DNA from: Nonomuraea sp. MG754425
Lineage (GTDB): Bacteria > Actinomycetota > Actinomycetes > Streptosporangiales > Streptosporangiaceae
Length of the DNA: 64,000 nt
Assembly (NCBI RefSeq): GCF_021699195.1
Contig: NZ_SSXE01000018.1
Location: 1-64,000 of the forward strand
Direction of reading: 5' to 3'
Shown: positions 1 through 64,000 of the stretch, in pieces
How positions within the stretch are numbered: position 1 is the first letter of the stretch
How the letters are laid out: every line of letters begins with the position of its first letter
Translations under genes and position numbers: made by a program
The notes under the pieces: generated by a model
The model's database searches: none
What the model was told of the DNA's origin: nothing
What the model saw: only the letters and a program-made list of their open reading frames with translations

Positions 1-134
1 GCGCTGGTGGCCGGGGCGCTCGACACCGGCGCGGTGGTGGTGGGCGGGGGTGCGGCGGCCTTCGTCGGCAGCATCCCGCACCCGGTCGTGGCCAGCGCGA
101 GCACGGTCGTCAGGGCCAGAATCCGGTGAGCCAT
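1..134 (-). CDS. putative lipoprotein, N-terminal part only
   Basis: The minus strand reads from an ATG at 134 off the left edge. The visible 44 residues begin MAHRILALTTVLALATTGCG, a basic N-terminus, a hydrophobic core and a lipobox-like TTGC, so the protein is probably exported and lipid-anchored at the cysteine near residue 19. A Thr/Pro/Ala/Ser-rich low-complexity stretch follows, a common spacer between the lipid anchor and a folded domain. The mature domain lies outside the window, so no function can be given. No clear ribosome binding site is seen, and the start rests on the signal peptide. Confidence 0.65.
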   Translation of the reverse strand, partial: MAHRILALTTVLALATTGCGMLPTKAAAPPPTTTAPVSSAPATS

Positions 135-243
135 GGGGGAGAACCTATCTTGTCCGAAATTGTGGCGTTCGGGCCGCATGAGAGCGCCTGATGTGTCCCG
201 CCCGCCGGTCGCGCATACGACACCACCATGAACGAGTCCGGAG

Positions 244-264
244 CATACTATACGGTATAGTATG
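244..264. promoter_or_regulatory. 21-bp perfect palindrome, probable TetR operator
   Basis: CATACTATAC and GTATAGTATG form perfect 10-bp arms around one base. The site is 43 bp upstream of the DoxX-like start at 307 and is A/T-rich in G/C-rich DNA. Length and symmetry are typical of TetR-family operators. The likely ligand is the TetR protein encoded just downstream at 725-1318, which would then control its own two-gene operon. Confidence 0.7.
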
Positions 265-306
265 GAAACTGGTTCATCGTGATCAATCCACTGCCTGAGG
301 AGAGAC

Positions 307-666
307 GTGTCAGCATTGCCCGATCCGGTCTGGCCGGTTGTCGTCCTGGCGATCATCCAGGTCGGTGACGCCGTCATGTGCATCAAGCCCGTTCCGTTCA
401 TCGCCCAGTGCTTCGAAAACGTGAACTGGCCGCGCCGTCACTGGTGGATCATGCCGCCGTTGAAGTTCGCCGCCGCGGCCGGTCTGATCCTGGGCATCTG
501 GCTGCCGTATCTCGGTGCCGTGACCTGTGCTGCGCTCGTCCTCTACTTCGTGGTCGCCATCGCGATGCACATCGCGGCCCGAGACTTCGGCCGCAACCTC
601 TTCCTCAACGCCACCGCCATGCTGCTGATCTGCATCGCGGTCGGCGTCTACAGCTTCGCGGCATGA
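307..666 (+). CDS. DoxX-like small membrane protein
   Basis: This 119-residue protein starts with GTG after a GAGGAGAG ribosome binding site. It has about four hydrophobic segments (near residues 8-24, 48-66, 70-88 and 97-117), as in the DoxX-like family. A Lys-Phe pair at the start of the second helix and an Arg-Asp-Phe-Gly turn before the last helix also fit. DoxX-like proteins sit in the cytoplasmic membrane and are often linked to redox or thiol stress; the molecular role is not settled. It lies behind a 21-bp palindrome and 58 bp before a TetR gene in the same direction, so it is probably the controlled gene of that regulator. Confidence 0.75.
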   Translation: MSALPDPVWPVVVLAIIQVGDAVMCIKPVPFIAQCFENVNWPRRHWWIMPPLKFAAAAGLILGIWLPYLGAVTCAALVLYFVVAIAMHIAARDFGRNLFLNATAMLLICIAVGVYSFAA

Positions 667-724
667 AGCGCGCAGGCGCCTCGGCGAGCGCGGACCGTTC
701 CATACTCAGTGGTACGTTTGCCCG

Positions 725-1318
725 ATGAGCACGGCACGAGACCGGTGGCTGAACGAAGGCTTGAAAGTACTCGCAGAGGAAGGCGCAGCAGGGATTCGAA
801 TCGACCGGATCGCCGCCCGGCTCAATCTGTCGAAAGGGTCGTTCCACCATCACTTCGATGGCGCCGAGGGATACAAGAAAGCGCTTCTCGCCCACTTCGA
901 GAGCCTGTCGATCGAAACGCTCGAGAATGCGATCGCCGACGTCGGCGAATCGGCCGGCGCCCGGGTGATCCTGGCACGGCTGACGAAACTCGTCCGGCCC
1001 GGCGGCGCGGGGCTCTATCGTCCAGAGCTCGATATCGCGGTGCGGGCGTGGGCGACATGGGACGCGGATGTGCGTGCCGTGCAGACCCGCCTCGACGAGG
1101 CCAGGCTGTCGGCGCTCCAGCGGGTGTGGCGATCAGCCGTCACCAGCGACGAGGAGGCCCGGACGGCGGCCCTGCTGCCCTACCTGCTCGCGGTTGGAGC
1201 GACGATCGTCTTTCCGCCCATCGGCGCTGACCAGCTTCGCGACCTCTATGAGATCCTCCTGCCGCTCGTGCCGGACAGCGCCGGCCAGGCACGCAACGGC
1301 GCGACGTCAGCACCGTGA
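725..1318 (+). CDS. TetR-family transcriptional regulator
   Basis: The protein has 197 residues. The N-terminal helix-turn-helix spans about residues 8-50, with the typical recognition element LSKGSFHHHF. The rest is an all-helical ligand-binding region that cannot be assigned from sequence. It lies 58 bp after the DoxX-like gene on the same strand, and the palindrome at 244-264 precedes the pair, so autoregulation of a two-gene operon is likely. It converges with a second TetR gene ending at 1407. Confidence 0.85.
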   Translation: MSTARDRWLNEGLKVLAEEGAAGIRIDRIAARLNLSKGSFHHHFDGAEGYKKALLAHFESLSIETLENAIADVGESAGARVILARLTKLVRPGGAGLYRPELDIAVRAWATWDADVRAVQTRLDEARLSALQRVWRSAVTSDEEARTAALLPYLLAVGATIVFPPIGADQLRDLYEILLPLVPDSAGQARNGATSAP

Positions 1319-1406
1319 CCCGGCCATGAAGGAGCATGCCCAGTTGGTGGGAGGCGCCACAGGCCCTGATCCCGCCGGGGCCGTGCACCCCGGTCGTCCC
1401 CGAGAT

Positions 1407-2039
1407 TCACCGAAGCCGCTTGGTGATCGGTTCGCCGGCGTTCAGGCAGAGCGGAAGCGCCTGGATGATCAGCTTGCTCGTCGCTTCGACGTAGGAGTCG
1501 TCGACGGCCCGGCCGGTGTTGAGTACCCGCCACTGCGTGAGCCCGACCAGTAGGTCGAGGGCCAGGTCGAGGTCGAGGTCCGCGGGCAACTGGCCACGCT
1601 CCACCGCGTTCCGCAGAAACCGCTCGCACGCCGTCCTGCGCGGTTGCCGGATCGCGGTGTCGAATGCCGCGGAAAGCTCGGGGTTGCGAGCGGCCTCGGC
1701 TGTCAGATCGAGCACGATGCGCATGACCACGGGATCCGACAGCGTATCCGCCACCGCCCGGACGTAGGCGCGTACGTCGCTGCTCAGGTCATCGGCCCCG
1801 CCTGCCGGGACCTGCCGGGAGGCGATGACGTCGATGAGGTCGACCACCATCGCCTCTTTCGAGGGCCACCGCCGGTAGAGCGCGGCCTTTCCGGTACCGG
1901 CCCGCCGGGCCACCGCCCCCATCGACATGCCGGCATAACCCGTCTCGGCCAGCTCGGCGACCGCCGCCGCGACGATGGTGTCGGTGACTGCCTGGCGCAG
2001 GACGGCGGCGCCACGGCCACGCGGGCGGATCTCAGCCAT
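1407..2039 (-). CDS. TetR-family transcriptional regulator
   Basis: The ATG at 2039 gives 210 residues beginning MAEIRPRGRG. An in-frame start 21 codons upstream would run through the intergenic inverted repeats and is less likely. The helix-turn-helix contains GTGKAALYRRWPSKEAMV, the recognition-helix signature of the TetR group whose C-terminal domain is called TetR_C_11. The C-terminal half has the usual RxFLRxAVERGQL-type helix. The gene is divergent from the FAD monooxygenase at 2141 across about 100 bp holding two inverted repeats, so it probably represses both itself and that enzyme. Confidence 0.85.
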   Translation of the reverse strand: MAEIRPRGRGAAVLRQAVTDTIVAAAVAELAETGYAGMSMGAVARRAGTGKAALYRRWPSKEAMVVDLIDVIASRQVPAGGADDLSSDVRAYVRAVADTLSDPVVMRIVLDLTAEAARNPELSAAFDTAIRQPRRTACERFLRNAVERGQLPADLDLDLALDLLVGLTQWRVLNTGRAVDDSYVEATSKLIIQALPLCLNAGEPITKRLR

Positions 2040-2055
2040 GCCGGCGATCGTAACA

Positions 2056-2078
2056 CGAGACGGAACGGTTGCGTCTCG
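2056..2078. promoter_or_regulatory. inverted repeat, candidate TetR operator 1
   Basis: CGAGACG and CGTCTCG are perfect 7-bp arms around nine bases, 17 bp upstream of the TetR start at 2039. The site contains ACGGAACGG, which recurs in the second repeat at 2103-2122. Confidence 0.5.
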
Positions 2079-2102
2079 ACTTCCTGGCCGCTTATCCTCC
2101 AA

Positions 2103-2122
2103 ACGGAACGGATAGGTTCCGT
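2103..2122. promoter_or_regulatory. inverted repeat, candidate TetR operator 2
   Basis: ACGGAAC, six bases, then GTTCCGT: perfect 7-bp arms, 18 bp upstream of the monooxygenase start at 2141. It shares ACGGAACGG with the repeat at 2056-2078, which supports both as sites for the divergent TetR protein. Confidence 0.6.
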
Positions 2123-2140
2123 CCTTGATTGAGGGAAGAC

Positions 2141-3673
2141 ATGACCGACGTAGACGTACTCATCGTCGGAGGCGGACCCACCGGGCTGACGCTGGCTTGC
2201 GAGCTGGCCCGGCGCGGCGTCACCTTCCGAGTGATCGACAGATCTCCCGAATTCCACCACCAGTCCCGGGGCAAGGGCATACAGCCACGTAGCCTGGAGG
2301 TCTTCGACGATCTCGGCGTGGTCCAAAACTTCCTCGACGCGGGAACGGCCGAGATGCCGGCGCGCATCCACATGGACCGCCGATTCGTCGCGGAACTGCA
2401 CCTCCTGGCCGGCGCCCACCCGCGGCCGGACGTGCCGTACCCGACGCTCGTCCTGCTGCCGCAGTGGCGCACCGAGCGGATACTTCGCGCCCGCCTGGCC
2501 GAACTGGGCGGCCACGTGGAGCTCGGCCTGCGACTGGCCGGCCTCGAGCAGTCCGACAACCAGGTCGTCGCGCACCTCGCCACAGGTGAGGTGATCCACG
2601 CCTCCTACCTCGTAGGCTGCGACGGCGGCGGCAGCGCCGTGCGCGAGGCCGCCGGACTCGCCTTCCCCGGGCTGGTGTCGGAGACCGAGCACTACCTGCT
2701 CGGCGACGTCGAGGTGGACGGCCTGCCCCGCGACGGCTCCTACGTCTGGTACGCGGCGGACGAGTCGTCCGTGGGCCTCGCGCTGCTGCCCGGTACGCAG
2801 TCGTGGCAGTTCGGCCTCACCGTACGTCCCGGCGAGGAGGGCGCCGGCCAGGAGCCCTCACTCGAGCTTTTCCAGCGCCTGTTCGCGCAGCGCACCGGCC
2901 GGACGGATGTGCGCCTGCACAATCCGACCTGGCTGTCGCGCTTCAGCTACAAGGTACGGCTCGCCGACCACTTCCGTGCCGGCCGCGTCTTCATCGCCGG
3001 AGACGCCGCCCACGTCCACCCGATCGCGGGCGGTCTCGGCATGAACACCGGCATCCAGGACGCCTACAACCTGGGCTGGAAGCTGGCCCGCGCGGTACGC
3101 GGCCAAGCCCCCGACAGCCTGCTCGACACGTATGAGCGAGAGCGCCGCCCGGTGGCCGAATCCGTGCTCAGGACCAGCGGCGCCGGCATGACCACGCTGT
3201 TCTCCACCAAGCCGCTGATGACCTGCCTGCGCGACCGGATCATCCTGCCGCTGATGCGCAGCACCGCGGTGACCAAGGCGATCATCAGCAAGACCTCCCA
3301 GCTCAGCGTGAACTACCGCGACTCCGAGCTGTCGGTCGGCGACAAGGGCAAGGTCCGTCCCGGCGACCGGGCACCCGACTCGCCGTGCCGGCACCCGGTG
3401 ACCGGCGAGCCGTCGAGGCTGTTCGACCTCTTCCGCGGCCCTCACTTCACGCTGCTGCACTTCGGCGCGGTGGTGCCAGGTCTGGCCGAGCGCCTGGACG
3501 CACTCCACGGCGACGACATCCGCGTCCACCATCTGGAGCCGGGGCCCCCGAGCAAGCGCTATGGCGCCGGCAAGGGCACGTTCGTCCTCGTCCGGCCGGA
3601 CGGCTATGTGGCCGTACGGACCCGGTCGGCCGACGCAGTGGCCGACTACCTGCGGACACTCTCAGTCGCCTGA
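2141..3673 (+). CDS. FAD-dependent aromatic monooxygenase (PheA/TfdB type)
   Basis: Start ATG 2141 follows GAGGGAAG and gives 510 residues. A TTG four codons upstream is in frame but overlaps the ribosome binding site. The dinucleotide fold GGGPTG is at residues 10-15, the DG motif in VGCDGGGSAVREAAG is near residue 165, and the GD motif in GRVFIAGDAAHVHP is near residue 286. This is the motif order of class A flavoprotein hydroxylases that use FAD, NAD(P)H and O2. The C-terminal 130 residues match the thioredoxin-like domain seen in aromatic polyketide hydroxylases and antibiotic-inactivating monooxygenases. Control by the divergent TetR suggests induction by a small aromatic compound; the substrate is unknown. 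Confidence 0.88.
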   Translation: MTDVDVLIVGGGPTGLTLACELARRGVTFRVIDRSPEFHHQSRGKGIQPRSLEVFDDLGVVQNFLDAGTAEMPARIHMDRRFVAELHLLAGAHPRPDVPYPTLVLLPQWRTERILRARLAELGGHVELGLRLAGLEQSDNQVVAHLATGEVIHASYLVGCDGGGSAVREAAGLAFPGLVSETEHYLLGDVEVDGLPRDGSYVWYAADESSVGLALLPGTQSWQFGLTVRPGEEGAGQEPSLELFQRLFAQRTGRTDVRLHNPTWLSRFSYKVRLADHFRAGRVFIAGDAAHVHPIAGGLGMNTGIQDAYNLGWKLARAVRGQAPDSLLDTYERERRPVAESVLRTSGAGMTTLFSTKPLMTCLRDRIILPLMRSTAVTKAIISKTSQLSVNYRDSELSVGDKGKVRPGDRAPDSPCRHPVTGEPSRLFDLFRGPHFTLLHFGAVVPGLAERLDALHGDDIRVHHLEPGPPSKRYGAGKGTFVLVRPDGYVAVRTRSADAVADYLRTLSVA

Positions 3674-3734
3674 ACCGGGACGAGCCGCTCCCAGCCGCTG
3701 CCGCCAGGCCCGCTCCAGGTCCGTTTCCCTGGCC

Positions 3735-3756
3735 CGCCCGCCGCACCCGGCGGGCG
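3735..3756. terminator. candidate bidirectional terminator
   Basis: CGCCCGCC, six bases, GGCGGGCG form a perfect 8-bp G/C stem between the convergent monooxygenase and DoxX-like genes. There is no U-tract, as is common in actinomycetes. Confidence 0.45.
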
Positions 3757-3801
3757 ACTCTCACCACACCGGGCTCTCCACGAGATCATGCCGCCCGGCA
3801 C

Positions 3802-4149
3802 TCAGTAGTAGGCCACGTTCACGGCCAGGGCGGCCGCCGCCAGCGTGAAGAACACGGACCATGCGCCGAAATGGTAGTCACGGACCCGCAGGTGGACGCA
3901 GAACGCGCCGAGGAAGTACAACACGAGGCCGGTGGCGGCGAGCAGGCCCAGCACCGGAACGGCGAACCCGGCCAGCAGTCCCAGCGAGCCCGCCCCCAGC
4001 AGCACGCCCAGCGGGAGCGTCCAGGAACGGGGCACGCGAAGCTGGTCCGCCTGCTTCTTGGGGTAATCATGGCCGATGAGGTTGGCGATGGCGGCCAGGC
4101 CGACGACGGCCGAGGCGAGGAGAGTGATCACGAGGTAGGCGGCGAACAC
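3802..4149 (-). CDS. DoxX-like small membrane protein
   Basis: This 115-residue protein starts with ATG at 4149. It has four hydrophobic segments (about residues 4-23, 45-64, 66-86 and 95-113). The RVRDYHFGAW turn before the last helix corresponds to the ARDFGRN turn of the DoxX-like protein at 307-666. The two are therefore distant members of one family on either side of the TetR/monooxygenase group. It converges with the monooxygenase and has no partner on its own strand. Function in redox homeostasis is family inference only. Confidence 0.7.
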   Translation of the reverse strand: MFAAYLVITLLASAVVGLAAIANLIGHDYPKKQADQLRVPRSWTLPLGVLLGAGSLGLLAGFAVPVLGLLAATGLVLYFLGAFCVHLRVRDYHFGAWSVFFTLAAAALAVNVAYY

Positions 4150-4450
4150 GATGGTCCCCTTGTCCGTGAGAGTGATGGGCCGGTTTGCGGCACTACACGG
4201 ACGAGACGAGCACCGGGAACGTGACAGGCCCCGGCGTGATGTGGGTCACAGACGGACCCGGAGTGGCGTGATCAGCGCATGTCGCCACATGCGAAGCGGA
4301 AGTCCGGCACAGCCGCCGGTGCTCGGGGCCGCGGGTGGAGAACGTGGTCGCGCCCGGTCACCAGGCGCAGGCCCCTGCCGGCCGCACGGCAACCGCGCCG
4401 GGGAGGGGCCGGGATGTTCCGGCCGGTGTCGCACGCCGTTTCGCCTGCTG
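4150..4450. other. no gene recognised
   Basis: About 300 bases upstream of the DoxX-like gene, probably holding its promoter. Open frames here have no family features, and no strong repeat was found. Confidence 0.4.
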
Positions 4451-4697
4451 TCAGGTGAAGAAGCGTCGCGGTTCTGCGGCGGCTCGTTGCGGGTCGCCAC
4501 CCTTGTCAGCGTTCCACGGCCCCGCGTGGCCCAGGCCGGCGAACTCCGTGCGACGCACGCGTGGCAGGATGCGCTCCAGCGCGCTTCTGGAAGGCGGGAC
4601 TCCTGGAGCCGCCCAGGAGGAGGACCTCGGTCCCCAGGTCGCGGAACTCGTCCAGCCGGTCGCGGGTCGAGCAGGCGTACATCCCCGAGGCCCGCAA
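4451..4697 (-). pseudogene. alpha/beta hydrolase C-terminal remnant, frameshifted
   Basis: Two minus-strand frames together give the end of an alpha/beta hydrolase. The upstream frame (4697 to about 4590) reads RDRLDEFRDLGTEVLLLGGSRSP. The second frame continues ILPRVRRTEFAGLGHAGPWN to a stop at 4451. The joined pieces resemble the segment with the acidic-residue loop and catalytic histidine (GLGHAGPW). One frameshift near 4575-4600 and loss of the N-terminal two-thirds, including the nucleophile, make this a non-functional relic. Confidence 0.6.
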
Positions 4698-4840
4698 CAG
4701 ACGACCAGCTCCGAGGCGTGCAGCATCACCCGTACCATCCGGCCGATCAACCGGACCGGCACCGAGTAGCCGCCGCCGCAGTCAGCCGCCGCACGCCACC
4801 GCGACAACAGCCGGTCCACGGACAAGGAGCGAAACCATGA

Positions 4841-5368
4841 GATTCCATCCGCGACTTCGCCTCCGGCGTCACCCAGCACACCGACCGCGTCGACATCCTG
4901 ATCAACAACGGCTCGCGCTACCTCGAAGGGCCGGACCTCCAGTCAGCCTCCGACGCCGATGTCGTCGACACCATCGCATCCGGCGCAACGGGCACGGTCC
5001 TGACCGTGAAGAACTTCCTCCCTCTCCTGCTCAACTCGGACAAGCCGGATGTGGTGACGATGGTCTCTGCCTGCGGAACGGCCGGACATCACCGCTCGGA
5101 CGCGCACGACGCCTTCTATGCGGCCAAGAGCGCCCAAGCCGGGTTCACCGAGATTCTCTCCAAGCGCCTGCGGCCCCAGGGAGTCCGGGTGATATCGCTC
5201 TACCCGCCCGACTTCGACAACACCGACCCCCTCTCCGAGGAGTGGAAGTCCACGCCACGGGAGGCCAAGGACGCCCTCACCGCACAGTCACTCGTGGACT
5301 GCATCCTCTTCGCAGTCACCCAGCCCCGTGACTGCTTCATCAAGGCATTCCACTTCGAACAGGTCTGA
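4841..5368 (+). pseudogene. short-chain dehydrogenase/reductase, 5' truncated
   Basis: The frame from 4841 encodes SIRDFASGVTQHTDRVDILINNGSRY and continues to KAFHFEQV at 5368, matching an SDR from the NNG motif through the YxxxK active site (YAAKS) to the C-terminus. The cofactor-binding TGxxxGIG segment is missing, and a TGA at 4838-4840 closes the frame upstream. A well-placed AAGGAG and ATG at 4837 remain but read a different frame. This suggests an internal deletion fused a native start region to the wrong frame. A GTG at 5006 could still start a 120-residue fragment, but it would lack NAD(P) binding. Confidence 0.65.
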
Positions 5369-5461
5369 GCGCCGCCGCTGCGGGCGTCACGGTGCTGAAG
5401 ACACCGCCGTCCAGTTGCGACCGCAGCTCCTGGGTGGGCGCGGAGCAGCAATGGTCGCCCC

Positions 5462-6808
5462 TCAGTCGACGAGCAGGCCCCGGGCCTCCAGGTCGGCGAT
5501 GACGGTGGACGTCAGCGCGGGGCATTGATTCACCCGGACCTCCTTGAGGGACGGCAGGTCGATGAGCGTCCCCAGGTCCGCCAGGGCGCCGCAGCGGTAG
5601 AGGTCCAGGACGCGCAGGCCGGGCAGGTTTCCGGGGTCGCCGAGGGCCCGCAGATGATCGTCGAAGGCTATGTGGAGTTCCTCGAGCCGCCACAGCCCGG
5701 CGAACGGGGTCAGGTCGGTGAGCTGGTCGAGACCCTGCAGGGTGAGCTCGCGCAGGGCGGGCATGCGGGCCAGGGCGGAGAAGTCGCGCAGGTCGTGGGC
5801 GTAGGTCAGGCTGATCTCGGCGAGCGAGGGGTGGTTTTCCAGTCCGTCGAGCGAGATCAGTTTCTGCCAGTTGTCGATGTTGAGCTCGGTGAGGGCGGGC
5901 AGGCGGGACAGGGGGCGCAGATCCGGGATGCGCGCGTTCGGCAGGCCGAGGTTGGTCAGGTGGGGGTGGTGGCCCAGGCCGTCGAGGCTGGACAGGTTCG
6001 TGCAGCCGCTGAGCCACAGCCGGCGCAGCCCGGGCATGGCGTCGATGCCGTCGAGGCTGGTCAGGCGGGCACAGTGCATGGTCAGCTCGGTGACGGAGCC
6101 CAGGTCGCGCAGCCCGGCGATGGACCGGATCTTGGTGCCGGAGAGGTCCAGCTCGGTCAGGCGACGCAACCCCGACAGGGGCCGGACGTCCTCGATCGCC
6201 CGGCAGTGGTCGAGGTCGAGGCGTTCCAGGTGGGGGAAGGCGTCGCCGACCCCTTCGACGCTGGTCACGCCGCTGCTGCGCAGGTCGAGATGGCGCAGGG
6301 TGAGCAGCGGGGTGATGTCGGTGAGCGCCCGGCTGCTGCGGAGGATGAGCGTTTTCAGCACGGGGAGACCCGACAGCGGGGAGAGGTCGGTGACGGCCGC
6401 GCAGCCGTCCAGTTCGAGCCGGAACAACCCGGTCAGCGCGGCGAGGTCGGACAGGTCCGTGAGGTGCTTGCAGTGGTCCAGGCGCAGTGTCCGCAGCATG
6501 GTCAGGTGCCGCACACCGGTGATCGTCTCGCGGCGGCGCAGCTCCAGCTCGGTACGCCCCTCGCGGGTGAACGCGGGCCCCAGCAGCAGTTCGGCGAAAC
6601 CGTCCGGGTCGGGCGCCGCCGGCCAGAGCTTGAGCAGCTTGTCGGTGGACGGCTCGGCGATCTCCGCGAATTCGGCGGCCAGCGCCAGGGCGTCTTCGCG
6701 GCCGTCGAGGACGAGCTCGCGGGCCGCTTTCCAGGCGCGCGCGGGAGAAATCGAGTCGAGCTTGGCCCGGTAGCCCGGCAAGTCCGGTCGTGCTGGGGAG
6801 AAGGTCAT
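5462..6808 (-). CDS. leucine-rich-repeat protein
   Basis: The protein has 448 residues and starts with ATG 6808. After about 95 residues without repeats there are roughly fourteen to fifteen leucine-rich repeats of 21-24 residues, patterned LxxLxLxxCxxLTDLSPLxGL (for example near residues 102-125, 125-147 and 180-205). The asparagine/cysteine position and the T-D-L-S-P-L segment resemble internalin-like repeats. There is no signal peptide or membrane segment, so it is probably cytoplasmic and binds a protein partner. It stands alone, with the SDR wreck downstream and the LAL regulator divergent upstream. Confidence 0.75.
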   Translation of the reverse strand: MTFSPARPDLPGYRAKLDSISPARAWKAARELVLDGREDALALAAEFAEIAEPSTDKLLKLWPAAPDPDGFAELLLGPAFTREGRTELELRRRETITGVRHLTMLRTLRLDHCKHLTDLSDLAALTGLFRLELDGCAAVTDLSPLSGLPVLKTLILRSSRALTDITPLLTLRHLDLRSSGVTSVEGVGDAFPHLERLDLDHCRAIEDVRPLSGLRRLTELDLSGTKIRSIAGLRDLGSVTELTMHCARLTSLDGIDAMPGLRRLWLSGCTNLSSLDGLGHHPHLTNLGLPNARIPDLRPLSRLPALTELNIDNWQKLISLDGLENHPSLAEISLTYAHDLRDFSALARMPALRELTLQGLDQLTDLTPFAGLWRLEELHIAFDDHLRALGDPGNLPGLRVLDLYRCGALADLGTLIDLPSLKEVRVNQCPALTSTVIADLEARGLLVD

Positions 6809-7207
6809 GCCACGGCAGCGTAGGGGGTCGCACCGACGGAATCGATCATCCCCTCACCGGCGTCGGCGGGGGTTCGGCGGACGCAGAGTCACCAGGCCCG
6901 AGGGCCACGGCCCGCGTTCCGGCGGCACCCGGTCGCCTGCGCCCGACCTCGACGATCGAGCCCGCGAGGCGCGCAACGCCCGTCTTCCTTCGACCACCGG
7001 CTCGTCACCGGCACCGGGGTCTGCCGGCTCGGAGGCTCGTTCCCGGCCGTGGCGGGCGGGCGGTGGGCCTGCTGATCACTCACTTCCAGCCGGCGGTTCC
7101 GCGTGCACCGACGCCTCATGCAGGACGCACGGCCCGCCAGGATGTCCGCAGGGCCGGTTGCGGTATGAATGGTCGCGGCAAGGGGCAGGTGAGCGGAGGC
7201 GATCCCG
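6809..7207. other. divergent intergenic region, no gene
   Basis: About 400 bases between the LRR gene and the LAL regulator. No coding signature on either strand. It should carry both promoters; the ribosome binding site GGAGG at 7195-7199 serves the start at 7208. Confidence 0.5.
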
Positions 7208-10132
7208 ATGGCCAACGGTGACACGGTCGAGGGACGGGTGGTCTCCCCGGTCCTGGTCGGGCGTGCGGAGGAGCTTCGCCGCCTGGTCGCGGCGGTGAGC
7301 CGGCCGCCCGCCGTGGTGGTCCTCGAAGGCGAGGCCGGGATCGGCAAGAGCAGGTTGCTGGCGGAGCTGGCGGCGCTGCCCGGGACGGCCGATCGGCTGC
7401 TGCTGCGCGGGGGCGCCCGGCGTATCCGGGAGCCGTTCCCGCTGGGCCCGCTGGTGGAGGCGCTGCGCGGAGCCGAGGAGCCGCTGGCGCGGGCCGAGTT
7501 GTCGCCGGTGGCGGGCGCGCTGCGCGGTCTGCTGCCCGAGCTGGCGCCGGTGCTGCCGCCCGCGCTGGAGCCGCTGGACGATCGCGCCGCCGAACGGCAC
7601 CGGCTGTTCCGTGGGCTCGCCGAGATGCTGCGGGCGCTCGGCCCGGTGGTGCTGGTCGTGGAGGACCTGCACTGGGCCGACGAGCAGACCGTCGAGTTCC
7701 TGGCCTACGTGCTGGCGGCGCCGCCCCCGGGGTTGTCGGTCGTGCTCACCTACCGGGGTGAGGAGGCCGGCGCGGTCGTCAGGGAGGTGACCGGGCGGCC
7801 CGCCGACGCGGTGTTCCACGATCACATCCTGCTGAAGGCGCTGGACGTCGCGCAGACCGGCGACCTGGCGGCGGCGATCCTCGGGGAGCCGGGCGTCACC
7901 GACGACTTCGGCGCGCATCTGCACGAGCTGTCGTCGGGGCTGCCGCTGGCCGTACAGGAGCTGATGGCGCTGCTGCGCGCGCGGGGCGCGCTGATCAGGC
8001 TGCGCAGCGGGCGGTGGGCGCGTAAGGCGGTGGCGGAGCTGGACGTGCCGCCGGGGGTGCGTGACTCGGTGCGCGAGCGGGTCGCGCGGCTGCCGGAGGC
8101 GGCGCGTGCCGTGGCGGAGGCGGCGGCGGTGTTACAGGCGCCGGCGCGTCCGGCGGACCTGGCCCGGGTGTCCGGGCTGCCCAGGGCCGAGACCGTGGCC
8201 GGGGTGGACGAGCTGCTGGTGTCCGGGCTGCTGGCCGAGCAGGCGGGCGCGGTGGCATTCCGGCACGTCCTGGCGGCGCAGGCGATCTACGGCGCGATCC
8301 CGCTCGGACGGCGGCAGGAGCTGCACGCGCGGGCGGCGGCGGCCGTGCGGATGCTGAGTCCGGTGCCGCTCGGCCAGGAGGCCCACCATCTGCGCCAGGC
8401 CGGGCGGCTGGCCGACTGGGTCGGGGCCGCCGAGCAGGCGGCCGAGCTGGCCTCTCGGCTCGGCGACGACGCCGAGGCGGTGCGGATCCTGGAGGACGTG
8501 CTGCGCCACGCGCCGCTCGCCCCGGATCGCCGGGGCCGCCTGGCCGCCCGCCTGGGCTGGGCCGCCGCCCAGGTGCTGCGCCCGCCGCAGATCATCGACC
8601 TGCTGTCGCAGGCGCTGGAGACGGAGCAGCCGGGCCCGCTGCGCGGAGAGCTGAACTTCCTCATCGGCACCCTTCAGGAGAGGCTCGGGGTGGACCCGGC
8701 CGTGCAGCGCCGCACCATCGCCGCCGCCGTCGGCGACCTCGCCGACCGGCCCGACCTCGCGGCGTGGGCGATGGCGACGCTCGGCAGGCCGATGGACCCG
8801 GGCGTGCCGCTGGCCGAGCACGTCGTGTGGCTGGAACGGGCCCTGGAGACCGCGCCGCGCATCGGCGACCCGGTCGAGGAGGTGTTCGTCCTCGGCAAGG
8901 TCGCGACCTCCTTCAGCGGGTACGGCGACCCGCGCTGGCTGGCGCTGACCGAGGAGGTGCGCCGCAGGACCGGCGGCCGGCCACGGCACCGGCAGGAGGT
9001 GGGCGCCTACCGGTCCATCGCGGAGAACGCGTGCCTCGCGGGCGGCTATGAGGTCGCCGCCGAGTTGCTGGACGCGGCGATGCGGGGCGCGGCGGGCGAG
9101 GAGTCGTCACGTGAGCCGCGGTCGCGCTGCCGGCTGATCGCCCTGCTGCTGGCCTGCTGCCGTGGCCGCTGGGACGGCCTGGAGGAGGAGACCGCGCTGC
9201 TGCTCGACGAGTACGGCGGGCGCCCGTACGACCGCCTGGGCGCCGAGATCGTCGCGGCCTGCCTGGCGCTGGCGCGCGGCGAGGTCGACACCGCCAGGCG
9301 CGAGCTGCCCGAGGTCACCGGGAACGCCCTGGCCCATGGCGCCTACGAGCTGCTCACGCTGTCGGTGGCCGCGTTCCTGCGGTTGTCCACGGCGAGCGGC
9401 GAGGCCGGGGCCGCACTCGCGGCGACCGAGGCGGCCGTCGAGGTGTGGGAGGTCAAGGGCCTCTGGCCGCTGGCGGTGCGCGCGCTGCCCGCGCTGGCCG
9501 AGGCGATGGCAGCGGCGGGCCGGCGGGACGAGGCGGTCGCGCTGGTGGACCGCCTGTCGGCGAAGCTCGGCGGCCTCGACGCGCCGATGGCTTCGGCGGC
9601 GCTGGGGCACGCGCGCGGCCATCTGATCGGGGGAGACACGGAGGCCGCGGCGGAGTTCCGCGCGGCGGCGACCGGCTACGACCTGCTGGGGGCGCCGTAT
9701 GAGGCGGCCCAGGTCCGCGAGCTGGCGGCCGGACGGCAGTTCGCGGCCGGGGCCGCCGGGGCAGGGGAGCCGCTGCTGGAGGCGATGGCGGCGTTCCGCG
9801 ACCTGGCCGCCCGATGGGACCTCGACCGCGCCGCGCAGCTCGCCCGCAGGCACGGCGTGACGGTCAAGGGCCGCTACCCCGGCGGTCCGCAGGGCTACGG
9901 CGATGACCTGTCGCCTCGGGAGCGGGAGATAGCCGAAATGGCCGCCGCCGGGCTGACCAACCGGGAGATCGGCCGACGGCTGTTCGTCTCGCCCAGGACG
10001 GTGGAGAAGCACCTCGGCGCCGCGCTGCGCAAGCTCGGCCTGCGCTCCCGTACCGCGCTCGGCGCGCGTCTCGGGGACCCCCGTAGTGACCCACCCGGTA
10101 CGGGAACCGCGAATGGGGTGGCCTACCCATAG
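7208..10132 (+). CDS. LAL-type LuxR regulator with AAA/STAND ATPase domain
   Basis: The ATG at 7208, eight bases after GGAGG, gives 974 residues. Walker A (GEAGIGKS) is at residues 41-48 and Walker B in VVLVVEDLHWAD near residues 148-160. A long helical, TPR-like middle follows. The C-terminal LuxR helix-turn-helix starts near residue 900 (LSPREREIAEMAAAGLTNRE) and contains SPRTVEKHL. This order is that of large ATP-binding LuxR regulators (MalT/PikD type), which often control secondary metabolism or sugar genes. The same-strand micro-ORF and subtilase start 33 and 198 bp downstream, so local control or co-transcription is likely. Confidence 0.9.
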   Translation: MANGDTVEGRVVSPVLVGRAEELRRLVAAVSRPPAVVVLEGEAGIGKSRLLAELAALPGTADRLLLRGGARRIREPFPLGPLVEALRGAEEPLARAELSPVAGALRGLLPELAPVLPPALEPLDDRAAERHRLFRGLAEMLRALGPVVLVVEDLHWADEQTVEFLAYVLAAPPPGLSVVLTYRGEEAGAVVREVTGRPADAVFHDHILLKALDVAQTGDLAAAILGEPGVTDDFGAHLHELSSGLPLAVQELMALLRARGALIRLRSGRWARKAVAELDVPPGVRDSVRERVARLPEAARAVAEAAAVLQAPARPADLARVSGLPRAETVAGVDELLVSGLLAEQAGAVAFRHVLAAQAIYGAIPLGRRQELHARAAAAVRMLSPVPLGQEAHHLRQAGRLADWVGAAEQAAELASRLGDDAEAVRILEDVLRHAPLAPDRRGRLAARLGWAAAQVLRPPQIIDLLSQALETEQPGPLRGELNFLIGTLQERLGVDPAVQRRTIAAAVGDLADRPDLAAWAMATLGRPMDPGVPLAEHVVWLERALETAPRIGDPVEEVFVLGKVATSFSGYGDPRWLALTEEVRRRTGGRPRHRQEVGAYRSIAENACLAGGYEVAAELLDAAMRGAAGEESSREPRSRCRLIALLLACCRGRWDGLEEETALLLDEYGGRPYDRLGAEIVAACLALARGEVDTARRELPEVTGNALAHGAYELLTLSVAAFLRLSTASGEAGAALAATEAAVEVWEVKGLWPLAVRALPALAEAMAAAGRRDEAVALVDRLSAKLGGLDAPMASAALGHARGHLIGGDTEAAAEFRAAATGYDLLGAPYEAAQVRELAAGRQFAAGAAGAGEPLLEAMAAFRDLAARWDLDRAAQLARRHGVTVKGRYPGGPQGYGDDLSPREREIAEMAAAGLTNREIGRRLFVSPRTVEKHLGAALRKLGLRSRTALGARLGDPRSDPPGTGTANGVAYP

Positions 10133-10165
10133 TCCCCACTGGGGGGCGCGAACGACGCTTGTGGC

Positions 10166-10297
10166 ATGTCCGAAACCGACTCCACCGATGGCGAACCGGT
10201 CGGCGCCGACCCAGCGCCGAAAGGACCGGCGGGCCCGCCGGAGAAGCCGGCCGTCGAACCCCTCGAGGACGCCCCCGAAGGGTTCGAGCCCGTCTGA
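10166..10297 (+). CDS. 43-residue acidic proline-rich micro-ORF
   Basis: ATG 10166 to TGA 10297 encodes MSETDSTDGEPVGADPAPKG and then a Pro/Glu-rich tail ending EGFEPV. It is strongly acidic, lacks cysteine and has no signal peptide or membrane segment. The ribosome binding site is weak. It lies between the LAL regulator (33 bp gap) and the subtilase (33 bp gap), all on one strand. Codon third positions follow the local G/C bias, which supports coding. Possible roles are a leader peptide or a small partner of the protease; no family is recognised. Confidence 0.5.
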   Translation: MSETDSTDGEPVGADPAPKGPAGPPEKPAVEPLEDAPEGFEPV

Positions 10298-10330
10298 ACC
10301 TCCCCCCAGCACCCGAAAGGGCAGTTCCGC

Positions 10331-13300
10331 ATGTCCCCACGCAGATCACCGCATGATCCCCCTTCCCTCAGGTCCCGCCGCGCCGGCGCGCTCCTCGCGG
10401 CCTCGGCCCTCGTCCTCGGCACGCTCGCCGTCCCAGGCGGCCCCGCCCTGGCCGCCCAGGAACCCACACCCGCCACCCCGGCGACCGGCCAGGACACCGC
10501 TCAGGTCACCGCTCAGGTCACCGGCCAGGTCACCGGACCGATCGCGCTGACCGGGCTCGGCGAGGGGGACCGCACGGTCACCCTGATCACCGGCGACCGG
10601 GTGCGCCTCAGCGACGCGGGCGGCGGCACGTACTCCGTCCGGCCCGAGTCGAGCGTGCGCCCCGACGGCAGCACCGCCCAGCTCGCCACGCTGGCCACCC
10701 CGAAGGGCGTCTACGTCACCCCGAGCGACGCCGTGCCCGCCGTCAACGCGGGCCGCCTGGACCCGGAGCTGTTCAACGTCACCTACCTGGCCGAGAACGG
10801 CTACACCGACGACAGGACCAAGCAGTTACCCGTCATCGTGCAGTATCCCGGGCAGTACACCGCCAGGGCCGTCGCCGCGGCGGCCGAGGCCATCCCCGCC
10901 GGCGAACCCGTGCTCACACTGGAGAGCGTCAACGCCTCGGCGCTCCAGGTCAGCAAGGCCGAGGCGGGCGCCTTCTGGACCGCGGTGCGGGCCGTACCCG
11001 ACGGGAACGGGCTCGCCGGGCGGTCGGCGCTGCGCGGCGAGATCGCCAAGGTGTGGCTGGACGGCAAGGTCGAGGCCGACCTCGCCGAGAGCGTCCCGAT
11101 GATCGGCGCGCCGCAGGCGTGGGCCGGCGGCCATGACGGCACCGGCGTGAAGGTCGCGGTCCTCGACACCGGGATCGACGCCACCCACCCCGACCTGGCC
11201 GGCCGGATCGCCGACAGCAAGTCCTTCATCCCCGGCGAGGAGGTGCGGGACGGCCACGGCCACGGCACCCACGTCGCCTCCACCGTCGCCGGTTCCGGCG
11301 CGGCCGGAGGCGGCAGGCACAAGGGCGTCGCGCCCGGCGCCCGGCTGGTCGTCGGCAAGGTGCTGTCCGACCAGGGACAGGGCCAGGACTCCCAGATCAT
11401 CGAGGGCATGGAGTGGGCCGCCGCCTCCGGGGCCAAGGTGATCAGCATGAGCCTGGGCGGAGGCGCGAGCGACGGGAGCGACCCGATGAGCCAGGCGGTC
11501 GACGCCCTCAGCGCGTCGACCGGGGCCCTGTTCGTGATCGCCGCGGGCAACGAGGGCGAGGGAGGCGCCGAGACCGTCGCCACCCCCGGCACCGCCGACG
11601 CCGCGCTCACCGTGGCCGCCGTGGACAAGAACGACGCGTGGGCCCCCTTCTCCAGCCAGGGACCGCGCGTCGGCGGCGGCCTGAAGCCGGACATCGCCGC
11701 TCCCGGCGTGGCCATCACCGCGGCGCGCGCCGCCGGCACGGGCCTGGGCAGCCCGCTCGACGAGCACTACACCGCCCTGAACGGCACCTCGATGGCCACC
11801 CCGCACGTCGCCGGAGCCGCCGCGATCATGGCGCAGCGCCACCCCGGGTGGACGGGGCCGCAGCTCAAGGCCGCGCTCATGTCGACCGCCAAGGACGACG
11901 CGCTCAGTGTGTACAAGCAGGGCGCCGGCCGGGTCGACCTGGCCAGGGCGTACACCCAGCAGGTCTTCGCCACCACCGGCGGGATCGACTTCGGCGCCGT
12001 CGAGAGCGGCGCCGAACCCGCCACCCGGGAGGTGACCTACACCAACCTGGGCGGCGCGCCCGTCACGCTGACGCTCGCCGCGGACCTGCGCGAGTCGGCG
12101 GGCGGCGCGGTCGAGGGCGGGCTGAGCCTCGGCGGGACGACGCTCACCGTGCCCGCCGGAGGCACCGCCACCGCCACCGTCACCGTCGACCCCAAGACCC
12201 TGACCGGCCTGGACAACTACACCGGCGCCGTCACCGCGACCGCCGACGGCGTCCGGTTGCGCACCCCCGTGGGCGTCGTCCGCGAGGCGCCCAAGGCCAC
12301 GCTCACCATCCGCACCCTGGGCCGCGACGGCAAGCCGCTGACCCCCTGGGCCCAGGACACCATCGACGTCTCCGGCGACAAGGGCGTCATCGGCGGCGTC
12401 TCCGTGACCGCCGAGGGCACCACGGTCGTCCGCGTCCCGCAGGGCGTCATCAGCGTGGCCCAGTTCGTCGAGTGGGTCGGTGACGACGACCGGTTCAACC
12501 TGGCGATGCTCTCCGTGCCGGAGCTCAACGTCACGGGGGACACCGAGATCACGCTCGACGGCCGGAAGCTGAGCGAGGTGCGGTTCAGCACCCCGAAGCC
12601 CGCCGAGCCGCTGAGCAACTTCCCCAACCTGGCGTATCAGCGGACCGTGGTCAACGGAGACTCCTACATGGGGTTCACCTGGCCGCGCGCGCCTTACGGA
12701 GGGTTCGCCCGGCTGTGGGCGCTGCCCACCGAGAAGGTCACCAAGGGCGCCTTCCGCTTCCACACCCGCTTCACCCTCGGACAGGCCGAGGTCGCCATGA
12801 GCGTGCGCGGGCGCGACGGGCTCACCCTGCATCCGGTCCCCGCGCTGCACGGTTTCAACACGTTCGGGGTGCACGAGCAGAGTGACGGATACCCCGACTT
12901 CCGGCCGTTCACCGGGACCCGCGATGTGGAGGTCACCGACGTCGGCGAGGGCAGGCCGGAGGACCTCGCGGGCCGCGACCTGCGCGGCAAGCTCGTCCTG
13001 CTGGAGGCGCCGATGTCGACGGGCGTGTTCGGCGACACGTGCGGCGTCCAGATCGAGCGGATCGGCCCGATCCGTGACGCCGGCGCGGCGGCGGTCGCGT
13101 ACTTCCCGAAGCCCGGGACCGGCTGCGCGATCCCGCTGGGCTTCACGCAGATCCCGTTCACCGGGGAGGCCAAACCCATCGGCGTGCCGACGGTGTCCCT
13201 GCCCTCCCGAGACGGGCTCGCCCTGCGCGACCGGCTCACCGGCGGCAAGCAGGTGACCGTACGGGTGACCGGCACCGAGGAGTCCCCCTACACCTACACC

Positions 13301-14437
13301 TTCGCCCCCTACGAGGAGGGCCGGGTGTCGCGCTCGCTGCACTACACGTTCAAGGAGCGCGACCTGGCCAGGGTCGATCTGGACGTGCACGTCGTGTCCC
13401 CGCACCGCTATGACGACTGGCGGTACGCGGCCAGGCCCGACGACGTCCTGCCGCTGTCGGCGAACCTCGCCGGGTGGGGCGGCCCCAGGCTCACCCGGCA
13501 GGAACGCCGCGACTGGGTCGGGCCGCTCGACGGCGGACTCCTCTGGTCGCACGGCATGGAGGAGATGCGCGGCGCACCGGCGGACTTCCGCGTCCCGCAG
13601 TGGGCGCTGGAGGTGTTCGACAAGCCGGTACGCGTCCGGCAGCCCTGGATGGCCACGCCGCTCACTCCCGGCGCCGCGACCGGCTCGGCCAAGGTCCACG
13701 AGCTGGCCCGGCCGGGCGCCAACCTGGGTGCGTTCTTCCGGTGCATGATGTGCGTCCAGGGCGACAAGCTGTGGGCGGAGTTCGAGCCCAGCTACGGCTC
13801 CCCGGGAACCAGGCAGTACAGCGGCGGCTACTGGCCGGCGAACGACCTGACCAAGCCGGGCTTCGACGTCCGTCTCTACAGGGACGGCCAGGAGATCCCG
13901 CGCGCCGAGGCCGGCGGCTCGACCGTCCTGCCGGTCTTCACCCTGCCGGAGCGGTCGGGCCGCTACCGGCTGACCGCCAGGAACGACCGGCACGACACCG
14001 AGTGGACCTTCACCGCCCCGGTCGGGACCGAGCGCCTGCCCGGCTCGTTCTGCTCGTTGGACGTGCTGTACGGGACGGCTCAGCCCTGCCGGCCGGCTCC
14101 GGTCGTGTTCGTCAGCTACGACCTGGGCGACACGCTGGACGCCGCCAACAGCGTGCGCGCCGGGCGTACGCACTCCTTCACCGTGTCCGCCTACCACTCG
14201 CCGTCCGCGTCGAGGATGGCCGGCATCGCCGGTCTGAAGTTGTGGGCCAGCACGGACGACGGCGCCACGTACACGCCGGTCGCCGTCAAGCGCGGCAAGG
14301 ACGGCGCCTACACCGCGAAGACCCGCTATCCCGGACTCGGCGCCACCAAGGGCGCCGTGACCCTCAAGGTCGAGGCGTGGGACGAGGCGGGCAACACCGT
14401 CAAGCAGACCACCGTCCGGGCTTTCGACCTGCGTTGA
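10331..14437 (+). CDS. large secreted S8 (subtilisin-like) serine peptidase
   Basis: The protein has 1368 residues. A twin-basic N-region and hydrophobic core end near an Ala-x-Ala site around residue 42. A short AQVTAQVTGQVTG repeat follows near residues 58-70, then a pro-region. The subtilase triad is visible: Asp279 in VAVLDTGIDATHPDL, His311 in GHGTHVAS and Ser487 in NGTSMATPHVAG. Beyond about residue 540 there are beta-rich accessory domains, including a PA-like segment inserted near residues 870-970 (DLRGKLVLLEAP). The size fits the large actinomycete exported S8 peptidases. It probably degrades extracellular protein, and the LAL regulator upstream may control it. Confidence 0.9.
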   Translation: MSPRRSPHDPPSLRSRRAGALLAASALVLGTLAVPGGPALAAQEPTPATPATGQDTAQVTAQVTGQVTGPIALTGLGEGDRTVTLITGDRVRLSDAGGGTYSVRPESSVRPDGSTAQLATLATPKGVYVTPSDAVPAVNAGRLDPELFNVTYLAENGYTDDRTKQLPVIVQYPGQYTARAVAAAAEAIPAGEPVLTLESVNASALQVSKAEAGAFWTAVRAVPDGNGLAGRSALRGEIAKVWLDGKVEADLAESVPMIGAPQAWAGGHDGTGVKVAVLDTGIDATHPDLAGRIADSKSFIPGEEVRDGHGHGTHVASTVAGSGAAGGGRHKGVAPGARLVVGKVLSDQGQGQDSQIIEGMEWAAASGAKVISMSLGGGASDGSDPMSQAVDALSASTGALFVIAAGNEGEGGAETVATPGTADAALTVAAVDKNDAWAPFSSQGPRVGGGLKPDIAAPGVAITAARAAGTGLGSPLDEHYTALNGTSMATPHVAGAAAIMAQRHPGWTGPQLKAALMSTAKDDALSVYKQGAGRVDLARAYTQQVFATTGGIDFGAVESGAEPATREVTYTNLGGAPVTLTLAADLRESAGGAVEGGLSLGGTTLTVPAGGTATATVTVDPKTLTGLDNYTGAVTATADGVRLRTPVGVVREAPKATLTIRTLGRDGKPLTPWAQDTIDVSGDKGVIGGVSVTAEGTTVVRVPQGVISVAQFVEWVGDDDRFNLAMLSVPELNVTGDTEITLDGRKLSEVRFSTPKPAEPLSNFPNLAYQRTVVNGDSYMGFTWPRAPYGGFARLWALPTEKVTKGAFRFHTRFTLGQAEVAMSVRGRDGLTLHPVPALHGFNTFGVHEQSDGYPDFRPFTGTRDVEVTDVGEGRPEDLAGRDLRGKLVLLEAPMSTGVFGDTCGVQIERIGPIRDAGAAAVAYFPKPGTGCAIPLGFTQIPFTGEAKPIGVPTVSLPSRDGLALRDRLTGGKQVTVRVTGTEESPYTYTFAPYEEGRVSRSLHYTFKERDLARVDLDVHVVSPHRYDDWRYAARPDDVLPLSANLAGWGGPRLTRQERRDWVGPLDGGLLWSHGMEEMRGAPADFRVPQWALEVFDKPVRVRQPWMATPLTPGAATGSAKVHELARPGANLGAFFRCMMCVQGDKLWAEFEPSYGSPGTRQYSGGYWPANDLTKPGFDVRLYRDGQEIPRAEAGGSTVLPVFTLPERSGRYRLTARNDRHDTEWTFTAPVGTERLPGSFCSLDVLYGTAQPCRPAPVVFVSYDLGDTLDAANSVRAGRTHSFTVSAYHSPSASRMAGIAGLKLWASTDDGATYTPVAVKRGKDGAYTAKTRYPGLGATKGAVTLKVEAWDEAGNTVKQTTVRAFDLR

Positions 14438-14439
14438 CG

Positions 14440-14650
14440 GTGACCGGGGCGGAAGGCGGGCTCGTGCCGGTCGTCGAAGGTCTTCGGGAAGTCGTTCCCG
14501 TCGCCGTTGACGTCGCTCACCAGCGTACGGTCACCCATCGCGTACGTGGTCGAGCCCCGGACGAGGCCGCCTCCGCCCCGGCCCGGCAGGTGGAGGCGAT
14601 CGCCTGAGCCGCAGGCGGGATCGAACCGGTCGTACCTGAGCCTCTGGACG
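14440..14650 (-). pseudogene. possible remnant of a secreted VNGDGN-repeat protein
   Basis: One minus-strand frame reads STTYAMGDRTLVSDVNGDGN across about 14500-14560, resembling the VxDVNGDGxxD unit of FG-GAP/VCBS-type repeats in exported proteins. There is no plausible start, signal peptide or continuation, so this is at most a short relic, and the resemblance could be accidental. Confidence 0.3.
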
Positions 14651-14869
14651 AGATGCGCCGCCTTTCACCTCCAGGGCCAGAACCTGCCGATCGACAGGCC
14701 CTCTGAGGGAGACCCCCAGCGGAAGTGGTCGATTCGGTGCGGCAGATGAAACGGGCACCACCGGGCACTTTGCCGGCTGGCCCGTCGCTGCCAAGCACGT
14801 GGTGAAGGGCCCGTAAGAAAGGTGTGCCAGCTCGGTTTTCCGGGGCCAAACCGTTACCGACAACTACCC

Positions 14870-15110
14870 CAGCTTCAGGCCGCTGAACTGAGTCCAACCA
14901 CACCGGTCGTACTTCGCCGCGCTGGCCGGGGAGGAGCGCCCGACGAGGGCCTGAGCGGTGCACGTCGGCAACGTCGGTGACCAGGGCCTCCCCAGCGAAA
15001 TGAGCGATCTTCCCCGGCGATACACCATCCAGCCACACCTCGGTCGGCCCGATCGCGTCCATGCCCTCCAGCAGCTTGAACCGATCGGATCCACCACCAG
15101 CATCCGCGCC
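14870..15110 (-). pseudogene. Tn3-family transposase fragment
   Basis: The minus strand reads DRFKLLEGMDAIGPTEVWLD and GVSPGKIAHFAGEALVTDVA, resembling the conserved block (PxxKIxHFAGEARVTDA) of Tn3-family transposases. The frame breaks soon after, and neither the catalytic region nor 38-bp terminal repeats are seen nearby. It abuts an oppositely oriented IS5-like fragment, so this is a composite of degraded elements. Confidence 0.5.
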
Positions 15111-15130
15111 GGCCTGGCCTCGCCTCTCCA

Positions 15131-15406
15131 GACGGCACCGTCATCTGGACCTCCGGCGCACTGCCGGGCAGCACTCACGACCTGACCGCCGCCCGCATCC
15201 GGGGCGCACTGACACAGGCCGACGTCCTGACCCTGGCCGACCAGGGTAACGAAGGCGCCGAAGGCCCGGTCGCCACGCCGTACAAGGGCCGCACCAAGCC
15301 CCTCCCCCAGAAGACGGCCAATCGCTCTCACACACGGTCACGCGGACCCGGCGAACGTGCCAACGCCCAACTCAAGAGCTGGCGTATCCTCGGCAAGCTC
15401 CGCTGA
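15131..15406 (+). pseudogene. IS5/HARBI-type DDE transposase C-terminal fragment
   Basis: The frame reads DGTVIWTSGALPGSTHDLTA, later TLADQGNEGAEGPVATPYKG, and GPGERANAQLKSWRILGKLR before TGA at 15404-15406. This matches the central and C-terminal part of IS5-family DDE transposases (LPGSxHDLTAARI, ADKGYQG, ERxNAQLKxWRIL). The N-terminal half is missing, and a stop replaces the last part, so it is inactive. Confidence 0.7.
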
Positions 15407-15826
15407 GTGGCGGAATCCGGATCACGACGCCCGGCATGGGCCAAGATCGCCGTGATCGCTCGCGGTGAGCTTCCCCAGCACGCCCGCCGCGTGAAGTCGA
15501 TCACCGGCGAGTGCTTTGACGGGTGCGGACCGGGCCCTCGGCTCCTTGGTCGGCATTGTCGGCCGGAGAGATGATCCCGGTCTGTTCGGGTGCGCGTTGG
15601 GTACCCCGGATGGCTGAGGCCGTGGGTCTTGCCTGGCAGCGCGCCCGGCTCCCGGACGGCGGCACACCCACGCACTCGCTCCGCGACGGCCCGATGCGGC
15701 CAGGCCGGTGCACCTGCACCGGCCTGGCCGCGATGGCCTTCTGGCGTCAGGTCATGGACGAGGCCGCCGAGTAGGGCCGCCGCGGCAGCGGCTGTTGCGG
15801 TTCAGAGACCGTGTTTCTTCCTGGAG
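15407..15826. other. no gene recognised
   Basis: About 420 bases between two pseudogenes. Short open frames lack start signals and family features. Probably decayed mobile-element DNA. Confidence 0.35.
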
Positions 15827-16075
15827 TCACACCACCCAGGAGCTGGTGCAGTGGTAGGTCTGGCCGAGGCCGGAGGTCGCCGCGCAGGCTTTGTAATGCC
15901 AGTTGGCGAGGGTCCTGTGCGCAGTGGTGTAGGTCGTGTTGTTGATCCCTTCGACTGATGGTGACGGACTTCGTCTTCAGGTTGCCCACGCCCGTGGCGC
16001 TGGTCGGCGCGGACGACTGCCAGTAGTCCGCAGCCTGGGCGGTGGAGGCGGTCATGGCGAGCGGCGCCGTCCCCT
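15827..16075 (-). pseudogene. small secreted protein, frameshifted
   Basis: On the minus strand GTAPLAMTASTAQAADYWQS looks like the end of a signal peptide (Ala-Gln-Ala cleavage) and the start of a mature protein, continuing PTSATGVGNLKTKSVTI. The frame is then lost near 15945-15960. Another frame resumes INNTTYTTAHRTLANWHYKA and ends CTSSWVV at a TGA at 15827-15829. The two pieces together would make a secreted protein of about 75 residues with two cysteines. The signal-peptide N-terminus is also out of frame. No family is recognised. Confidence 0.5.
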
Positions 16076-16165
16076 CGAAGTGCGAAGGTTGCCGCCTCGC
16101 ACCGACGGCTGCTGAACCTCTGTCGCTCCGCCGGCGCCGATCCGCGTCATCGGATGGCCGGCTGT

Positions 16166-17227
16166 TCAGTCGATGCCGTAGTAGACGCGTTCGTACTTGG
16201 CGGCGTCCCACAGATTCCAGCCGAGGTCATCACCGTGGGGATTGCCGACCCCACCCACGTACAACTGCTGGTAGTCCTTGAACGCCAGGTCGCCCTTGGC
16301 GTTGTTCCGGAGCAGTGCGCTGACGGCGAACGGCTTGCCGGCGTTGTCGATGACTTGGGTGACGGCCCCGGTCGCGGTGGCCACCTGCATCTGGAAGGTG
16401 TACTCACAGTAGTGCTCAGCGGTGACGGTCTCCAGTCGCAGGGCGATGGTCTCGTTGTGGGCCAGGGAGATGGTCCGGCGGGCGAAGTAGTCCTTTTCCC
16501 AGTCGCCCTCGTCGGGGATCCGCTGCGCCTTGGGCTCCGGCTCGTCGAGGTCGAACCCGATCGGGGCACTCGCTTCTTCTCCAGCCGGGGGCGAGTAGAA
16601 CAAGGTGCCGCGCAGGGGTGGCCCGCATTCGGTGATCGCTGTCATGCCGGTGATCCGGACGCCTTCGGGCCGGGCCCCGCGCAGGACCACTTTGATGAAG
16701 CTCTCGCCCGGATCGACCGCCCCGATGCCGCGGAAGAACTGGGGCATGGAGAGCTTGGGGTCGGCGGCGTTGGCAAAGACTCGCAGGGAGTCCAGTTGGG
16801 CAAGTTCGCGATCGGTGAGATCGGCCGCGTTCGCGGTGACCCAGGTCTCGCCCGACGCCTCCAGACGTTCTTGTTGCACGAGGTCGAGCGCCACGGGGAG
16901 CGACCCACCCGGAGCCGGGCGCGTCGAGCGCGGGGTGGACACCGGCGACGCGCTGGATGTCGTGGACGAAACCGAGGCCGGCGCCGAGGCTTCGGGGGTC
17001 GGGGAAGGATCGGCGGAACTCGGGATGACCCCCCACTGGGTGAACCATGCGGTCACCACAGCGGTCCCGATCGCCACGGCCCCGGCGACGACCGCAACGA
17101 TCACTTCGCGCCTGACCCCGCCGTCCTTGCCCGAACGCCCACCGGTGCGGCCGGCGGAGTGCGTCGCGGGCGGCGACCTCCGCCGGCCCCGCCCGCGGCG
17201 GAAGATGCTGAGACTCCGCATGCCCAT
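16166..17227 (-). CDS. membrane-anchored protein of unknown function
   Basis: The protein has 353 residues. An Arg/Lys-rich cytoplasmic tail (residues 1-40) precedes one membrane helix (about 42-65, VIVAVVAGAVAIGTAVVTAW). A Ser/Thr/Pro linker (about 70-110) then leads to a C-terminal extracytoplasmic domain of about 240 residues with two cysteines and many aromatic residues. Topology is N-in, C-out. No family is recognised. It is divergent from the small membrane ORF and NB-ARC protein beginning at 17533, which may link them, but shared function is inference. Confidence 0.7.
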   Translation of the reverse strand: MGMRSLSIFRRGRGRRRSPPATHSAGRTGGRSGKDGGVRREVIVAVVAGAVAIGTAVVTAWFTQWGVIPSSADPSPTPEASAPASVSSTTSSASPVSTPRSTRPAPGGSLPVALDLVQQERLEASGETWVTANAADLTDRELAQLDSLRVFANAADPKLSMPQFFRGIGAVDPGESFIKVVLRGARPEGVRITGMTAITECGPPLRGTLFYSPPAGEEASAPIGFDLDEPEPKAQRIPDEGDWEKDYFARRTISLAHNETIALRLETVTAEHYCEYTFQMQVATATGAVTQVIDNAGKPFAVSALLRNNAKGDLAFKDYQQLYVGGVGNPHGDDLGWNLWDAAKYERVYYGID

Positions 17228-17532
17228 ATATACGTGTCAGACGGAATGGTGTTACGCCAGGATAACGGTGCCGTCGCTAAGAGCGACCATGCCCGTCACT
17301 CTCCGACATGAGATGCCAGTCTTTCGCCGCGGCGACAGCGGGTCTCCAGCGCGGTTTCACGCCTAACGCCCTAGCGCCGCCCGCGATCCGCCGGCCCAGT
17401 GGGCGGAGCGTGCGCCCGCTTCCGTGCGACTGCTCAGTGGTGGAGAGGTGGATCGCTTCGCCGGCCCCGTCCACTCTCTTGCCCGGGACTGTGCACACCC
17501 GACAGTATCGGCTCAGGAGCAACGGAGGTCGG

Positions 17533-17694
17533 ATGGCTCGGCGCGTGACGTACGCCTGGGGCGGAGCGGTTGCCGGGACGCTGCTGACAGCGGCCCCGAT
17601 CGTGGTGGCGGGGCTGAACACGCCCGGCCGGCCAGGCACTCTCGTGGGCGGAGACAGGTCCGGAAACGCCGCCACACGGGCCCTGCGACGATGA
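17533..17694 (+). CDS. small membrane protein coupled to the STAND gene
   Basis: ATG 17533 follows GGAGG (17524-17528) and encodes 53 residues with a short basic N-terminus (MARR) and one hydrophobic helix of about 22 residues, then a Gly/Arg-rich tail. The TGA at 17692-17694 overlaps the ATG of the NB-ARC gene (ATGA), the hallmark of translational coupling. A longer in-frame start at 17308 is possible but lacks a comparable ribosome binding site. It could be a membrane tether or a toxin-like peptide guarded by its partner; that is speculation. Confidence 0.55.
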   Translation: MARRVTYAWGGAVAGTLLTAAPIVVAGLNTPGRPGTLVGGDRSGNAATRALRR

Positions 17695-19424
17695 GCGACC
17701 GGCCCACACCACCGAACGACGAGCAGAGCGGCACTGCCACGCCCGGGGCGAGCGCCGAGGGAGATCGTGCCCTGTCCATCGGCGGTGACCTCAGCGGAAT
17801 CGCGTCCACGGGCGAAGGCGCGATGAACGTGCTGATCCAGTCTGATCAGGCGACCGTGATCCCACCCGAGGCATTCGTCCGGATGGCGGATCTCCCACCT
17901 CCGCGGGGGCTGAGCAACCTGCCGTGGCGCACGGGTCTGTTCGTCGGCCGCGTCCAGGCCCTGGCCCGCCTGGACGAGGCGCTGGAAGGACCGGGCGGAG
18001 CCGTGGTGCAAGCGGTGCACGGACTGGGCGGGATCGGAAAGAGCACACTCGCCGCGCACTGGGCCGCCACCCGGGCCGCCGCCCGCTGTTCCCCGATCTG
18101 GTGGATCACCGCCGACAGCGCCGCCGGCATCGACGCCGGGCTGGCGAAGCTCGCCACCGCGCTGCAGCCGGCGCTGTCCGCGTTCCTTCCGCTGGAGGCG
18201 CTCAAGGAGCAGGCGATGCAGTGGCTTGCCACCCATGAGGGCTGGTTGGTCATCCTGGACAACGTGAACGACCCCGCCGACGTCCAGCCGCTGCTGGCAA
18301 GGGCACCCACCGGTCGGTTCCTGATCACCAGCCGCCGTGCCACCGGCTGGCATCGCCTGGCCGCGTCTGTCGGCTTGGACGTCCTGGACCAGGCGGAAGC
18401 CGTGGAGCTTCTCCGCGGCATCCTCACCCATGACGGCGAGCGTGACCTCGCCGGTGCCGGCGAACTCTGCACGGAACTGGGCGGCCTGCCGCTGGCGATC
18501 GAGCAGGCCGGCGCGTATATGACGCAGACCGGCATCAGCCCGCGTGCGTATCTGGACCTGCTCGCCGAGCACCCGCGCGCCATGTACCGGGACACGGCTG
18601 AAGGCGTCGACCCCGCACGCACCGTCGCCCGCGTCTGGCATGTGACGCTGGATCGCCTCGCCGATGATCCCCTGCCCGGACAGCTCCTCCGGATCCTGGC
18701 CTGGTACGCCCCCGACGACATCCCCCGAGCCCTCCTCGGGCACCTGGCCGGCGGCCCGGCACTCATCTCGGCGGCCGGCCGGCTCGCCGCGTACAGCATG
18801 ATCACCGTGAGGAGCGACACCTTGGCGGTCCATCGCCTGGTCCATGCCGTCGCCCGCACCCCGGACCCGGATGACCCGCACCGCCTGCCCGAGGACGTCG
18901 CCCGAGCTCGCGAACAGGCCGCCACCGCCCTGGCCACGGCCCTTCCCGATCGTCAGGAGTTCGGCTTGTGGCCCGTCTGGCGGATTCTCCTTCCCCACGT
19001 CGAAGCGGTGACGCACCAGGCGGATCCGGAACCGGGCAGCGCCCTTCATTTCCTCAGGAAGGAAGCCGCGCTCTTTCGCGTCACCTTGGCTGCCGTCTCC
19101 GGCCAGATCGAGGATCGGCAACGAGCGCTGTCCGAATCCGTACGGGACCTGGGCGCGGACCATCCGGACACCTTGGCCGCCCGGGACGGTCTTGCCTACG
19201 GTTATGAATATGCCGGCGAATGGGACCGTTCGATCCCGCTGCACGAACGTAACCTGCAAGCACGCCTACGACTCTTCGGCCCGGACCACCGCGACACCGT
19301 CCGCACCCGCCGGAACCTCGCGGACGCCCGTCGATGGCCCCAGACCTACGCGTCCCTGCCGCACTCGACCCAGCAGCTCCTTGACATCTATCACGGAATC
19401 CCGAAGAGCACGGAGGACGAGTAG
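17691..19424 (+). CDS. NB-ARC/TPR STAND ATPase
   Basis: The start is taken at ATG 17691, giving 577 residues; it overlaps the preceding stop (ATGA). Near residues 27-50 is ALSIGGDLSGIASTGEGAMN, a short beta-rich motif common at the N-terminus of actinobacterial NB-ARC proteins. Walker A (GLGGIGKS) is at residues 111-118. WLVILDNVND (kinase 2), GRFLITSRR and ELGGLPLAIEQAG (GLPL) follow in NB-ARC order. The last 80 residues hold TPR-like helices (HPDTLAARDGLAYGY). It is a signal-sensing switch ATPase of the STAND class, with no recognisable effector domain of its own. Such proteins serve in regulation or in phage defence; this sequence does not decide. Confidence 0.85.
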   Translation: MSDRPTPPNDEQSGTATPGASAEGDRALSIGGDLSGIASTGEGAMNVLIQSDQATVIPPEAFVRMADLPPPRGLSNLPWRTGLFVGRVQALARLDEALEGPGGAVVQAVHGLGGIGKSTLAAHWAATRAAARCSPIWWITADSAAGIDAGLAKLATALQPALSAFLPLEALKEQAMQWLATHEGWLVILDNVNDPADVQPLLARAPTGRFLITSRRATGWHRLAASVGLDVLDQAEAVELLRGILTHDGERDLAGAGELCTELGGLPLAIEQAGAYMTQTGISPRAYLDLLAEHPRAMYRDTAEGVDPARTVARVWHVTLDRLADDPLPGQLLRILAWYAPDDIPRALLGHLAGGPALISAAGRLAAYSMITVRSDTLAVHRLVHAVARTPDPDDPHRLPEDVARAREQAATALATALPDRQEFGLWPVWRILLPHVEAVTHQADPEPGSALHFLRKEAALFRVTLAAVSGQIEDRQRALSESVRDLGADHPDTLAARDGLAYGYEYAGEWDRSIPLHERNLQARLRLFGPDHRDTVRTRRNLADARRWPQTYASLPHSTQQLLDIYHGIPKSTEDE

Positions 19425-19483
19425 CGACGATGGTCCGCCGCATCCCCCGTCAGAGGTGGCGAGTGCGGCTCTCATGCCCCGCA

Positions 19484-19520
19484 GGGCCCATCACGGGGCC
19501 CATCGCGGGGCCCATCACTC
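19484..19520. repeat. three tandem 12-bp GGGCCCATC repeats
   Basis: GGGCCCATCACG, GGGCCCATCGCG and GGGCCCATCACT follow each other directly (unit starts at 19484, 19496 and 19508), with a partial fourth GGGCCCA at 19521. They overlap the 3' end of the TetR gene at 19515. They may be replication slippage or part of a transcription end. Confidence 0.6.
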
Positions 19521-20075
19521 GGGCCCACCATCCCGCCCTGCCGGGTGTGGGGCCGGAGTGGCCAGGCCGTCGAGGATGACGGTGGTGAGCGGGTCGTCGG
19601 CGCGGGCGCCGGGGCGGCAGACCGCCACGTTGATCAGGCCGACGACCTGCTCGGGCGTGAGGTCGCCGCGTACGGACCCCTCCCGCTGCGCCTGCTCGAC
19701 GACCGCGGCCAGCAGCGTGTCGATCTCGTGGACGAGCCGCAGCCGGGTCTCCGACCTGGGCGAGGCGTCGGTGAACGAGGTGATCAGCGCCAGCGGTTGC
19801 CCTGCGCAGTGGCGTACGACGTCGGCCAGCACCTCCCACCGCGGCACGGCCCTCCTCGCGCGGTCGCGCACGTGGTCGCGCAGGGTCGTCAGGGTGCCGG
19901 AGGCGATGTCCTCCACCAGGGCCCGGCGGTCGGGGAAGTGCCGGTAGAGGGTACCCACGCCGAGGCCGGCCTCCTGGGCGATCTCCTCCATCGACACGCC
20001 CGCCCCGTGCCGGGCGAACAGGTCGAGTGCCGCCGCGACGATGCGTTCGCGGTTGCGCCGGGCGTCGGCCCGCAT
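19515..20075 (-). CDS. TetR-family transcriptional regulator
   Basis: This 186-residue regulator starts with ATG 20075. The helix-turn-helix covers about residues 8-50 with GLGVGTLYRHFPDRRALV, a very typical TetR recognition region. The C-terminal part resembles the SCO1402-like domain (LxxLLxxVVxxAQREGSVRxDL). It is divergent from the LLM oxidoreductase at 20165, and the 89-bp spacer contains a perfect 21-bp palindrome. Repression of both genes is the likely arrangement. The last codons overlap a 12-bp tandem repeat. Confidence 0.88.
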   Translation of the reverse strand: MRADARRNRERIVAAALDLFARHGAGVSMEEIAQEAGLGVGTLYRHFPDRRALVEDIASGTLTTLRDHVRDRARRAVPRWEVLADVVRHCAGQPLALITSFTDASPRSETRLRLVHEIDTLLAAVVEQAQREGSVRGDLTPEQVVGLINVAVCRPGARADDPLTTVILDGLATPAPHPAGRDGGPE

Positions 20076-20128
20076 CGTGCACCCCCTAACCGGAATCCAG
20101 GATTCACGTTACTGTAGCCTGCCTAACA

Positions 20129-20149
20129 TGAAGCGGAAGGTCCGCTTCA
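20129..20149. promoter_or_regulatory. 21-bp palindromic operator
   Basis: TGAAGCGGA and TCCGCTTCA are perfect 9-bp arms around AGG. The site ends 15 bp before the LLM oxidoreductase start at 20165, next to its ribosome binding site, and is in the spacer shared with the divergent TetR gene. Binding there would block transcription of the oxidoreductase. Confidence 0.7.
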
Positions 20150-20164
20150 CTTTAGGGAGGCGTC

Positions 20165-21076
20165 GTGAGAGTCGGTCTCTACCTGAACACCCTGGGCACG
20201 GACCTGGACACCCTGCTGGCCAGGATGCGCACGGCCGCCGCCGCCGGGTTCAGCGGCGTCTTCCTGTCCCAGCTCACCTCGCTGGACGCGATCACCGTGG
20301 CGGCGCTCGGCGCCCGGGAGGCGCCCGGCCTGGAGGTCGGCACCGCGGTCGTCCAGACCTTCCCGCGCCACCCGCTCGCGCTGGCCGGGCAGGCGCTGAC
20401 GGCCCAGGCGGTCAGCGGCAACCGGTTCACGCTCGGCGTCGGCCCCAGCCACCGGCAGATCATCGAGGGCTCCTACGGCCTGTCCTACGACCGCCCGGCC
20501 CGGCACACCCGCGAATACCTCTCCGCGCTGGTGCCGCTGCTGCGCGGGGAGGCGGTGGAGTACCGCGGCACGACGTTGTCGGTCGCCGGGCAGGTCGAGG
20601 TGCCCGGCGCCACCCCGCCGCCGGTGCTGCTGGCGGCGCTCGGCCCCGAGATGTTGCGCATCGCGGGCGAGTTGGCCGACGGCACCGTCACCACCTGGAC
20701 CGGCGCCGCCGCCATCGCCGATCACGTCGCGCCGCGCATCACCGAGGCGGCGCGGGCGGCCGGTCGCCCCGCCCCGCGCGTCGTGGCCTCCGCCCTGGTG
20801 GCGGTCACGGACGACCCGGACCGGGTGCGGGAGGAGGTGGCCGGGCGGCTGGGCTTCGCGGCCGGCTTCGCCTCCTACCGTTCGATGCTGGCACGCCAGG
20901 GGTTGTCGGGCCTGCACGAGACGGTCATCGCCGGCGACGAGAGCACGGTGGGCAGGGAACTGGCCAGGTTCGCGGACGCGGGCACGACGGACTTCCTGCT
21001 CAGCCCCGCGGGCGACGAGCCCGACCAGGCCCGCACCCTCGACTTCGCCGCCTCCTGGTACGCCGACCGCCCCTGA
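20165..21076 (+). CDS. LLM-class oxidoreductase, probably F420-dependent
   Basis: GTG 20165 follows GGGAGG and gives 303 residues. It has the luciferase-like TIM-barrel pattern: MRVGLYLN at the first strand, VGTAVVQTFPRHPLALAGQA, RFTLGVGPSH and a substrate-side YDRPARHTREYL. The sequence is of the actinobacterial subgroup related to MSMEG_4879-type F420 enzymes, which transfer hydride with deazaflavin F420 rather than FMN. Substrate unknown. It is controlled by the divergent TetR through the palindrome just upstream. Confidence 0.85.
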   Translation: MRVGLYLNTLGTDLDTLLARMRTAAAAGFSGVFLSQLTSLDAITVAALGAREAPGLEVGTAVVQTFPRHPLALAGQALTAQAVSGNRFTLGVGPSHRQIIEGSYGLSYDRPARHTREYLSALVPLLRGEAVEYRGTTLSVAGQVEVPGATPPPVLLAALGPEMLRIAGELADGTVTTWTGAAAIADHVAPRITEAARAAGRPAPRVVASALVAVTDDPDRVREEVAGRLGFAAGFASYRSMLARQGLSGLHETVIAGDESTVGRELARFADAGTTDFLLSPAGDEPDQARTLDFAASWYADRP

Positions 21077-21234
21077 ACCGCGACCCGGCGGCGCAGGGCC
21101 GGCCGGTCAGGCGGTGGCGTTCCGCCGGCCTCCGGCCCGCCGGTCCCTGGCCGCAGGCGTCCTCGGCCCGCGGCCTGGGCCTCCGTTTTCCGTACGTGGC
21201 CTGCTCAGATCCCCCGCTTCCGCAGATGAGGCTG

Positions 21235-22242
21235 TCACTGCGGTGGCAACCTCGCCTCGAGCGCCTGGCGGCGGTGGTCGCGCGGGCTGATGCCATAGGC
21301 GGCGCGGAAGGCGCGGCTGAACTCCGCAGCGGTCTTGAACCCGCTGCGCACGCTGATCTCGCCGATCGGCCGATCGTGCAGTCGCGGGTCGGCGAGGTCG
21401 GCGAGGCAGCGTTCGAGCCGCCGCCGCCGGATCGTGGCGCTCACCGTCTCGGGACGCTGCTGGAAGAGCAGGTGCAGGGTCCGTACGGAGATGTGGTGGT
21501 GGGCGGCGATGACGGCCGGATCCAGGTCGGGATCGCCGAGGTGGTGGTCGATGAAGGCATCGATCCGTGCGATCAGGAGACGGCGGCGGCTCTCAGGCGT
21601 CAGGCTGTCCCCGGCGCCGAGGCGGCCCGCCAGAAAGGTGGCGGCCAGGTCGGCGGCGACGGTGCCCAGGCGGGGCAGTTCCTCAGGGCGGCAGCCGGCG
21701 GCGTGCTTGCGCAGGCCGGTGAGAAAGCGAGCCAGTATCGCTCCTGTCCCGGTCGTGCCGGAGAGCTGGTGCGCCAGCAACTGTTCCATCTTGCCGCGCG
21801 GGAGGGGCAGCGCGTCGCCTGACAGGAACAGGATCGTCAGCCGTGCGGGCTTGCCGACGTCGATGAGTTCGGTGACGTAGGGGTGGGAGGTGTCGAACAG
21901 CGAGAAGTCGCCGGCCTGCAGGCAGGAGTCCTTGCGACGCTGCTCCAGCAGTATCGGGCTGTCGTGGACCAGCAGGAGTTGGTAACCGTCGGGATCGTGC
22001 TGCCGGATGTGGGCGGGGGAACGCCAGCCCCTCAGCGGCGACATCGTGAACTCGGCCACCCGCACGCCCACCAGGTCGATCGAGTGAGCGCGGCCGTGGA
22101 AGTCGCCGGCATGGGCGCTGGACATCGCCGTGGGCGCGATCTCGTGCGCGGACATGTGCGCCCACCAGGCCAGGCGCTCCTTCCTGGGCACCGCATCGGT
22201 GGACACGGAGACCACGGGGCTCCGTTCGACCGTCTGGTGCAT
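21235..22242 (-). CDS. AraC-family transcriptional regulator
   Basis: The ATG at 22242 gives 335 residues beginning MHQTVERSPVVSVSTDAVPR. The open frame continues 111 codons upstream without conserved features, so the start is not certain. The N-terminal 180 residues match the AraC-binding-like domain 2 pattern (RLAWWAHM, GYQLLLVHDSP, LQAGDFSLFDTSHPY). The C-terminal AraC HTH contains ISVRTLHLLFQQRPETVSAT and IGEISVRSGFKTAAEFSRAF with AYGISPRDHR. It converges with the LLM oxidoreductase and is divergent from the secreted protein at 22578. Target unknown. Confidence 0.85.
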   Translation of the reverse strand: MHQTVERSPVVSVSTDAVPRKERLAWWAHMSAHEIAPTAMSSAHAGDFHGRAHSIDLVGVRVAEFTMSPLRGWRSPAHIRQHDPDGYQLLLVHDSPILLEQRRKDSCLQAGDFSLFDTSHPYVTELIDVGKPARLTILFLSGDALPLPRGKMEQLLAHQLSGTTGTGAILARFLTGLRKHAAGCRPEELPRLGTVAADLAATFLAGRLGAGDSLTPESRRRLLIARIDAFIDHHLGDPDLDPAVIAAHHHISVRTLHLLFQQRPETVSATIRRRRLERCLADLADPRLHDRPIGEISVRSGFKTAAEFSRAFRAAYGISPRDHRRQALEARLPPQ

Positions 22243-22577
22243 CCACGAGGTTCCGTACGCGTGCTCGCACGTCGCATCTACGCTCTCTTGCACCACCCAA
22301 CAGTGCACAACCCCGGACCCGGTCGCAAGACCGGCGGCCCTGCGGCCACCGGAGCGGGCCCACCCGCCCTGTCCGGCACCTGGGCGTCCCGGCTTGCGCC
22401 CACTGCCAATGCTTCCTGCGCTCCGTGCTAAAGACGCCGGGGCAGCCGCCGTCGCAGGATTTGCCTGTTGGGCCCTTTCGATTCCGATCGAGGACAGGTG
22501 CTCGTGTCCGCCCACCTGCAGTCCGCAGGTAGGGAGGCAATCCCGCACACACCCCACACCCACAGGAGGGAGCACGT

Positions 22578-23384
22578 GTGTTATCGAGAACCCTGAGGAG
22601 AATCGCCTCGATCGTCATCGCCTGCCTGGCAGTCGTGGTGATCGCCGTCCCCGCACAAGCTCATGTCGTGGACGAATCGGCATGGCTCTACCGATCAGAC
22701 AACCTCTGCGGCTTGATCACCTCCGAAGTGTCGGACGGAAACGGCTACGGCTACGCGAAGGTCGAGACCAACATATCCACCAAGTTCTGGTGGGCGCCCT
22801 ACAAGGTCTGGTTGTACTGCACCTCGGAGACCGGCGTCCCCGCCGGCCGCATCCTGCTGCGCTACGAGTACCTCGTCTTCAGCTTCTATTCACAGACGTG
22901 GGGGGTGTGCATGCGGACGGACTGGTACTCGAACACCAGCTCCGCCTCCCGATGGAGGGTGTCCACCAACTTCGGCGGCTACCCTCCCTGCGGGGAGGCA
23001 TGGTACGCGACCCTGGGGTTCGGCCTCGTGTCCCCAGGCGACGGCCACTACTACGGCGGGACTCTCGCATCAGGCAATCACTGGTTCACCACGCCGTACC
23101 TCGCCTCGGTTCCTTCCGTGGCCAAGCCCGCGATGCCCGCCTGGGTGGGCAAGGACGGCACCGTCGACCTCGCCGCGATGCCCCGGCGGCTGCCGGTCAT
23201 CGACGAGACCGGTCACGTCCTTCTCGATGCGAGCGGGCAACCGGTGACCACCGCGATAGAGACCGACGCACCCGCCGCGAAGAACGTCCTGGAAGCTCCG
23301 CAGGGCGTCACGCGGTTGGAGACCGCTGAGAACGGCACCGTGACGGGCGTCACCGATGCCGTGGCCAGACGTCCCCTCACCTGA
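22578..23384 (+). CDS. secreted protein of unknown function
   Basis: GTG 22578 follows AGGAGGGA and gives 268 residues. The signal peptide runs to about residue 28 (core IVIACLAVVVIAV, cleavage after AQA). The mature protein is rich in Tyr, Trp and Ser, has six cysteines in its first 120 residues (possible disulfides) and a Pro/Asp/Thr-rich C-terminal part. No family is recognised. It ends 12 bp before a strong hairpin terminator and is transcribed alone. Confidence 0.7.
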   Translation: MLSRTLRRIASIVIACLAVVVIAVPAQAHVVDESAWLYRSDNLCGLITSEVSDGNGYGYAKVETNISTKFWWAPYKVWLYCTSETGVPAGRILLRYEYLVFSFYSQTWGVCMRTDWYSNTSSASRWRVSTNFGGYPPCGEAWYATLGFGLVSPGDGHYYGGTLASGNHWFTTPYLASVPSVAKPAMPAWVGKDGTVDLAAMPRRLPVIDETGHVLLDASGQPVTTAIETDAPAAKNVLEAPQGVTRLETAENGTVTGVTDAVARRPLT

Positions 23385-23395
23385 CCGAGCGCTCC

Positions 23396-23424
23396 TGCGA
23401 CCCGCCGCCCATCGGCGGGTCGCA
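23396..23424. terminator. strong hairpin terminator
   Basis: TGCGACCCGCCG, five bases, CGGCGGGTCGCA: a perfect 12-bp stem 12 bp after the secreted-protein stop, and before the end of the convergent gene at 23538. It can serve both directions. No U-tract. Confidence 0.75.
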
Positions 23425-23537
23425 GCCGCGCCCTGGTCAGTTCGACCTGGCGGCGGACCGGAATCCGCTCGTATTCCGGTCGAACCGGCATGCCCGCCGC
23501 ATCCGACACCCGCAGCCGGTCCAGCCGGATGCGCGCG

Positions 23538-25343
23538 TCATACGAGCGGCACGTAGGGGATGATCTCCGCGATCGCGGAGGCCCCGCCCATGCCGTAGTC
23601 CACGCGCAGCCGCACGTATCTGGCCATGACCCCGGTCATGTCGACATCGTTCGGCGCGGTCATGCGCGGCCACTCGACCCGCTTGACGTCCCTGAACGTC
23701 GTGCCGTCGTCGCTCACCTGCACCACGCCCTTCAGGACGGTGCCGTTCATGTCGTAGCTCAGTCTGGGCTGGAACCGGGTCGCGGACAGTTCCCGGACCC
23801 GCCCGAGGTCGACCGTGATGAAGTGGGGCTGGGGCACGGTCTCCGCGTCGTCGGACTGGTAGGAGGTCGTGACATCGCCATCGACCGCCCGGGCGGGGTC
23901 GCCGACACCGGGCTTGAAGGTGGTCGCCGTCGCGCTGAGCTCGGCCGGCGGGACCGGGGTGCCGGCCGGGGCGGCGGGCCAGACGCCGGGGGCGTCCTCG
24001 GGCTCCTCGCTGACGATCGGCCGGTCGGGGCCCCCTCCCAAGCCGCGGATCACCACATCGGTGACGACCGCGCTGTGGTCGGAGTAGAACGGATAGGTCT
24101 GGTCGAGGGCGTCGCCCTGGTGGCGGGGCAGACGGTGGTCGTCGATGCGCGAGCCGAGGACGCTGACGTCCTCGCCTCGGGTGAACACGTAGTCGGTGCG
24201 GGCGGGCGCGGAGCGGTAGCCGCTCAGCGAGCTCCAGGTGCGGCCGGGATAACGCCCGGCGTCGGCGTTGGCGTAGCGGAAGGTGTCGACGAAGCCGGCA
24301 TCAGTGAACATCTTGGTCAGCGGCCACGGCAACACCATGCCCGCGTGCCCGCGCGCGTTCTTGAACTGCTCGGTCCAGTCCAGGTGCGGCCAGGCGTTGA
24401 GGTCTCCGCCCATGAGCACGGGGGCGTCGTCATCGCCGATGAAGGAGGGCAGCGCCTTGTCCAGGATGGCCTTGCCCATGGCGACGCGACGGAAGCGGTC
24501 GTCGTCGAGGAGTTGCGCGTCGGTCTTCGTCCGGGACTGGCCGTAGAGGTTCTGCACGGCCGCCTCGTGGGTGTCCCAGTTGGCGGAGATCTCGTGCCAG
24601 GTCCACATGCTGAAGGCGTGTACGTGTCTGCCGTTGGGCAGGCCGAGCCGGGCGCCGCCGAGGTTGAACGAGGTGATGTCCGCATCGGCGTAGCGCGGGT
24701 AGACCTTCTCGACCTTGAGCTTGGTGTACAGCCACAGGTTGTCGCCGTTGACGCTGTAGTCGGCCGGCTGGGTGAGCTGCACACCGGAGAACCGCTTGCC
24801 CGCCGGCCGGCCGGCGTTCAGGCCGTCCAGGATCTTCTTCCCCGACCCGTACCCCTCGACCACGAACAGGACGTCGGGATCGACCTCGTTGAGGTACTCG
24901 ATCATCTGCCTGAGATTCTCGCCCGTCTTCTCCTGGCCGTTGATCGTGCCGCCGACGAAGAGGTTCCACGCCATCAGCCGCAGTTGCGTGCCCGCACTGG
25001 TTTCCGGCATGCGGGTGATGAAGACGTCGACCGTCACCTTCTGCTCGGGCAGCACGAAGGGACGGCTGCGCGCGTTCGCGGTACGGCTGTAGAAGGTGTC
25101 TCGCGCCCAGACCTGGTCGCCGCTTCTGACGGTGGTGGTGATCTCCTCCACGAGGCCCGGACGCGGATTGCCTTCCACGACCACCGTGCAGGTGCTGCCG
25201 GGACGGTCGCCGTCGCAGTCGAGATGGTACGGCCAGGGCCCGGGGGGCCCGGACGGATCGACGGGATCGGCGGCCGCCGGTGCCGGGGTCAGCAGTCCGG
25301 CCAGGGCCAGGGCGATGGCGAGGGAAGGGAGTGATCTGCGCAT
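23538..25343 (-). CDS. secreted endonuclease/exonuclease/phosphatase-fold protein with discoidin-like domain
   Basis: This 601-residue protein has a signal peptide (MRRSLPSLAIALALAGLLTP, cleaved near residue 25). The EEP-fold region spans about residues 120-410: LRLMAWNLFVGG (first Asn), VDPDVLFVVEGYGSG (metal Glu), VLMGGDLNAWPHLDWT (Asp/Asn pair) and YPFYSDHSAVVTDVV (Ser-Asp-His). These are the catalytic motifs of DNase I/phosphatase-type enzymes. The last 150 residues resemble an F5/8 type C domain (ARAVDGDVTTSYQSDD, FITVDLGRVRELSA), which often binds glycans. It acts outside the cell; the phosphodiester or phosphomonoester substrate is not determinable. Confidence 0.85.
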   Translation of the reverse strand: MRRSLPSLAIALALAGLLTPAPAAADPVDPSGPPGPWPYHLDCDGDRPGSTCTVVVEGNPRPGLVEEITTTVRSGDQVWARDTFYSRTANARSRPFVLPEQKVTVDVFITRMPETSAGTQLRLMAWNLFVGGTINGQEKTGENLRQMIEYLNEVDPDVLFVVEGYGSGKKILDGLNAGRPAGKRFSGVQLTQPADYSVNGDNLWLYTKLKVEKVYPRYADADITSFNLGGARLGLPNGRHVHAFSMWTWHEISANWDTHEAAVQNLYGQSRTKTDAQLLDDDRFRRVAMGKAILDKALPSFIGDDDAPVLMGGDLNAWPHLDWTEQFKNARGHAGMVLPWPLTKMFTDAGFVDTFRYANADAGRYPGRTWSSLSGYRSAPARTDYVFTRGEDVSVLGSRIDDHRLPRHQGDALDQTYPFYSDHSAVVTDVVIRGLGGGPDRPIVSEEPEDAPGVWPAAPAGTPVPPAELSATATTFKPGVGDPARAVDGDVTTSYQSDDAETVPQPHFITVDLGRVRELSATRFQPRLSYDMNGTVLKGVVQVSDDGTTFRDVKRVEWPRMTAPNDVDMTGVMARYVRLRVDYGMGGASAIAEIIPYVPLV

Positions 25344-25397
25344 GCGCGTGTCCTTCGGGGAGGGGGGTGTGCGTTTTCCGGAAGAGAAGAAGGGTCG

Positions 25398-26564
25398 TCA
25401 GGCGAGCCGCTGGGGCGCGGCGGGACGGGAGATCGAGCCGTCGGGTGAGAAGAAGTGCTCGTCCACGTGTTCCAGCGCCAGGCAGGCCGCGCCGAGGGCG
25501 ACGCATTCCTCGCCGAGCGCCGAGGGCCGGATCTCGGGGACGCGCAGGCAGTGGGGTTCGAGGGCCCGGTGCAGTGCGGGCAGCAGGACGTCGGCGGAGC
25601 GGGAGAAGCCGCCACCGAGGACGACCAGTTCGGGATCCAGGGTCAGGACCATGGCGGCGGTGCCGAGCGCGAGATGGTGGGCGTAGGTGCTGACGGCCGC
25701 CAGGGCGTCAGGGTCGCCGGCACGGGCGGCGGTGAAGACGAGCCCGGCGGCGTCCTCGGCCGGGACCCCCCGGGCGGCGGTTGAACCTTCCAGGTGCGCG
25801 GCCATGGTGCGCCAGCCGGTCATCTCCATGAGGCCGACCTCGCCGGTGGCACCGCTGCAGCCGTGATGCAGGCGGCCGTTGAGGATGAGCGCGGCACCGG
25901 GCCGCCGTCCGGCGTGCAGGTAGACGAGGTCGTGGACGCCCGCGGCCACGCCCAGTCGTTGCTCGGCGAGGGCTGCGAGCTTGCTGTCGTTCTCGACGGT
26001 GATGGGGCAGGACAGCCGCTGTCCGAGATGGCCGATGAGGTCGACCCCCGGCCAGTCGGGGAGGTCGTTGACCCGGGTGATCAGTCCCTCCCTGTTGACG
26101 ACGCCGATGCTGCCGACGGCGACGCCCCACAGGTCGGAGGCGTTCAGGCCGGAGGCGGCGAGCGCGGCGTCGACGGCCCGCCACATGGCCTCGAGCCGCT
26201 CGGCCCGGGTGGTACGCCCGTCCACGGCGACCCGCCCGCTGGAGACGGTCCGGCCGGCCAGGTCGGTGATGGCGGCGAGGACCTTGTGGACTCCTATGTC
26301 GATGCCCAGCACGTGCCCGGCATCGGCGCGGAAGCGGTAGCGCTTGGCGGGCCGGCCCATGCCGCCCGGTGTGGGCTCGACTTCGCCGATCCAGCCGCGT
26401 TCGTGCAGATCGGTGATGACGTCGATGACGGAGTTCCGCGACAGCCGGGTCCGCGCGGCCAGTTCGGTGAGCGTCAGCGGATCGGCTGACTCACGCAGGG
26501 CGCGCAGGCTGCTGAGCGAGTTGAGCTGACGCAGCCGCTGAAGGTCCCCACCGCTGACCTGCAC
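25398..26564 (-). CDS. ROK-family transcriptional regulator
   Basis: GTG 26564 with GAAGGGAATGAG upstream gives 388 residues; a TTG at 26597 would add 11. An N-terminal winged helix (about residues 15-75, LTELAARTRLSRNSVIDVIT) precedes a ROK sugar-kinase-like domain with VLGIDIGVHKVLAAITDLAG and GVAVGSIGVVN. The usual ROK zinc motif CxCGxxGCxE is absent: the corresponding stretch is CSGATGEVGLMEMTGWRTMA. It is divergent from the Gfo/Idh-GH20-ABC operon and is probably its repressor, responding to an amino sugar. The zinc-site loss may affect inducer binding. Confidence 0.85.
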   Translation of the reverse strand: MQVSGGDLQRLRQLNSLSSLRALRESADPLTLTELAARTRLSRNSVIDVITDLHERGWIGEVEPTPGGMGRPAKRYRFRADAGHVLGIDIGVHKVLAAITDLAGRTVSSGRVAVDGRTTRAERLEAMWRAVDAALAASGLNASDLWGVAVGSIGVVNREGLITRVNDLPDWPGVDLIGHLGQRLSCPITVENDSKLAALAEQRLGVAAGVHDLVYLHAGRRPGAALILNGRLHHGCSGATGEVGLMEMTGWRTMAAHLEGSTAARGVPAEDAAGLVFTAARAGDPDALAAVSTYAHHLALGTAAMVLTLDPELVVLGGGFSRSADVLLPALHRALEPHCLRVPEIRPSALGEECVALGAACLALEHVDEHFFSPDGSISRPAAPQRLA

Positions 26565-26652
26565 AGGCTCATTCCCTTCAGTAATGGCGGTCTCCAAATT
26601 ATGTCCGCCCGCAATGGGCGTCCACTTGCCGAATCATCCAGGAGGAGAGGTC

Positions 26653-26682
26653 TTGACGGCAAGATCTGGTCGAGACTATCTA
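26653..26682 (+). promoter_or_regulatory. probable sigma-70 promoter of the GH20/ABC operon
   Basis: TTGACG (26653-26658) and TATCTA (26677-26682) are separated by 18 bp, close to the housekeeping consensus. They lie 34 bp before the ATG at 26716. A single transcript from here would cover the five genes to 32520. Confidence 0.5.
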
Positions 26683-26715
26683 TGGACTCCGCAATAAATG
26701 GGGGAGGGCGCGGCA

Positions 26716-27960
26716 ATGACAGTGACCGTAGCGGTCGTCGGGGCGGGAGCCCGCGGCCAGATCTACGCCAGGGCGGCCGCCGCCGACGGCCGGGCGCGGA
26801 TCGTCGCCGTGGCGGATCCCGACCCGGCCAGGCGGGCCAGGCTGGCCGGCGAGCACGGCGTGCCGGAGCAGGCGTGCTTCGCGGACTGGGCCGAGCTGGC
26901 CGCCGTCCCGAGGCTGGCCGACGCCGTGGTCATCGCCACCCAGGACCGGTTGCACGTCGAGCCGGCCGTGGCCTTCGCGGGGCTGGGCTACGCCATCCTG
27001 CTGGAGAAGCCCATGGCGCCCACCGAGCCGGAGGCACGCAGGGTCGTCGAGGCCGTCCAGCGGGCCGGAGTGGTCTTCGCCGTGGGGCACGTCCTGCGCT
27101 ACACGGCCTACACCAGGGCGTTCAAGCAGCTCGTGGGCAGCGGCCGGTTGGGCACGATCTCCAGCGTCCAGCACCTGGAACCGGTGGGCTGGTGGCACAT
27201 GGCCCACTCCTTCGTCCGCGGCCACTGGCGCAACGCGAGCGAGTCCGGGCCCATGTTGCTGACCAAGTCCTGCCACGACATCGACTGGCTGCTCCATCTC
27301 ATCGGAGACCGGCCGGTCGGCGTGTCCTCCTTCGGCTCGCTGACCCACTTCCGGCCGGAGAACCGGCCGCCGGGGGCGAGCGGGCGCTGCGTGAGCTGCG
27401 CGGTCGAGCCCACCTGCCCGTACTCCGCCCGGCGCCTCTACCTGGACTGTCTCGGCGACCCCGGCCGCGAGTTCTGGCCGCTCGGCGCGGTGACCTCCGA
27501 CGCCACAGCGGCCGGCGTCACCCGCGCCTTGGCGGACGGCCCGTACGGCCGCTGCGTCTACGACTGCGACAACGACGTGGTGGACCAGCAGGTGGTGCTG
27601 ATGGAGTTCGCGCGGGGCGCGACCGCGTCGTTCACGATGACCGCCTTCACCCCGCTGGAACACCGCAAGACCAGGATCTTCGGCACGCACGGCTTCGCAG
27701 AGGGAGATGGCCGGGACATCAGGGTCGTCGACTTCGTGACCGGCGCCGAGGAGAGGATCGACACCGGGACGCGCGCCGGCGCGTCGCTGACCGACGGCCA
27801 CGGCGGCGGCGACACGGGCCTCATCACGGCCTTCATCGACGCCGTGGCCGCGGGCGACCAGGCGCCGCTCGGAGCCGGCGCGACTGACGCGCTGGCCGGG
27901 CACCTCGTCGTGTGGGCCGCCGAGCGCGCCCGCCGGACCCGGACGGTGCAGGCCCTGTGA
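26716..27960 (+). CDS. Gfo/Idh/MocA-family oxidoreductase
   Basis: ATG 26716 with GGGGAGGG upstream is preferred to the in-frame ATG at 26698, giving 414 residues. The Rossmann signature VAVVGAGARGQIYARAA is at residues 5-21. ILLEKPMAPTEPEA carries the EKP motif, and KSCHDIDWLLH carries the conserved His/Asp of the C-terminal domain. RCVSCAVEPTCPYSARR forms a CxxC-x5-C cluster typical of one subgroup. Such enzymes oxidise or epimerise sugars with NAD(P). It is first in the operon and overlaps the next gene by four bases (GTGA), implying coupled translation and action on the imported or released sugar. Confidence 0.88.
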   Translation: MTVTVAVVGAGARGQIYARAAAADGRARIVAVADPDPARRARLAGEHGVPEQACFADWAELAAVPRLADAVVIATQDRLHVEPAVAFAGLGYAILLEKPMAPTEPEARRVVEAVQRAGVVFAVGHVLRYTAYTRAFKQLVGSGRLGTISSVQHLEPVGWWHMAHSFVRGHWRNASESGPMLLTKSCHDIDWLLHLIGDRPVGVSSFGSLTHFRPENRPPGASGRCVSCAVEPTCPYSARRLYLDCLGDPGREFWPLGAVTSDATAAGVTRALADGPYGRCVYDCDNDVVDQQVVLMEFARGATASFTMTAFTPLEHRKTRIFGTHGFAEGDGRDIRVVDFVTGAEERIDTGTRAGASLTDGHGGGDTGLITAFIDAVAAGDQAPLGAGATDALAGHLVVWAAERARRTRTVQAL

Positions 27961-29561
27961 CGACGATCCCGGCGCCCGCCCGCCGCACCCCGGCGGAGGG
28001 GCGCTTCACCTTCACCGCCACGACCCCGCTGACCGCCGACCCGGCGCTGGCCAGGGCGGCGACCTGGTTGCGCGAGAGCCTCACCCCCGCCACCGGCCTG
28101 CCGCTGCCCGACGGCCCCGGCGGGGTCGAGCTCCGGCCGGCCGACGGGCTCGGGCCGGAGGAGTACCGGCTCACGGTCACAGGGGAGTCGGTGCTGATCG
28201 AGGCCGCGACCCCGACCGGCGCCTTCTACGGGGCGCAGACGCTGCGCCAGCTCCTCGACCCGGCCGCGTTCCGCAGCGGCCGCGTCGCGGACAGGACGTG
28301 GAGCGTCCCCGCCGTCGTGATCGCCGACGCGCCCCGGTACGGCTGGCGTGGCTGCCTCATCGACGTGGCCCGCCATTTCCTGCCCAAGAACGACCTGCTG
28401 CGGTACATCGACCTGCTGGCCATGCACAAGCTCAACGTCCTGCACCTGCACCTGACCGACGACCAGGGCTGGCGGCTGCAGATCAGGAAGTATCCGAAGC
28501 TGACCGAGGTCGGCGCCTGGCGGCGCGAGTCGCCGCTGGGCGCCGGGCGCCCGCGCCGCTTCGACGGGCGTCCGCACGGCGGCTACTACAGCCAGGACGA
28601 CATCAGGGAGATCGTCTCCTACGCCGCCGACCGGTTCATCACCATCGTCCCGGAGATCGACCTGCCCGGTCACACGCAGGCCGCCATCGCCGCCTACCCG
28701 GAGCTCGGCAATCTCGACACCCCGCTGGACGTACGTACGCAATGGGGCGTCGGCGAGAACGTGGTCAACGTCGCCGACGGAACCATCGCCTTTTTCACCG
28801 ACGTTCTCGAAGAGGTTCTGGAGCTCTTTCCCGGCCCGTACGTCTGCGTCGGCGGCGACGAGACCCCCAAGACCCAGTGGAACGAGAGCGTCCCCGCCAA
28901 GGAACGCATCCGCGAGCTCGGCCTGCGTGACGCCGACGAGCTGCAGACCTGGTTCATGAGGCACTTCACCGACTTCCTGCTCGCCAGGGGGCGCAAGCCG
29001 CTCGGCTGGGACGAGCTCATGGAGGGCGGCCTGCCGCCGGGGGTCACCGTGGCCTCCTGGCGCGGGGCCAGGTGCACGGCGCTGGCCGCGCGGAGCGGCC
29101 ATGACGTGGTCGTCTCGCCCTTCGCCGAGACCTACCTGGACTTCCGCCAGGCCGAGGGCGCGCAGGAGCCGGTGCCGATCGGCAGCGTGACGTCCCTGAG
29201 CGCCGTGTACGCCTTCGACCCGATCCCCGGCGGCCTGACCGGGCAGGAGCGGGGCCGGATCCTCGGCGCCCAGGCGGCGTTGTGGACCGAGCACATCGAC
29301 TCGCCCCGGCTCCTCGACTACATGGCCTTCCCCCGCCTGGCCGCTTTCGCCGAGGCGGTGTGGAGCGACGAGCGCGACTTCGCGGACTTCCTCGTCCGGC
29401 TCGCCGTACACGAGAAGCGACTCGACGCGTTGGGCGTGGAATATCGCCCGGCCGCCGGACCGCACCCCTGGCAGCAACGCCCCGACTCCCCAGGTCACCC
29501 CCTGACCAGGGCGGAGATCGACGGCAAGCTCGCCGCCTGGACCGCGAACCTGCGGTTCTGA
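27957..29561 (+). CDS. GH20 beta-N-acetylhexosaminidase
   Basis: GTG 27957 overlaps the previous TGA (GTGA) and gives 534 residues. An N-terminal GH20b-like alpha/beta domain (residues 1-125) precedes the TIM barrel. Visible motifs are HLHLTDDQGWRLQIRKYPKL, EIDLPGHTQAA, the catalytic Asp301-Glu302 in VCVGGDETPK, LGWDELMEGG and LWTEHI. GH20 enzymes release terminal GlcNAc or GalNAc by substrate-assisted catalysis. There is no signal peptide, so it probably acts on oligosaccharides after import by the permeases encoded downstream. The cluster suggests an amino-sugar oligomer such as chitobiose. Confidence 0.92.
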   Translation: MTTIPAPARRTPAEGRFTFTATTPLTADPALARAATWLRESLTPATGLPLPDGPGGVELRPADGLGPEEYRLTVTGESVLIEAATPTGAFYGAQTLRQLLDPAAFRSGRVADRTWSVPAVVIADAPRYGWRGCLIDVARHFLPKNDLLRYIDLLAMHKLNVLHLHLTDDQGWRLQIRKYPKLTEVGAWRRESPLGAGRPRRFDGRPHGGYYSQDDIREIVSYAADRFITIVPEIDLPGHTQAAIAAYPELGNLDTPLDVRTQWGVGENVVNVADGTIAFFTDVLEEVLELFPGPYVCVGGDETPKTQWNESVPAKERIRELGLRDADELQTWFMRHFTDFLLARGRKPLGWDELMEGGLPPGVTVASWRGARCTALAARSGHDVVVSPFAETYLDFRQAEGAQEPVPIGSVTSLSAVYAFDPIPGGLTGQERGRILGAQAALWTEHIDSPRLLDYMAFPRLAAFAEAVWSDERDFADFLVRLAVHEKRLDALGVEYRPAAGPHPWQQRPDSPGHPLTRAEIDGKLAAWTANLRF

Positions 29562-29585
29562 GCCACCCCCCACCTGGAGAAACCC

Positions 29586-30830
29586 GTGCGTTTTCGCCTC
29601 CCCCTGGCCGGGCTGCTCGGCCTTGCCGTCCTGGCCGCCGGCTGCGGCTCGTCCGGTGAGCCCGCTGCCGACGGCAAGGTCACCATCAGCTACGCCATCT
29701 GGGACAAGAACGACCAGCCCAGCGCCGAGAAGATCATCGCCGCCTTCCAGCAGGCCAACCCGGCGGTCACGGTCAAGCTGGAGATCACCCCATGGGACCA
29801 GTACTGGACCAAGCTCCAGACCGCCGCGTCCGGCGGCGCCGCTCCCGACGTCTTCTGGATGAACAGCCTCAACGTCGGCATGTACGCCGAAGGCGGCATC
29901 ATCGCCCCGCTCGACGAGTCGAAGGCGGAGGGCCTGCCCGAGGCGGTCGTCGACGGCTACCGCCACGACGGCAAGCTGTACGCCCTGCCGCACAACGTGA
30001 GCATCCCGGCGCTCTGGTACGACAAGAAGATCTTCGACGCCGCCGGAGTGAAGTATCCCACCGCGGACTGGACCTGGGACGACGTCAAGGCCGCCGCCGA
30101 GAAGCTGACCGACCCGGCCAAGAAGCAGTTCGGCATCCTCGCCCCGATGTGGGACCAGGGCGGTTTCTACAACACGATGATCCAGGCGGGCGGCCACGTG
30201 CTCTCGCCCGACCGCAAGAAGAGCGGCTTCGACGACCCCGCCTCCATCCAGGGCCTGGAGTTCTGGACCGGCCTGATCAAGGACCGGGTCGCGCCCGTCG
30301 CGCAGGTCTACACCGACACCGACCCCATCCAGCTCTTCCAGTCCGGCAAGTACGGCATGTACTACGGCGGCGTCTGGTTCGCCTCCACCTACTGGGCCAA
30401 CCCCGAGATCCGCGAGCGGATCGACGTGGCCCCGCTGCCCAAGGGGCCCGCGCGGGAGGCCGTCATCCTGCTCGGCCTGGCCAACGCCGTCTCGGCCAAG
30501 AGCGAACACCCGCAGGAGTCGGCGGCCTTCGCCGAGTTCGTCTCCTCCGAACCGGCGCAGAAGATCCTCAGCGCCAGCGGCGGCGGCGCCCTGTCAGCCC
30601 GCCCCGGCACGCAGGACGGCTGGTTCGAGGCTTTCCCCTCCTGGCACCTGAAGGAGACCTACGACGCCTCGATGCCGCACGGCGTGCCGTACCCGGCGAC
30701 GCTGAACACCGCGCAGTGGCAGGACGTGCAGAACAAGCTGCTCGCCGAGGCCTGGGCGGGCAGGCGGCCGGTGGCCGACGTCGCCAAGGAGATCGCCGCG
30801 CAGATGAACGAGATCCTGGCCAAGGAGTAA
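29586..30830 (+). CDS. sugar ABC transporter substrate-binding lipoprotein
   Basis: GTG 29586 gives 414 residues. The lipoprotein signal peptide ends LAAGCGSS (lipobox Cys near residue 20). The rest is a type 1 extracellular solute-binding protein: VTISYAIWDKNDQPSAEKII, AAPDVFWMNSLNVGMYAE, YALPHNVSIPALWYDKKIFD and GKYGMYYGGVWFASTYW. It captures a sugar outside the membrane and delivers it to the permeases encoded immediately downstream (3-bp gap). The GH20 and ROK neighbours suggest an N-acetylhexosamine-containing oligosaccharide. Confidence 0.9.
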   Translation: MRFRLPLAGLLGLAVLAAGCGSSGEPAADGKVTISYAIWDKNDQPSAEKIIAAFQQANPAVTVKLEITPWDQYWTKLQTAASGGAAPDVFWMNSLNVGMYAEGGIIAPLDESKAEGLPEAVVDGYRHDGKLYALPHNVSIPALWYDKKIFDAAGVKYPTADWTWDDVKAAAEKLTDPAKKQFGILAPMWDQGGFYNTMIQAGGHVLSPDRKKSGFDDPASIQGLEFWTGLIKDRVAPVAQVYTDTDPIQLFQSGKYGMYYGGVWFASTYWANPEIRERIDVAPLPKGPAREAVILLGLANAVSAKSEHPQESAAFAEFVSSEPAQKILSASGGGALSARPGTQDGWFEAFPSWHLKETYDASMPHGVPYPATLNTAQWQDVQNKLLAEAWAGRRPVADVAKEIAAQMNEILAKE

Positions 30831-30833
30831 CGG

Positions 30834-31712
30834 ATGCTCTCCAAGCGCGAGTGGGCGTGGGGGTACCTGCTCATCGCCCCGATGGCGCTGGGCCTGGCCG
30901 TCTTCTACCTGTGGCCGATCGCCCAGACCCTGTATCTCAGCTTCACCGAGTCGGGTGTCTTCGGCGGCTACACCTGGGTGGGGACGGCCAACTTCACCGA
31001 GTTGCTCGGTGATGAGGAGGTGCTCGGCGCGCTCGGCAACACCCTGCTCTACGCCGTGCTCGTCATGGCCGGGGTGCCGCTGTCCATCGTCGTCGCGGCG
31101 CTGCTGAACGTGCCGGGGCTGCGCGGCCTGAGCGTCTACCGGACCCTGTACTTCCTGCCGGTCGTCACCATGCCCGCCGCGGTGGGCCTGACCTGGCGCT
31201 ATCTGTTCAACGGCGACTTCGGCGCGATCAACTACCTGCTGGGCGAGGTGGGGATCGACGGGCCGTACTGGGTGGGCGATCCCGACTTCGCCATCTACGC
31301 GATCGCGATCGTCGGCATCTGGAGCACGATCGGCTACAACGCCGTGCTGCTCCTGGCCGGGCTTCAAGGCATCCCGCGCCCCTACTACGAGGCGGCCTCG
31401 ATCGACGGCGCGGGGCGGCTGCGGCAGTTCTTCCGCATCACGCTCCCGCTGCTCACGCCGACCACGTTCTTTGTCGTCGTGATCACGATGATCAACGCGT
31501 TGCAGGTCTTCGACCTGGTCTACCTCATGGTCGATCTGAAGGGCCCGGCGCTGAGCGGCAGTCGCACGATCGTCTACCTCTTCTTCGAGAAGGGCTTCGT
31601 GCAGAACCAGCGCGGGCTCGCCGCGGCGATCGCCGTCCTGCTGCTCGGGCTGATCCTCGTGCTGACCGCGATCCAGTTCAGGCTGCAGAAGAAGTGGGTG
31701 CACTATGAATAG
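30834..31712 (+). CDS. sugar ABC transporter permease (MalF type)
   Basis: The protein has 292 residues and six membrane helices. The cytoplasmic EAA loop is EAASIDGAGRLRQFFRITLP, the contact site for the ATPase. It begins 3 bp after the binding protein and overlaps the next permease by 8 bp, so the three are translated together. It forms half of the membrane pore of a CUT1-type importer. No ATPase gene lies in the operon; a shared MsiK-like ATPase elsewhere is likely by analogy with Streptomyces. Confidence 0.9.
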   Translation: MLSKREWAWGYLLIAPMALGLAVFYLWPIAQTLYLSFTESGVFGGYTWVGTANFTELLGDEEVLGALGNTLLYAVLVMAGVPLSIVVAALLNVPGLRGLSVYRTLYFLPVVTMPAAVGLTWRYLFNGDFGAINYLLGEVGIDGPYWVGDPDFAIYAIAIVGIWSTIGYNAVLLLAGLQGIPRPYYEAASIDGAGRLRQFFRITLPLLTPTTFFVVVITMINALQVFDLVYLMVDLKGPALSGSRTIVYLFFEKGFVQNQRGLAAAIAVLLLGLILVLTAIQFRLQKKWVHYE

Positions 31713-32520
31713 GCCCAGGACGTGGCCGGCCCACGTGCTGCTGACCGTGGGCGCGCTGGTGATGCTCGCGCCCTTCGCCTGGCAGGTGGTGGTCTCGCTG
31801 CAGACCCTCCCCGACTCGCTGCGCCTGCCGCCCAAGTTCACGCCCTCCTGGCAGTGGTCGAACTTCGGCGACGTCTTCCGCTCCGTGCCACTGGCCAGGC
31901 AGTTCCTCAACACCGTCGTGGTCGCCGCAGTCGTCACCGCCGGGCAGTTGCTGCTGTGCTCACTGGCCGCCTACGCCTTCGCCCGGCTGCGCTTTCCCGG
32001 CCGGGGCGCTGTCTTCCTGCTCTTCCTGGCCGTGCTCATGGTTCCCGGTGAGCTGTTCATCATTCCGCGCTACGAGATCATGCAGGGGCTCGGCTGGCTC
32101 AACACGCTGCAGGCGCTGATCGCGCCGGGCGTCTTCGGGGCCTTCGGCACGTTCCTGCTCCGGCAGTTCTTCCGCACCCTGCCCAGGGAACTCGACGAGG
32201 CCGCGCGCCTCGACGGGGCCAACCCGCTGCAGATCTACTGGCACATCATGCTGCCGCTGGTCAGGCCCGGTCTGCTGGCGCTGGGACTGCTGACCGTCAT
32301 GTGGTCGTGGAGCAGCCTGCTCTGGCCGCTGGTGGTCAACACCGATCCCGAGATGATGACGTTGTCCGCCGGTCTCGCCTCGCTGCGCGGGCAGTTCCAG
32401 ACCAACTTCCCGATCCTGTTCGCCGGGTCGGTCGTGGCCTCACTGCCCGTGATCGCGCTCTTCGTGGTCCTGCAACGGCATCTCATCGCCGGCATCACCT
32501 TCACCGGCTCGAAGGGCTGA
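31705..32520 (+). CDS. sugar ABC transporter permease (MalG type)
   Basis: The protein has 271 residues and six predicted helices. The EAA loop is DEAARLDGANPLQIYWHIML, followed by PLVRPGLLALGLLTVMWSW. It overlaps the first permease by 8 bp and ends the operon, converging with a LysR gene (60-bp gap). With the preceding gene it forms the heterodimeric channel of a CUT1 importer. Confidence 0.9.
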   Translation: MNRPRTWPAHVLLTVGALVMLAPFAWQVVVSLQTLPDSLRLPPKFTPSWQWSNFGDVFRSVPLARQFLNTVVVAAVVTAGQLLLCSLAAYAFARLRFPGRGAVFLLFLAVLMVPGELFIIPRYEIMQGLGWLNTLQALIAPGVFGAFGTFLLRQFFRTLPRELDEAARLDGANPLQIYWHIMLPLVRPGLLALGLLTVMWSWSSLLWPLVVNTDPEMMTLSAGLASLRGQFQTNFPILFAGSVVASLPVIALFVVLQRHLIAGITFTGSKG

Positions 32521-32579
32521 CCCGTGCGTCCCGCGCTGAGGACGCCGAGCGTCAGGCCGCGTACGCGGTCCGGTCCCTG

Positions 32580-33467
32580 CTACTCCGTCGGCTGCCGGGT
32601 GTCGGCCGCCGCTCGGGCGAAGGCGCGGATGAGTGGCGTCTCGCTCGCCGTACGCCAGGCGAAGGTCCACCGGCACGGCGGGGCGTCGCGGATCGGCACG
32701 AAGGCGAGGCTGGGCCAGGGGTAGAAGGTCGCGGCCTCGGCGGTGACTCCGGCGGTGGCCTGGCCCGAGGCGACGGCGCTGAGGGTCTCCTGCCAGGTGG
32801 TGACCTTGTGTCCGCGGCGAACGGGGCGGCCGGAAGGGGTGTGGTAGGGGTTGAAGATCTCCTCCATGCAGGCGGGGATCGAACGGCCCTCGACCACGGT
32901 GCAGTCGCCGAGGTCCTCCAGGCAGATGGAGTCTCGTCCCGCGTAGGGGTGGTCGGCGGAGACCATCAACACCACGTCGGAGGCGTACGAGGTCGGTTCG
33001 ACGGTCAGATCGGGCTCGCGGATCGGCAGCCACAGGTGCGCCACGTCCACCTCGCCCGACTTCAGCAGGTCGAGAGGGGAGGCGGGCTGGATCTCGCGGT
33101 GCTGCAGCCGGGCGTTCGGGTGGCGGGCGAGGAACAGGTCGAGAACGTTCTTGATCTGCGTGGAGAGCGGGCCGAGCGTGCCGAGGGTCAGTGTGCCCGC
33201 GGTGCCGTCGGCGGTGGCCTGAGCGGTCGCGATACCTTGCATGATCTGCCGGTGGCCGCTCTTGAGCGCCTGGTACATCTGCTCGCCGAGCGGGGAGAGG
33301 CGCACCGCCCGGGTGGTGCGGTCGAACAGCGGCGCGCCGATGCGCCGCTCCTGCTTCTTGATCGATTGGCTGACGCGGGCGGGGCTGATGCCCAGCCGCT
33401 CGGCCGTACGGCTGAAGTGCAGCTCCTCGGCCAGCGTCAGGAAGATCTCGATCTCTCGCATCTCCAC
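32580..33467 (-). CDS. LysR-family transcriptional regulator
   Basis: The protein has 295 residues. Start GTG 33467 has GGAGG upstream; an ATG two codons in is equally possible. The N-terminal winged HTH is REIEIFLTLAEELHFSRTAE with ARVSQSIKKQERRIGAPLFD. The periplasmic-binding-like effector domain covers about residues 90-290 (LTLGTLGP, GEVDVAHLW). It is divergent from the alpha/beta hydrolase at 33589 across 121 bp, the usual arrangement for a LysR activator and its target, which would be induced by a small molecule. Confidence 0.88.
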   Translation of the reverse strand: MEMREIEIFLTLAEELHFSRTAERLGISPARVSQSIKKQERRIGAPLFDRTTRAVRLSPLGEQMYQALKSGHRQIMQGIATAQATADGTAGTLTLGTLGPLSTQIKNVLDLFLARHPNARLQHREIQPASPLDLLKSGEVDVAHLWLPIREPDLTVEPTSYASDVVLMVSADHPYAGRDSICLEDLGDCTVVEGRSIPACMEEIFNPYHTPSGRPVRRGHKVTTWQETLSAVASGQATAGVTAEAATFYPWPSLAFVPIRDAPPCRWTFAWRTASETPLIRAFARAAADTRQPTE

Positions 33468-33588
33468 GGGCGGGCCTCCGAATTCTTCATTTCCGGGTTA
33501 AAGGACGTTATCGGATCCGTCGTAGATGCGAGGCGGGCGGGTGGGGGAGGCTTGGCGCGTTCGAAGGAAGTGTGGTTCTGGAGGTTCG

Positions 33589-34758
33589 GTGCCCGTCGGA
33601 TATCTGATCCCTGTGGTGCTCGTCGCGATCGGGACACTGTTCGCGCTGCGGCCGCTGCCGGGGTGGAGCACGCCCGGCCGGGTGAGTTACTTCTTCGGGC
33701 TGGCCGCCAACGAACTGCCGTTCGCAGCCTTCTTCTGGCTGCTGCTGGCCCCGACGGCGCTGGCGTTCGCCGAGGGTGACATCCACACGGCGGGCGGCTG
33801 GGCGATCGTCGCCCTGGCCGCCGTGACAACGATCGGGCTCACGGTCATCGCCTGCCGCGGCCTGGGGGAGCGGGCCAGGATCTGGCGCGCGATGGACGCC
33901 GGCCTGGGCGCGGGCTGGCACGCCGCCATCGACGCCGACCTCGCCGCCGGGCTGCGCCGTCGTCCGCCGTGGGCCCGCATCCTGTTCCTGCCGATCCTCA
34001 AGCGCCGCATGGACGTCCGCCGGGTGGCCGACGTCTCGTACGGCGACGCCGGCCGCCGCAACCTGTTCGACCTCTACCACCACCGCTCGCGCCCATCAGG
34101 CGCGCCCGTGCTGATCCACCTGCACGGAGGTGGTTACACCGGCGGCCACAAGAACAGCCAGTCGCTGCCGCTGCTCTATCGGCTCGCCGGCCACGGCTGG
34201 GTGACCATCAGCGCCAACTACCGGCTACGGCCCCAGGCCCAGCACCCCGACCACCTGATCGACCTCAAGAAGATCATCGCCTACGTGCGCGAGCACGGGC
34301 ACGAGTACGGCGCGGATCCCTCGACGCTGTTCGTCGCGGGCAGTTCGGCCGGCGGGCACATGGCGGCGCTGGCCGCACTCACCCCCAACGACCCCGCCTA
34401 CCAGCCGGGCTTCGAGCGGGCCGACACCTCCGTGACCGGTGCCATCTACCTGAACGGCTGGTACGGCAGCTACTTCGGGCAGGGGCCCGAGTCCGCGCCG
34501 GCGGCCCACATCACCGCGGACGCACCGCCGTTCTTCGTGGCCCACGGCGATCTGGACCCGCTGGTGCCCGTGGCCGAGGCCAGACACTTCGCCGACCAGC
34601 TCCGCCGTACGTCGGCCTCCCCCGTCGTCTATGCCGAGTTGCGTGGCGGCAACCACGCCTTCGACCTGTACCACTCGGTCCGCTTCGAGGCGCTCGTCGA
34701 CGCCATCGAGGCCTTCACCGCCCGAGTGCGGTCGCAGCAGCGGACACCGCAGCCTTAG
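33589..34758 (+). CDS. membrane-anchored alpha/beta hydrolase (HSL-like)
   Basis: GTG 33589 after GGAGG gives 389 residues. Three hydrophobic segments in the first 95 residues form an N-terminal membrane domain. The catalytic domain follows: the HGGG oxyanion motif at residues 179-182, nucleophile Ser253 in VAGSSAGGHMA, Asp in HGDLDPLVP and His in RGGNHAFDL. The HGGG plus GxSAG pattern is that of hormone-sensitive-lipase-like esterases; the active site would be next to the membrane. It overlaps the 3' end of a convergent TetR gene by 4 bp. A LysR gene is divergent. Substrate unknown, probably an ester. Confidence 0.85.
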   Translation: MPVGYLIPVVLVAIGTLFALRPLPGWSTPGRVSYFFGLAANELPFAAFFWLLLAPTALAFAEGDIHTAGGWAIVALAAVTTIGLTVIACRGLGERARIWRAMDAGLGAGWHAAIDADLAAGLRRRPPWARILFLPILKRRMDVRRVADVSYGDAGRRNLFDLYHHRSRPSGAPVLIHLHGGGYTGGHKNSQSLPLLYRLAGHGWVTISANYRLRPQAQHPDHLIDLKKIIAYVREHGHEYGADPSTLFVAGSSAGGHMAALAALTPNDPAYQPGFERADTSVTGAIYLNGWYGSYFGQGPESAPAAHITADAPPFFVAHGDLDPLVPVAEARHFADQLRRTSASPVVYAELRGGNHAFDLYHSVRFEALVDAIEAFTARVRSQQRTPQP

Positions 34759-35471
34759 CCCTCGTCGCCATGCCACCGGGCGGCCCGATCACTGCCGGGT
34801 TCGAGCCGGGCCGCCAGGCCGTCGAGGATCCGGTCGAGGCCGTACCCGAATCGGTTCTCGCGGAGTTGTCGCGGGTCCGCGTCCTGGTCGAAGTCCGGGC
34901 TGTGGTCCGCCACCCATGCGCGCTCGGTGCTACCGCTGCGGGCGATCAGTGAGACGTATGCGGCCTCGGTGGTCGCGATCCCGATGACGTATGACATGAG
35001 TGTCGCCGCGGCCTCGTGCTTCTCGTCCGCGGGGAAGCCGGCCGCCTCGAACTGCGTGAGCAGTTCCGCTGTCATCCGCGTGGCGTTCGGGCCGATGTGG
35101 ATGAGTCCGACCTGGCCGAGTTCGGGGGCGATCCAGGGGTGGCGCAGGACCATGGCCCGCACTTCGGCGGCGGTGCGGGCGACCGTCGTGCGCCACTGCG
35201 TGCGCTCGGCGGAGGCCGGTAGGTCGAGTTCGCCGTAAACGTCGTCGACGGCCAGTTGGACGAGCTCGTCCCTGTTGGCCACGTGCCGGTAGAGGGAGGT
35301 GGCTCCGGCGCCGAGCCGGGCGCCGAGTTTGCGCATGCTGAGCGCCTCGACGCCGTCCGAGTCCAGCAGCTTGATGGCCGTGGCCACGATCTGCTCGCGG
35401 GTCAGCTGTTCCCGCTGCGGATGGTGTGGACGGGTCCACACCGAGGCGATCGGCTTCGCGTCGGCTGGCAT
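34755..35471 (-). CDS. TetR-family regulator (TetR_C_1 type)
   Basis: ATG 35471, with GAGGAGCAAGG upstream, gives 238 residues; an in-frame start 24 codons earlier lacks a good ribosome site. The HTH is QIVATAIKLLDSDGVEALSM with GAGATSLYRHVANRDELV. The C-terminal region has RHPWIAPELG and FxYGLDRILDGL, typical of the tetracycline-repressor-like C-domain. It is divergent from the serine hydrolase at 35610, with inverted repeats between them, and probably represses it. Confidence 0.88.
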   Translation of the reverse strand: MPADAKPIASVWTRPHHPQREQLTREQIVATAIKLLDSDGVEALSMRKLGARLGAGATSLYRHVANRDELVQLAVDDVYGELDLPASAERTQWRTTVARTAAEVRAMVLRHPWIAPELGQVGLIHIGPNATRMTAELLTQFEAAGFPADEKHEAAATLMSYVIGIATTEAAYVSLIARSGSTERAWVADHSPDFDQDADPRQLRENRFGYGLDRILDGLAARLEPGSDRAARWHGDEG

Positions 35472-35536
35472 GCGACCTTGCTCCTCTTCGTCCGAAGCTG
35501 TGTCGCCCCTCATCGTAGCGCACGTCGTACGCGGAT

Positions 35537-35572
35537 TGCGCACACCGTTCCGTTATGCGTACAGTGTGCGCA
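35537..35572. promoter_or_regulatory. nested inverted repeats, candidate TetR operator
   Basis: TGCGCACAC (35537-35545) and GTGTGCGCA (35564-35572) are perfect 9-bp arms 18 bp apart. The right half also forms GCGTACAGTGTGCGC (35557-35571), a near-palindrome like operators of this TetR subgroup. CGCATCGAGAGG also occurs twice downstream, near 35569 and 35588. The site lies between the TetR gene and the divergent serine hydrolase. Confidence 0.5.
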
Positions 35573-35609
35573 TCGAGAGGCGACGTACGCATCGAGAGGG
35601 GAAACCGCA

Positions 35610-37064
35610 ATGTCGAACAACGTGAGCTGGGACGAGCAAGGCAACTGGGGCGCCGACGGGGCATGGGGGACGCGCGACTCCGCCGGCCGCAAGCTGGATC
35701 TCGCCCACTGGCAATCCCGCCTCGACCAACTCCGCGCCAAGCACCATGTGCCGGGCGCAGCCCTCGCCGTCCTCGTCGACGGCACCGTCCACGAACTGGC
35801 CAGCGGCGTCCTGCACCGTGGCACCGGCGTGGAGGTGACGACCGATTCGGTCTTCCAGATGGGCTCCATCGCCAAGATCTACACCGCCACCCTGATCATG
35901 CGGCTCGCCGAGGCCGGGGAACTGGACCTGGACGCGCCGGTCGTGGACGTGCTGCCGGAGTTCTCGGCCGCCGACCCGGAGGCGACCAAGGTGATCACCA
36001 CCCGCCGGCTGCTCAGCCACACAAGCGGCCTCACCTGCGACTTCACCTACGACAGTGGGCGCGGCGACGACTGCCTCGCCAAGTACGTCGAGGCCGCGAA
36101 GGCCGTGGCGCTCGACTGTCCGCCCGGCAGCGTGATCTCGTACAGCAGCGTCGGCTACAACGTGCTCGGCCGGATCATCGAGGTGGTGACCGGCAAGGTC
36201 TGGGACGAGGCGCTCAGGGAACTGCTCCTGGCTCCGCTCGGCCTGACGCACACCATGACGCTGCCCGAGGAGGCGCTGCGGTTCCGCGCGGCGATGGGGC
36301 ACCTGGGGGAGCCCGGCCAGGAGCCGGACCCGGCGCCGTCCTGGGACCTGATGCCGCGCTCGGCCGGCCCGTACGGCCGGGTCATCGCCACCGCCGGCGA
36401 CCTCGCCCGGCTCGCTCGGATGCACCTCGCCGGCGGCGTGGCCGAGGACGGCACCCGCGTCCTCGCCGAGGAGACGGTCGCGCAGATGCGGCGCCGGGTG
36501 GTGGACTGCCCCGACAAGTGGACGGTCAGCTCGGACGGCTGGGGCCTGGGCTGGACCCTGTACGACTGGAACGGCGTTGCCGGCTACGGCCATGACGGCG
36601 CCTCCATCGGCCAGTACGGCTACCTGCGCGTGGTGCCGTCGGCGGGCGTGGCGGTCGCGCTGCTCACCAACGGCGGCGGTGCGCGTGAGGTGTACGCGGC
36701 GCTCTACCGCGAACTCCTCGCCGACCTGGCCGGGGTCACCATGCCGGAGCCCCTCGCCCCGCCGGCCGCGCCGCCCGTGATCGACTGGGCGCCCCTCGTC
36801 GGTACGTACCGGCGCGAAGGCGTGGTCATCACCGTGACCGACAGGGGCGGCTCGGGACACGCGCTCTATGAGTTCGTCGACGGCATGAAGGACTTCTCCG
36901 AGCCCCTCCAGATCGATCTGCTGCCGGTGACGGAGACGGTCTTCGCCGGTACGGGGGTCGGCGCGGCCTTCAGCGAGGACTACACACCCGTGGTCTTCTC
37001 CACGCTGCCGGACGGGACGGGCTGCATCTACATCGGCATGCGCTGTGCCCCCAAGGCCGCGTGA
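35610..37064 (+). CDS. serine hydrolase, beta-lactamase/DD-peptidase family
   Basis: ATG 35610 after GAGAGGGG gives 484 residues. The serine beta-lactamase-like fold shows SxxK with Ser86 and Lys89 (QMGSIAKIYTATL) and HTSGL. Y178-S-S sits where class C relatives have Y-x-N, and GHDGASIG is the HxG third motif. The extra C-terminal 110 residues form a beta-rich domain as in esterase-like or peptidase members. There is no signal peptide, so it probably works in the cytoplasm as an esterase or amidase rather than a true beta-lactamase. It is controlled by the divergent TetR. Confidence 0.87.
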   Translation: MSNNVSWDEQGNWGADGAWGTRDSAGRKLDLAHWQSRLDQLRAKHHVPGAALAVLVDGTVHELASGVLHRGTGVEVTTDSVFQMGSIAKIYTATLIMRLAEAGELDLDAPVVDVLPEFSAADPEATKVITTRRLLSHTSGLTCDFTYDSGRGDDCLAKYVEAAKAVALDCPPGSVISYSSVGYNVLGRIIEVVTGKVWDEALRELLLAPLGLTHTMTLPEEALRFRAAMGHLGEPGQEPDPAPSWDLMPRSAGPYGRVIATAGDLARLARMHLAGGVAEDGTRVLAEETVAQMRRRVVDCPDKWTVSSDGWGLGWTLYDWNGVAGYGHDGASIGQYGYLRVVPSAGVAVALLTNGGGAREVYAALYRELLADLAGVTMPEPLAPPAAPPVIDWAPLVGTYRREGVVITVTDRGGSGHALYEFVDGMKDFSEPLQIDLLPVTETVFAGTGVGAAFSEDYTPVVFSTLPDGTGCIYIGMRCAPKAA

Positions 37065-37136
37065 CCGTCCGCCTTCACTGACGACGCCATGCTCAGCGCG
37101 GCTCCCACCTGCGGCTGAGCCCAGCGACATCGCCAA

Positions 37137-37156
37137 CCGCCTCGTCAGCGAGGCGG
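37137..37156. terminator. candidate bidirectional terminator
   Basis: CCGCCTCG-TCAG-CGAGGCGG: a perfect 8-bp stem with a four-base loop between the convergent serine hydrolase and NTF2-like genes. Confidence 0.6.
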
Positions 37157-37193
37157 CCGATCGGCCTGCGAGTGCCGGCGGTCATCGACGGGC

Positions 37194-37595
37194 CTACGAG
37201 CGCAGGGCCTTCATGAGGGGCAGCGGGTTGATGTAGTCGCGGTAGGTCACCACCTGGCCGTCGCGGACCCTGAGCACCGCGATCGGGTGCTGCTCGAACG
37301 GCTCGCCGGTGGCGGTGACCACCCCGTGGGCGGCGTACTCGACGATGACCACCTCCGGGTCCACGGTCTCGTGCATCTTCACGTCGGTGTACTCGGTGAA
37401 GGTGATGAGCCCTCCGTCGGAGGCCACGAACGCGCCGACCGCCTCCCTCCCGCGCAACTCGCCGGGCACGCCGTCGGGCCGGTACGGCCATTCGAGCACG
37501 ACGTCGGGGGCCATGAGCTTCAGGAAGCGCTCGTTGTCGCCCGCCAGGCCGGCCCGCAGGATCTCTTCCACGACTTTCGTTGGACGCATGTTCAT
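37194..37595 (-). CDS. SnoaL/NTF2-like domain protein
   Basis: ATG 37595 gives 133 residues. The fold pattern (VEEILRAGLAGDNERFLKLM, APDVVLEWPY, VGAFVASDGG, FTEYTDVKMHETVDPEVVIV, VVTYRDYINP) is that of SnoaL-like polyketide cyclase/ketosteroid isomerase-type proteins. These are small cytoplasmic enzymes or binding proteins for hydrophobic molecules. It is divergent from the TetR at 37647 across about 50 bp with two copies of a 16-bp element, so it is the probable target of that regulator. Substrate unknown. Confidence 0.8.
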   Translation of the reverse strand: MNMRPTKVVEEILRAGLAGDNERFLKLMAPDVVLEWPYRPDGVPGELRGREAVGAFVASDGGLITFTEYTDVKMHETVDPEVVIVEYAAHGVVTATGEPFEQHPIAVLRVRDGQVVTYRDYINPLPLMKALRS

Positions 37596-37639
37596 TGAAT
37601 GACCGTACAACGAAAATGCCGGGTTGAACACCCGTACAA
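37595..37639. promoter_or_regulatory. two 16-bp direct repeats, candidate TetR operators
   Basis: TTGAATGACCGTACAA (37595-37610) and TTGAACACCCGTACAA (37624-37639) differ at three positions and start 29 bp apart. The second fits the imperfect palindrome TTGnACnnnnGTnCAA. They fill the spacer between the NTF2-like gene and the TetR gene. Confidence 0.5.
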
Positions 37640-37646
37640 TGAGACG

Positions 37647-38201
37647 ATGGCCGAGCCACCCCGCCGCACCCGCGCCCAGCAGCGCCGCGACACCGAAGCC
37701 CGGATCCTGTCCGCCGCCCGCGAGACGTTCTCCGAGCTCGGCTACGAGCGCACCACGATTCGCGCGGTCGCCGCCGCCGCCGGGGTCAGGGCTGGGCTGG
37801 TGATGCACTACTTCGGCTCGAAGGAGAAGCTGTTCGCGCGCTGCGCCGACCTGTCCGCCCACGTCCTGGCGCCGGGGGATCCGGCCGAGGCCCTGCTCGG
37901 CGCCCTGCGCGAGCGCCTGCGGGACCAGCCGGTGGGCTCGCTGGTGGTGCTGCGCTCGATGCTCACCCACGAGGAGGCGGCCGACGGGTTCCGCGAGGCG
38001 GGCCGGAACTGGCTGGACACGATCGAGCGGGCCATCCCCGCCGAGAACGCCGGGCTGCGGGCCGCGCTGATCTCCGCGATCATGACAGGCGTGGTGGTGG
38101 ACCGCTACCTGCTCAAGCTCAGCTCGCTGGCCGACGCGCCCGCCGAGGACATCCTCGACCTGCTGCGGCCCTGCTTCGAGAGCCTGGCTGAGCCACGGTG
38201 A
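37647..38201 (+). CDS. TetR-family transcriptional regulator
   Basis: ATG 37647 gives 184 residues; the longer frame from 37599 would run through the putative operators. The HTH is ARILSAARETFSELGYERTT with VRAGLVMHYFGSKEKLF, the MHYFGSKE pattern of the TetR group with the Tetracyclin repressor-like C-terminal domain 17. It is divergent from the SnoaL-like gene and probably autoregulated through the repeats at 37595-37639. Confidence 0.87.
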   Translation: MAEPPRRTRAQQRRDTEARILSAARETFSELGYERTTIRAVAAAAGVRAGLVMHYFGSKEKLFARCADLSAHVLAPGDPAEALLGALRERLRDQPVGSLVVLRSMLTHEEAADGFREAGRNWLDTIERAIPAENAGLRAALISAIMTGVVVDRYLLKLSSLADAPAEDILDLLRPCFESLAEPR

Positions 38202-38501
38202 CCGGCCTGTCGTCAACGGCTGACTCCCGTGGTCCACAGAGGTTCGCGGTCATGGCGGTCTCGGCAGGGGATCCGAGCTGATCCCCTACGATCCAGCGGC
38301 AGAAGCCGGACGCCGCTCCCTCCAGGACGCGAAGTCATCACCTCACCCTTGTGGTGTGCCCCGACCTGCCGGTCCGGGCGCACCGGCACCGGGAACTGAC
38401 CAACCGACCGGAGCACGCGCATGGCGGCTGCCACGAAGTGCACGTCGTGGCGGGAAGACCCGGCCGGGCTGAGTCGTGTGGTTCGGCGTGCCCAACGACA
38501 T
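38202..38501. other. no gene recognised
   Basis: About 300 bases between two converging genes. Open frames lack family features. It ends in the strong terminator at 38502-38531. Confidence 0.4.
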
Positions 38502-38531
38502 GGGTGACGGCGATTCGGATCGCCGTCACCC
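38502..38531. terminator. very strong hairpin terminator
   Basis: GGGTGACGGCGAT-TCGG-ATCGCCGTCACCC: a perfect 13-bp stem with a four-base loop, 10 bp beyond the stop of the secreted beta-propeller gene on the minus strand. Confidence 0.8.
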
Positions 38532-38541
38532 CGCCGGGAGG

Positions 38542-40218
38542 TTACGCGGGGGGCTGGGAGACGACGACCACGTGGGTGGTCCTCGCCGACTCGACTGTCG
38601 AGTTCCCCGCCAGTTGGATGACGTACGTGTGCTTGCCGGCCGTTGTCGGCGTGTCAGCGAAGCTGAACGACCCGTCGGCAGCGGCCGTCATCTTGGCCAG
38701 GGCTGTCGAGGTGGTGCCATCGGAGTTGGAGACGTTACGTACGACGGTGACGATGGTGAGCGGGAAGGTGCTGCCGTCGGCGGCGAACGTTCCGTCGAAC
38801 GCGAGTCGCTCGCCGACGACGCCGGTCGCCGGGCCGGTCACCGTGAGCACCGGCTGGTACAGGTCCACCTCGACGACGGCCGAGGCGCCGCTGCCCCTGA
38901 ACCATGAGTTGCCCGGCCAGTACAGCCGATACTCGTACGACCCCCATTTCGGTGCGGTATCGGTGAACCGGTACGTGCCGTCCGCCTCCGTGGTGACTTC
39001 CTGGAAGGGCCGGGAGCTGCCGTCGGGCAGCCAGCGGTACAGCTCGAGCGTCTGCACGCCGGGCAGCGCGCCGGTGCCCAGCGTGAGCCGCCCGCTGAAG
39101 GTCAACTGCTTGAGCGCGGTCGCCTCGGAGGGGGCCGTCATGGTCAGGGTGGAGGCGTGGTAGGGCGAATGCGGCAGCCGCCAGAGGTGCATCCGTCCGG
39201 TGTCAGGCTCCTTCAGCACCGCATAGGTGAGGACGCCGTAGAAGGCGATGCTGCCCGCCACCAGCGTCTTCCCCTGGTGGTCGGCCGAGTAGATCACCTG
39301 CGCGGTGGCCGGGTCGTACACCACGAGCTCCGCCGCGTCGCCCGCGGGGGAGTTCCAGCCGCCCACGACGTAGGCGCCGTTAGGGCTGGCCGCGACGGCA
39401 GTGGGGAGGCCGTGCTCGCTCAGCTCGCCGCTGTCGTAGGCGCCTGTCCTGGCGTTGGTCGTGGTGTCCCAGGCGTCGAACCGGTGGGTGTCGGCCGGCG
39501 CCGACAGCGCCGTCGCCCCGTGGTCGGCGAGGGCGAGGTCCCGCAGGGACGTGTCGGCGCGGATGTCACCCCGCGGGGCGGCCGGGGTGGTGCTGACGTC
39601 GTACACCCTGATCGAGGCGGGGTCGGCTCCCGGCTCTCCCGCCACCAGTGTGTTCCCGGCGACGGCGAGCAGCGGAGGCTGCGTCGTGCCTGGCCCGACC
39701 GGGACGAGGGCGGGTGTCGGCCTCCACAGCTCAAGGGCGACGACGCCTCCTTCCCCCGCTTGGCCGCACCCGTATCCGACCCACAGCCGCTCGTACGACT
39801 GGGCCAGCGTGGACGGGCACGGGTAGGCGGTGAGGTCGACCCGCTTGGTGATGGCGAGCGTCGCGATGTCGATCTCGATCACTTCATCCGAATCGCGCAG
39901 CGCCGCGTACACCTTCCTGCCGTTGTCCGCCACGGACAGGGCCACCGCACCGGACAGGCCGCTGATCGTGTTGATGAGCGCGCCGTCGCTTCTGGTGACC
40001 ACGATCCGATCGTCGGCGGCGACGAAGATTTTGCCGCTGTGCCCCACCACGTCGCCGCCCCTGCCGGCGGTGACACCGAGGTCGGTGACGGTGTCGGCGG
40101 CCGAGGCGGCGGGTGCCGGAGCGACGAGCAGGACCGCTGCCAGGAACAGCGACCCAGCCAGGGCGACTAATCGGTGGGAGAGAGGAGCACGGCCAGAGCT
40201 TGAGAGGCGCACAGGCAC
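38542..40218 (-). CDS. secreted beta-propeller protein with Ig-like C-terminal domains
   Basis: GTG 40218 is chosen because it gives a proper signal peptide (basic RLSSSGRAPLSHR, core LVALAGSLFLAAVLL, cleavage after ASA near residue 45). The product is 558 residues; the open frame extends further upstream without support. Repeated VADNGRKVYAALRDSDEVIE-type units over about residues 50-330 resemble YncE/WD-like propeller blades. The C-terminus carries two bacterial Ig-like segments (LTFSGRLTLGTGALPG with YRFTDTAPKWGSYEYRLYWP; LAFDGTFAADGSTFPL with SFADTPTTAGKHTYVI). It acts outside the cell, probably in binding. A LexA-like box lies 20 bp upstream, which is unexpected for such a protein. Confidence 0.8.
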   Translation of the reverse strand: MPVRLSSSGRAPLSHRLVALAGSLFLAAVLLVAPAPAASAADTVTDLGVTAGRGGDVVGHSGKIFVAADDRIVVTRSDGALINTISGLSGAVALSVADNGRKVYAALRDSDEVIEIDIATLAITKRVDLTAYPCPSTLAQSYERLWVGYGCGQAGEGGVVALELWRPTPALVPVGPGTTQPPLLAVAGNTLVAGEPGADPASIRVYDVSTTPAAPRGDIRADTSLRDLALADHGATALSAPADTHRFDAWDTTTNARTGAYDSGELSEHGLPTAVAASPNGAYVVGGWNSPAGDAAELVVYDPATAQVIYSADHQGKTLVAGSIAFYGVLTYAVLKEPDTGRMHLWRLPHSPYHASTLTMTAPSEATALKQLTFSGRLTLGTGALPGVQTLELYRWLPDGSSRPFQEVTTEADGTYRFTDTAPKWGSYEYRLYWPGNSWFRGSGASAVVEVDLYQPVLTVTGPATGVVGERLAFDGTFAADGSTFPLTIVTVVRNVSNSDGTTSTALAKMTAAADGSFSFADTPTTAGKHTYVIQLAGNSTVESARTTHVVVVSQPPA

Positions 40219-40238
40219 TCCATTCGGGAGGACGATTG

Positions 40239-40253
40239 TCGAACGTATGTTCG
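40239..40253. promoter_or_regulatory. LexA-type SOS-box-like site
   Basis: TCGAACGTATGTTCG matches the actinobacterial and Gram-positive LexA pattern TCGAAC-N4-GTTCG(A); the last base of the 16-bp consensus is C instead of A. It lies 21 bp upstream of the start at 40218 and 134 bp downstream of the next gene, so it would control the propeller protein. Confidence 0.5.
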
Positions 40254-40387
40254 CACACTGGATCATCGTCGTCCAGAACGGCCCCAGAAAAGGTGGCCCA
40301 TCGCCCGCCACCGCAGGCGGACCTCGTACAAACATCAAGGGCTCCGTACCTTCATGCCTGCGCGATGGACGTCCGGCACCCGCAGCG

Positions 40388-41578
40388 CTATCGGTCACGC
40401 GCCTTGAGGCTGGCCTGGTCGGCGGCGGTGCGGCCGGCCTTCCAGCCCTCCTGGTCCCAGGAGGTGCGGATCGCGTGCGAGACCAGGTTCGGGAACATGC
40501 GCTCGACCGCCTGCTCCACCTCCTGTTCGCGGGCCGCCAGCACCGGCACCAGGTCGGTGCCCCGGCTGGCGCTCTCCTGCGCGACCGCCTCCGCTGTGGC
40601 CTCGGCGAGCCGCTCCCCGATCCTTGCGGCGAACGCCGACAGGAACGACTGGCGGAATGTCTTGTTCCTCGACCGGCCGGTGCCGTGCTTCTTGGTGCCC
40701 GAGTTCACCAGCGCGGTCTGCGCCTGCACCAGCAGCGAGGTGAACAACATCTCCACCCAGGACAGGTCCGCCGCGAACCCCAGCACGGTGGCGAACCCCA
40801 GCTCCTTCGACCAGATCACCCGGCACCTGTTGGCCTCGGCGACGAGGTTGAGCAGCACGGCCTTGGGCTGCTCGTACGGCGCGTCGATGCCGACCCGGAT
40901 GCCCGCCGGGGCCTCGCCCCCGCCCGGCTGCGCATCCAGCATCGCCGTGTCGATGCTGTACTTGACCATCAGGCTCTGCGCCGCCGACGTGAACGTCTGC
41001 GCCTCCGCCTCGTACGGCGTCGACTCGGCTTTGGCGAGCAGCGCCCGCACCCGCGTGAGCGTCTTCTCGCTGACCGCGTGCGGGCGTGCCCGGACCGTGC
41101 GGCGGGCGGCCCCGGGCAGGGGGCCGAGCGACTCCAGCCTGGGCAGCCCGGTCAGCAACTTCAGCAGCTCCAGCACGCCGGAGACGGTCACCAGCCGGCC
41201 GGCCCCCGTCCCGTCGCGTGCCTGCCGCGCCGCCAGGTAGCCGCCCTTCCACCACACCACGGCCTCCAAGGCGGCGAGCTGCTCGCGCCAGCGCTCATCC
41301 ACCGTGGCCGGCGCGTAGGCCCGCAGCTCCCAGGCGATGAGGTCGGCCGCCGTCCGCCCGTGCCAGTCGCTCAGCCGCCTGGCCGCGATCCTGACCACGT
41401 CGGCGGGCTGCCAGCCGGTGCGCCACAACCCCGAGATCGCACGGGCCGCGGCCTCCATCAGCACCCGATCGGCGTCGTCCCCGTCGGCCAGGAAGGCGGC
41501 GGCGGAGTCGAAGGCCGCCTCATCGTCGCGGGCCAGCGCCTCCAACGCCGCACCGATCAGCTCACTGGCCTTGCTCAC
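40388..41578 (-). CDS. DUF2786 domain protein
   Basis: The protein has 396 residues, starting with ATG 41578. KTLTRVRALLAKAESTPYEA followed by EAQTFTSAAQSLMVKYSIDT (about residues 173-212) is the DUF2786 signature found in phage, plasmid and actinobacterial proteins. The N-terminal 160 residues are helical, and the C-terminus has a basic KKHGTGRSRNKTFRQSFLSA stretch followed by long helices. There is no membrane segment. Biochemical function of the family is unknown; an effect on nucleic acids is often supposed. It stands alone; the next gene downstream carries a LexA-like box. Confidence 0.82.
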   Translation of the reverse strand: MSKASELIGAALEALARDDEAAFDSAAAFLADGDDADRVLMEAAARAISGLWRTGWQPADVVRIAARRLSDWHGRTAADLIAWELRAYAPATVDERWREQLAALEAVVWWKGGYLAARQARDGTGAGRLVTVSGVLELLKLLTGLPRLESLGPLPGAARRTVRARPHAVSEKTLTRVRALLAKAESTPYEAEAQTFTSAAQSLMVKYSIDTAMLDAQPGGGEAPAGIRVGIDAPYEQPKAVLLNLVAEANRCRVIWSKELGFATVLGFAADLSWVEMLFTSLLVQAQTALVNSGTKKHGTGRSRNKTFRQSFLSAFAARIGERLAEATAEAVAQESASRGTDLVPVLAAREQEVEQAVERMFPNLVSHAIRTSWDQEGWKAGRTAADQASLKARDR

Positions 41579-41743
41579 ACGCGCCGTCCACCTCGAAGAT
41601 AGTCCGCCAGAACTTCACCGTGACGGAACCCCGTCCCTGCTCACCGGTGCGGCGGAAGGTGGCGAGGTTCGGGCCGACCCCAGCCGTGTCGTTCCCACCG
41701 GCGCAAGCCACCTTGAGTCTCGGTTCTCAAGCTGCGGAGAATA

Positions 41744-41968
41744 CTACCCGGAGGCGCTTGAGCGGCCGTGAAGGCCCAGCCCGGACCAGAGACCCTGAGC
41801 CCTCGCGCTCCGCCGCCGGTTCACCCAACCGCCCAGGGTGTTGGCGTTGATGCCACACTCGCGCGCCACCGGCGCGACTGTCCGACTGCCTTCCAGCGCG
41901 GGGGCCGGTGATGATGAGCAGGGCGGTGTCGGGAGGTGCATGGCCTGGCTTACCGCTCTGGCCGTCAT
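41744..41968 (-). pseudogene. IS3-type transposase OrfA remnant
   Basis: The frame contains GSRTVAPVARECGINANTLG followed by GWVNRRR, matching the helix-turn-helix of IS3-family OrfA (VARELGINxxTLxxWV). Frames on both sides are lost, and neither OrfB nor terminal repeats are seen. It lies just before the MarR gene and overlaps its 3' end slightly. Confidence 0.55.
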
Positions 41969-42405
41969 GAGGGGTGGTCGCGCATGTCACGGGGGAGTCG
42001 GGCCAGAGTCCGCGCGGCGCGCAGGAAGGTTGCGCGGTCGGCTGGCGGCAGCCGGTCGAGCAGGCGGTCCTCGCCGGCTTGGATGGCGGTGCGTACGGAC
42101 CGATGAAGGCGGGCGCCTTCGGCGGTGATCGCGAGGATGCGGGCGCGCCGGTCGCGGGGGTCGGGGTCCCGGGTGATCAGCCCTGCGTCCTGGAGCCTGT
42201 CGAGGGTGCTGATGATGCGGGTCTTGTCCGCGCCGATCGCCTCGGCGAGGGCGGCCTGCGTGCGTACGGCGGTGTCGGCCAGGGCGGTGAGCACCGCGTA
42301 GCCCCACATGGAGATCCCGTGCGCGGCCAGCACGGGCTGCTCGGCGGCGATGAGCGACTGCACCAGGGGCTGCAGCATGGCCGCGAGATCAGGACGAGCT
42401 GTCAC
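41965..42405 (-). CDS. MarR-family transcriptional regulator
   Basis: The protein has 146 residues. The winged HTH has QAALAEAIGADKTRIISTLD and the wing DAGLITRDPDPRDRRARILAIT, the classic MarR DxRxR signature. It is divergent from the RidA-family gene at 42458, separated by 52 bp. MarR proteins usually repress a neighbouring gene and respond to small phenolic or oxidant ligands. Confidence 0.9.
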   Translation of the reverse strand: MTARPDLAAMLQPLVQSLIAAEQPVLAAHGISMWGYAVLTALADTAVRTQAALAEAIGADKTRIISTLDRLQDAGLITRDPDPRDRRARILAITAEGARLHRSVRTAIQAGEDRLLDRLPPADRATFLRAARTLARLPRDMRDHPS

Positions 42406-42422
42406 AGCACTAACCGTACTCG

Positions 42423-42451
42423 TTGACAGATGATAAGCACATGTAGATTAT
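42423..42451 (+). promoter_or_regulatory. probable promoter of the RidA gene
   Basis: TTGACA (42423-42428), 17 bp, then GATTAT (42446-42451) lies only 7 bp upstream of the RidA start at 42458. The leader would be very short or absent. The stretch is A/T-rich in its surroundings and also serves the divergent MarR gene. Confidence 0.5.
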
Positions 42452-42457
42452 AGGCGG

Positions 42458-42871
42458 ATGCCTAGTAATTCTGCTGTCCGACTGATTCGCGACGATCGGC
42501 TCGCTCAAGCCGTCGACTACGCCTACGCCGCGGTCGCCGACACCCCCGTGCGCTGCGTGTGGGTGGCCGGCGCCTGCCCCCTCGACCTTGACGGCAAGAC
42601 TGTCGCCCCTGGCGACTACGCCGCCCAGACCCACCAGGTGATGCGCAACCTCGTCACCGCGCTCGACGGCGCCGGCGCGTCCCTGACCGACATCGCCAAA
42701 AGCACCGTCTACGTCGCCTCCTCCCGCCAAGCCGACCTCAGCACCGCCTGGGAGGTCTACCGCGAGTACATGGGGGACCATGACGCGCCGAGCACGCTGC
42801 TCGGGGTAACCGTGCTCGGCTACACCGATCAACTGGTCGAAGTCGAGGCCGTGGCGGTGATCCGCGCCTGA
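42458..42871 (+). CDS. RidA-family (YjgF/YER057c/UK114) protein
   Basis: The protein has 137 residues. The pattern VWVAGACPLDLDGKTVAPGD, QTHQVMRNLVTALDGAGASL, VYVASSRQADLSTAW and EVEAVAVIRA is that of the RidA superfamily. These proteins hydrolyse reactive enamine/imine intermediates, or act as related deaminases. In this member the arginine of the canonical RVEIE motif is replaced (LVEVEAVA), so it may belong to a Rid subgroup rather than true RidA. Probably controlled by the divergent MarR. Confidence 0.85.
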   Translation: MPSNSAVRLIRDDRLAQAVDYAYAAVADTPVRCVWVAGACPLDLDGKTVAPGDYAAQTHQVMRNLVTALDGAGASLTDIAKSTVYVASSRQADLSTAWEVYREYMGDHDAPSTLLGVTVLGYTDQLVEVEAVAVIRA

Positions 42872-42930
42872 TGCACGTTCGAGCCGTTGGGACGAGCCGC
42901 GCGAGGCACGGGGGATCCTGACTGACCGCA

Positions 42931-42950
42931 ACCCCCACCTTTGCGGGGGT
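42931..42950. terminator. weak candidate terminator
   Basis: ACCCCC (42931-42936) and GGGGGT (42945-42950) with an eight-base loop, 60 bp after the RidA stop. The stem is short but all G/C plus one A/T. Confidence 0.35.
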
Positions 42951-43163
42951 GCGGGCATGCTCGCCGCTCTCGCCCCGGTCGAAACCAGCCGCCGCGTGAT
43001 GCCCTGCCGGACCCGGACCACCTCTGGGGAGGAGCCGCCACGCACCATGATCCTGGTTGGCCAGGACCGCCGGTGCCGCGCTAGGCGAGCTCTGGCGGAC
43101 GGCCGGCATGGCGTCTCGGCGGCTGTCGGCTCGTCGCTGCCGACGGAAGAACGCGGGAGGACC

Positions 43164-43955
43164 TCACGATTGACTGAGGTGCCGCGCGGGGGCCAGCAGG
43201 TTGTGCACGATGACGATGAGCCCGTCCATGACGCGCTCGAACGCTTCGTCCACGCTCATCAGGGGAGCGGCGGCGACCGCTTCGCGCAGGTGGGGAACGG
43301 CCAGGGCGGGATGTGCCCGCAGCCAGAGCGGCGGGACCGGGGTGTGTTCCATGACCGGCTCGCCCTGGTCCTGGCGGTAGTCCACGAGCAGGACGAATCC
43401 AAAGACGCGCAGTGTCAGGTCGCTGTGCACGAACTGAGCGTCGGCGACGCTCAGCCCGATGGCACGCAGCATGCCCAGGAACGCATCGGTGTGGGTCAGG
43501 CGATTCGGGTGGATCGCGGAGCCGTCGATCTGCTCGTCCAGCGACACCAGCAGGGCGCGTGGATGGCGCCGGTAGACCGCGCGCAGCGCGGCGCCGTACT
43601 CCCGGATGCTGCGCTCCCACTGCTCGGGATCAGGCTGCGGCGCCGGCCATTGCTCGATGAACAGCGCGACCGCGCGGGCCACGATCTCGTCGCGGTCCTC
43701 GACGTAGTTGTACAGGGCTCGTACCGTCACGCCGAGATGCTCGGCGAGCAGTCGCATGGTCACGGACCGGAAGCCGCGCGCGCCGGCCAGGTCGAGCATC
43801 GCCTGGGCGATGTGGTCCTTGGTCAGGGTCGGCCGGCCCTTGCGTGTGAGCGGCCGCCGGCGGCGGGAGCCTTTGGCGTCGGCGGTTTCCGCGCCGGCGG
43901 TGGCCCTGTCGGGATCACGAGACACCGTCTGAGCATAGCTCTCATTAAACTTCAC
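43164..43955 (-). CDS. TetR-family regulator of the divergent efflux pump
   Basis: The protein has 263 residues with a basic, disordered N-terminus of about 40 residues. The HTH is TKDHIAQAMLDLAGARGFRS with GVTVRALYNYVEDRDEIV. The C-terminal domain shows YRRHPRALLVSLDEQIDGSA and FERVMDGL, as in TetR_C_1-like repressors. It is divergent from the DHA2 transporter at 44035 with a 79-bp spacer, a standard repressor/efflux arrangement. The spacer also carries an iron-box-like sequence, so the pump may answer to two signals. Confidence 0.87.
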   Translation of the reverse strand: MKFNESYAQTVSRDPDRATAGAETADAKGSRRRRPLTRKGRPTLTKDHIAQAMLDLAGARGFRSVTMRLLAEHLGVTVRALYNYVEDRDEIVARAVALFIEQWPAPQPDPEQWERSIREYGAALRAVYRRHPRALLVSLDEQIDGSAIHPNRLTHTDAFLGMLRAIGLSVADAQFVHSDLTLRVFGFVLLVDYRQDQGEPVMEHTPVPPLWLRAHPALAVPHLREAVAAAPLMSVDEAFERVMDGLIVIVHNLLAPARHLSQS

Positions 43956-43992
43956 ACACCGTTGACTTTAGCGTTCGGCCCCGGCACCCTTC

Positions 43993-44011
43993 TTAGGTGA
44001 GCCTTACCAAA
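43993..44011. promoter_or_regulatory. DtxR/IdeR iron-box-like palindrome
   Basis: TTAGGTGAGCCTTACCAAA matches the iron-box consensus TTAGGTTAGSCTAACCTAA at 16 of 19 positions. It lies 23 bp before the DHA2 transporter start at 44035, an appropriate place for iron-dependent repression. Recognition by DtxR/IdeR-type proteins is inference. Confidence 0.55.
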
Positions 44012-44034
44012 ATGCACCTCCCCGGAGGTCCCCG

Positions 44035-45639
44035 ATGACCGCGCCGACCGCCGGCCGGCCCGGGACCGTACGCGGGCGCGCCCTCCTCGGCCTGGTCATC
44101 GCCGGCACCGCGCTGGTCGTGATCGACATGACCATCGTGACCATCGCCCTGCCCGCCATCCAGGCCGACCTCCGCGGCACCCTCGCCGGCATCCAGTGGG
44201 TGATCATCAGCTACATGATCACCATGGGCGCGGTGACCCAGGTCGCCGGCAGCCTGTCCGACCGCATCGGCCGGCGTCGCATGTACCTGCTCGGCATCGC
44301 CCTGTTCACCGCCGCATCCATCGTCTGCGGCGCGGCGCCGACCACCGTGGTGCTCGACCTCGCCCGTGCCGTCCAGGGGATCGGTGGCGCCATCCTGATG
44401 GTCAACGCGCTTCCCCTGCTCTCCCGGCAACTGGACGGCGAACGGCGCAACATGGCCATCTCCACCTGGGGCAGCGCTGCCACCGCGGCCGGCCTGATCG
44501 CCCCGCTGCTGGGCGGCATCCTCGTCGACACGCTCGGCTGGCGTGCGATCTTCCTGATCAACGTCCCGATCGGCGCCGCGGCCTTCGTGATGTGCCTGCG
44601 AACCCTTCCCGCCGACGTCACCACCCGGGATCGACGGGGAGCCCGGCACGGCCGCACCGACTGGGCGGGCACCACCCTGCTGATCGGCGCACTCGCCCTG
44701 GCCAACCTGGCCCTGCTACGCGGCGAAGACCAGGGCTGGGGATCGGCGGCGACCTTGACGCAGCTCACGATCGCCACCGTCCTGTTCGCCGTCTTCCTCC
44801 TCCTCCAATCCCGGACCGGCGCCCCCACCCTGGACCTCGCCCTGTTCCGCAAGCCCGCCTTCACCGGCGCCGCCCTGGGGATCTTCATCTCCCGCGTCCT
44901 GACCATCGGCGGCACGGTCTACTTCGTGCAGTTCTTCCAGGGATCGATGCACCTGAACCCCACCCAAAGCGGCCTGCTGCTCACCCCCGTCTTCCTCGCC
45001 CAGATGGCGGCGGGCATGCTCGGCGGCAAACTCCTGAGCCGATACGCTCCCGGCCACGTCATCGCCGTCGGCTACGCCTGCAAAGCGGCCGGCGCCGCGC
45101 TGCTGGCGCCGGCCTTCACCCCGGCTGTCTCCCCGTGGCTCCTGATCGTCCCCCTGCTCATCTGGGGCGTCGGCGGCGGCATCGCCGGCGCACCGGTGAT
45201 GGCCGTCGCGATGAACGTCACCGACACAGAGCGGGCCGGGATGGTCGCCGGCACGATCACCAGCCTGGCCTCCATCGGCGCCGGCATCGGCACCGCCGTC
45301 CTCGGCGCCGTCTACACCGCCCGCATCGCCGACGTCATCGCCACCGCGTCACCCCTGCCCGCCGCAGCGCGCGAGGCCGTCCTCTCCGCCGCCGCCGACG
45401 GCGACATCCAGCACGTCCTGGACCTCGCCCCCGCCGCCACCCGCGCCACCATCGAGGCCCTCCTCGGCGACGCCATCGCCTCCGGCGCCTCGGCCGTGCT
45501 CTACAGCTCCGCCGGCCTGGCCCTCATCACCATCGCGCTGGTACTGACCCTCATCAGCCAACGCAACCTCCCCCGACCCGCAGCAAGCAACCAGCGGGCC
45601 GACCCACATCCACAGCAGGAGGGACGGCCCAGCCCCTGA
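44035..45639 (+). CDS. MFS transporter, DHA2 (14-helix) type
   Basis: ATG 44035 after GGAGGTC gives 534 residues with about fourteen membrane helices. MFS motif A is GSLSDRIGRRRMYLLG near residue 80. LVVIDMTIVTIALPAI in the first helix is the DHA2 motif D1 type, and QGIGGAILMVNALPL carries the motif B region. Such pumps export drugs, dyes or natural products with proton antiport. The ribosome binding site is part of ACCTCC-CC-GGAGGT, so the start may be hidden by a hairpin. TetR is divergent, and an iron-box-like site is upstream; a siderophore or metal-linked substrate is possible. Confidence 0.9.
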   Translation: MTAPTAGRPGTVRGRALLGLVIAGTALVVIDMTIVTIALPAIQADLRGTLAGIQWVIISYMITMGAVTQVAGSLSDRIGRRRMYLLGIALFTAASIVCGAAPTTVVLDLARAVQGIGGAILMVNALPLLSRQLDGERRNMAISTWGSAATAAGLIAPLLGGILVDTLGWRAIFLINVPIGAAAFVMCLRTLPADVTTRDRRGARHGRTDWAGTTLLIGALALANLALLRGEDQGWGSAATLTQLTIATVLFAVFLLLQSRTGAPTLDLALFRKPAFTGAALGIFISRVLTIGGTVYFVQFFQGSMHLNPTQSGLLLTPVFLAQMAAGMLGGKLLSRYAPGHVIAVGYACKAAGAALLAPAFTPAVSPWLLIVPLLIWGVGGGIAGAPVMAVAMNVTDTERAGMVAGTITSLASIGAGIGTAVLGAVYTARIADVIATASPLPAAAREAVLSAAADGDIQHVLDLAPAATRATIEALLGDAIASGASAVLYSSAGLALITIALVLTLISQRNLPRPAASNQRADPHPQQEGRPSP

Positions 45640-45712
45640 TCGTCCTCCATCGCATCGGCCTTCGAGATCCATCGAGGCCGTCCGCCGCCTTGGCCCGACC
45701 AGGCAGCATAGT

Positions 45713-46187
45713 GTGACCAACTCGGCGGGGCCGATCACGCGCGAGGCCCACGGTGCGCCCTCAGCGGCAGGTGCCGCGGTATGGAAGGCAAGTCCCACCT
45801 GCTCATCGCCCTGGGCGCCGAAGCCGCCATGGCCGGCTACCGAGTCAAGTACATCCTGGCCGCATCCCTGGTCAACGAACTCGTCCTGGGCAAACCATCG
45901 CCCGCTACGGCCGCTACGACCTGCTCTGCCTGGACGAACTCGGCTACCTGAAACTCGACGAACGCGGCGCCAACCTCCTGTTCCAGGTCCTCACCGAACG
46001 AGAAGAACGCGCCAGCGTCGCCATCGCCTCCAACGAGTCCTTCGCCGGCTGGACCAAGACCTGCGCAGAGCCGCGCCTCTGCGCTGCGATCGTCGACCGT
46101 CTCACCTTCAACGCCGCCATCATCGACACCGGCACTCGTTCCTACCGGCTCGCTCAGACTGAGGCCCAGCACTCCCTTCACGGCTGA
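45713..46187 (+). pseudogene. istB: IS21-type IstB ATPase, frameshifted and 5' truncated
   Basis: One frame reads GMEGKSHLLIALGAEAAMAG and RVKYILAASLVNELVLGK (about 45778-45895), with the Walker A degraded from GTGKS to MEGKS. Another frame continues ARYGRYDLLCLDELGYLKLD and EREERASVAIASNESFAGWT to a stop at 46187. Together they form the IstB helper ATPase with a frameshift and a loss of about ten residues near 45895. The N-terminus and the IstA partner are absent. Confidence 0.75.
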
Positions 46188-46210
46188 CCGCGGTCAGCCC
46201 GTCGTTCAGT

Positions 46211-46274
46211 GCGTGAGCATCGCCTGCCCGCTCGACATGAGCTCGCGCGCCCGCTGGGCAGGCGATGCTCACGC
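46211..46274. repeat. 19-bp perfect inverted repeat
   Basis: GCGTGAGCATCGCCTGCCC (46211-46229) and its exact complement GGGCAGGCGATGCTCACGC (46256-46274) enclose 26 bases. It lies just after the IstB relic and before the end of the methyltransferase gene. It may be a terminator for the minus-strand gene or a leftover element end. Confidence 0.75.
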
Positions 46275-46322
46275 CATGCAGGGTTCGGGGACGCAGTCCC
46301 CGAGTCCGCAGGCGGACAAGGG

Positions 46323-46979
46323 TCAAGCCCGGGGGCTGGTGTCCTTGAGTACGTCGTAGCCGACGAAGTGGAACATGCGCTCGCCGAGAGCCAGCGGCTG
46401 GGGCCGGCCCGTGAAGCGATGCACCCCTACGCCGAAACCCGCCTGCGGGTCGGAGAGCCACGTCCGGTCGAATCCTCGGTCCTCGAACCAGGTGCAGATC
46501 CGCGGGACTCGGTCTGGCGCGCTGCGGTGCCGCGTCCAGATGATGGTGGCACCGGTGGCGCATAGCTGTGGGCAGAAGCCGATCGTGCGCTCGATGTCCT
46601 CGTCGGTGATGTTGCCGAATATTCCGCAAGCCAGCACGATGTCGGCTGGCACCATGTCCTGGTAGTGGTCGGTGAGCGCAGCGTCTGCCGTCACCACCTC
46701 GACTTGGTCCAGTCCGGCGGCTGCGGCCGCAGCCTGGGCAATCGCGGTGTTGCGCGGGTCCAGTTCGACCATACGCGCCCGGACATCGCCACGACGGGGA
46801 TGATCGACTATCGCGCCGAGAAGGTCCCGGCCTTGCCCCGAGCACAAGCTGATCACCTTCAGCCGACCAGGCGGGCGAGCGTCCAAAGCCAGCCGAAGCT
46901 GGTCCTGGACGACCTGCAGTCGCCGCGCCAGGACGGAGTTGTCAAGGTCGTACTCGTCGTGCCAGGTCTGCCAGTCCAT
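46323..46979 (-). CDS. class I SAM-dependent methyltransferase
   Basis: The protein has 218 residues. Motif I is VISLCSGQGRDLLG (about residues 42-55), post-I is RARMVELDPRNTAIAQAA, and ADIVLACGIFGNITDEDIE corresponds to motif II and its loop. The C-terminus has TWFEDRGFDRTWL and GVGVHRFTG. This is a Rossmann-type methyltransferase of unknown substrate. It begins next to a decayed WD40-like gene and ends beside mobile-element DNA, so it may be a surviving passenger of that region. Confidence 0.82.
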   Translation of the reverse strand: MDWQTWHDEYDLDNSVLARRLQVVQDQLRLALDARPPGRLKVISLCSGQGRDLLGAIVDHPRRGDVRARMVELDPRNTAIAQAAAAAAGLDQVEVVTADAALTDHYQDMVPADIVLACGIFGNITDEDIERTIGFCPQLCATGATIIWTRHRSAPDRVPRICTWFEDRGFDRTWLSDPQAGFGVGVHRFTGRPQPLALGERMFHFVGYDVLKDTSPRA

Positions 46980-46994
46980 GGCTGCACCCTACGG

Positions 46995-47636
46995 TCGCCC
47001 TGTCGAACAGTCCCAACGAATATTGCTAGCAAGCCCACCGCCTTGCCGTCGCGCACGTCGCGTAGCTGGGTCCGGTCGCCCGTCTGGATCAGCGAGACCT
47101 GGCCGCCCGGGCCGAGCCTGCCGAAGTTGATCGAGGAGTTCGCCGGGGAGATGGAGAGGTCAGAGGTCAATGGAGAAGACCCGGTCCTCGATGAGGTAGC
47201 GGAACGTCCGGCGCTCGAAGGCGCCCTGGGGCTGCTCACCGCCAATGTCCGCGTTGCTCAGCAGCGGCACCGTGGTGAGAAGTTGCGCGTCGGCCATTCG
47301 CCGGAACTGAACCTCGTCGTCGGTGATCGAGGCGAGCAGCTTCCCGTCCCCGCTGACCGTCACCGTGCCTGCGTTCCAGGCTCCTTGCGGGCCGGCGCCG
47401 TCTTTGAGGCCGATGTCCAGGACGGACCCGTCCTTCAGGTTGGTCAGGCGTACCGTCTGGGCCCGCGGCGTCGCCAGCCATGTGCGGTCCGCGCCGGCCA
47501 CCGCGCCGGCGGCGGCAAGCCGCGTGCGCTCGCCGGTCCGTGGGTTCCACCGCTGTCTCTTGCCGGGATCGCCGTCAGTGAGTACGCGTGATTCGATGCG
47601 CCCGGCCCGGACAAAGTTCGCATCATGACAGCTCAT
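46995..47636 (-). pseudogene. WD40-like repeat protein remnant
   Basis: An ATG at 47636 has a good AAGGAGGAG upstream and opens 158 residues to a stop at 47160. The text has WD-like pieces (KRQRWNPRTGERTRL, QTVRLTNLKDGSVLDIGL, TVTVSGDGKLLASITDDEVQ). The sequence then appears to continue in another frame (SINFGRLGPGGQVSLIQTGD, RTQLRDVRDGKAVGLLAIFV) to about 47000. This suggests the C-terminal blades of a longer propeller protein broken by a frameshift. The 47160-47636 part may still be translated. No signal peptide. Confidence 0.45.
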
Positions 47637-47666
47637 GGCGACTCCTCCTTCCTGGCGAGGAAGTCG

Positions 47667-47704
47667 CGGCGGAGCCCCCGTCCTTCAGGCGGGGGAGGAC
47701 GCCG
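47667..47704 (+). ncRNA. IS605/IS607-type right-end hairpin, possible omega-RNA 3' end relic
   Basis: CGGCG-GAG-CCCCCG-TCCTTCAGG-CGGGGG-AGGA-CGCCG: a two-part stem with the loop TCCTTCAGG. CCCCGTCCTTCAGG-type hairpins with a following GGGGAGGA are familiar at the right ends of TnpB-carrying IS605/IS607 elements, where they form the scaffold of the guide RNA. The few codons before it (EEVAAEPPSFRRG, from about 47659) are compatible with a TnpB tail. No TnpB gene remains, so this is a relic at best. Confidence 0.5.
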
Positions 47705-47751
47705 ACAAGTCGTACTGAACTTCTGAGCCGTCTGCCGCATCCAAGCTCAGC

Positions 47752-48300
47752 ATGAAGATCCTTACCGCGTTCGCCGCAGCCGCGACCTTGATCGCCGTCC
47801 CCGCCCCGGCTCAGGCCGCCACCCCGGCCTGTCCGGCACCGTCCCAGGCGGAGCTGAAGGAGACGAAGACCGACAAGCCGGCTCATGGTGCGAAGGCCCT
47901 CAAGGGGGTCCGCGTCCAGCACCTCCCCAAAGGCTTCGTCTACGGCCAGGTCGTGGCCGCCGAACACGATGGCGTCACCGAGTACGGCTACCGCTGGTCC
48001 GACGACCGCGACAGCGTGGACCGCAGGCACCGGAGCCTGTGGGTGCGGGTGGTGTGCTGGCCGAAGGCCGACAAGCCGGCGTCCCTGACGAAACTGCCCG
48101 TCACTGAGGGCAGGTTCGCGAACGACCCGCAGGTCGTGAAGCTGGGCGGCAGGAAGGTTCTCAGCATGGAGGGCGACGGCGCGCTGGGGCACGGCCGGTA
48201 CGTCGGCTGGGTGCATCGTCAGGGCGTCGTCGTGACCGTGATGGCCAGCCGGCCCCTGGCGCCAGAACTGGCCGCCGTGATCAAGGGCATCAAGCTCTGA
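47752..48300 (+). CDS. small secreted protein of unknown function
   Basis: The protein has 182 residues. The signal peptide is clear (MKILTAFAAAATLIAVPAPA, cleaved after AQA near residue 22). Two cysteines in the mature protein (about residues 27 and 103) could form a disulfide. YGYRWSDDRDSVDRRHRSLW and RVVCWPKADKPA look like a compact beta-rich domain. No family is recognised. Transcribed alone, 48 bp after the IS605-like hairpin. Confidence 0.65.
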   Translation: MKILTAFAAAATLIAVPAPAQAATPACPAPSQAELKETKTDKPAHGAKALKGVRVQHLPKGFVYGQVVAAEHDGVTEYGYRWSDDRDSVDRRHRSLWVRVVCWPKADKPASLTKLPVTEGRFANDPQVVKLGGRKVLSMEGDGALGHGRYVGWVHRQGVVVTVMASRPLAPELAAVIKGIKL

Positions 48301-48534
48301 CACGTGGATCAACCTCAGCCAAGCAGGCGGCAGCGAACCCAGGCCAGTGATCGCCGGTCAAGGTTCGGTCGGGGACAGGGCGTCAGTGCTGTTACGTGCC
48401 CGGCCACTTCGAGCTGACCGGGAAGAGCGCCAGATCCGCCTGCATCGTGAATCGTCGCAGGGCGACAACCTGTCGTCCGTCTCGACGCATGGTGCTGAGT
48501 CGTTCGCTACCCGCATGACCTTCAAGGGGCGCCC
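48301..48534. other. no gene recognised
   Basis: Spacer between converging genes. A minus-strand frame ending VVALRRFTMQADLALFPVSS has no start or family features and is left uncalled. Confidence 0.35.
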
Positions 48535-49251
48535 TCAGATGGTCACGCGGGCGGCGATGCCGTCGAGGAGACAGTTGAGGCCGAGGTCGAACTGCCCTTG
48601 CCTGTCGTCCTTTCGGGTGGCGGTGCGCAGGTAGTGCTGGTAGGTGGGGTAACGACCGGTGCGCATGTGCCAGGCCATGAGGGGGGCGAGTTCGGTGCGT
48701 AGTTCGTCGTTGGTGGACAGGCTCTGCGCGCTCATGAAAGCCTCGACGGCGCTGTCGTGACTCATGGCGCCGTGTACGTAGGCGTCCACGCTGCGGAAGA
48801 TGCCCATCATGGTGTCGGGGTCCAGGCCGAGGCCGTCGAGCGCCGTCAGGGTCTGCTCGGCCACGGCCATGCGGCTGGGGGTCAGGGCGAGCTTGGTCTG
48901 CGGCGGAAGCTGGGCCAGCCACCGGTGCTCCAGCATCAGCTCACGGGTGCCCATGGCCAGGGCGTGCAGGCTCTCTCGCCAGCCGAGGCCGGCGGGCAGG
49001 CGCATGCCTGCGTAGACGTGGTCGACCATGAGTTCCAGCAGGTCGTCCTTGCCTGACACGTAGCGGTAGGGCGCCATGGGGGCGACGCTCAGTTCTGTGG
49101 CCAGGCGGCGCATGGTGATCGCCTCCAGGCCCTCGGCGTCGGCTACCGCGACGGCGGCCGAGGCGATGCGCTGCGCAGACAACGTCTGGCGGGGGGCCGG
49201 TGCGGGCCGTTCCAGCCGCTCCCACAGTGGTGCGCTCTTGTCGGTGGCCAT
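48535..49251 (-). CDS. TetR-family regulator (TetR_C_1 type)
   Basis: ATG 49251, with GAGGAGAAGGG upstream, gives 238 residues; the open frame runs farther upstream through the operator region and is not used. The HTH is QRIASAAVAVADAEGLEAIT with VAPMAPYRYVSGKDDLLELM. The C-terminal part has EHRWLAQLPPQTKLALTP and DLGLNCLLDGI, typical of the subgroup. It is divergent from the NADPH-dependent FMN reductase at 49361, and the spacer carries several copies of an ACAACGTAC half-site in inverted array. It is the probable repressor of both genes. Confidence 0.88.
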   Translation of the reverse strand: MATDKSAPLWERLERPAPAPRQTLSAQRIASAAVAVADAEGLEAITMRRLATELSVAPMAPYRYVSGKDDLLELMVDHVYAGMRLPAGLGWRESLHALAMGTRELMLEHRWLAQLPPQTKLALTPSRMAVAEQTLTALDGLGLDPDTMMGIFRSVDAYVHGAMSHDSAVEAFMSAQSLSTNDELRTELAPLMAWHMRTGRYPTYQHYLRTATRKDDRQGQFDLGLNCLLDGIAARVTI

Positions 49252-49276
49252 GCCATCGTCCCTTCTCCTCACCTGC

Positions 49277-49338
49277 GATACAACGTACCGAAAGTAGACA
49301 ACGTACACTTCCATGTGTACGTTGTATCCGCTCGATAC
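49277..49338. promoter_or_regulatory. compound TetR operator array
   Basis: ACAACGTACAC (49298-49308) and GTGTACGTTGT (49315-49325) are perfect 11-bp arms six bases apart. GATACAACGTAC (49277-49288) is also an exact inverted match of GTACGTTGTATC (49317-49328). GTATC-CGCTC-GATAC (49324-49338) overlaps the right arm. Three half-sites in the 109-bp spacer suggest cooperative binding of TetR dimers. Confidence 0.7.
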
Positions 49339-49360
49339 AGTGTACACAGAAGGGCCACAA

Positions 49361-49942
49361 GTGCTTGAGATCGCCGTTATTCTCGGCAGCACCCGTGAGG
49401 GACGCTTCGGACCCTCCGTGGCGAACTGGCTGCTCGACCACCTCCAGCAGCGTGACGACATGAGCGCCGACCTGGTCGACCTGGCCGAGACGCCGCTGCC
49501 GACCGTCTTGCCCATGCTCGGCCGGCCGCCCGCCTCCCAGGCGGACAGAGATCTGCTGGCGGCCGTCTCGCCGCGCCTGGCGGCGGCCGACGCCTTCGTC
49601 ATCGTGACGCCCGAGTACAACCACAGCTTCCCGGCCGCGCTGAAGAACGCCATCGATTGGCACGGCGTCGAATGGCAGGCCAAGCCCGTCGCCTTCGTCT
49701 CCTACGGCGCCTTCTCCGCCGGGCTGCGCGCGGTCGAGCAGCTCCGGCTCGTCCTGGCCGAGCTGCACGCCGTCACCCTGCGTGACACCGTCGGACTGCA
49801 ACATCCGTGGGCGCAGTTCGACGGCGACGGCAAGGCCCTCGACCCGGCCGCCGACGCCGCCGCCAAGGTCATGCTGGACCGGCTCGCCTGGTGGGCGCAC
49901 GCGCTGCGCGACGCCAGGGCCGCCCGCCCCTACACGATCTGA
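49361..49942 (+). CDS. NADPH-dependent FMN reductase family protein
   Basis: GTG 49361 after AGAAGGG gives 193 residues. VILGSTREGRFGPSVANWL is the flavodoxin-like phosphate-binding loop of the FMN_red family. FVIVTPEYNHSFPAALKNAI and VAFVSYGAFSAGLRAVEQLR form the flavin-binding loops. These enzymes reduce FMN, quinones or azo compounds using NADPH. It is controlled by the divergent TetR and lies before a truncated MFS gene, possibly its former partner in an efflux/detoxification pair. Confidence 0.88.
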   Translation: MLEIAVILGSTREGRFGPSVANWLLDHLQQRDDMSADLVDLAETPLPTVLPMLGRPPASQADRDLLAAVSPRLAAADAFVIVTPEYNHSFPAALKNAIDWHGVEWQAKPVAFVSYGAFSAGLRAVEQLRLVLAELHAVTLRDTVGLQHPWAQFDGDGKALDPAADAAAKVMLDRLAWWAHALRDARAARPYTI

Positions 49943-49945
49943 GCC

Positions 49946-50170
49946 GTCACGACACGCCTGGGCGTCTTCGAGCTGCTGACCGGCATGTTCCTGGCCATGC
50001 TCGACGGCCTGATCGTCGGCACCGCGCTGCCCACCATCGCCGGCGATCTCGGGGATCTCGACCAACTTCAGGGGGTGGTCACCGCGTACATGCTCGCCGC
50101 CGCGGCCACCACCCCGATCTGGGGCAAGCTCGGCGACCTGCTCGGCCGCAAGGCCACCTTCGTCTGCTCC
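49946..50170 (+). pseudogene. MFS transporter N-terminal remnant
   Basis: TRLGVFELLTGMFLAMLDGL, IVGTALPTIAGDLGDLDQLQ and TPIWGKLGDLLGRKATFV match the first three helices and motif A of a DHA2-type MFS pump. The expected GTG start has become GTC (49946), though an ATG at 49985 is in frame. After about residue 75 the frame runs into transposase-derived sequence. It is the cut-off beginning of a pump once cotranscribed with the flavin reductase. Confidence 0.7.
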
Positions 50171-50613
50171 GGCCGTCGCCCTGCGGCCCGGCGCCGGAGC
50201 CGCCCACCACGAGGCCGCCGTCACCCCTGACCTGCTCGCCGCCGAGCGGGGGCCGCTGCCAGCAACGCCGCGCCACCTTCACCGGCTTATGCGGCGCCTG
50301 CCCGCTGCGCGATCGCTGCACCACCGCCACGACCGGCCGCATGCGGACCATTCGCCCGCACCACGACCTGCGGGCCTCCGCCCGCCGCCAAGCCGGCACC
50401 GACCCCGCCTGGCAAGCCGATCACCGCCGCTCGCGGCCCATGGGCGAACGCGCGGTGGCCTGGCTGGTCGCCCACGGCAACCGCCGCCCTCGGGACCGCC
50501 GCCAACGACCGCTGGCCCCACCACCGCGCCGCCGCTCTCAACCTCCGCCGCTGGTCAACCTCGGACTCACCCACACCAACGGCACCCGTACACTCACCCC
50601 GATCGCCCCTTAG
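50171..50613 (+). pseudogene. IS1182-type transposase C-terminal remnant
   Basis: The frame reads RATFTGLCGACPLRDRCTTA with the Cys pattern of the IS1182 transposase zinc-like region, then AWQADHRRSRPMGERAVAWL and RSQPPPLVNLGLT, matching the C-terminal RPMVER and NLGLT blocks. The rest of the gene is missing, and codons between the blocks are shifted. Insertion of this element probably truncated the MFS gene. Confidence 0.65.
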
Positions 50614-50675
50614 CAACAGGGTGAGCGACTCATTCACCAAGATCTTCAGGACATTGCTAAGGCCAGGCAGTTCTG

Positions 50676-51482
50676 TCAGGTGTTCGGGTCAGTGAAACAG
50701 ACCATGTCTTCGCCGCCGGACACCAGGACCATCCAGTACACGCTGTTGTCGTACTGGTTCTTCTTGCAGTGGTCGGCGTGGGCGTCCGGCGGGGCCCGGT
50801 AGACGTCCGAGACGACCATGATCCGGTTGTAGGACTTGGGCACGCGGTCGGCGTTGCAGCCCACGGCGGTCGACAGGCCGAAAGACAGGTTCTGGTTCCC
50901 GGAATCAACCGCGAGGACGCAGTAATTCTTCACCCAGATCCGCCTGAGGCAGAGTGTCGTGGTCTGTCTCGACATGGCGGAGGAGTAGCGCCATGAGTCC
51001 TCGGCGAGGCCGTTGGGGCAGATCAGGCCGCTGCCTCCGGTTTGGGTGACATAGAAGAGACCGGCATAGTTGCCGCGGCAGGAGACCGGTTCGGGTGGCT
51101 TCGGCTGACTCCAGTCGTCGCCGTAGCCGGTGCGGTAGATGGGCAGGCAATCGCCCGCGCTGACGGATCGGAACGCGTCCTCGGTGGGGTCGTGTTCCGG
51201 TTCTTCCGCTTCGGAGTTCTGCTCGGATCCGCTGTCCTGCTCGTTGTTGTCCGAGTCGCCGCCCACCTCGATCGGGACCTCGATCGGGACCTCGATGGTG
51301 ATCCCGGGCTCGTCGTCGCCGGAGCTGTCGTTAGGTTCGGCGCTCGATGTGATCTCGTGCTGAGAGGTGCTCGGCTGGTGGGACGCCGTGTCTCTGTTCT
51401 TGCGGTCGCAACCGACCAGCATTGCCGGAATAAGCAGCCATATCAGCGATGCACGGCATATACGGCGATATCCACATTTCAT
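50676..51482 (-). CDS. lipoprotein of unknown function
   Basis: ATG 51482 gives 268 residues (a GTG three codons upstream is possible). The signal peptide has the lipobox MLVGC near residue 25. A long acidic linker (about residues 35-100) rich in Ser, Glu, Asp and Asn contains three near-repeats IEVP from a duplicated 12-base unit. The C-terminal domain has eight cysteines and many aromatics, suggesting a disulfide-bonded extracytoplasmic domain. G+C is lower than in neighbours, and it is flanked by IS remnants, so it may be acquired DNA. No family is recognised. Confidence 0.65.
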   Translation of the reverse strand: MKCGYRRICRASLIWLLIPAMLVGCDRKNRDTASHQPSTSQHEITSSAEPNDSSGDDEPGITIEVPIEVPIEVGGDSDNNEQDSGSEQNSEAEEPEHDPTEDAFRSVSAGDCLPIYRTGYGDDWSQPKPPEPVSCRGNYAGLFYVTQTGGSGLICPNGLAEDSWRYSSAMSRQTTTLCLRRIWVKNYCVLAVDSGNQNLSFGLSTAVGCNADRVPKSYNRIMVVSDVYRAPPDAHADHCKKNQYDNSVYWMVLVSGGEDMVCFTDPNT

Positions 51483-51602
51483 ATGGGCCACCCCGTGTCA
51501 CGAGAGAGCTGCGGTGACGCGAGTTTGCCACAGCGCGCCGCGCGGTACGGTGGACTTCGGAAGAGCACGTCCCCCATGTCACGGTTTCGGCATCGCACCT
51601 CT

Positions 51603-51900
51603 AAGGCGTGTTTCCTTAGTGATCTCTACTTGAGATGATCACTGTGTGGGTCGCGGGGATCCGACGGATGCACAGTGGGCAGTGCTGGAGCCGCTGCTGC
51701 CGGACTCGGTCGGACGAGGGCGTCTGGGCGCAGCTCATCACCAAGCTGCAGACCCGAGCGGATGCGGCCGGGCTGATCGGCTGGCAGGTCAGCGTGGACT
51801 CCACCATCTTGCCGAGCCCACCAGCACGCCAACTGCTCCCGCAGCACGCTGTTCCGTTCCCGGGCCTGGTCGGTGGTCGCGTTCGTGGCTTGTAGCGGCC
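51603..51900 (+). pseudogene. IS5-type transposase remnant with left-end repeats
   Basis: GTG 51646 opens GRGDPTDAQWAVLEPLLPDS, the N-terminus of IS5-family (DUF4096) transposases. Another frame then gives KLQTRADAAGLIGWQVSVDS, so an internal deletion and frameshift exist. Upstream, AGTGATC (51618-51624) and GATCACT (51637-51643) form an inverted repeat, and CTAAGG-N7-CCTTAG precedes it, probably part of the left end. No complete DDE region. Confidence 0.65.
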
Positions 51901-52084
51901 GACGCGTCGAGTGCTTCCTGGTGATGGTCATGACGATCGCCCGAAGCCGCCTGCGCACCCGACCCGGCCTGACCGCTCCTGAGGTCAGGGCGCCTTGTTG
52001 ACCATGTTGAGAATCGAATGTTCGCTTTGGCCGGGGCCCTCTTCACGACCCGCCGGCGGGTCACCAGAACGTCGGAAAACGCGT

Positions 52085-52200
52085 GGCGAACGCAAGGGGA
52101 ATCATCACCTCCCGCGACGGCTGCTGAACGTCAGCCGGTCCACGATCTACACGTTCATGCCCGAACTCGCCACCGGCCGCCGCGCTGTGACCATCCTTGC
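52085..52200 (+). pseudogene. site-specific recombinase C-terminal HTH remnant
   Basis: LLNVSRSTIYTFMPELATGR resembles the resolvase-type terminal helix-turn-helix (LGVSRSTIYKYVPEL...GR). Only about 30 residues can be aligned by eye, with no catalytic domain. It sits among other mobile-element relics. Confidence 0.4.
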
Positions 52201-52253
52201 CTCGGAGCGCGGCGGCCCGCCGCCCGATGGTGCCTCGCGATCGCGACGACCGC

Positions 52254-53354
52254 TCACCAGCGCAGCATCGCCGCCACTCCGCCCGCCTCGGCCAGCTCGC
52301 CCGCCGCCCTGCTCTCCAGCACGGTGACCTCACCTCCGTGCTCGAGGGCGAGCTCGATCATCTCCTCCTCCAGTTCCTCGGGGGCGACGGGCTTGGGCGG
52401 CGCGGCCTTCCACCCGCCGGCGTCGTCGAGCAGCAGGTGCTCGACCCGGCCCTGCCGCAGCAGGGAGAGGATGTCGTCGAGGCCGACCGCGCCGTTGCCG
52501 CCCGACAGGGCCAGGTCCCGGGCATGCACGGCCAGGGCGGCGTCACGCCGGGCCCGCACCTCGTCGAGGGTGGGACGGACGAACGCCAGCACCTCCGACG
52601 GCGACAGGGCGGGATCGAGCACGGCGTCCATCTGGATGATCTCCGTGCCGGCGGGCAGCGCTTCGCTCAGCACCGAGGTGTCGCGGGGGTCGCCCACCAG
52701 CAGCAGCGTCTCCCAGCCCAGCCGCCGGGACTCCGCTGCCACCTGCGGGGCCGACTCGCGCAGGAACCTGGCCAGGTGTTCCTCGACGCGCTGGTCGAAG
52801 CGGTCGGGGTGGATGCCGCTCCGCGAGAGGCCGGGCAGCGTCGCCGGCCCCTTGGCGGACCCGCCCGCGGTCGCCAGCCTGAAGTTGACCGGCTCCAGCT
52901 CGTCGGTCAGGCCGTACCGGCAGTCGAACAGCCGTACGCCGTCACGCCCCACCCTGACCACCCCGGCGGGCCTGTCGGCCTGAACGGCGGTGACGAGCGG
53001 CAGCAGATAGGCGTGCTCCCTGAAGGTGGCGAGGTCGCCCACCGGGAGCTGAACCCACTCGGTACGGACCTCGTCACCGGCCACCTGCGCGAACAGGGCG
53101 CGCCCGAGACCGGGACCGGCCGGGTCGAGCAGCTCGTCGATCCGCGGCTCCAGCAGGTCGAGGCGGAGGCCCGCGAGCCTGGCCCGCTCGTGGTCGGGGT
53201 CCGCGGACAGCTCCTGGCGCAGCGCGGCGATCTCGCTGCGCAGCCGGGTGCGCCCGGCTTGCGTGCCCGGCTCCATCGTGGTGTAGAGCGACAGCACACC
53301 GACTTCGTCGCCGAAGGCCGCCAGCTCGCGTAGATCTGTCTGGTCGAACACCAT
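52254..53354 (-). CDS. Vms1/eRF1-like (baeRF/VLRF1-type) protein
   Basis: The protein has 366 residues. DLRELAAFGDEVGVLSLYTT, RTEWVQLPVGDLATFREHAY, AGVVRVGRDGVRLFDCRYGL and LLLVGDPRDTSVLSEALP follow the pattern of Rv2629-like proteins, whose fold is related to release factor eRF1 and Vms1. Eukaryotic Vms1 releases nascent chains from stalled ribosomes. Bacterial relatives are proposed ribosome-associated factors, but the role here is inferred. No typical GGQ is visible; KGPATLPGLSRSG lies in the loop region. Alone on the minus strand. Confidence 0.75.
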   Translation of the reverse strand: MVFDQTDLRELAAFGDEVGVLSLYTTMEPGTQAGRTRLRSEIAALRQELSADPDHERARLAGLRLDLLEPRIDELLDPAGPGLGRALFAQVAGDEVRTEWVQLPVGDLATFREHAYLLPLVTAVQADRPAGVVRVGRDGVRLFDCRYGLTDELEPVNFRLATAGGSAKGPATLPGLSRSGIHPDRFDQRVEEHLARFLRESAPQVAAESRRLGWETLLLVGDPRDTSVLSEALPAGTEIIQMDAVLDPALSPSEVLAFVRPTLDEVRARRDAALAVHARDLALSGGNGAVGLDDILSLLRQGRVEHLLLDDAGGWKAAPPKPVAPEELEEEMIELALEHGGEVTVLESRAAGELAEAGGVAAMLRW

Positions 53355-53739
53355 GACGCGCTCACCTCCGTGGGCGGGGCCCTGGCGCGGGCCCGGCGGT
53401 GCGGGGTGGACCCAATTTTATCCCGCAGCACGTTCTCGCTGGTCAGCGGCCTGCCGGAGTGCTGGGTTAGGTGGGGCGTTGATTGCTCCCTTGGCGACCA
53501 CCAGCCACCACACCGGCCCGTCGGCAGCCACCGCACGCTCAGGCCGGGAGAAACGAGGCAGCACAATGCCGGAAGACCCCTGAATATCCGTGTGGCAAGT
53601 ACCCGGAAACCCTACTTTCCCGACATGCCTGACTACTTGACGTCACCCGAGACAGCCCTGCCTTCAACGGCCTTCAGCGCCTACGTGGCGGCTCATGGCG
53701 CAGGTTGACCTCGCTGTCTCTTGGAGCCCTGCGGCGTCG
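53355..53739. other. no gene recognised
   Basis: About 385 bases upstream of the Vms1-like gene and downstream of the NUDIX gene. It holds the promoter of the former. No coding signature or strong repeat was found. Confidence 0.4.
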
Positions 53740-54324
53740 TCACGTGACGTCTTGTCCAGGCCGGGGAAGGTCGGCCGTCTGGACGGAGTTCGGCGGCCGG
53801 AACTCCGGTACGGGGCCTGGACGCCAGAGGTTGCCCAGGAACGGGATCGTCGGCGGCAGCGTGCGATCATGCAGGCCGCGCAGGTATCCACCGATCGGCG
53901 GGCGCAGCGGCAACCGGCTGAGCAGCGTGACCGGGACGAACTGCGGCCGCAGAGCTGGCTCGCTGCCCACCGGTTCGCCGGTGGCGTGCTCGGCGAGGAA
54001 GACGATGTCGATCGTCCGGTTCGTGCCTGCGGGCGCGATGGTCTCGAAGGCGAACGCGCACCGCGTCGGTTCGGCCCGCAGGCCGCTCTCCTCGACGGTC
54101 TCGCGGCGGGCGCAGGCGGCCAGTCCTTCCCCGGGGTGCGGGTCGCCGCCGGGCAGCACCCATTCGGGCCGCCCGTCGCGCACGCGTCTGATCAGCAGGA
54201 TCCTGTCGCCGCGGAACACGATCATGGAACAGCGCAGCCGAACCACGGTGTGATCGTTGATGGCCTCCCCATGAGGACGCTCATCGGGTGGGGGAGACAG
54301 GTGGACGGTGGTCATCTTCCTCAT
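53740..54324 (-). CDS. NUDIX hydrolase
   Basis: The protein has 194 residues, starting with ATG 54324 after GGAGAGG; an ATG three codons in is possible. The Nudix box is GGDPHPGEGLAACARRETVE followed by ESGL (about residues 58-81), with the REx2EE metal-binding glutamates present. RCSMIVFRGDRILLIRRV precedes it. Nudix enzymes hydrolyse nucleoside diphosphates linked to other groups; the substrate cannot be assigned. Isolated from an operon. Confidence 0.88.
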   Translation of the reverse strand: MRKMTTVHLSPPPDERPHGEAINDHTVVRLRCSMIVFRGDRILLIRRVRDGRPEWVLPGGDPHPGEGLAACARRETVEESGLRAEPTRCAFAFETIAPAGTNRTIDIVFLAEHATGEPVGSEPALRPQFVPVTLLSRLPLRPPIGGYLRGLHDRTLPPTIPFLGNLWRPGPVPEFRPPNSVQTADLPRPGQDVT

Positions 54325-54822
54325 CGCCTCTCCATGCGAGGTCCTGACTTGTGCCAGGAACCATCAGCCCGGAGGCGGTTCGGGCGGCTTGGCCGCCCCG
54401 GTGGGGTCCATCACCGTCACTAAGAGTTTAGTCGGTGGCGAACTGCGGTCAAAAGTGAGGGCTTGCCCCTTGTGGGGGGCGCAGCCTCGGCTCAGACCCG
54501 CTTCGGCCCCACGATCGCCGAAGGCGAACATCATGCGCGTAGACATCGGCGCCGAGGAGACGAACGGCCGCCCGCGTCTTCGTCACCGGTCTGCACGGCC
54601 ATTGCCGCGCATCCTGGGCCGGGCAGGACTGCGCGACTCTCTTGCGGAACGCACCAACCGCCAAGCGGTCCGGCATCTGTCCGCCCGCGGCGACCGCCGG
54701 CCGCCCCCACAAGACCGGTGAATGCCCCGTGGCTGACCTGGAGCAGCGTTCATTCCGCCAATAAAGTCCGATCTATCCCGGTGGGCACCATAGGGATGCC
54801 CTCTCGAACGAAAGGATGCGCC
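54325..54822. other. no gene recognised
   Basis: Nearly 500 bases between the divergent NUDIX and small secreted protein genes. Short frames on both strands have no family features. GAAAGGA at 54810-54816 is the ribosome site of the next gene. Confidence 0.4.
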
Positions 54823-55137
54823 GTGTACAAACGAATCGTCGCTGGGCTCGCGTTGAGTCTCGCCGGCCTCGTCGGTACAGCGCTCGTGCCGTCAGCAGCC
54901 GTCGCGGCACAGCCCGTCCTGGCCGCAGCCGGCTCTGGCGCGGGAGCGAAAACCCTCGTGATGCCGTGTGTCTCCAATTGCACATGGAGTACGGGTGTCG
55001 GGACAAACAAGTTGCAGATCGACATGCTCAGGACCATCGAGACGGTGAATTTCGTGCAGATGGGTTACACCATCGTGTCTTCTGTGACGCAGGCAGCACG
55101 TGGTGGCTGGGAGGGGGTCATTCGGTACCACGTCTGA
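54823..55137 (+). CDS. small secreted protein
   Basis: GTG 54823, seven bases after GAAAGGA, gives 104 residues. The signal peptide is typical (MYKRIVAGLALSLAGLVGTA, cleaved after AVAA near residue 30). A CVSNC motif follows a short linker (about residues 50-54). The mature part of about 70 residues could be a small disulfide-containing domain. No family is recognised. A tyrosine-recombinase relic starts immediately downstream. Confidence 0.6.
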   Translation: MYKRIVAGLALSLAGLVGTALVPSAAVAAQPVLAAAGSGAGAKTLVMPCVSNCTWSTGVGTNKLQIDMLRTIETVNFVQMGYTIVSSVTQAARGGWEGVIRYHV

Positions 55138-55139
55138 CG

Positions 55140-55870
55140 ATGGAGTCTGGGCAGCGGCCCAGCTTGTCGAGGCTTTGCGGGTCGGCCGGGAAGACGGGCT
55201 GGAGACGGGTTCGCAGGGACGAGGTCGTCACAGATGTGGTGGAGATGTCGGCGTGGCCGATGACTCGGGAGACCACCTCGATCGAGACGCCATCAGCAGG
55301 CGCGTCGCCGCGGTGAGCCGATACCAGTGCGGGTCAAGGGCGGTCCCGGTCTTGCCGGCACAGCCGTCGCACCAGGTCGTAGGCGCCTCTGCGATGCGGA
55401 TCCCGCTTTCGTAGAGCAGCGCGAACAGGAAGCGGTCGCGCAACCGGTCGCACGCGTCCGGGATCGTCCGCACCTCGACGACCGTGAGCACCCGCGGCAG
55501 CTCGCGCGCCGCCTTGAGGCTGATCGTGCTGCGCGGTTGGAGCCCGCCCTTGCTGATGTGAGGCAAGAACGGTTTCCAGATCGTGCTCCGTCGCCCGCCG
55601 GCTGCCAAGTGATCAGCAAATCGCCCAGGTCGACCCCCTGGCGAGCGGCGTGCCAGGAGAACGCCGATAGCGCGGACAGTTCCAGGTTCGCCGTCGCCTC
55701 GGTGCAGTGGTGCTCCACCGAGGGCAACGGCGCGATGTTCCCCTCGCGCATCCCGGGCGGACGGCGCAGCCAGGCCACATACTCGCCCAGGTCCTCAAGA
55801 CGTACCTCGCGAGGAAGCGGGAGAGACACCCGGCCGAACGCGGGTGGGCGAAGGCGTCGTCCGGCCGCAC
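55140..55870 (-). pseudogene. tyrosine integrase/recombinase, broken in three frames
   Basis: The N-terminal SAM-like region is in one frame (LPLPREVRLEDLGEYVAWLR, ATANLELSALSAFSWHAARQ). The catalytic domain start is in another (LPRVLTVVEVRTIPDACDRL, RFLFALLYESGIRIAEA, holding the arginine of box A). The end, DGVSIEVVSRVIGHADISTT, is in a third frame, in place of the usual LGH block. At least two frameshifts make it inactive. It is a likely integration-module relic for this island-like stretch. Confidence 0.65.
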
Positions 55871-55945
55871 AGACGGCGGCGTCTCCCTGTCCCTGCCTGA
55901 GTACGACGGCGGACGCTGCGCCCCGTGGGCTGGTATGCAAGGCCC

Positions 55946-56383
55946 ATGGGATCAGCGAAATCGCGCCACGTGGCCGCCGCGCTGCTCGACCTGTCGGTCG
56001 CCACCGGGGTGATCCTCTTCGTGCTACGAGTCGTCTCGTTCCCGCGCGACACCTCGGTCACCGTCAGCCACATCATCCGCACCGAGGGGTTGTTCTTCCT
56101 GCCGGCGCTCGGCCCGGCGGTGGTCATGACGGTGCTCGTTCTGCGGGGTTCGCGGGCGGGGCGCATGCTGGCGCTGGCGACGGCTCCGCCGTACCTCCTG
56201 GTGCTCGTCTTCACCTCCCTGGTCTCGCCCTTCGACTTCGAACGCGGCGGGGCCACCCTCGTCGGCCCCGAGGAGCCGCCCTGGTACGCCACCGTTTACT
56301 GGATTTCGTGCGTGGTGCTGTTCGCCGGGCGGTGGTTCTCCGGATCGTCGCGGTTCGTCGCCCGGCCGGAGGCGCAGCGGTAG
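55946..56383 (+). CDS. small integral membrane protein
   Basis: ATG 55946 gives 145 residues with about four hydrophobic segments (near residues 12-31, 46-66, 72-92 and 113-131) and a short basic tail. No family or motif is recognised, and no partner gene is on the same strand. The next gene converges on it. The hydrophobic pattern and codon bias support a real gene. Confidence 0.6.
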   Translation: MGSAKSRHVAAALLDLSVATGVILFVLRVVSFPRDTSVTVSHIIRTEGLFFLPALGPAVVMTVLVLRGSRAGRMLALATAPPYLLVLVFTSLVSPFDFERGGATLVGPEEPPWYATVYWISCVVLFAGRWFSGSSRFVARPEAQR

Positions 56384-56488
56384 CGGGAGCCGCCACAGCG
56401 GCACGGCCGGACCGTCGGCCGGCTGGTGTGGCGACTTCGTGTCGCACCACTGCGCACCCGCTCCTGTTCAAGTGTCTGCGTACGCGCG

Positions 56489-59032
56489 TTACGACTCGGT
56501 CGGTTTGCAGTTGGCGGCTTCAGCGGTGGGCCGGCAAACCAATGCCGCCCGGATCGGCCTGCCTGACTCGACGGTCATGAGCCATACCTCGCGGCCCTGG
56601 GCGTCGTGGTTGCTGGCGTGGGCGGAGAAGGAGACCTTGCCGCTCGCGCCGTCGAACTCCTGTCCACGCAGGTTGTAGTGCACGCCGCTGCGGATGTCGC
56701 CGGTACCGCTCTGTGTGAGGTAGGCGTTGAGCGCGATCGCGACGGCCTGGGCCGCGTCATAGCCGAAGGCGGCGTGGGCGAAGGAGATGTGGGATGACGT
56801 TGCAGCCGCCCATTGCTGCAAGGTCTTCTGGCCCTGGTTGAGCGAAGTGTCACGGACGTCAGTCAGTGATACGAAGGACATGCTCACATCGTGTTTGTCC
56901 GGGTTGGATCGCACGTCATTGGCGACGGAACCGGTGACGTCGTCCGATGCGAGCAGTCTGATCCCTTGTTTTTCGCATGAGGCCCCCCACGCGAGCTTGA
57001 GGCTGCTCAGGAAGTCGGCCCTGCCCGTGTAGTAGATCACCTTCGCGCCCGACGCGCAGGCTTCCTTCACCGCGTTCTGGAGTGAGGCGTTGTCGGCGAA
57101 AGCGTGCTCCGTCTTCTCCGCTCCGTACTCCTTCCAGAACAGATCCTTGAGGTCCTGGCTGTAGAGCTCACCTGGCTGCTGCTGCCAGACGACGGCCACC
57201 TTGGGCCGTGCTCCCATCCCCTTGGCGAGCGCGAGTGTGTCAAGCCAGTGCACCGTGGCCTTCATCTGCAGGCTGTCCACGACGGCCAGCCGGAACAGGT
57301 AGGCCGACGGACGGCCTGCCACCACATTCGCGATCTTGTCCACCGTGGAGACCGTGCTGACCATCGGAACGTTCGCCTTCGTCAGCACCTCCACCGCCTG
57401 TCTGACCTCCTCGCGGCTCCAGGCGAACCCCACGGCGGCCGCCAGCGACGAGTCTTCCCGCGCACGTTCCCCGACGCCGGTAGCCGCGAGCTCGGCGCTG
57501 AGAAAGTCCTGGCCGGTGTTGGCGAATACGACCTTCATCTTCCAGTCGGACTTGCTCCTGTTGTAACTGGCCTGATATGCGCCTATCCCGGCCAGCTCGC
57601 CCGCCACCGCCGTCATCTGGCCGTCCTTGAAAGCCGCGCCGGGCTGCGTCGTCAGCGGGCCGAGGTAGGCGATCGTGAACACCTTGGAGTCGAACGGAAT
57701 CTGGCCGTTCTGCTCCTCTATCCGGTTCAGTGCCGGCTGTACGAACGGGTGCGGCGCCATCTTGTCCAGTGGCCCCAGGCCCACGCACTGCTCGGCCACC
57801 CTGTGCAGTTCGGTACCGCAATCCACGGTGGCCGCCAAGGTCGCGGTAATCGGCGCGCCTATCAGTATCAGCACCACTGCCCAGAAGGCCAGGGGGCGAA
57901 TGGGAAACAACCTTGCGCTACTGTCGGTCCCCGGCTGGGGGCCGTCCTTTTCCAGCTTGATCACGAGGTATGGGCTCGGCCTGACCCTGCGCATGGTTTC
58001 CTGCCATGTGCGGTAGAGCTCGACCGGACCCGCCGTGCCGCTGGTGTCGAGTTCGGCGCGGTGCACGGTCGGCGGCTCCGACGTAGAGACGACCAGCAGC
58101 AGCGGGCCTCGCTGCCCCGTGCTGACCCTGACCATGTCAACCAGTTCCATGAAGCGGCGGCCCGCCCTGCCGAGGTCGGCGTTCTTGATCCTTACCACGG
58201 GATAGGTGTGGCGGCCCCAGCCGGGCCAGGGAATCACGCGACGTCGGTAAGCCTGGCGGAGGTCCTCGAGCAGCGCGGTGACCATCAGCCTCTCAACCGC
58301 CTCTTGCCGCTCGGCCTCGTCCCGGCCGGGGTCAGCGAAGCGCATCGCGTAATCGATGAGGTCTTCGCCCTCCAGGCGCCTCAGAAAAGGCGCCTTGCGA
58401 AACCAGCGATAGAAGATCAGGCCGCGGATCAACAGCGCGGCGTGTAGCAGGGCGCAGATGACGGCCACGGCCGGGCTGACTAACCAGAGCACCAGGCTGA
58501 CGCGGTCCATGAGATTCTGCAGCCCGAACGCGACCAGCCCGGAGGCCGGTAGCCAGGTGGTCATGGTCCTGCTCACGTAGTCAGCCCAGCGCCGCAGCGC
58601 CGGTCCCGTGAACGCCTCCTTCCTCCGCCATTCAGCCAGAGATCGCTGGTAGGCGTTGCGCACGACCACGGGGTTGGGCGGACTCCCGGCTCCGGGAACT
58701 TGGAGGTTGCGCTCGCCCCAAGCCCAAAGGACGAATCGGGTCAGCGGGAAGCGGAGAGGCGGGAGCAGCGTGCCCTTGACCCAGCGCGCCAGGAGGCCGT
58801 CAACGCCCGTCAGCCGCTCCACGATCGCCGTGACGTCGGAGAAGCCGGTCGCTTCCGCATCGATCTCCGCATGCGGCGCCCGCCGGTCGAAGTGCCGCGC
58901 CTTTTCGACCGCCTGCTCGGCCAGTTGCATGTCGCCCGTGAACACCAGAACCGGTCGTCCGCCTTCCCTGGACAAGGGCGAGGGGCGGCGTACGGCCTTA
59001 TCAATCACCTGATATACCGGGGTATATGGCAT
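56489..59032 (-). CDS. membrane protein: degenerate NTPase-like domain plus extracytoplasmic periplasmic-binding domain
   Basis: This 847-residue protein starts with ATG 59032, with GGAGG about 11 bases upstream. Residues 26-60 (RPVLVFTGDMQLAEQAVEKA) look like the first strand of an AAA/STAND ATPase, but GDMQLAEQ replaces a GxxGxGKT P-loop. Near residues 278-316 VRIKNADLGRAGRRFMELVD and GPLLLVVSTSE resemble Walker B and sensor strands. Hydrophobic segments lie at about 179-207 (possibly a hairpin from 160) and 379-402. Residues 450-845 are a type I periplasmic-binding fold (IAYLGPLTTQPGAAFKDGQM, VPMVSTVSTVDKIANVVAGR, HAAFGYDAAQAVAIALNAYL) as in branched-chain amino-acid ABC binding proteins. 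It therefore looks like a receptor, not a transporter part. No neighbour explains its output. Confidence 0.75.
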   Translation of the reverse strand: MPYTPVYQVIDKAVRRPSPLSREGGRPVLVFTGDMQLAEQAVEKARHFDRRAPHAEIDAEATGFSDVTAIVERLTGVDGLLARWVKGTLLPPLRFPLTRFVLWAWGERNLQVPGAGSPPNPVVVRNAYQRSLAEWRRKEAFTGPALRRWADYVSRTMTTWLPASGLVAFGLQNLMDRVSLVLWLVSPAVAVICALLHAALLIRGLIFYRWFRKAPFLRRLEGEDLIDYAMRFADPGRDEAERQEAVERLMVTALLEDLRQAYRRRVIPWPGWGRHTYPVVRIKNADLGRAGRRFMELVDMVRVSTGQRGPLLLVVSTSEPPTVHRAELDTSGTAGPVELYRTWQETMRRVRPSPYLVIKLEKDGPQPGTDSSARLFPIRPLAFWAVVLILIGAPITATLAATVDCGTELHRVAEQCVGLGPLDKMAPHPFVQPALNRIEEQNGQIPFDSKVFTIAYLGPLTTQPGAAFKDGQMTAVAGELAGIGAYQASYNRSKSDWKMKVVFANTGQDFLSAELAATGVGERAREDSSLAAAVGFAWSREEVRQAVEVLTKANVPMVSTVSTVDKIANVVAGRPSAYLFRLAVVDSLQMKATVHWLDTLALAKGMGARPKVAVVWQQQPGELYSQDLKDLFWKEYGAEKTEHAFADNASLQNAVKEACASGAKVIYYTGRADFLSSLKLAWGASCEKQGIRLLASDDVTGSVANDVRSNPDKHDVSMSFVSLTDVRDTSLNQGQKTLQQWAAATSSHISFAHAAFGYDAAQAVAIALNAYLTQSGTGDIRSGVHYNLRGQEFDGASGKVSFSAHASNHDAQGREVWLMTVESGRPIRAALVCRPTAEAANCKPTES

Positions 59033-59519
59033 GCGTGATCAAGCCTCCGGATTGATGGTCGAACCCCCTGCGCGATTTGCTAGGGCGAGCGTACGTCGAT
59101 CAACGCGTCATCTGCCCGGATTCTCCAGATCGCATGGTTCAGTGATGCCCGCCTCGAAGTCTCTTGGGGTTGAGGGATTGAGACTGGTCGTGCGTCGACG
59201 TTCAGGCCCGCCCGTGTGGCGGTTCGCCACCACCGCGGTCGTTGGGCGACGGGTGCGGCTCCTTTGACGGACCGAGTTGATCAGATGATGAGCTGGTTGT
59301 CGTGCCGGCCATGGACGCGCTGGTGTTCTTGGCCGAGATGGTGGCGCCAGTATTCGGGCAGACCTTGACGACCCTGCTGGTTATGCCGCAGCATGCGTGG
59401 CGAAAAATTCGTCGCGGGCTCGTTGCTCCTGCTGGCGCAGCGCCACCGATCATGGCCACCCGGGCCCCACCACAGAGGCTGACGGCAGTCGAAATGAGCC
59501 GCGGGCGATCATGCGAACG
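59033..59519. other. no gene recognised
   Basis: About 490 bases upstream of the sensor-like protein and downstream of the LacI gene. A + strand frame from 59302 has no clear ribosome site or family; it is not called. Confidence 0.35.
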
Positions 59520-60524
59520 CTAATCGCGGATCCGGGTCAGAGCAGTCGCTGAGTCACGGATCACCAGTTTGGGTTCGGGGTCGGTGATGACACCGCCTGC
59601 GCTTGGCCGCCCCGCGATCAGGTCGTAAAGCGCCTCGACGCCGGCCCGGCCGAGTTGGTACATGGGCATCCGGACTGCGGTGACGGCCGGGCGCAGGTGT
59701 TGCATCAGGTCGACGTCGTGGATGCCGACCACCGAGAGCTGGCCGGGGATGGCGATGCCGAGGTCGCTCGCGGCGGCCAGGACCCCGACCGCGCTCATGA
59801 TGTTGTTGACGACGATGGCGGTCGGCGCGGTTGCCGCCTGCATGGCCTGCCGGAGCCCGTCGGCGCCGGCCTGCTCGCCGAACCCGGTGGCCAGGTGCGG
59901 AGCCGGTGTCAGGCCGGCGGCGTCCATCGCCTGCCGGTGGCCCAGGTAGCGCTGCTGGGAAAGGTATCCCAAACCCCCGACGAAGACGATGTGGCGGTGG
60001 CCGAGGTTGACCAGGAACCGCGTCGCGATCTCGCCCGCGCGGCGATCGTCCACGTCGATCCAGGGATGGTCCAGTGCGTGTTCCAGGACGAGGATCGGCT
60101 TGGGGTGGGAGCGGAGTTCAGCCAGCACGTCGTCGTCCAGCAGCCCTTCGCCGCGGATCAAGATACCGTCGACCGTGCCCTGGCTGAGCAGCCGGGTCAG
60201 GAACTGGCTGCCGGAGCGCATCGTTTCGGCATCGCCCAGCAGGACCGTCGCGCCGTGCTCCGCCGCCGCCTCGTAGACCCCGTGCCGCAGCGGTCCGTAG
60301 ACCGGGTTGTCGAGCTTGTTGAGGATCATCGCGATCATGTCGGTTTGGTTGAGCCGCAGCGAGCGCGCCGTCTGGTTCGGCTGGTAGCCCAATTGCTGCA
60401 TCGCCCGGAGCACCCGGGTGCGGGTGGATTCCCTCATCCGGGTGTGGCTCGTGCCGTTGACCACCGCCGACACCACGGCGAGTGACACCCCAGCCGCCCG
60501 TGCGACGTCACGTTGCGTTGCCAT
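59520..60524 (-). CDS. LacI-family transcriptional regulator
   Basis: The protein has 334 residues. The N-terminal HTH is ATQRDVARAAGVSLAVVSAV with the hinge LGYQPNQTARSLRLNQTDMI. The sugar-binding domain has FVNLGHRHIVFVGG and LSVVGIHDVDLMQHLRPAVT, where the conserved fold strands of LacI regulators fall. It is divergent from the pyruvyl-transferase-family gene and ABC permeases beginning at 60604. Inverted ACGT-containing sites fill the spacer, so it is their repressor in all likelihood, induced by the imported saccharide. Confidence 0.9.
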   Translation of the reverse strand: MATQRDVARAAGVSLAVVSAVVNGTSHTRMRESTRTRVLRAMQQLGYQPNQTARSLRLNQTDMIAMILNKLDNPVYGPLRHGVYEAAAEHGATVLLGDAETMRSGSQFLTRLLSQGTVDGILIRGEGLLDDDVLAELRSHPKPILVLEHALDHPWIDVDDRRAGEIATRFLVNLGHRHIVFVGGLGYLSQQRYLGHRQAMDAAGLTPAPHLATGFGEQAGADGLRQAMQAATAPTAIVVNNIMSAVGVLAAASDLGIAIPGQLSVVGIHDVDLMQHLRPAVTAVRMPMYQLGRAGVEALYDLIAGRPSAGGVITDPEPKLVIRDSATALTRIRD

Positions 60525-60545
60525 GGTGCAAGCCTACTCGGTTCT

Positions 60546-60592
60546 TGACGTAACGTCTCACCATCCCTATTTTGAATTCACGTTACGTCACG
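60546..60592. promoter_or_regulatory. paired LacI-type operators
   Basis: TGACGTAACGT (60546-60556) and ACGTTACGTCA (60580-60590) are exact 11-bp inverted copies, 23 bp apart. The first is itself the palindrome GACGT-A-ACGTC. The second ends 14 bp before the ATG at 60604, overlapping the leader. Two operator sites around a promoter fit LacI repression. Confidence 0.7.
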
Positions 60593-60603
60593 AAGGAGTT
60601 CAT

Positions 60604-61893
60604 ATGACAGCGACATGTCGCACCGTCCTCCTGCGGTCCTCCTGGGCGACGGTGAACATCGGCGACGTGGCTCACTCCCCTGGCGTGGTGCGGGCGTTTC
60701 AGCGGTTCGCCCCCGAGGTCGAGGTCATCCTCTGGCCGGTGCGGCTGGAGGAGCGCGAACGATCCATGCTGCGGCACGCGTTTCCCGACCTGCGCGTCGT
60801 CGATGGCACTCTCGGCGGGGACGGGCCGAGCACCCCGGAGTTGGCCGCCGCCATCGACGGCGCGGACGTCCTGATGCACGGATCGGGCGCCGACGCCTTC
60901 CAGGGCACCGAGATCGATTGGTGGCGCGAGCACGTGGGCCGCCCGTATGGGTACTTCGGGGTCACCGTGGATCCGCTGTGCCCACCGACCATGGCGACGC
61001 TGCCGGAGCTGGCACAGATGGTCGATCTGCTCCCACCGTCCTATCTCGAGGACGACGTCAAGGACCGTTTCGACAGCGCCGACTTCGTGTACTGCCGCGA
61101 AACGCTGACCCTGGCCACCCTGCGCGGCCAGAAGATAACCGGGCCCGACCTCGCCTTCGGGCCGGATGGCACGTTCGCGTTCGACCACACTGACGCCGTC
61201 GCCGCCGCTCGCCTGCTGGAGGGTTTCGGCCTGCAGCCCGGTCGGTTCGCCTGCTTCGTCCCGCGGCTGCGCTACGCCCCCTATGCGAAGATCTACGGCA
61301 CGGAACCGACCCGCGAGCAGATGCGGCGCGACGCGGTCAACCGGGCCACCGTGACGCACGACCTGGCGGTGCTGGCGGCGGCGATCGAGACCTGGGTACG
61401 CGTCAGCGGCCTGCCGGCCGTCGTGGTGCCCGAGATGAGCTATGCCGTCGAGCTCGCTCACGAGCAGCTTCCCAGCCTGCTCAGCCCACAGACGCTCGCT
61501 CAGGTCCGGATCCTGGACCGGTACTGGCCGCTGGAGGAGGCGACCGGGGTCTACGCCGTCTCGTCGCTGGTGGTCAGCATGGAGTGTCATTCGCCGATCC
61601 TGGCCGCACGACATGCGATCCCGACCGTCTACCTCCGGCAGCCGACCGAGACCACGAAATCTCAGATGTTCGCCGACCTCGGCGCCCCGGACCTGGTGAT
61701 CGAGCTCGACCATCGTGCCGCGGCGACGGTCGTCGCGGTGGTCACCGACATCGCCACCGACCCGGCGCCCGCGGTCGCCCGGAGCAGGAAGGTCGCGGCC
61801 AATGCCGACGACCGGCTGCGGGCGGCGGTGCGAGCCTGCGTCGCGGGCCGGCCCATCGGCCTGCCTGCACCGGTGGAGAGCGGCGATGCATAG
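60604..61893 (+). CDS. polysaccharide pyruvyl transferase family protein
   Basis: ATG 60604 after AAGGAG gives 429 residues. The pattern SSWATVNIGDVAHSPGVVRA at the start, DVLMHGSGADAFQG, YFGVTVDPLCPP and VSMECHSPILAARHAIPTVY near the end, with ALELAHE-like blocks between, is that of the PS_pyruv_trans domain. Classical members transfer pyruvate from PEP onto polysaccharide sugars as a ketal; the family also has divergent members of unknown activity. It overlaps the first permease gene by eight bases and shares its LacI-controlled promoter, so its substrate is probably linked to the imported saccharide. That link is inference. Confidence 0.75.
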   Translation: MTATCRTVLLRSSWATVNIGDVAHSPGVVRAFQRFAPEVEVILWPVRLEERERSMLRHAFPDLRVVDGTLGGDGPSTPELAAAIDGADVLMHGSGADAFQGTEIDWWREHVGRPYGYFGVTVDPLCPPTMATLPELAQMVDLLPPSYLEDDVKDRFDSADFVYCRETLTLATLRGQKITGPDLAFGPDGTFAFDHTDAVAAARLLEGFGLQPGRFACFVPRLRYAPYAKIYGTEPTREQMRRDAVNRATVTHDLAVLAAAIETWVRVSGLPAVVVPEMSYAVELAHEQLPSLLSPQTLAQVRILDRYWPLEEATGVYAVSSLVVSMECHSPILAARHAIPTVYLRQPTETTKSQMFADLGAPDLVIELDHRAAATVVAVVTDIATDPAPAVARSRKVAANADDRLRAAVRACVAGRPIGLPAPVESGDA

Positions 61894-62797
61894 CCTGCGC
61901 GACCGCTGGCGGCGCGACCGGGTCCTGCTGCTGCTGGCGCTTCCCGGGGTCACGGCGCTGCTGCTGTTCCACTATCTGCCGCTCGGCGGGAACATCATCG
62001 CGTTCCAGGACTTCCAGCCGTTCCTCGGAATCTGGCACAGCCCGTACGTCGGGCTGGACAACTTCGAGCCGGTGCTCACCGGCGACCCGGTGTTCCTCAG
62101 CGCACTCGCCAACACACTGATCATCACGCTGATCCAGGTGGTCTTCGTGTTCCCGCTGCCGATCTGCCTCGCGTTGATCCTGAACGCGACCATCAGCGAA
62201 CGGCTCAAACGCCTCGCCCAGTCGATCCTCTACATGCCGCACTTCCTGTCCTGGGTCATCGTGGTCGCCCTGTTCCAGCAGATGTTCGGCAACGGCGGGA
62301 TGCTCAACGCCTGGCTGCGCTCGGCCGACCTGTCCACGTTCCACATCGTCGGCGTACCCGAGTTGTTCAAACTCATGATCACATCGCAGGTGATCTGGAA
62401 GGACACCGGCTGGTCGACGATCATCTTCCTCGCCGCACTGTCCAGAGTGGATCCGGCGCAGATGGAGGCCGCGGTGGTGGACGGCGCCTCGGCGGTTCGC
62501 CGCCTGTGGCATGTGACCCTGCCCTACATCCGCCCGGTGATCGTCCTGCTGCTGATTCTGCGGCTCGGTGACTCGCTGTCCGTCGGGTTCGAGCAGATCA
62601 TCCTGCAGCAGGCACAGGTCGGCGCCGGCGCCAGCGAAGTACTCGACACATACGTCTACAACCACGGGATCGTCGGCGGCGACTGGGGCACCGCGGCCGC
62701 GGTGGGGCTGATCAAAGGCATTGTCGGTGTCGCGCTCGTGCTCGGCGCCAACCGGTTGGCCCACGCCCTGGGCGAGCAGGGGGTGTACGCCAAGTGA
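61886..62797 (+). CDS. ABC transporter permease (LplB/PotB type)
   Basis: ATG 61886 overlaps the preceding TAG and gives 303 residues with six helices. VVDGASAVRRLWHVTLPYIR is the EAA loop, and NTLIITLIQVVFVFPLPICL forms one of the central helices. The sequence resembles LplB-type permeases of CUT1 importers for complex saccharides. The next gene starts at GTG 62794 within its stop (GTGA), so the pair is translated together. Confidence 0.9.
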   Translation: MHSLRDRWRRDRVLLLLALPGVTALLLFHYLPLGGNIIAFQDFQPFLGIWHSPYVGLDNFEPVLTGDPVFLSALANTLIITLIQVVFVFPLPICLALILNATISERLKRLAQSILYMPHFLSWVIVVALFQQMFGNGGMLNAWLRSADLSTFHIVGVPELFKLMITSQVIWKDTGWSTIIFLAALSRVDPAQMEAAVVDGASAVRRLWHVTLPYIRPVIVLLLILRLGDSLSVGFEQIILQQAQVGAGASEVLDTYVYNHGIVGGDWGTAAAVGLIKGIVGVALVLGANRLAHALGEQGVYAK

Positions 62798-63765
62798 CGA
62801 GCCGATCTGTGCCGACCGCGGTGTCCGTGGCGCGCCCCGCCGCGGGCACCGGGCCGCGGCGGCCACGCTCGGGACGCAGCCGGCGTCCGGCCTGGATGGG
62901 CGAGCCCAGCAAGCTGGGGTTCGGTGCGCGGGGACTCGTGCTCGGCCTGGGCTGCCTGGCGGTTCTGGTGCCGTTCTGGGCGGTGCTCGTGACCAGCATC
63001 GCCTCTCCGGCGGAGGTCAACGGGGCGGGCGGCTTCGTGCTGTGGACGAACCAACCGACGCTGGACTCCTACCGGGCCGTCCTGTCCGGCGGAATCGTCA
63101 CCCGTGCGCTGCTGGTGAGCGCCGGCATCACCGCGGTCGGCACGGCACTCAGCCTCGTCGCCACGATCGCTCTGGCGTACGCGCTGTCGCGGCCAGGTTC
63201 GTTGCTGCAGAAGCCGATCCTGCTGATGACGGTGTTCACCCTGCTGTTCAACCCGGGCATCATCCCGATGTACCTGGCGGTCAAACAGCTTGGCCTGCTG
63301 GACAGCTACCTGGCACTGATCCTGCCGGTGCTGGTGAACGCGTTCAACGTCATCGTCATGCGCGCGTTCTTCCAGGGAATCCCCGGCGAGCTGCGGGAAA
63401 GCGCCTATATGGACGGTGCCGGGGAGATGCGCATCCTGCTGCGGATCGTCCTGCCACTGTCGAAGGCGGTCGTCTCCGTGATCGGGCTGTTCTACGCAGT
63501 GGCGTACTGGAACGCCTTCTTCTCCGCGATGTTGTACCTCCAGTCGTCGGAGAAGTGGCCGCTGCAACTGGTGCTGCGCACCTACGTCGTCAACAACACC
63601 CCGATCGGGTCCGACCAGCTCAGCTCGAACGTGGAGAACCTGCCACCACAGATCTCCGTCCAGATGGCGATTCTCGTCATCTCCGTCCTGCCCATCCTGT
63701 TCGTCTACCCCTTCATCCAGAAGCACTTCGCCAAGGGACTCATGGTCGGCGCCGTCAAGGGCTGA
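62794..63765 (+). CDS. ABC transporter permease (LplC type)
   Basis: GTG 62794 overlaps the upstream TGA and gives 323 residues. A Pro/Arg-rich cytoplasmic N-terminus of about 45 residues is unusual. Six helices follow. The EAA loop is ESAYMDGAGEMRILLRIVLP, with NPGIIPMYLAVKQLGLLDSY before it. NVIVMRAFFQGIPGELRESA is typical of LplC. It forms the second half of the importer; the binding protein starts 33 bp downstream. No ATPase gene is present in the visible part. Confidence 0.9.
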   Translation: MTSRSVPTAVSVARPAAGTGPRRPRSGRSRRPAWMGEPSKLGFGARGLVLGLGCLAVLVPFWAVLVTSIASPAEVNGAGGFVLWTNQPTLDSYRAVLSGGIVTRALLVSAGITAVGTALSLVATIALAYALSRPGSLLQKPILLMTVFTLLFNPGIIPMYLAVKQLGLLDSYLALILPVLVNAFNVIVMRAFFQGIPGELRESAYMDGAGEMRILLRIVLPLSKAVVSVIGLFYAVAYWNAFFSAMLYLQSSEKWPLQLVLRTYVVNNTPIGSDQLSSNVENLPPQISVQMAILVISVLPILFVYPFIQKHFAKGLMVGAVKG

Positions 63766-63798
63766 CCGGTCGTCCACACAATGTGGAAAGAAGACGTC

Positions 63799-64000
63799 AT
63801 GGCACCCACCTTCAGCCGCCGCCAGGTCCTGGCACTCGGCGCGGCAACGGGGCTGGCCCCGCTGCTCGGGGCCTGCGGCGACGGCAGCCCGAGTTCGCCG
63901 AACAGCTCGACCGGGTCGGTCAAGCTGCCCACCTACAAGCCCGTCACCGCGGCCACGCCCGACCTGGCCGCCGAGCCGGCGGGGGTGTCGCCGGGATACT
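63799..64000 (+). CDS. ABC substrate-binding lipoprotein with Tat-like signal, 3' cut by window edge
   Basis: ATG 63799 is preferred to the in-frame ATG at 63781 because GGAAAGAAG precedes it. The visible 67 residues begin MAPTFSRRQVLALGAATGLA, a twin-arginine signal, and end in the lipobox LLGAC. They continue to the TYKPVTAATPDLAAEPAGVS stretch characteristic of LplA-type extracellular solute-binding proteins. It completes the importer with the two permeases. The rest lies beyond the window. Confidence 0.85.
   Translation, partial: MAPTFSRRQVLALGAATGLAPLLGACGDGSPSSPNSSTGSVKLPTYKPVTAATPDLAAEPAGVSPGY

Follow-up and report, generated by a model that had tools for sequence, protein, structure and literature searches.

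An open reading frame of 847 amino acids occupies positions 56489-59032 on the minus strand of the window, by which we mean the whole stretch of 64,000 nucleotides that was analysed. That stretch comes from contig C80 of an actinomycete genome of 11.3 Mb, and the gene is a conserved actinomycete one. Its features, residue numbers referring to the protein, are the following.

56489..59032, minus strand: whole gene, receptor-like protein of 847 aa, with a ribosome-binding site upstream (from the sequence)
59044..59048, minus strand: Shine-Dalgarno-like GGAGG, 11 nt 5' of the ATG (read directly)
58598..59032, minus strand: first half of the pseudo-NTPase, residues 1-145, with strands 28-33 and 54-58 (structure model; hhalign)
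58889..58954, minus strand: eroded Walker A position, residues 27-48, PVLVFTGDMQLAEQ..., aligned with PVVVAVGPPGSGKT of a soluble homologue
58424..58576, minus strand: hydrophobic or transmembrane hairpin, residues about 153-203, within the NTPase core (hydropathy; structure model)
57899..58387, minus strand: second half of the pseudo-NTPase, residues 216-378, with strands 279-283, 312-316 and 355-360 (structure model; hhalign)
58247..58288, minus strand: signature helix with DLRxAY, residues 249-262, which the protein has in common with soluble NTPases (alignments)
58172..58204, minus strand: eroded Walker B strand YPVVRIKNADL, residues 277-287; NSILLLDNAHS in the soluble homologue (alignment)
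58076..58108, minus strand: sensor-1-like strand GPLLLVVSTSE, residues 309-319; DPLVVVATSAQ in the soluble homologue (alignment)
57824..57901, minus strand: transmembrane helix, residues 378-403, presumably leading outside (hydropathy; structure model)
57785..57820, minus strand: hairpin with invariant C405 and C416 (58 of 58 rows), probably joined by a disulphide
56507..57694, minus strand: type I periplasmic-binding (PBP, Venus flytrap) domain, residues 447-842 (fold and sequence comparisons), with pocket S539/T563/Y624/G670/R671/D697 and cysteines C659, C686, C833 and C842

The closest named relatives of the protein come from Thermocatellispora (74%) and Nonomuraea (65%), and a search of its own genome returns a single match, which is the protein itself. 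Matches occur in 174 of 297 genomes of the same order, a tally that scores three candidates per genome, includes matches to the PBP half only and is not the number of full-length homologues. Relatives of the fused protein are present in other actinomycete lineages as well. Loci L069, L096 and L103 carry tandem arrays of two or three copies. Because the gene seems to be frameshifted in one genome (G147:C3:444328-446825) and to lie in pieces in another (G239:C62:35155-36476), the gene may be dispensable in some strains. The search for spread by plasmids gave one weak match, within a chromosome-sized Nonomuraea record. Pfam yields ANF_receptor alone, as a weak match, and NCBIfam yields none. Among our alignments, A1 holds 23 of 27 homologues (L022, L025, L029 and L037 are left out) and A4 is without L074, L075 and L087; a script set aside L011, L012, L013, L015 and L027 as own copy, duplicates, broken or partial.

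Architecture and descent of the cytoplasmic domain

The sequence-only reading had described a cytoplasmic part with a P-loop-like position devoid of the nucleotide motif, membrane helices and a PBP domain, following one another along the chain. The three parts are confirmed by structure model, hydropathy and alignments, and the NTPase ancestry, the loss of the motif and the position of the PBP domain behind a membrane helix all stand. The arrangement in successive blocks has to be given up: alignment and model show the first helix pair to be an insert in the NTPase core, because it comes after the Walker-A-like and before the Walker-B-like position.

Clear hydropathy helices are found at residues 178-196 and 381-399. 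The model adds a helix at 144-174, whose hydropathy in the window protein stays below the threshold. In the distant relatives L076-L081 no hairpin segment is seen by hydropathy, and L082 has one; in the binding-domain tree, one side of a branch with SH-aLRT 99 consists of these seven. Two passes at the hairpin and one at residues 378-403 would place the NTPase-like domain inside and the flytrap domain outside. The conserved cysteines (C405, C416, C659, C686 and C842 in 58 of 58 aligned rows, C833 in 57 of 58) fit an oxidising, outside location of the C-terminal half, where they are presumably paired.

Residues 1-380 had been singled out for comparison with NTPases. Profile comparison (hhalign) relates this domain to P-loop NTPases and the fold is consistent with it, with a structural match that is middling. 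The soluble actinomycete proteins L063, L112, L113 and L114, which are AAA_22/AAA_16-like, align with it in the core strands, in DLRxAY and in the Walker-B-like and sensor-1-like strands, and residues 1-145 alone match a soluble protein at 1.8e-5. D257 is invariant in alignment A4, as is the equivalent FLxD position in alignment A3. Compared with these soluble proteins, the fused protein has lost Walker A and gained the transmembrane hairpin, and their C-terminal part is replaced by the transmembrane helix and the PBP domain. The cytoplasmic domain is, by descent, an inactive domain of STAND/AAA+ type.

In the profile comparison, the best protein that belongs to neither the fused nor the soluble family outscores the fused rows L074, L101 and L102, and in the A4 direction one soluble protein is left out of the result. 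Foldseek with the N-domain alone ranks HslU best, with a top E of 0.04 (VIA is a re-look at these same matches), and in the full-length structure search the matches are taken up by the PBP domain. Pfam on 24 N-domains finds no NTPase family; its best match, at E 0.0054, is a YiiM helix domain. The PDB profile search yields 6c2u alone, a "phosphate-loop protein", at E 1.2. Neither of these two results was used as evidence. As a separate observation, the window's genome contains a second weak match to the soluble-NTPase profile (G000:C347:35517-35747, 2.9e-4, in a frame of 695 aa), which spans the Walker A side and belongs to a possible soluble relative.

Walker A is present in the soluble homologue, and GxxxxGK[ST] occurs in none of 58 aligned fused rows, which represent 47 distinct genes, 45 of them covering the site; none of these 45 thus shows the Walker A of an active STAND/AAA+ protein. 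All fused relatives open to this check share the loss, which is therefore no quirk of the window gene. The window protein has no acidic Walker B residue, and several distant fused members retain LLD. We suggest, from sequence, that the domain probably does not bind NTP. One relative (L072:7313-10375) has a long insertion where the P-loop has degenerated, right behind the first strand.

The flytrap domain

LivK and LivJ, the nearest relatives of the PBP domain, are transporter subunits, free or lipid-anchored. The domain has a LivJ-like two-lobed fold and shares fold and pocket positions with type I binding proteins of this kind (3td9, 4gnr), which bears out the kinship with amino-acid ABC binding proteins first seen in the sequence. 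Unlike LivK and LivJ, it is preceded by the NTPase-like domain and a transmembrane helix. Its S539, T563, Y624 and D697, conserved in the fused family, align with identical residues of LivJ, which we take to contact the ligand there, and in sequence alignment the pocket carries the amino-acid recognition positions of Venus-flytrap receptors. The most likely ligand is an amino acid or a derivative of one.

Genomic neighborhoods

The neighborhood survey comprised 43 regions, 40 with a called match and three without; dropping two records fetched twice and a soluble gene leaves 37 distinct PBP-fused loci. Genes were called by a simple in-house script, and family names of the island genes described here come from one representative, L090. 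The survey had been suggested as a way to a conserved partner. No operon partner is universal across the 37 loci; one genus has an EAD1+EAD2 adaptor as the next gene (see Discussion).

At 16 of the 37 loci a citrate synthase and a class-V aminotransferase, which we read as serC-like from its size and position, both lie no more than three genes away, and at least one of them does so at 22. All 22 belong to the gene's own family (f1, 30 loci), whose named members are Streptosporangiaceae, and about half of the own-family loci sit between the two genes. PdxH, a DtxR-type regulator, a SpoIIE-type protein and a rhomboid protein are further members of this island. The window copy stands outside it; in the window's genome the two flanking genes are adjacent on contig C8, 197 bp apart.

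According to Pfam, no ABC permease or ABC ATPase is encoded among 20 neighbor genes at 13 other loci, 5 of the 20 being without any match; a permease/ATPase operon beside homologues, the finding that would have spoken for transport, is thus lacking at the loci with identified neighbors. The L096 array has, no more than three genes away, one gene of the cluster that contains an ABC_tran protein. In the window there is a separate uptake locus with a LacI regulator, a pyruvyl-transferase-like gene and two permeases, and it continues beyond the window end with an SBP_bac_1/8 protein and a heparinase. These permeases were ruled out as partners, since their locus has its own binding protein. The LacI-flanked set of polysaccharide pyruvyl transferase-like, permease, SBP_bac_1/8 and heparinase II/III-like genes, seen at 59520-63765 of the window and at L110:782-5943, is a probable operon for polysaccharide uptake and degradation.

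Discussion

On balance we regard the protein as a probable Venus-flytrap receptor whose cytoplasmic pseudo-STAND domain would relay ligand binding to a partner. In this model, the outer C-terminal flytrap would bind a small molecule, with an amino acid or derivative as the most likely ligand. Closure of the flytrap, or rearrangement of a dimer, would then be passed through the helix at residues 378-403 to the cytoplasmic STAND/AAA+-type domain. Since the P-loop motif of this domain is gone and it is probably unable to cycle NTP in the canonical way, it would provide a scaffold, or a platform for oligomerisation, to which a cytoplasmic partner encoded by an unlinked gene is recruited or from which it is released. 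In the window's own branch, the hairpin inside the NTPase core would anchor that core at the membrane. Beyond the single protein, we put forward more tentatively that there may be a class of one-protein bacterial receptors, composed of an outer, amino-acid-sensing flytrap that is coupled through the membrane to a nucleotide-dead STAND scaffold for signalling, which spans several actinomycete families and in some of them is plugged into EAD/VMAP conflict modules.

If the signalling role is true, bacteria have made a flytrap receptor out of a binding protein and a dead STAND-type switch. It would tie sensing of nutrients or small molecules to the STAND modules that immunity-like systems of multicellular bacteria use. 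Further, it would explain what is done by a protein that databases describe by a weak receptor match at best.

Unlikely, but the strongest of the alternatives, is that the protein belongs to a conflict (anti-invader) network, wired to EAD, VMAP and MoxR, in which an inactive STAND module like that of iSTAND ternary systems carries the transmembrane helix and PBP as a sensor or effector tail. In two genomes of genus g95, G446 and G575, the fused gene is immediately followed in the same orientation by the gene for the EAD1+EAD2 adaptor, with gaps of 36 and 267 bp, and in G575 an EAD2-VMAP gene and an AAA_5 gene, which we read as MoxR-like, come after it. The two loci are:

L163:2900-9674 (G575): fused gene with EAD1+EAD2, EAD2-VMAP and AAA_5 genes
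L080:5790-9413 (G446): fused gene with EAD1+EAD2 adaptor

The sole EAD1 match of genome G228 (L162:7464-7703) is about 7 kb from three copies of the fused gene arranged in tandem, and tandem copies suggest diversification. EAD, VMAP and MoxR are modules of conflict systems in Kaur et al. 2020 (PMC7159879), and the portion of that paper used here also describes inactive STANDs and caspase proteins with transmembrane helices and a downstream PBP. Nevertheless, the genome-wide search, which covered EAD1, finds matches in 9 of 26 genomes and none in the window's own genome, and EAD1 is next to the fused gene in 2 genomes only; for this reason we hold the link as a rival and not as part of the model. 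With tblastn, neither the window nor the other loci retrieved yielded a counterpart of the three G575 proteins, in a search that is not sensitive and missed the G228 EAD1 too. Besides, a housekeeping-island gene stands beside the fused gene at 22 of the 30 distinct loci of its own family, and PADLOC finds no match in the 847-aa protein.

We give less credence to a membrane-anchored substrate-binding subunit that supplies a branched-chain-type ABC importer encoded elsewhere. Such a role would suit the similarity to LivK and LivJ, and the genome, with 11 type I PBP matches, has other genes of this kind. However, the domain does not have the secreted or lipid-anchored form of such subunits and sits after 378 residues of cytoplasmic type and a transmembrane helix; no ABC permease or ABC ATPase is seen among the 20 neighbor genes scanned at 13 loci, 5 of them unmatched, and the nearby permease operon has a binding protein of its own. 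The N-domain is moreover retained in distant relatives, which would be needless for a mere tether.

Just as improbable is a cytoplasmic domain that has stayed a switch and still binds nucleotide, through a site that has diverged: it has kept its sheet, sensor-1-like strand and DLRxAY signature, some distant members their Walker-B-like acidic residue, and the N-domain evolves with dN below dS (faster than the PBP part), but Walker A is gone in the 45 genes that cover the site, the window protein has no acidic Walker B residue, and the modelled helix starts at residue 35, straight after the first strand.

For the receptor that we propose, there are several known systems to compare. In Venus kinase receptors, class C GPCRs and natriuretic receptors the ectodomain comes first in the chain. 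They too combine a flytrap ectodomain, transmembrane segment and intracellular signalling domain; as their inner part they have a kinase, 7TM or cyclase domain, whereas here it is a dead NTPase and the order is reversed. In Venus kinase receptors, as far as the excerpted account goes (PMC2680970), the ectodomain also bears an amino-acid motif. The actinobacterial GlnH-GlnX-PknG system, in the part of its description drawn on here (PMC6069109), has a binding protein that senses amino acids and a signal proposed to pass via a membrane protein to metabolism; it consists of three separate proteins including a kinase, in contrast to our single chain. Both would be functional parallels, not whole-chain relatives.

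The caspase-TM-PBP proteins of the two-gene EACC1 system are likewise actinobacterial and likewise built, in the relevant section of PMC7159879, of an N-terminal module, a transmembrane helix and an extracellular PBP. They have a caspase domain and the EACC1 partner; in the window protein Pfam detects no caspase domain, and as far as Pfam has a model for EACC1, the neighbors scanned give no match to it. The modules are known, and no description of their combination as NTPase-TM-PBP stood among the papers listed by our searches of the open-access literature.

Finally, iSTAND and iSTAND2 are third components of vWA-MoxR ternary systems in the sections consulted of Kaur et al. 2020 (PMC7159879) and PMC8195603. 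Like them, the fused protein has an inactive STAND-type domain and occurs in multicellular bacteria; unlike iSTAND, going by the description in those sections, it has a membrane receptor architecture and EAD/VMAP/MoxR neighbors in one genus only. For the window copy, and for that copy only, linked vWA and MoxR genes are lacking: Pfam finds neither among 13 window neighbors scanned, and the G575 MoxR-like protein has no tblastn match in the window. A minor observation in the same window is a match (3.6e-15) at 52254-53354 to a bacterial archaeo-eukaryotic release-factor-like protein (baeRF family 10).
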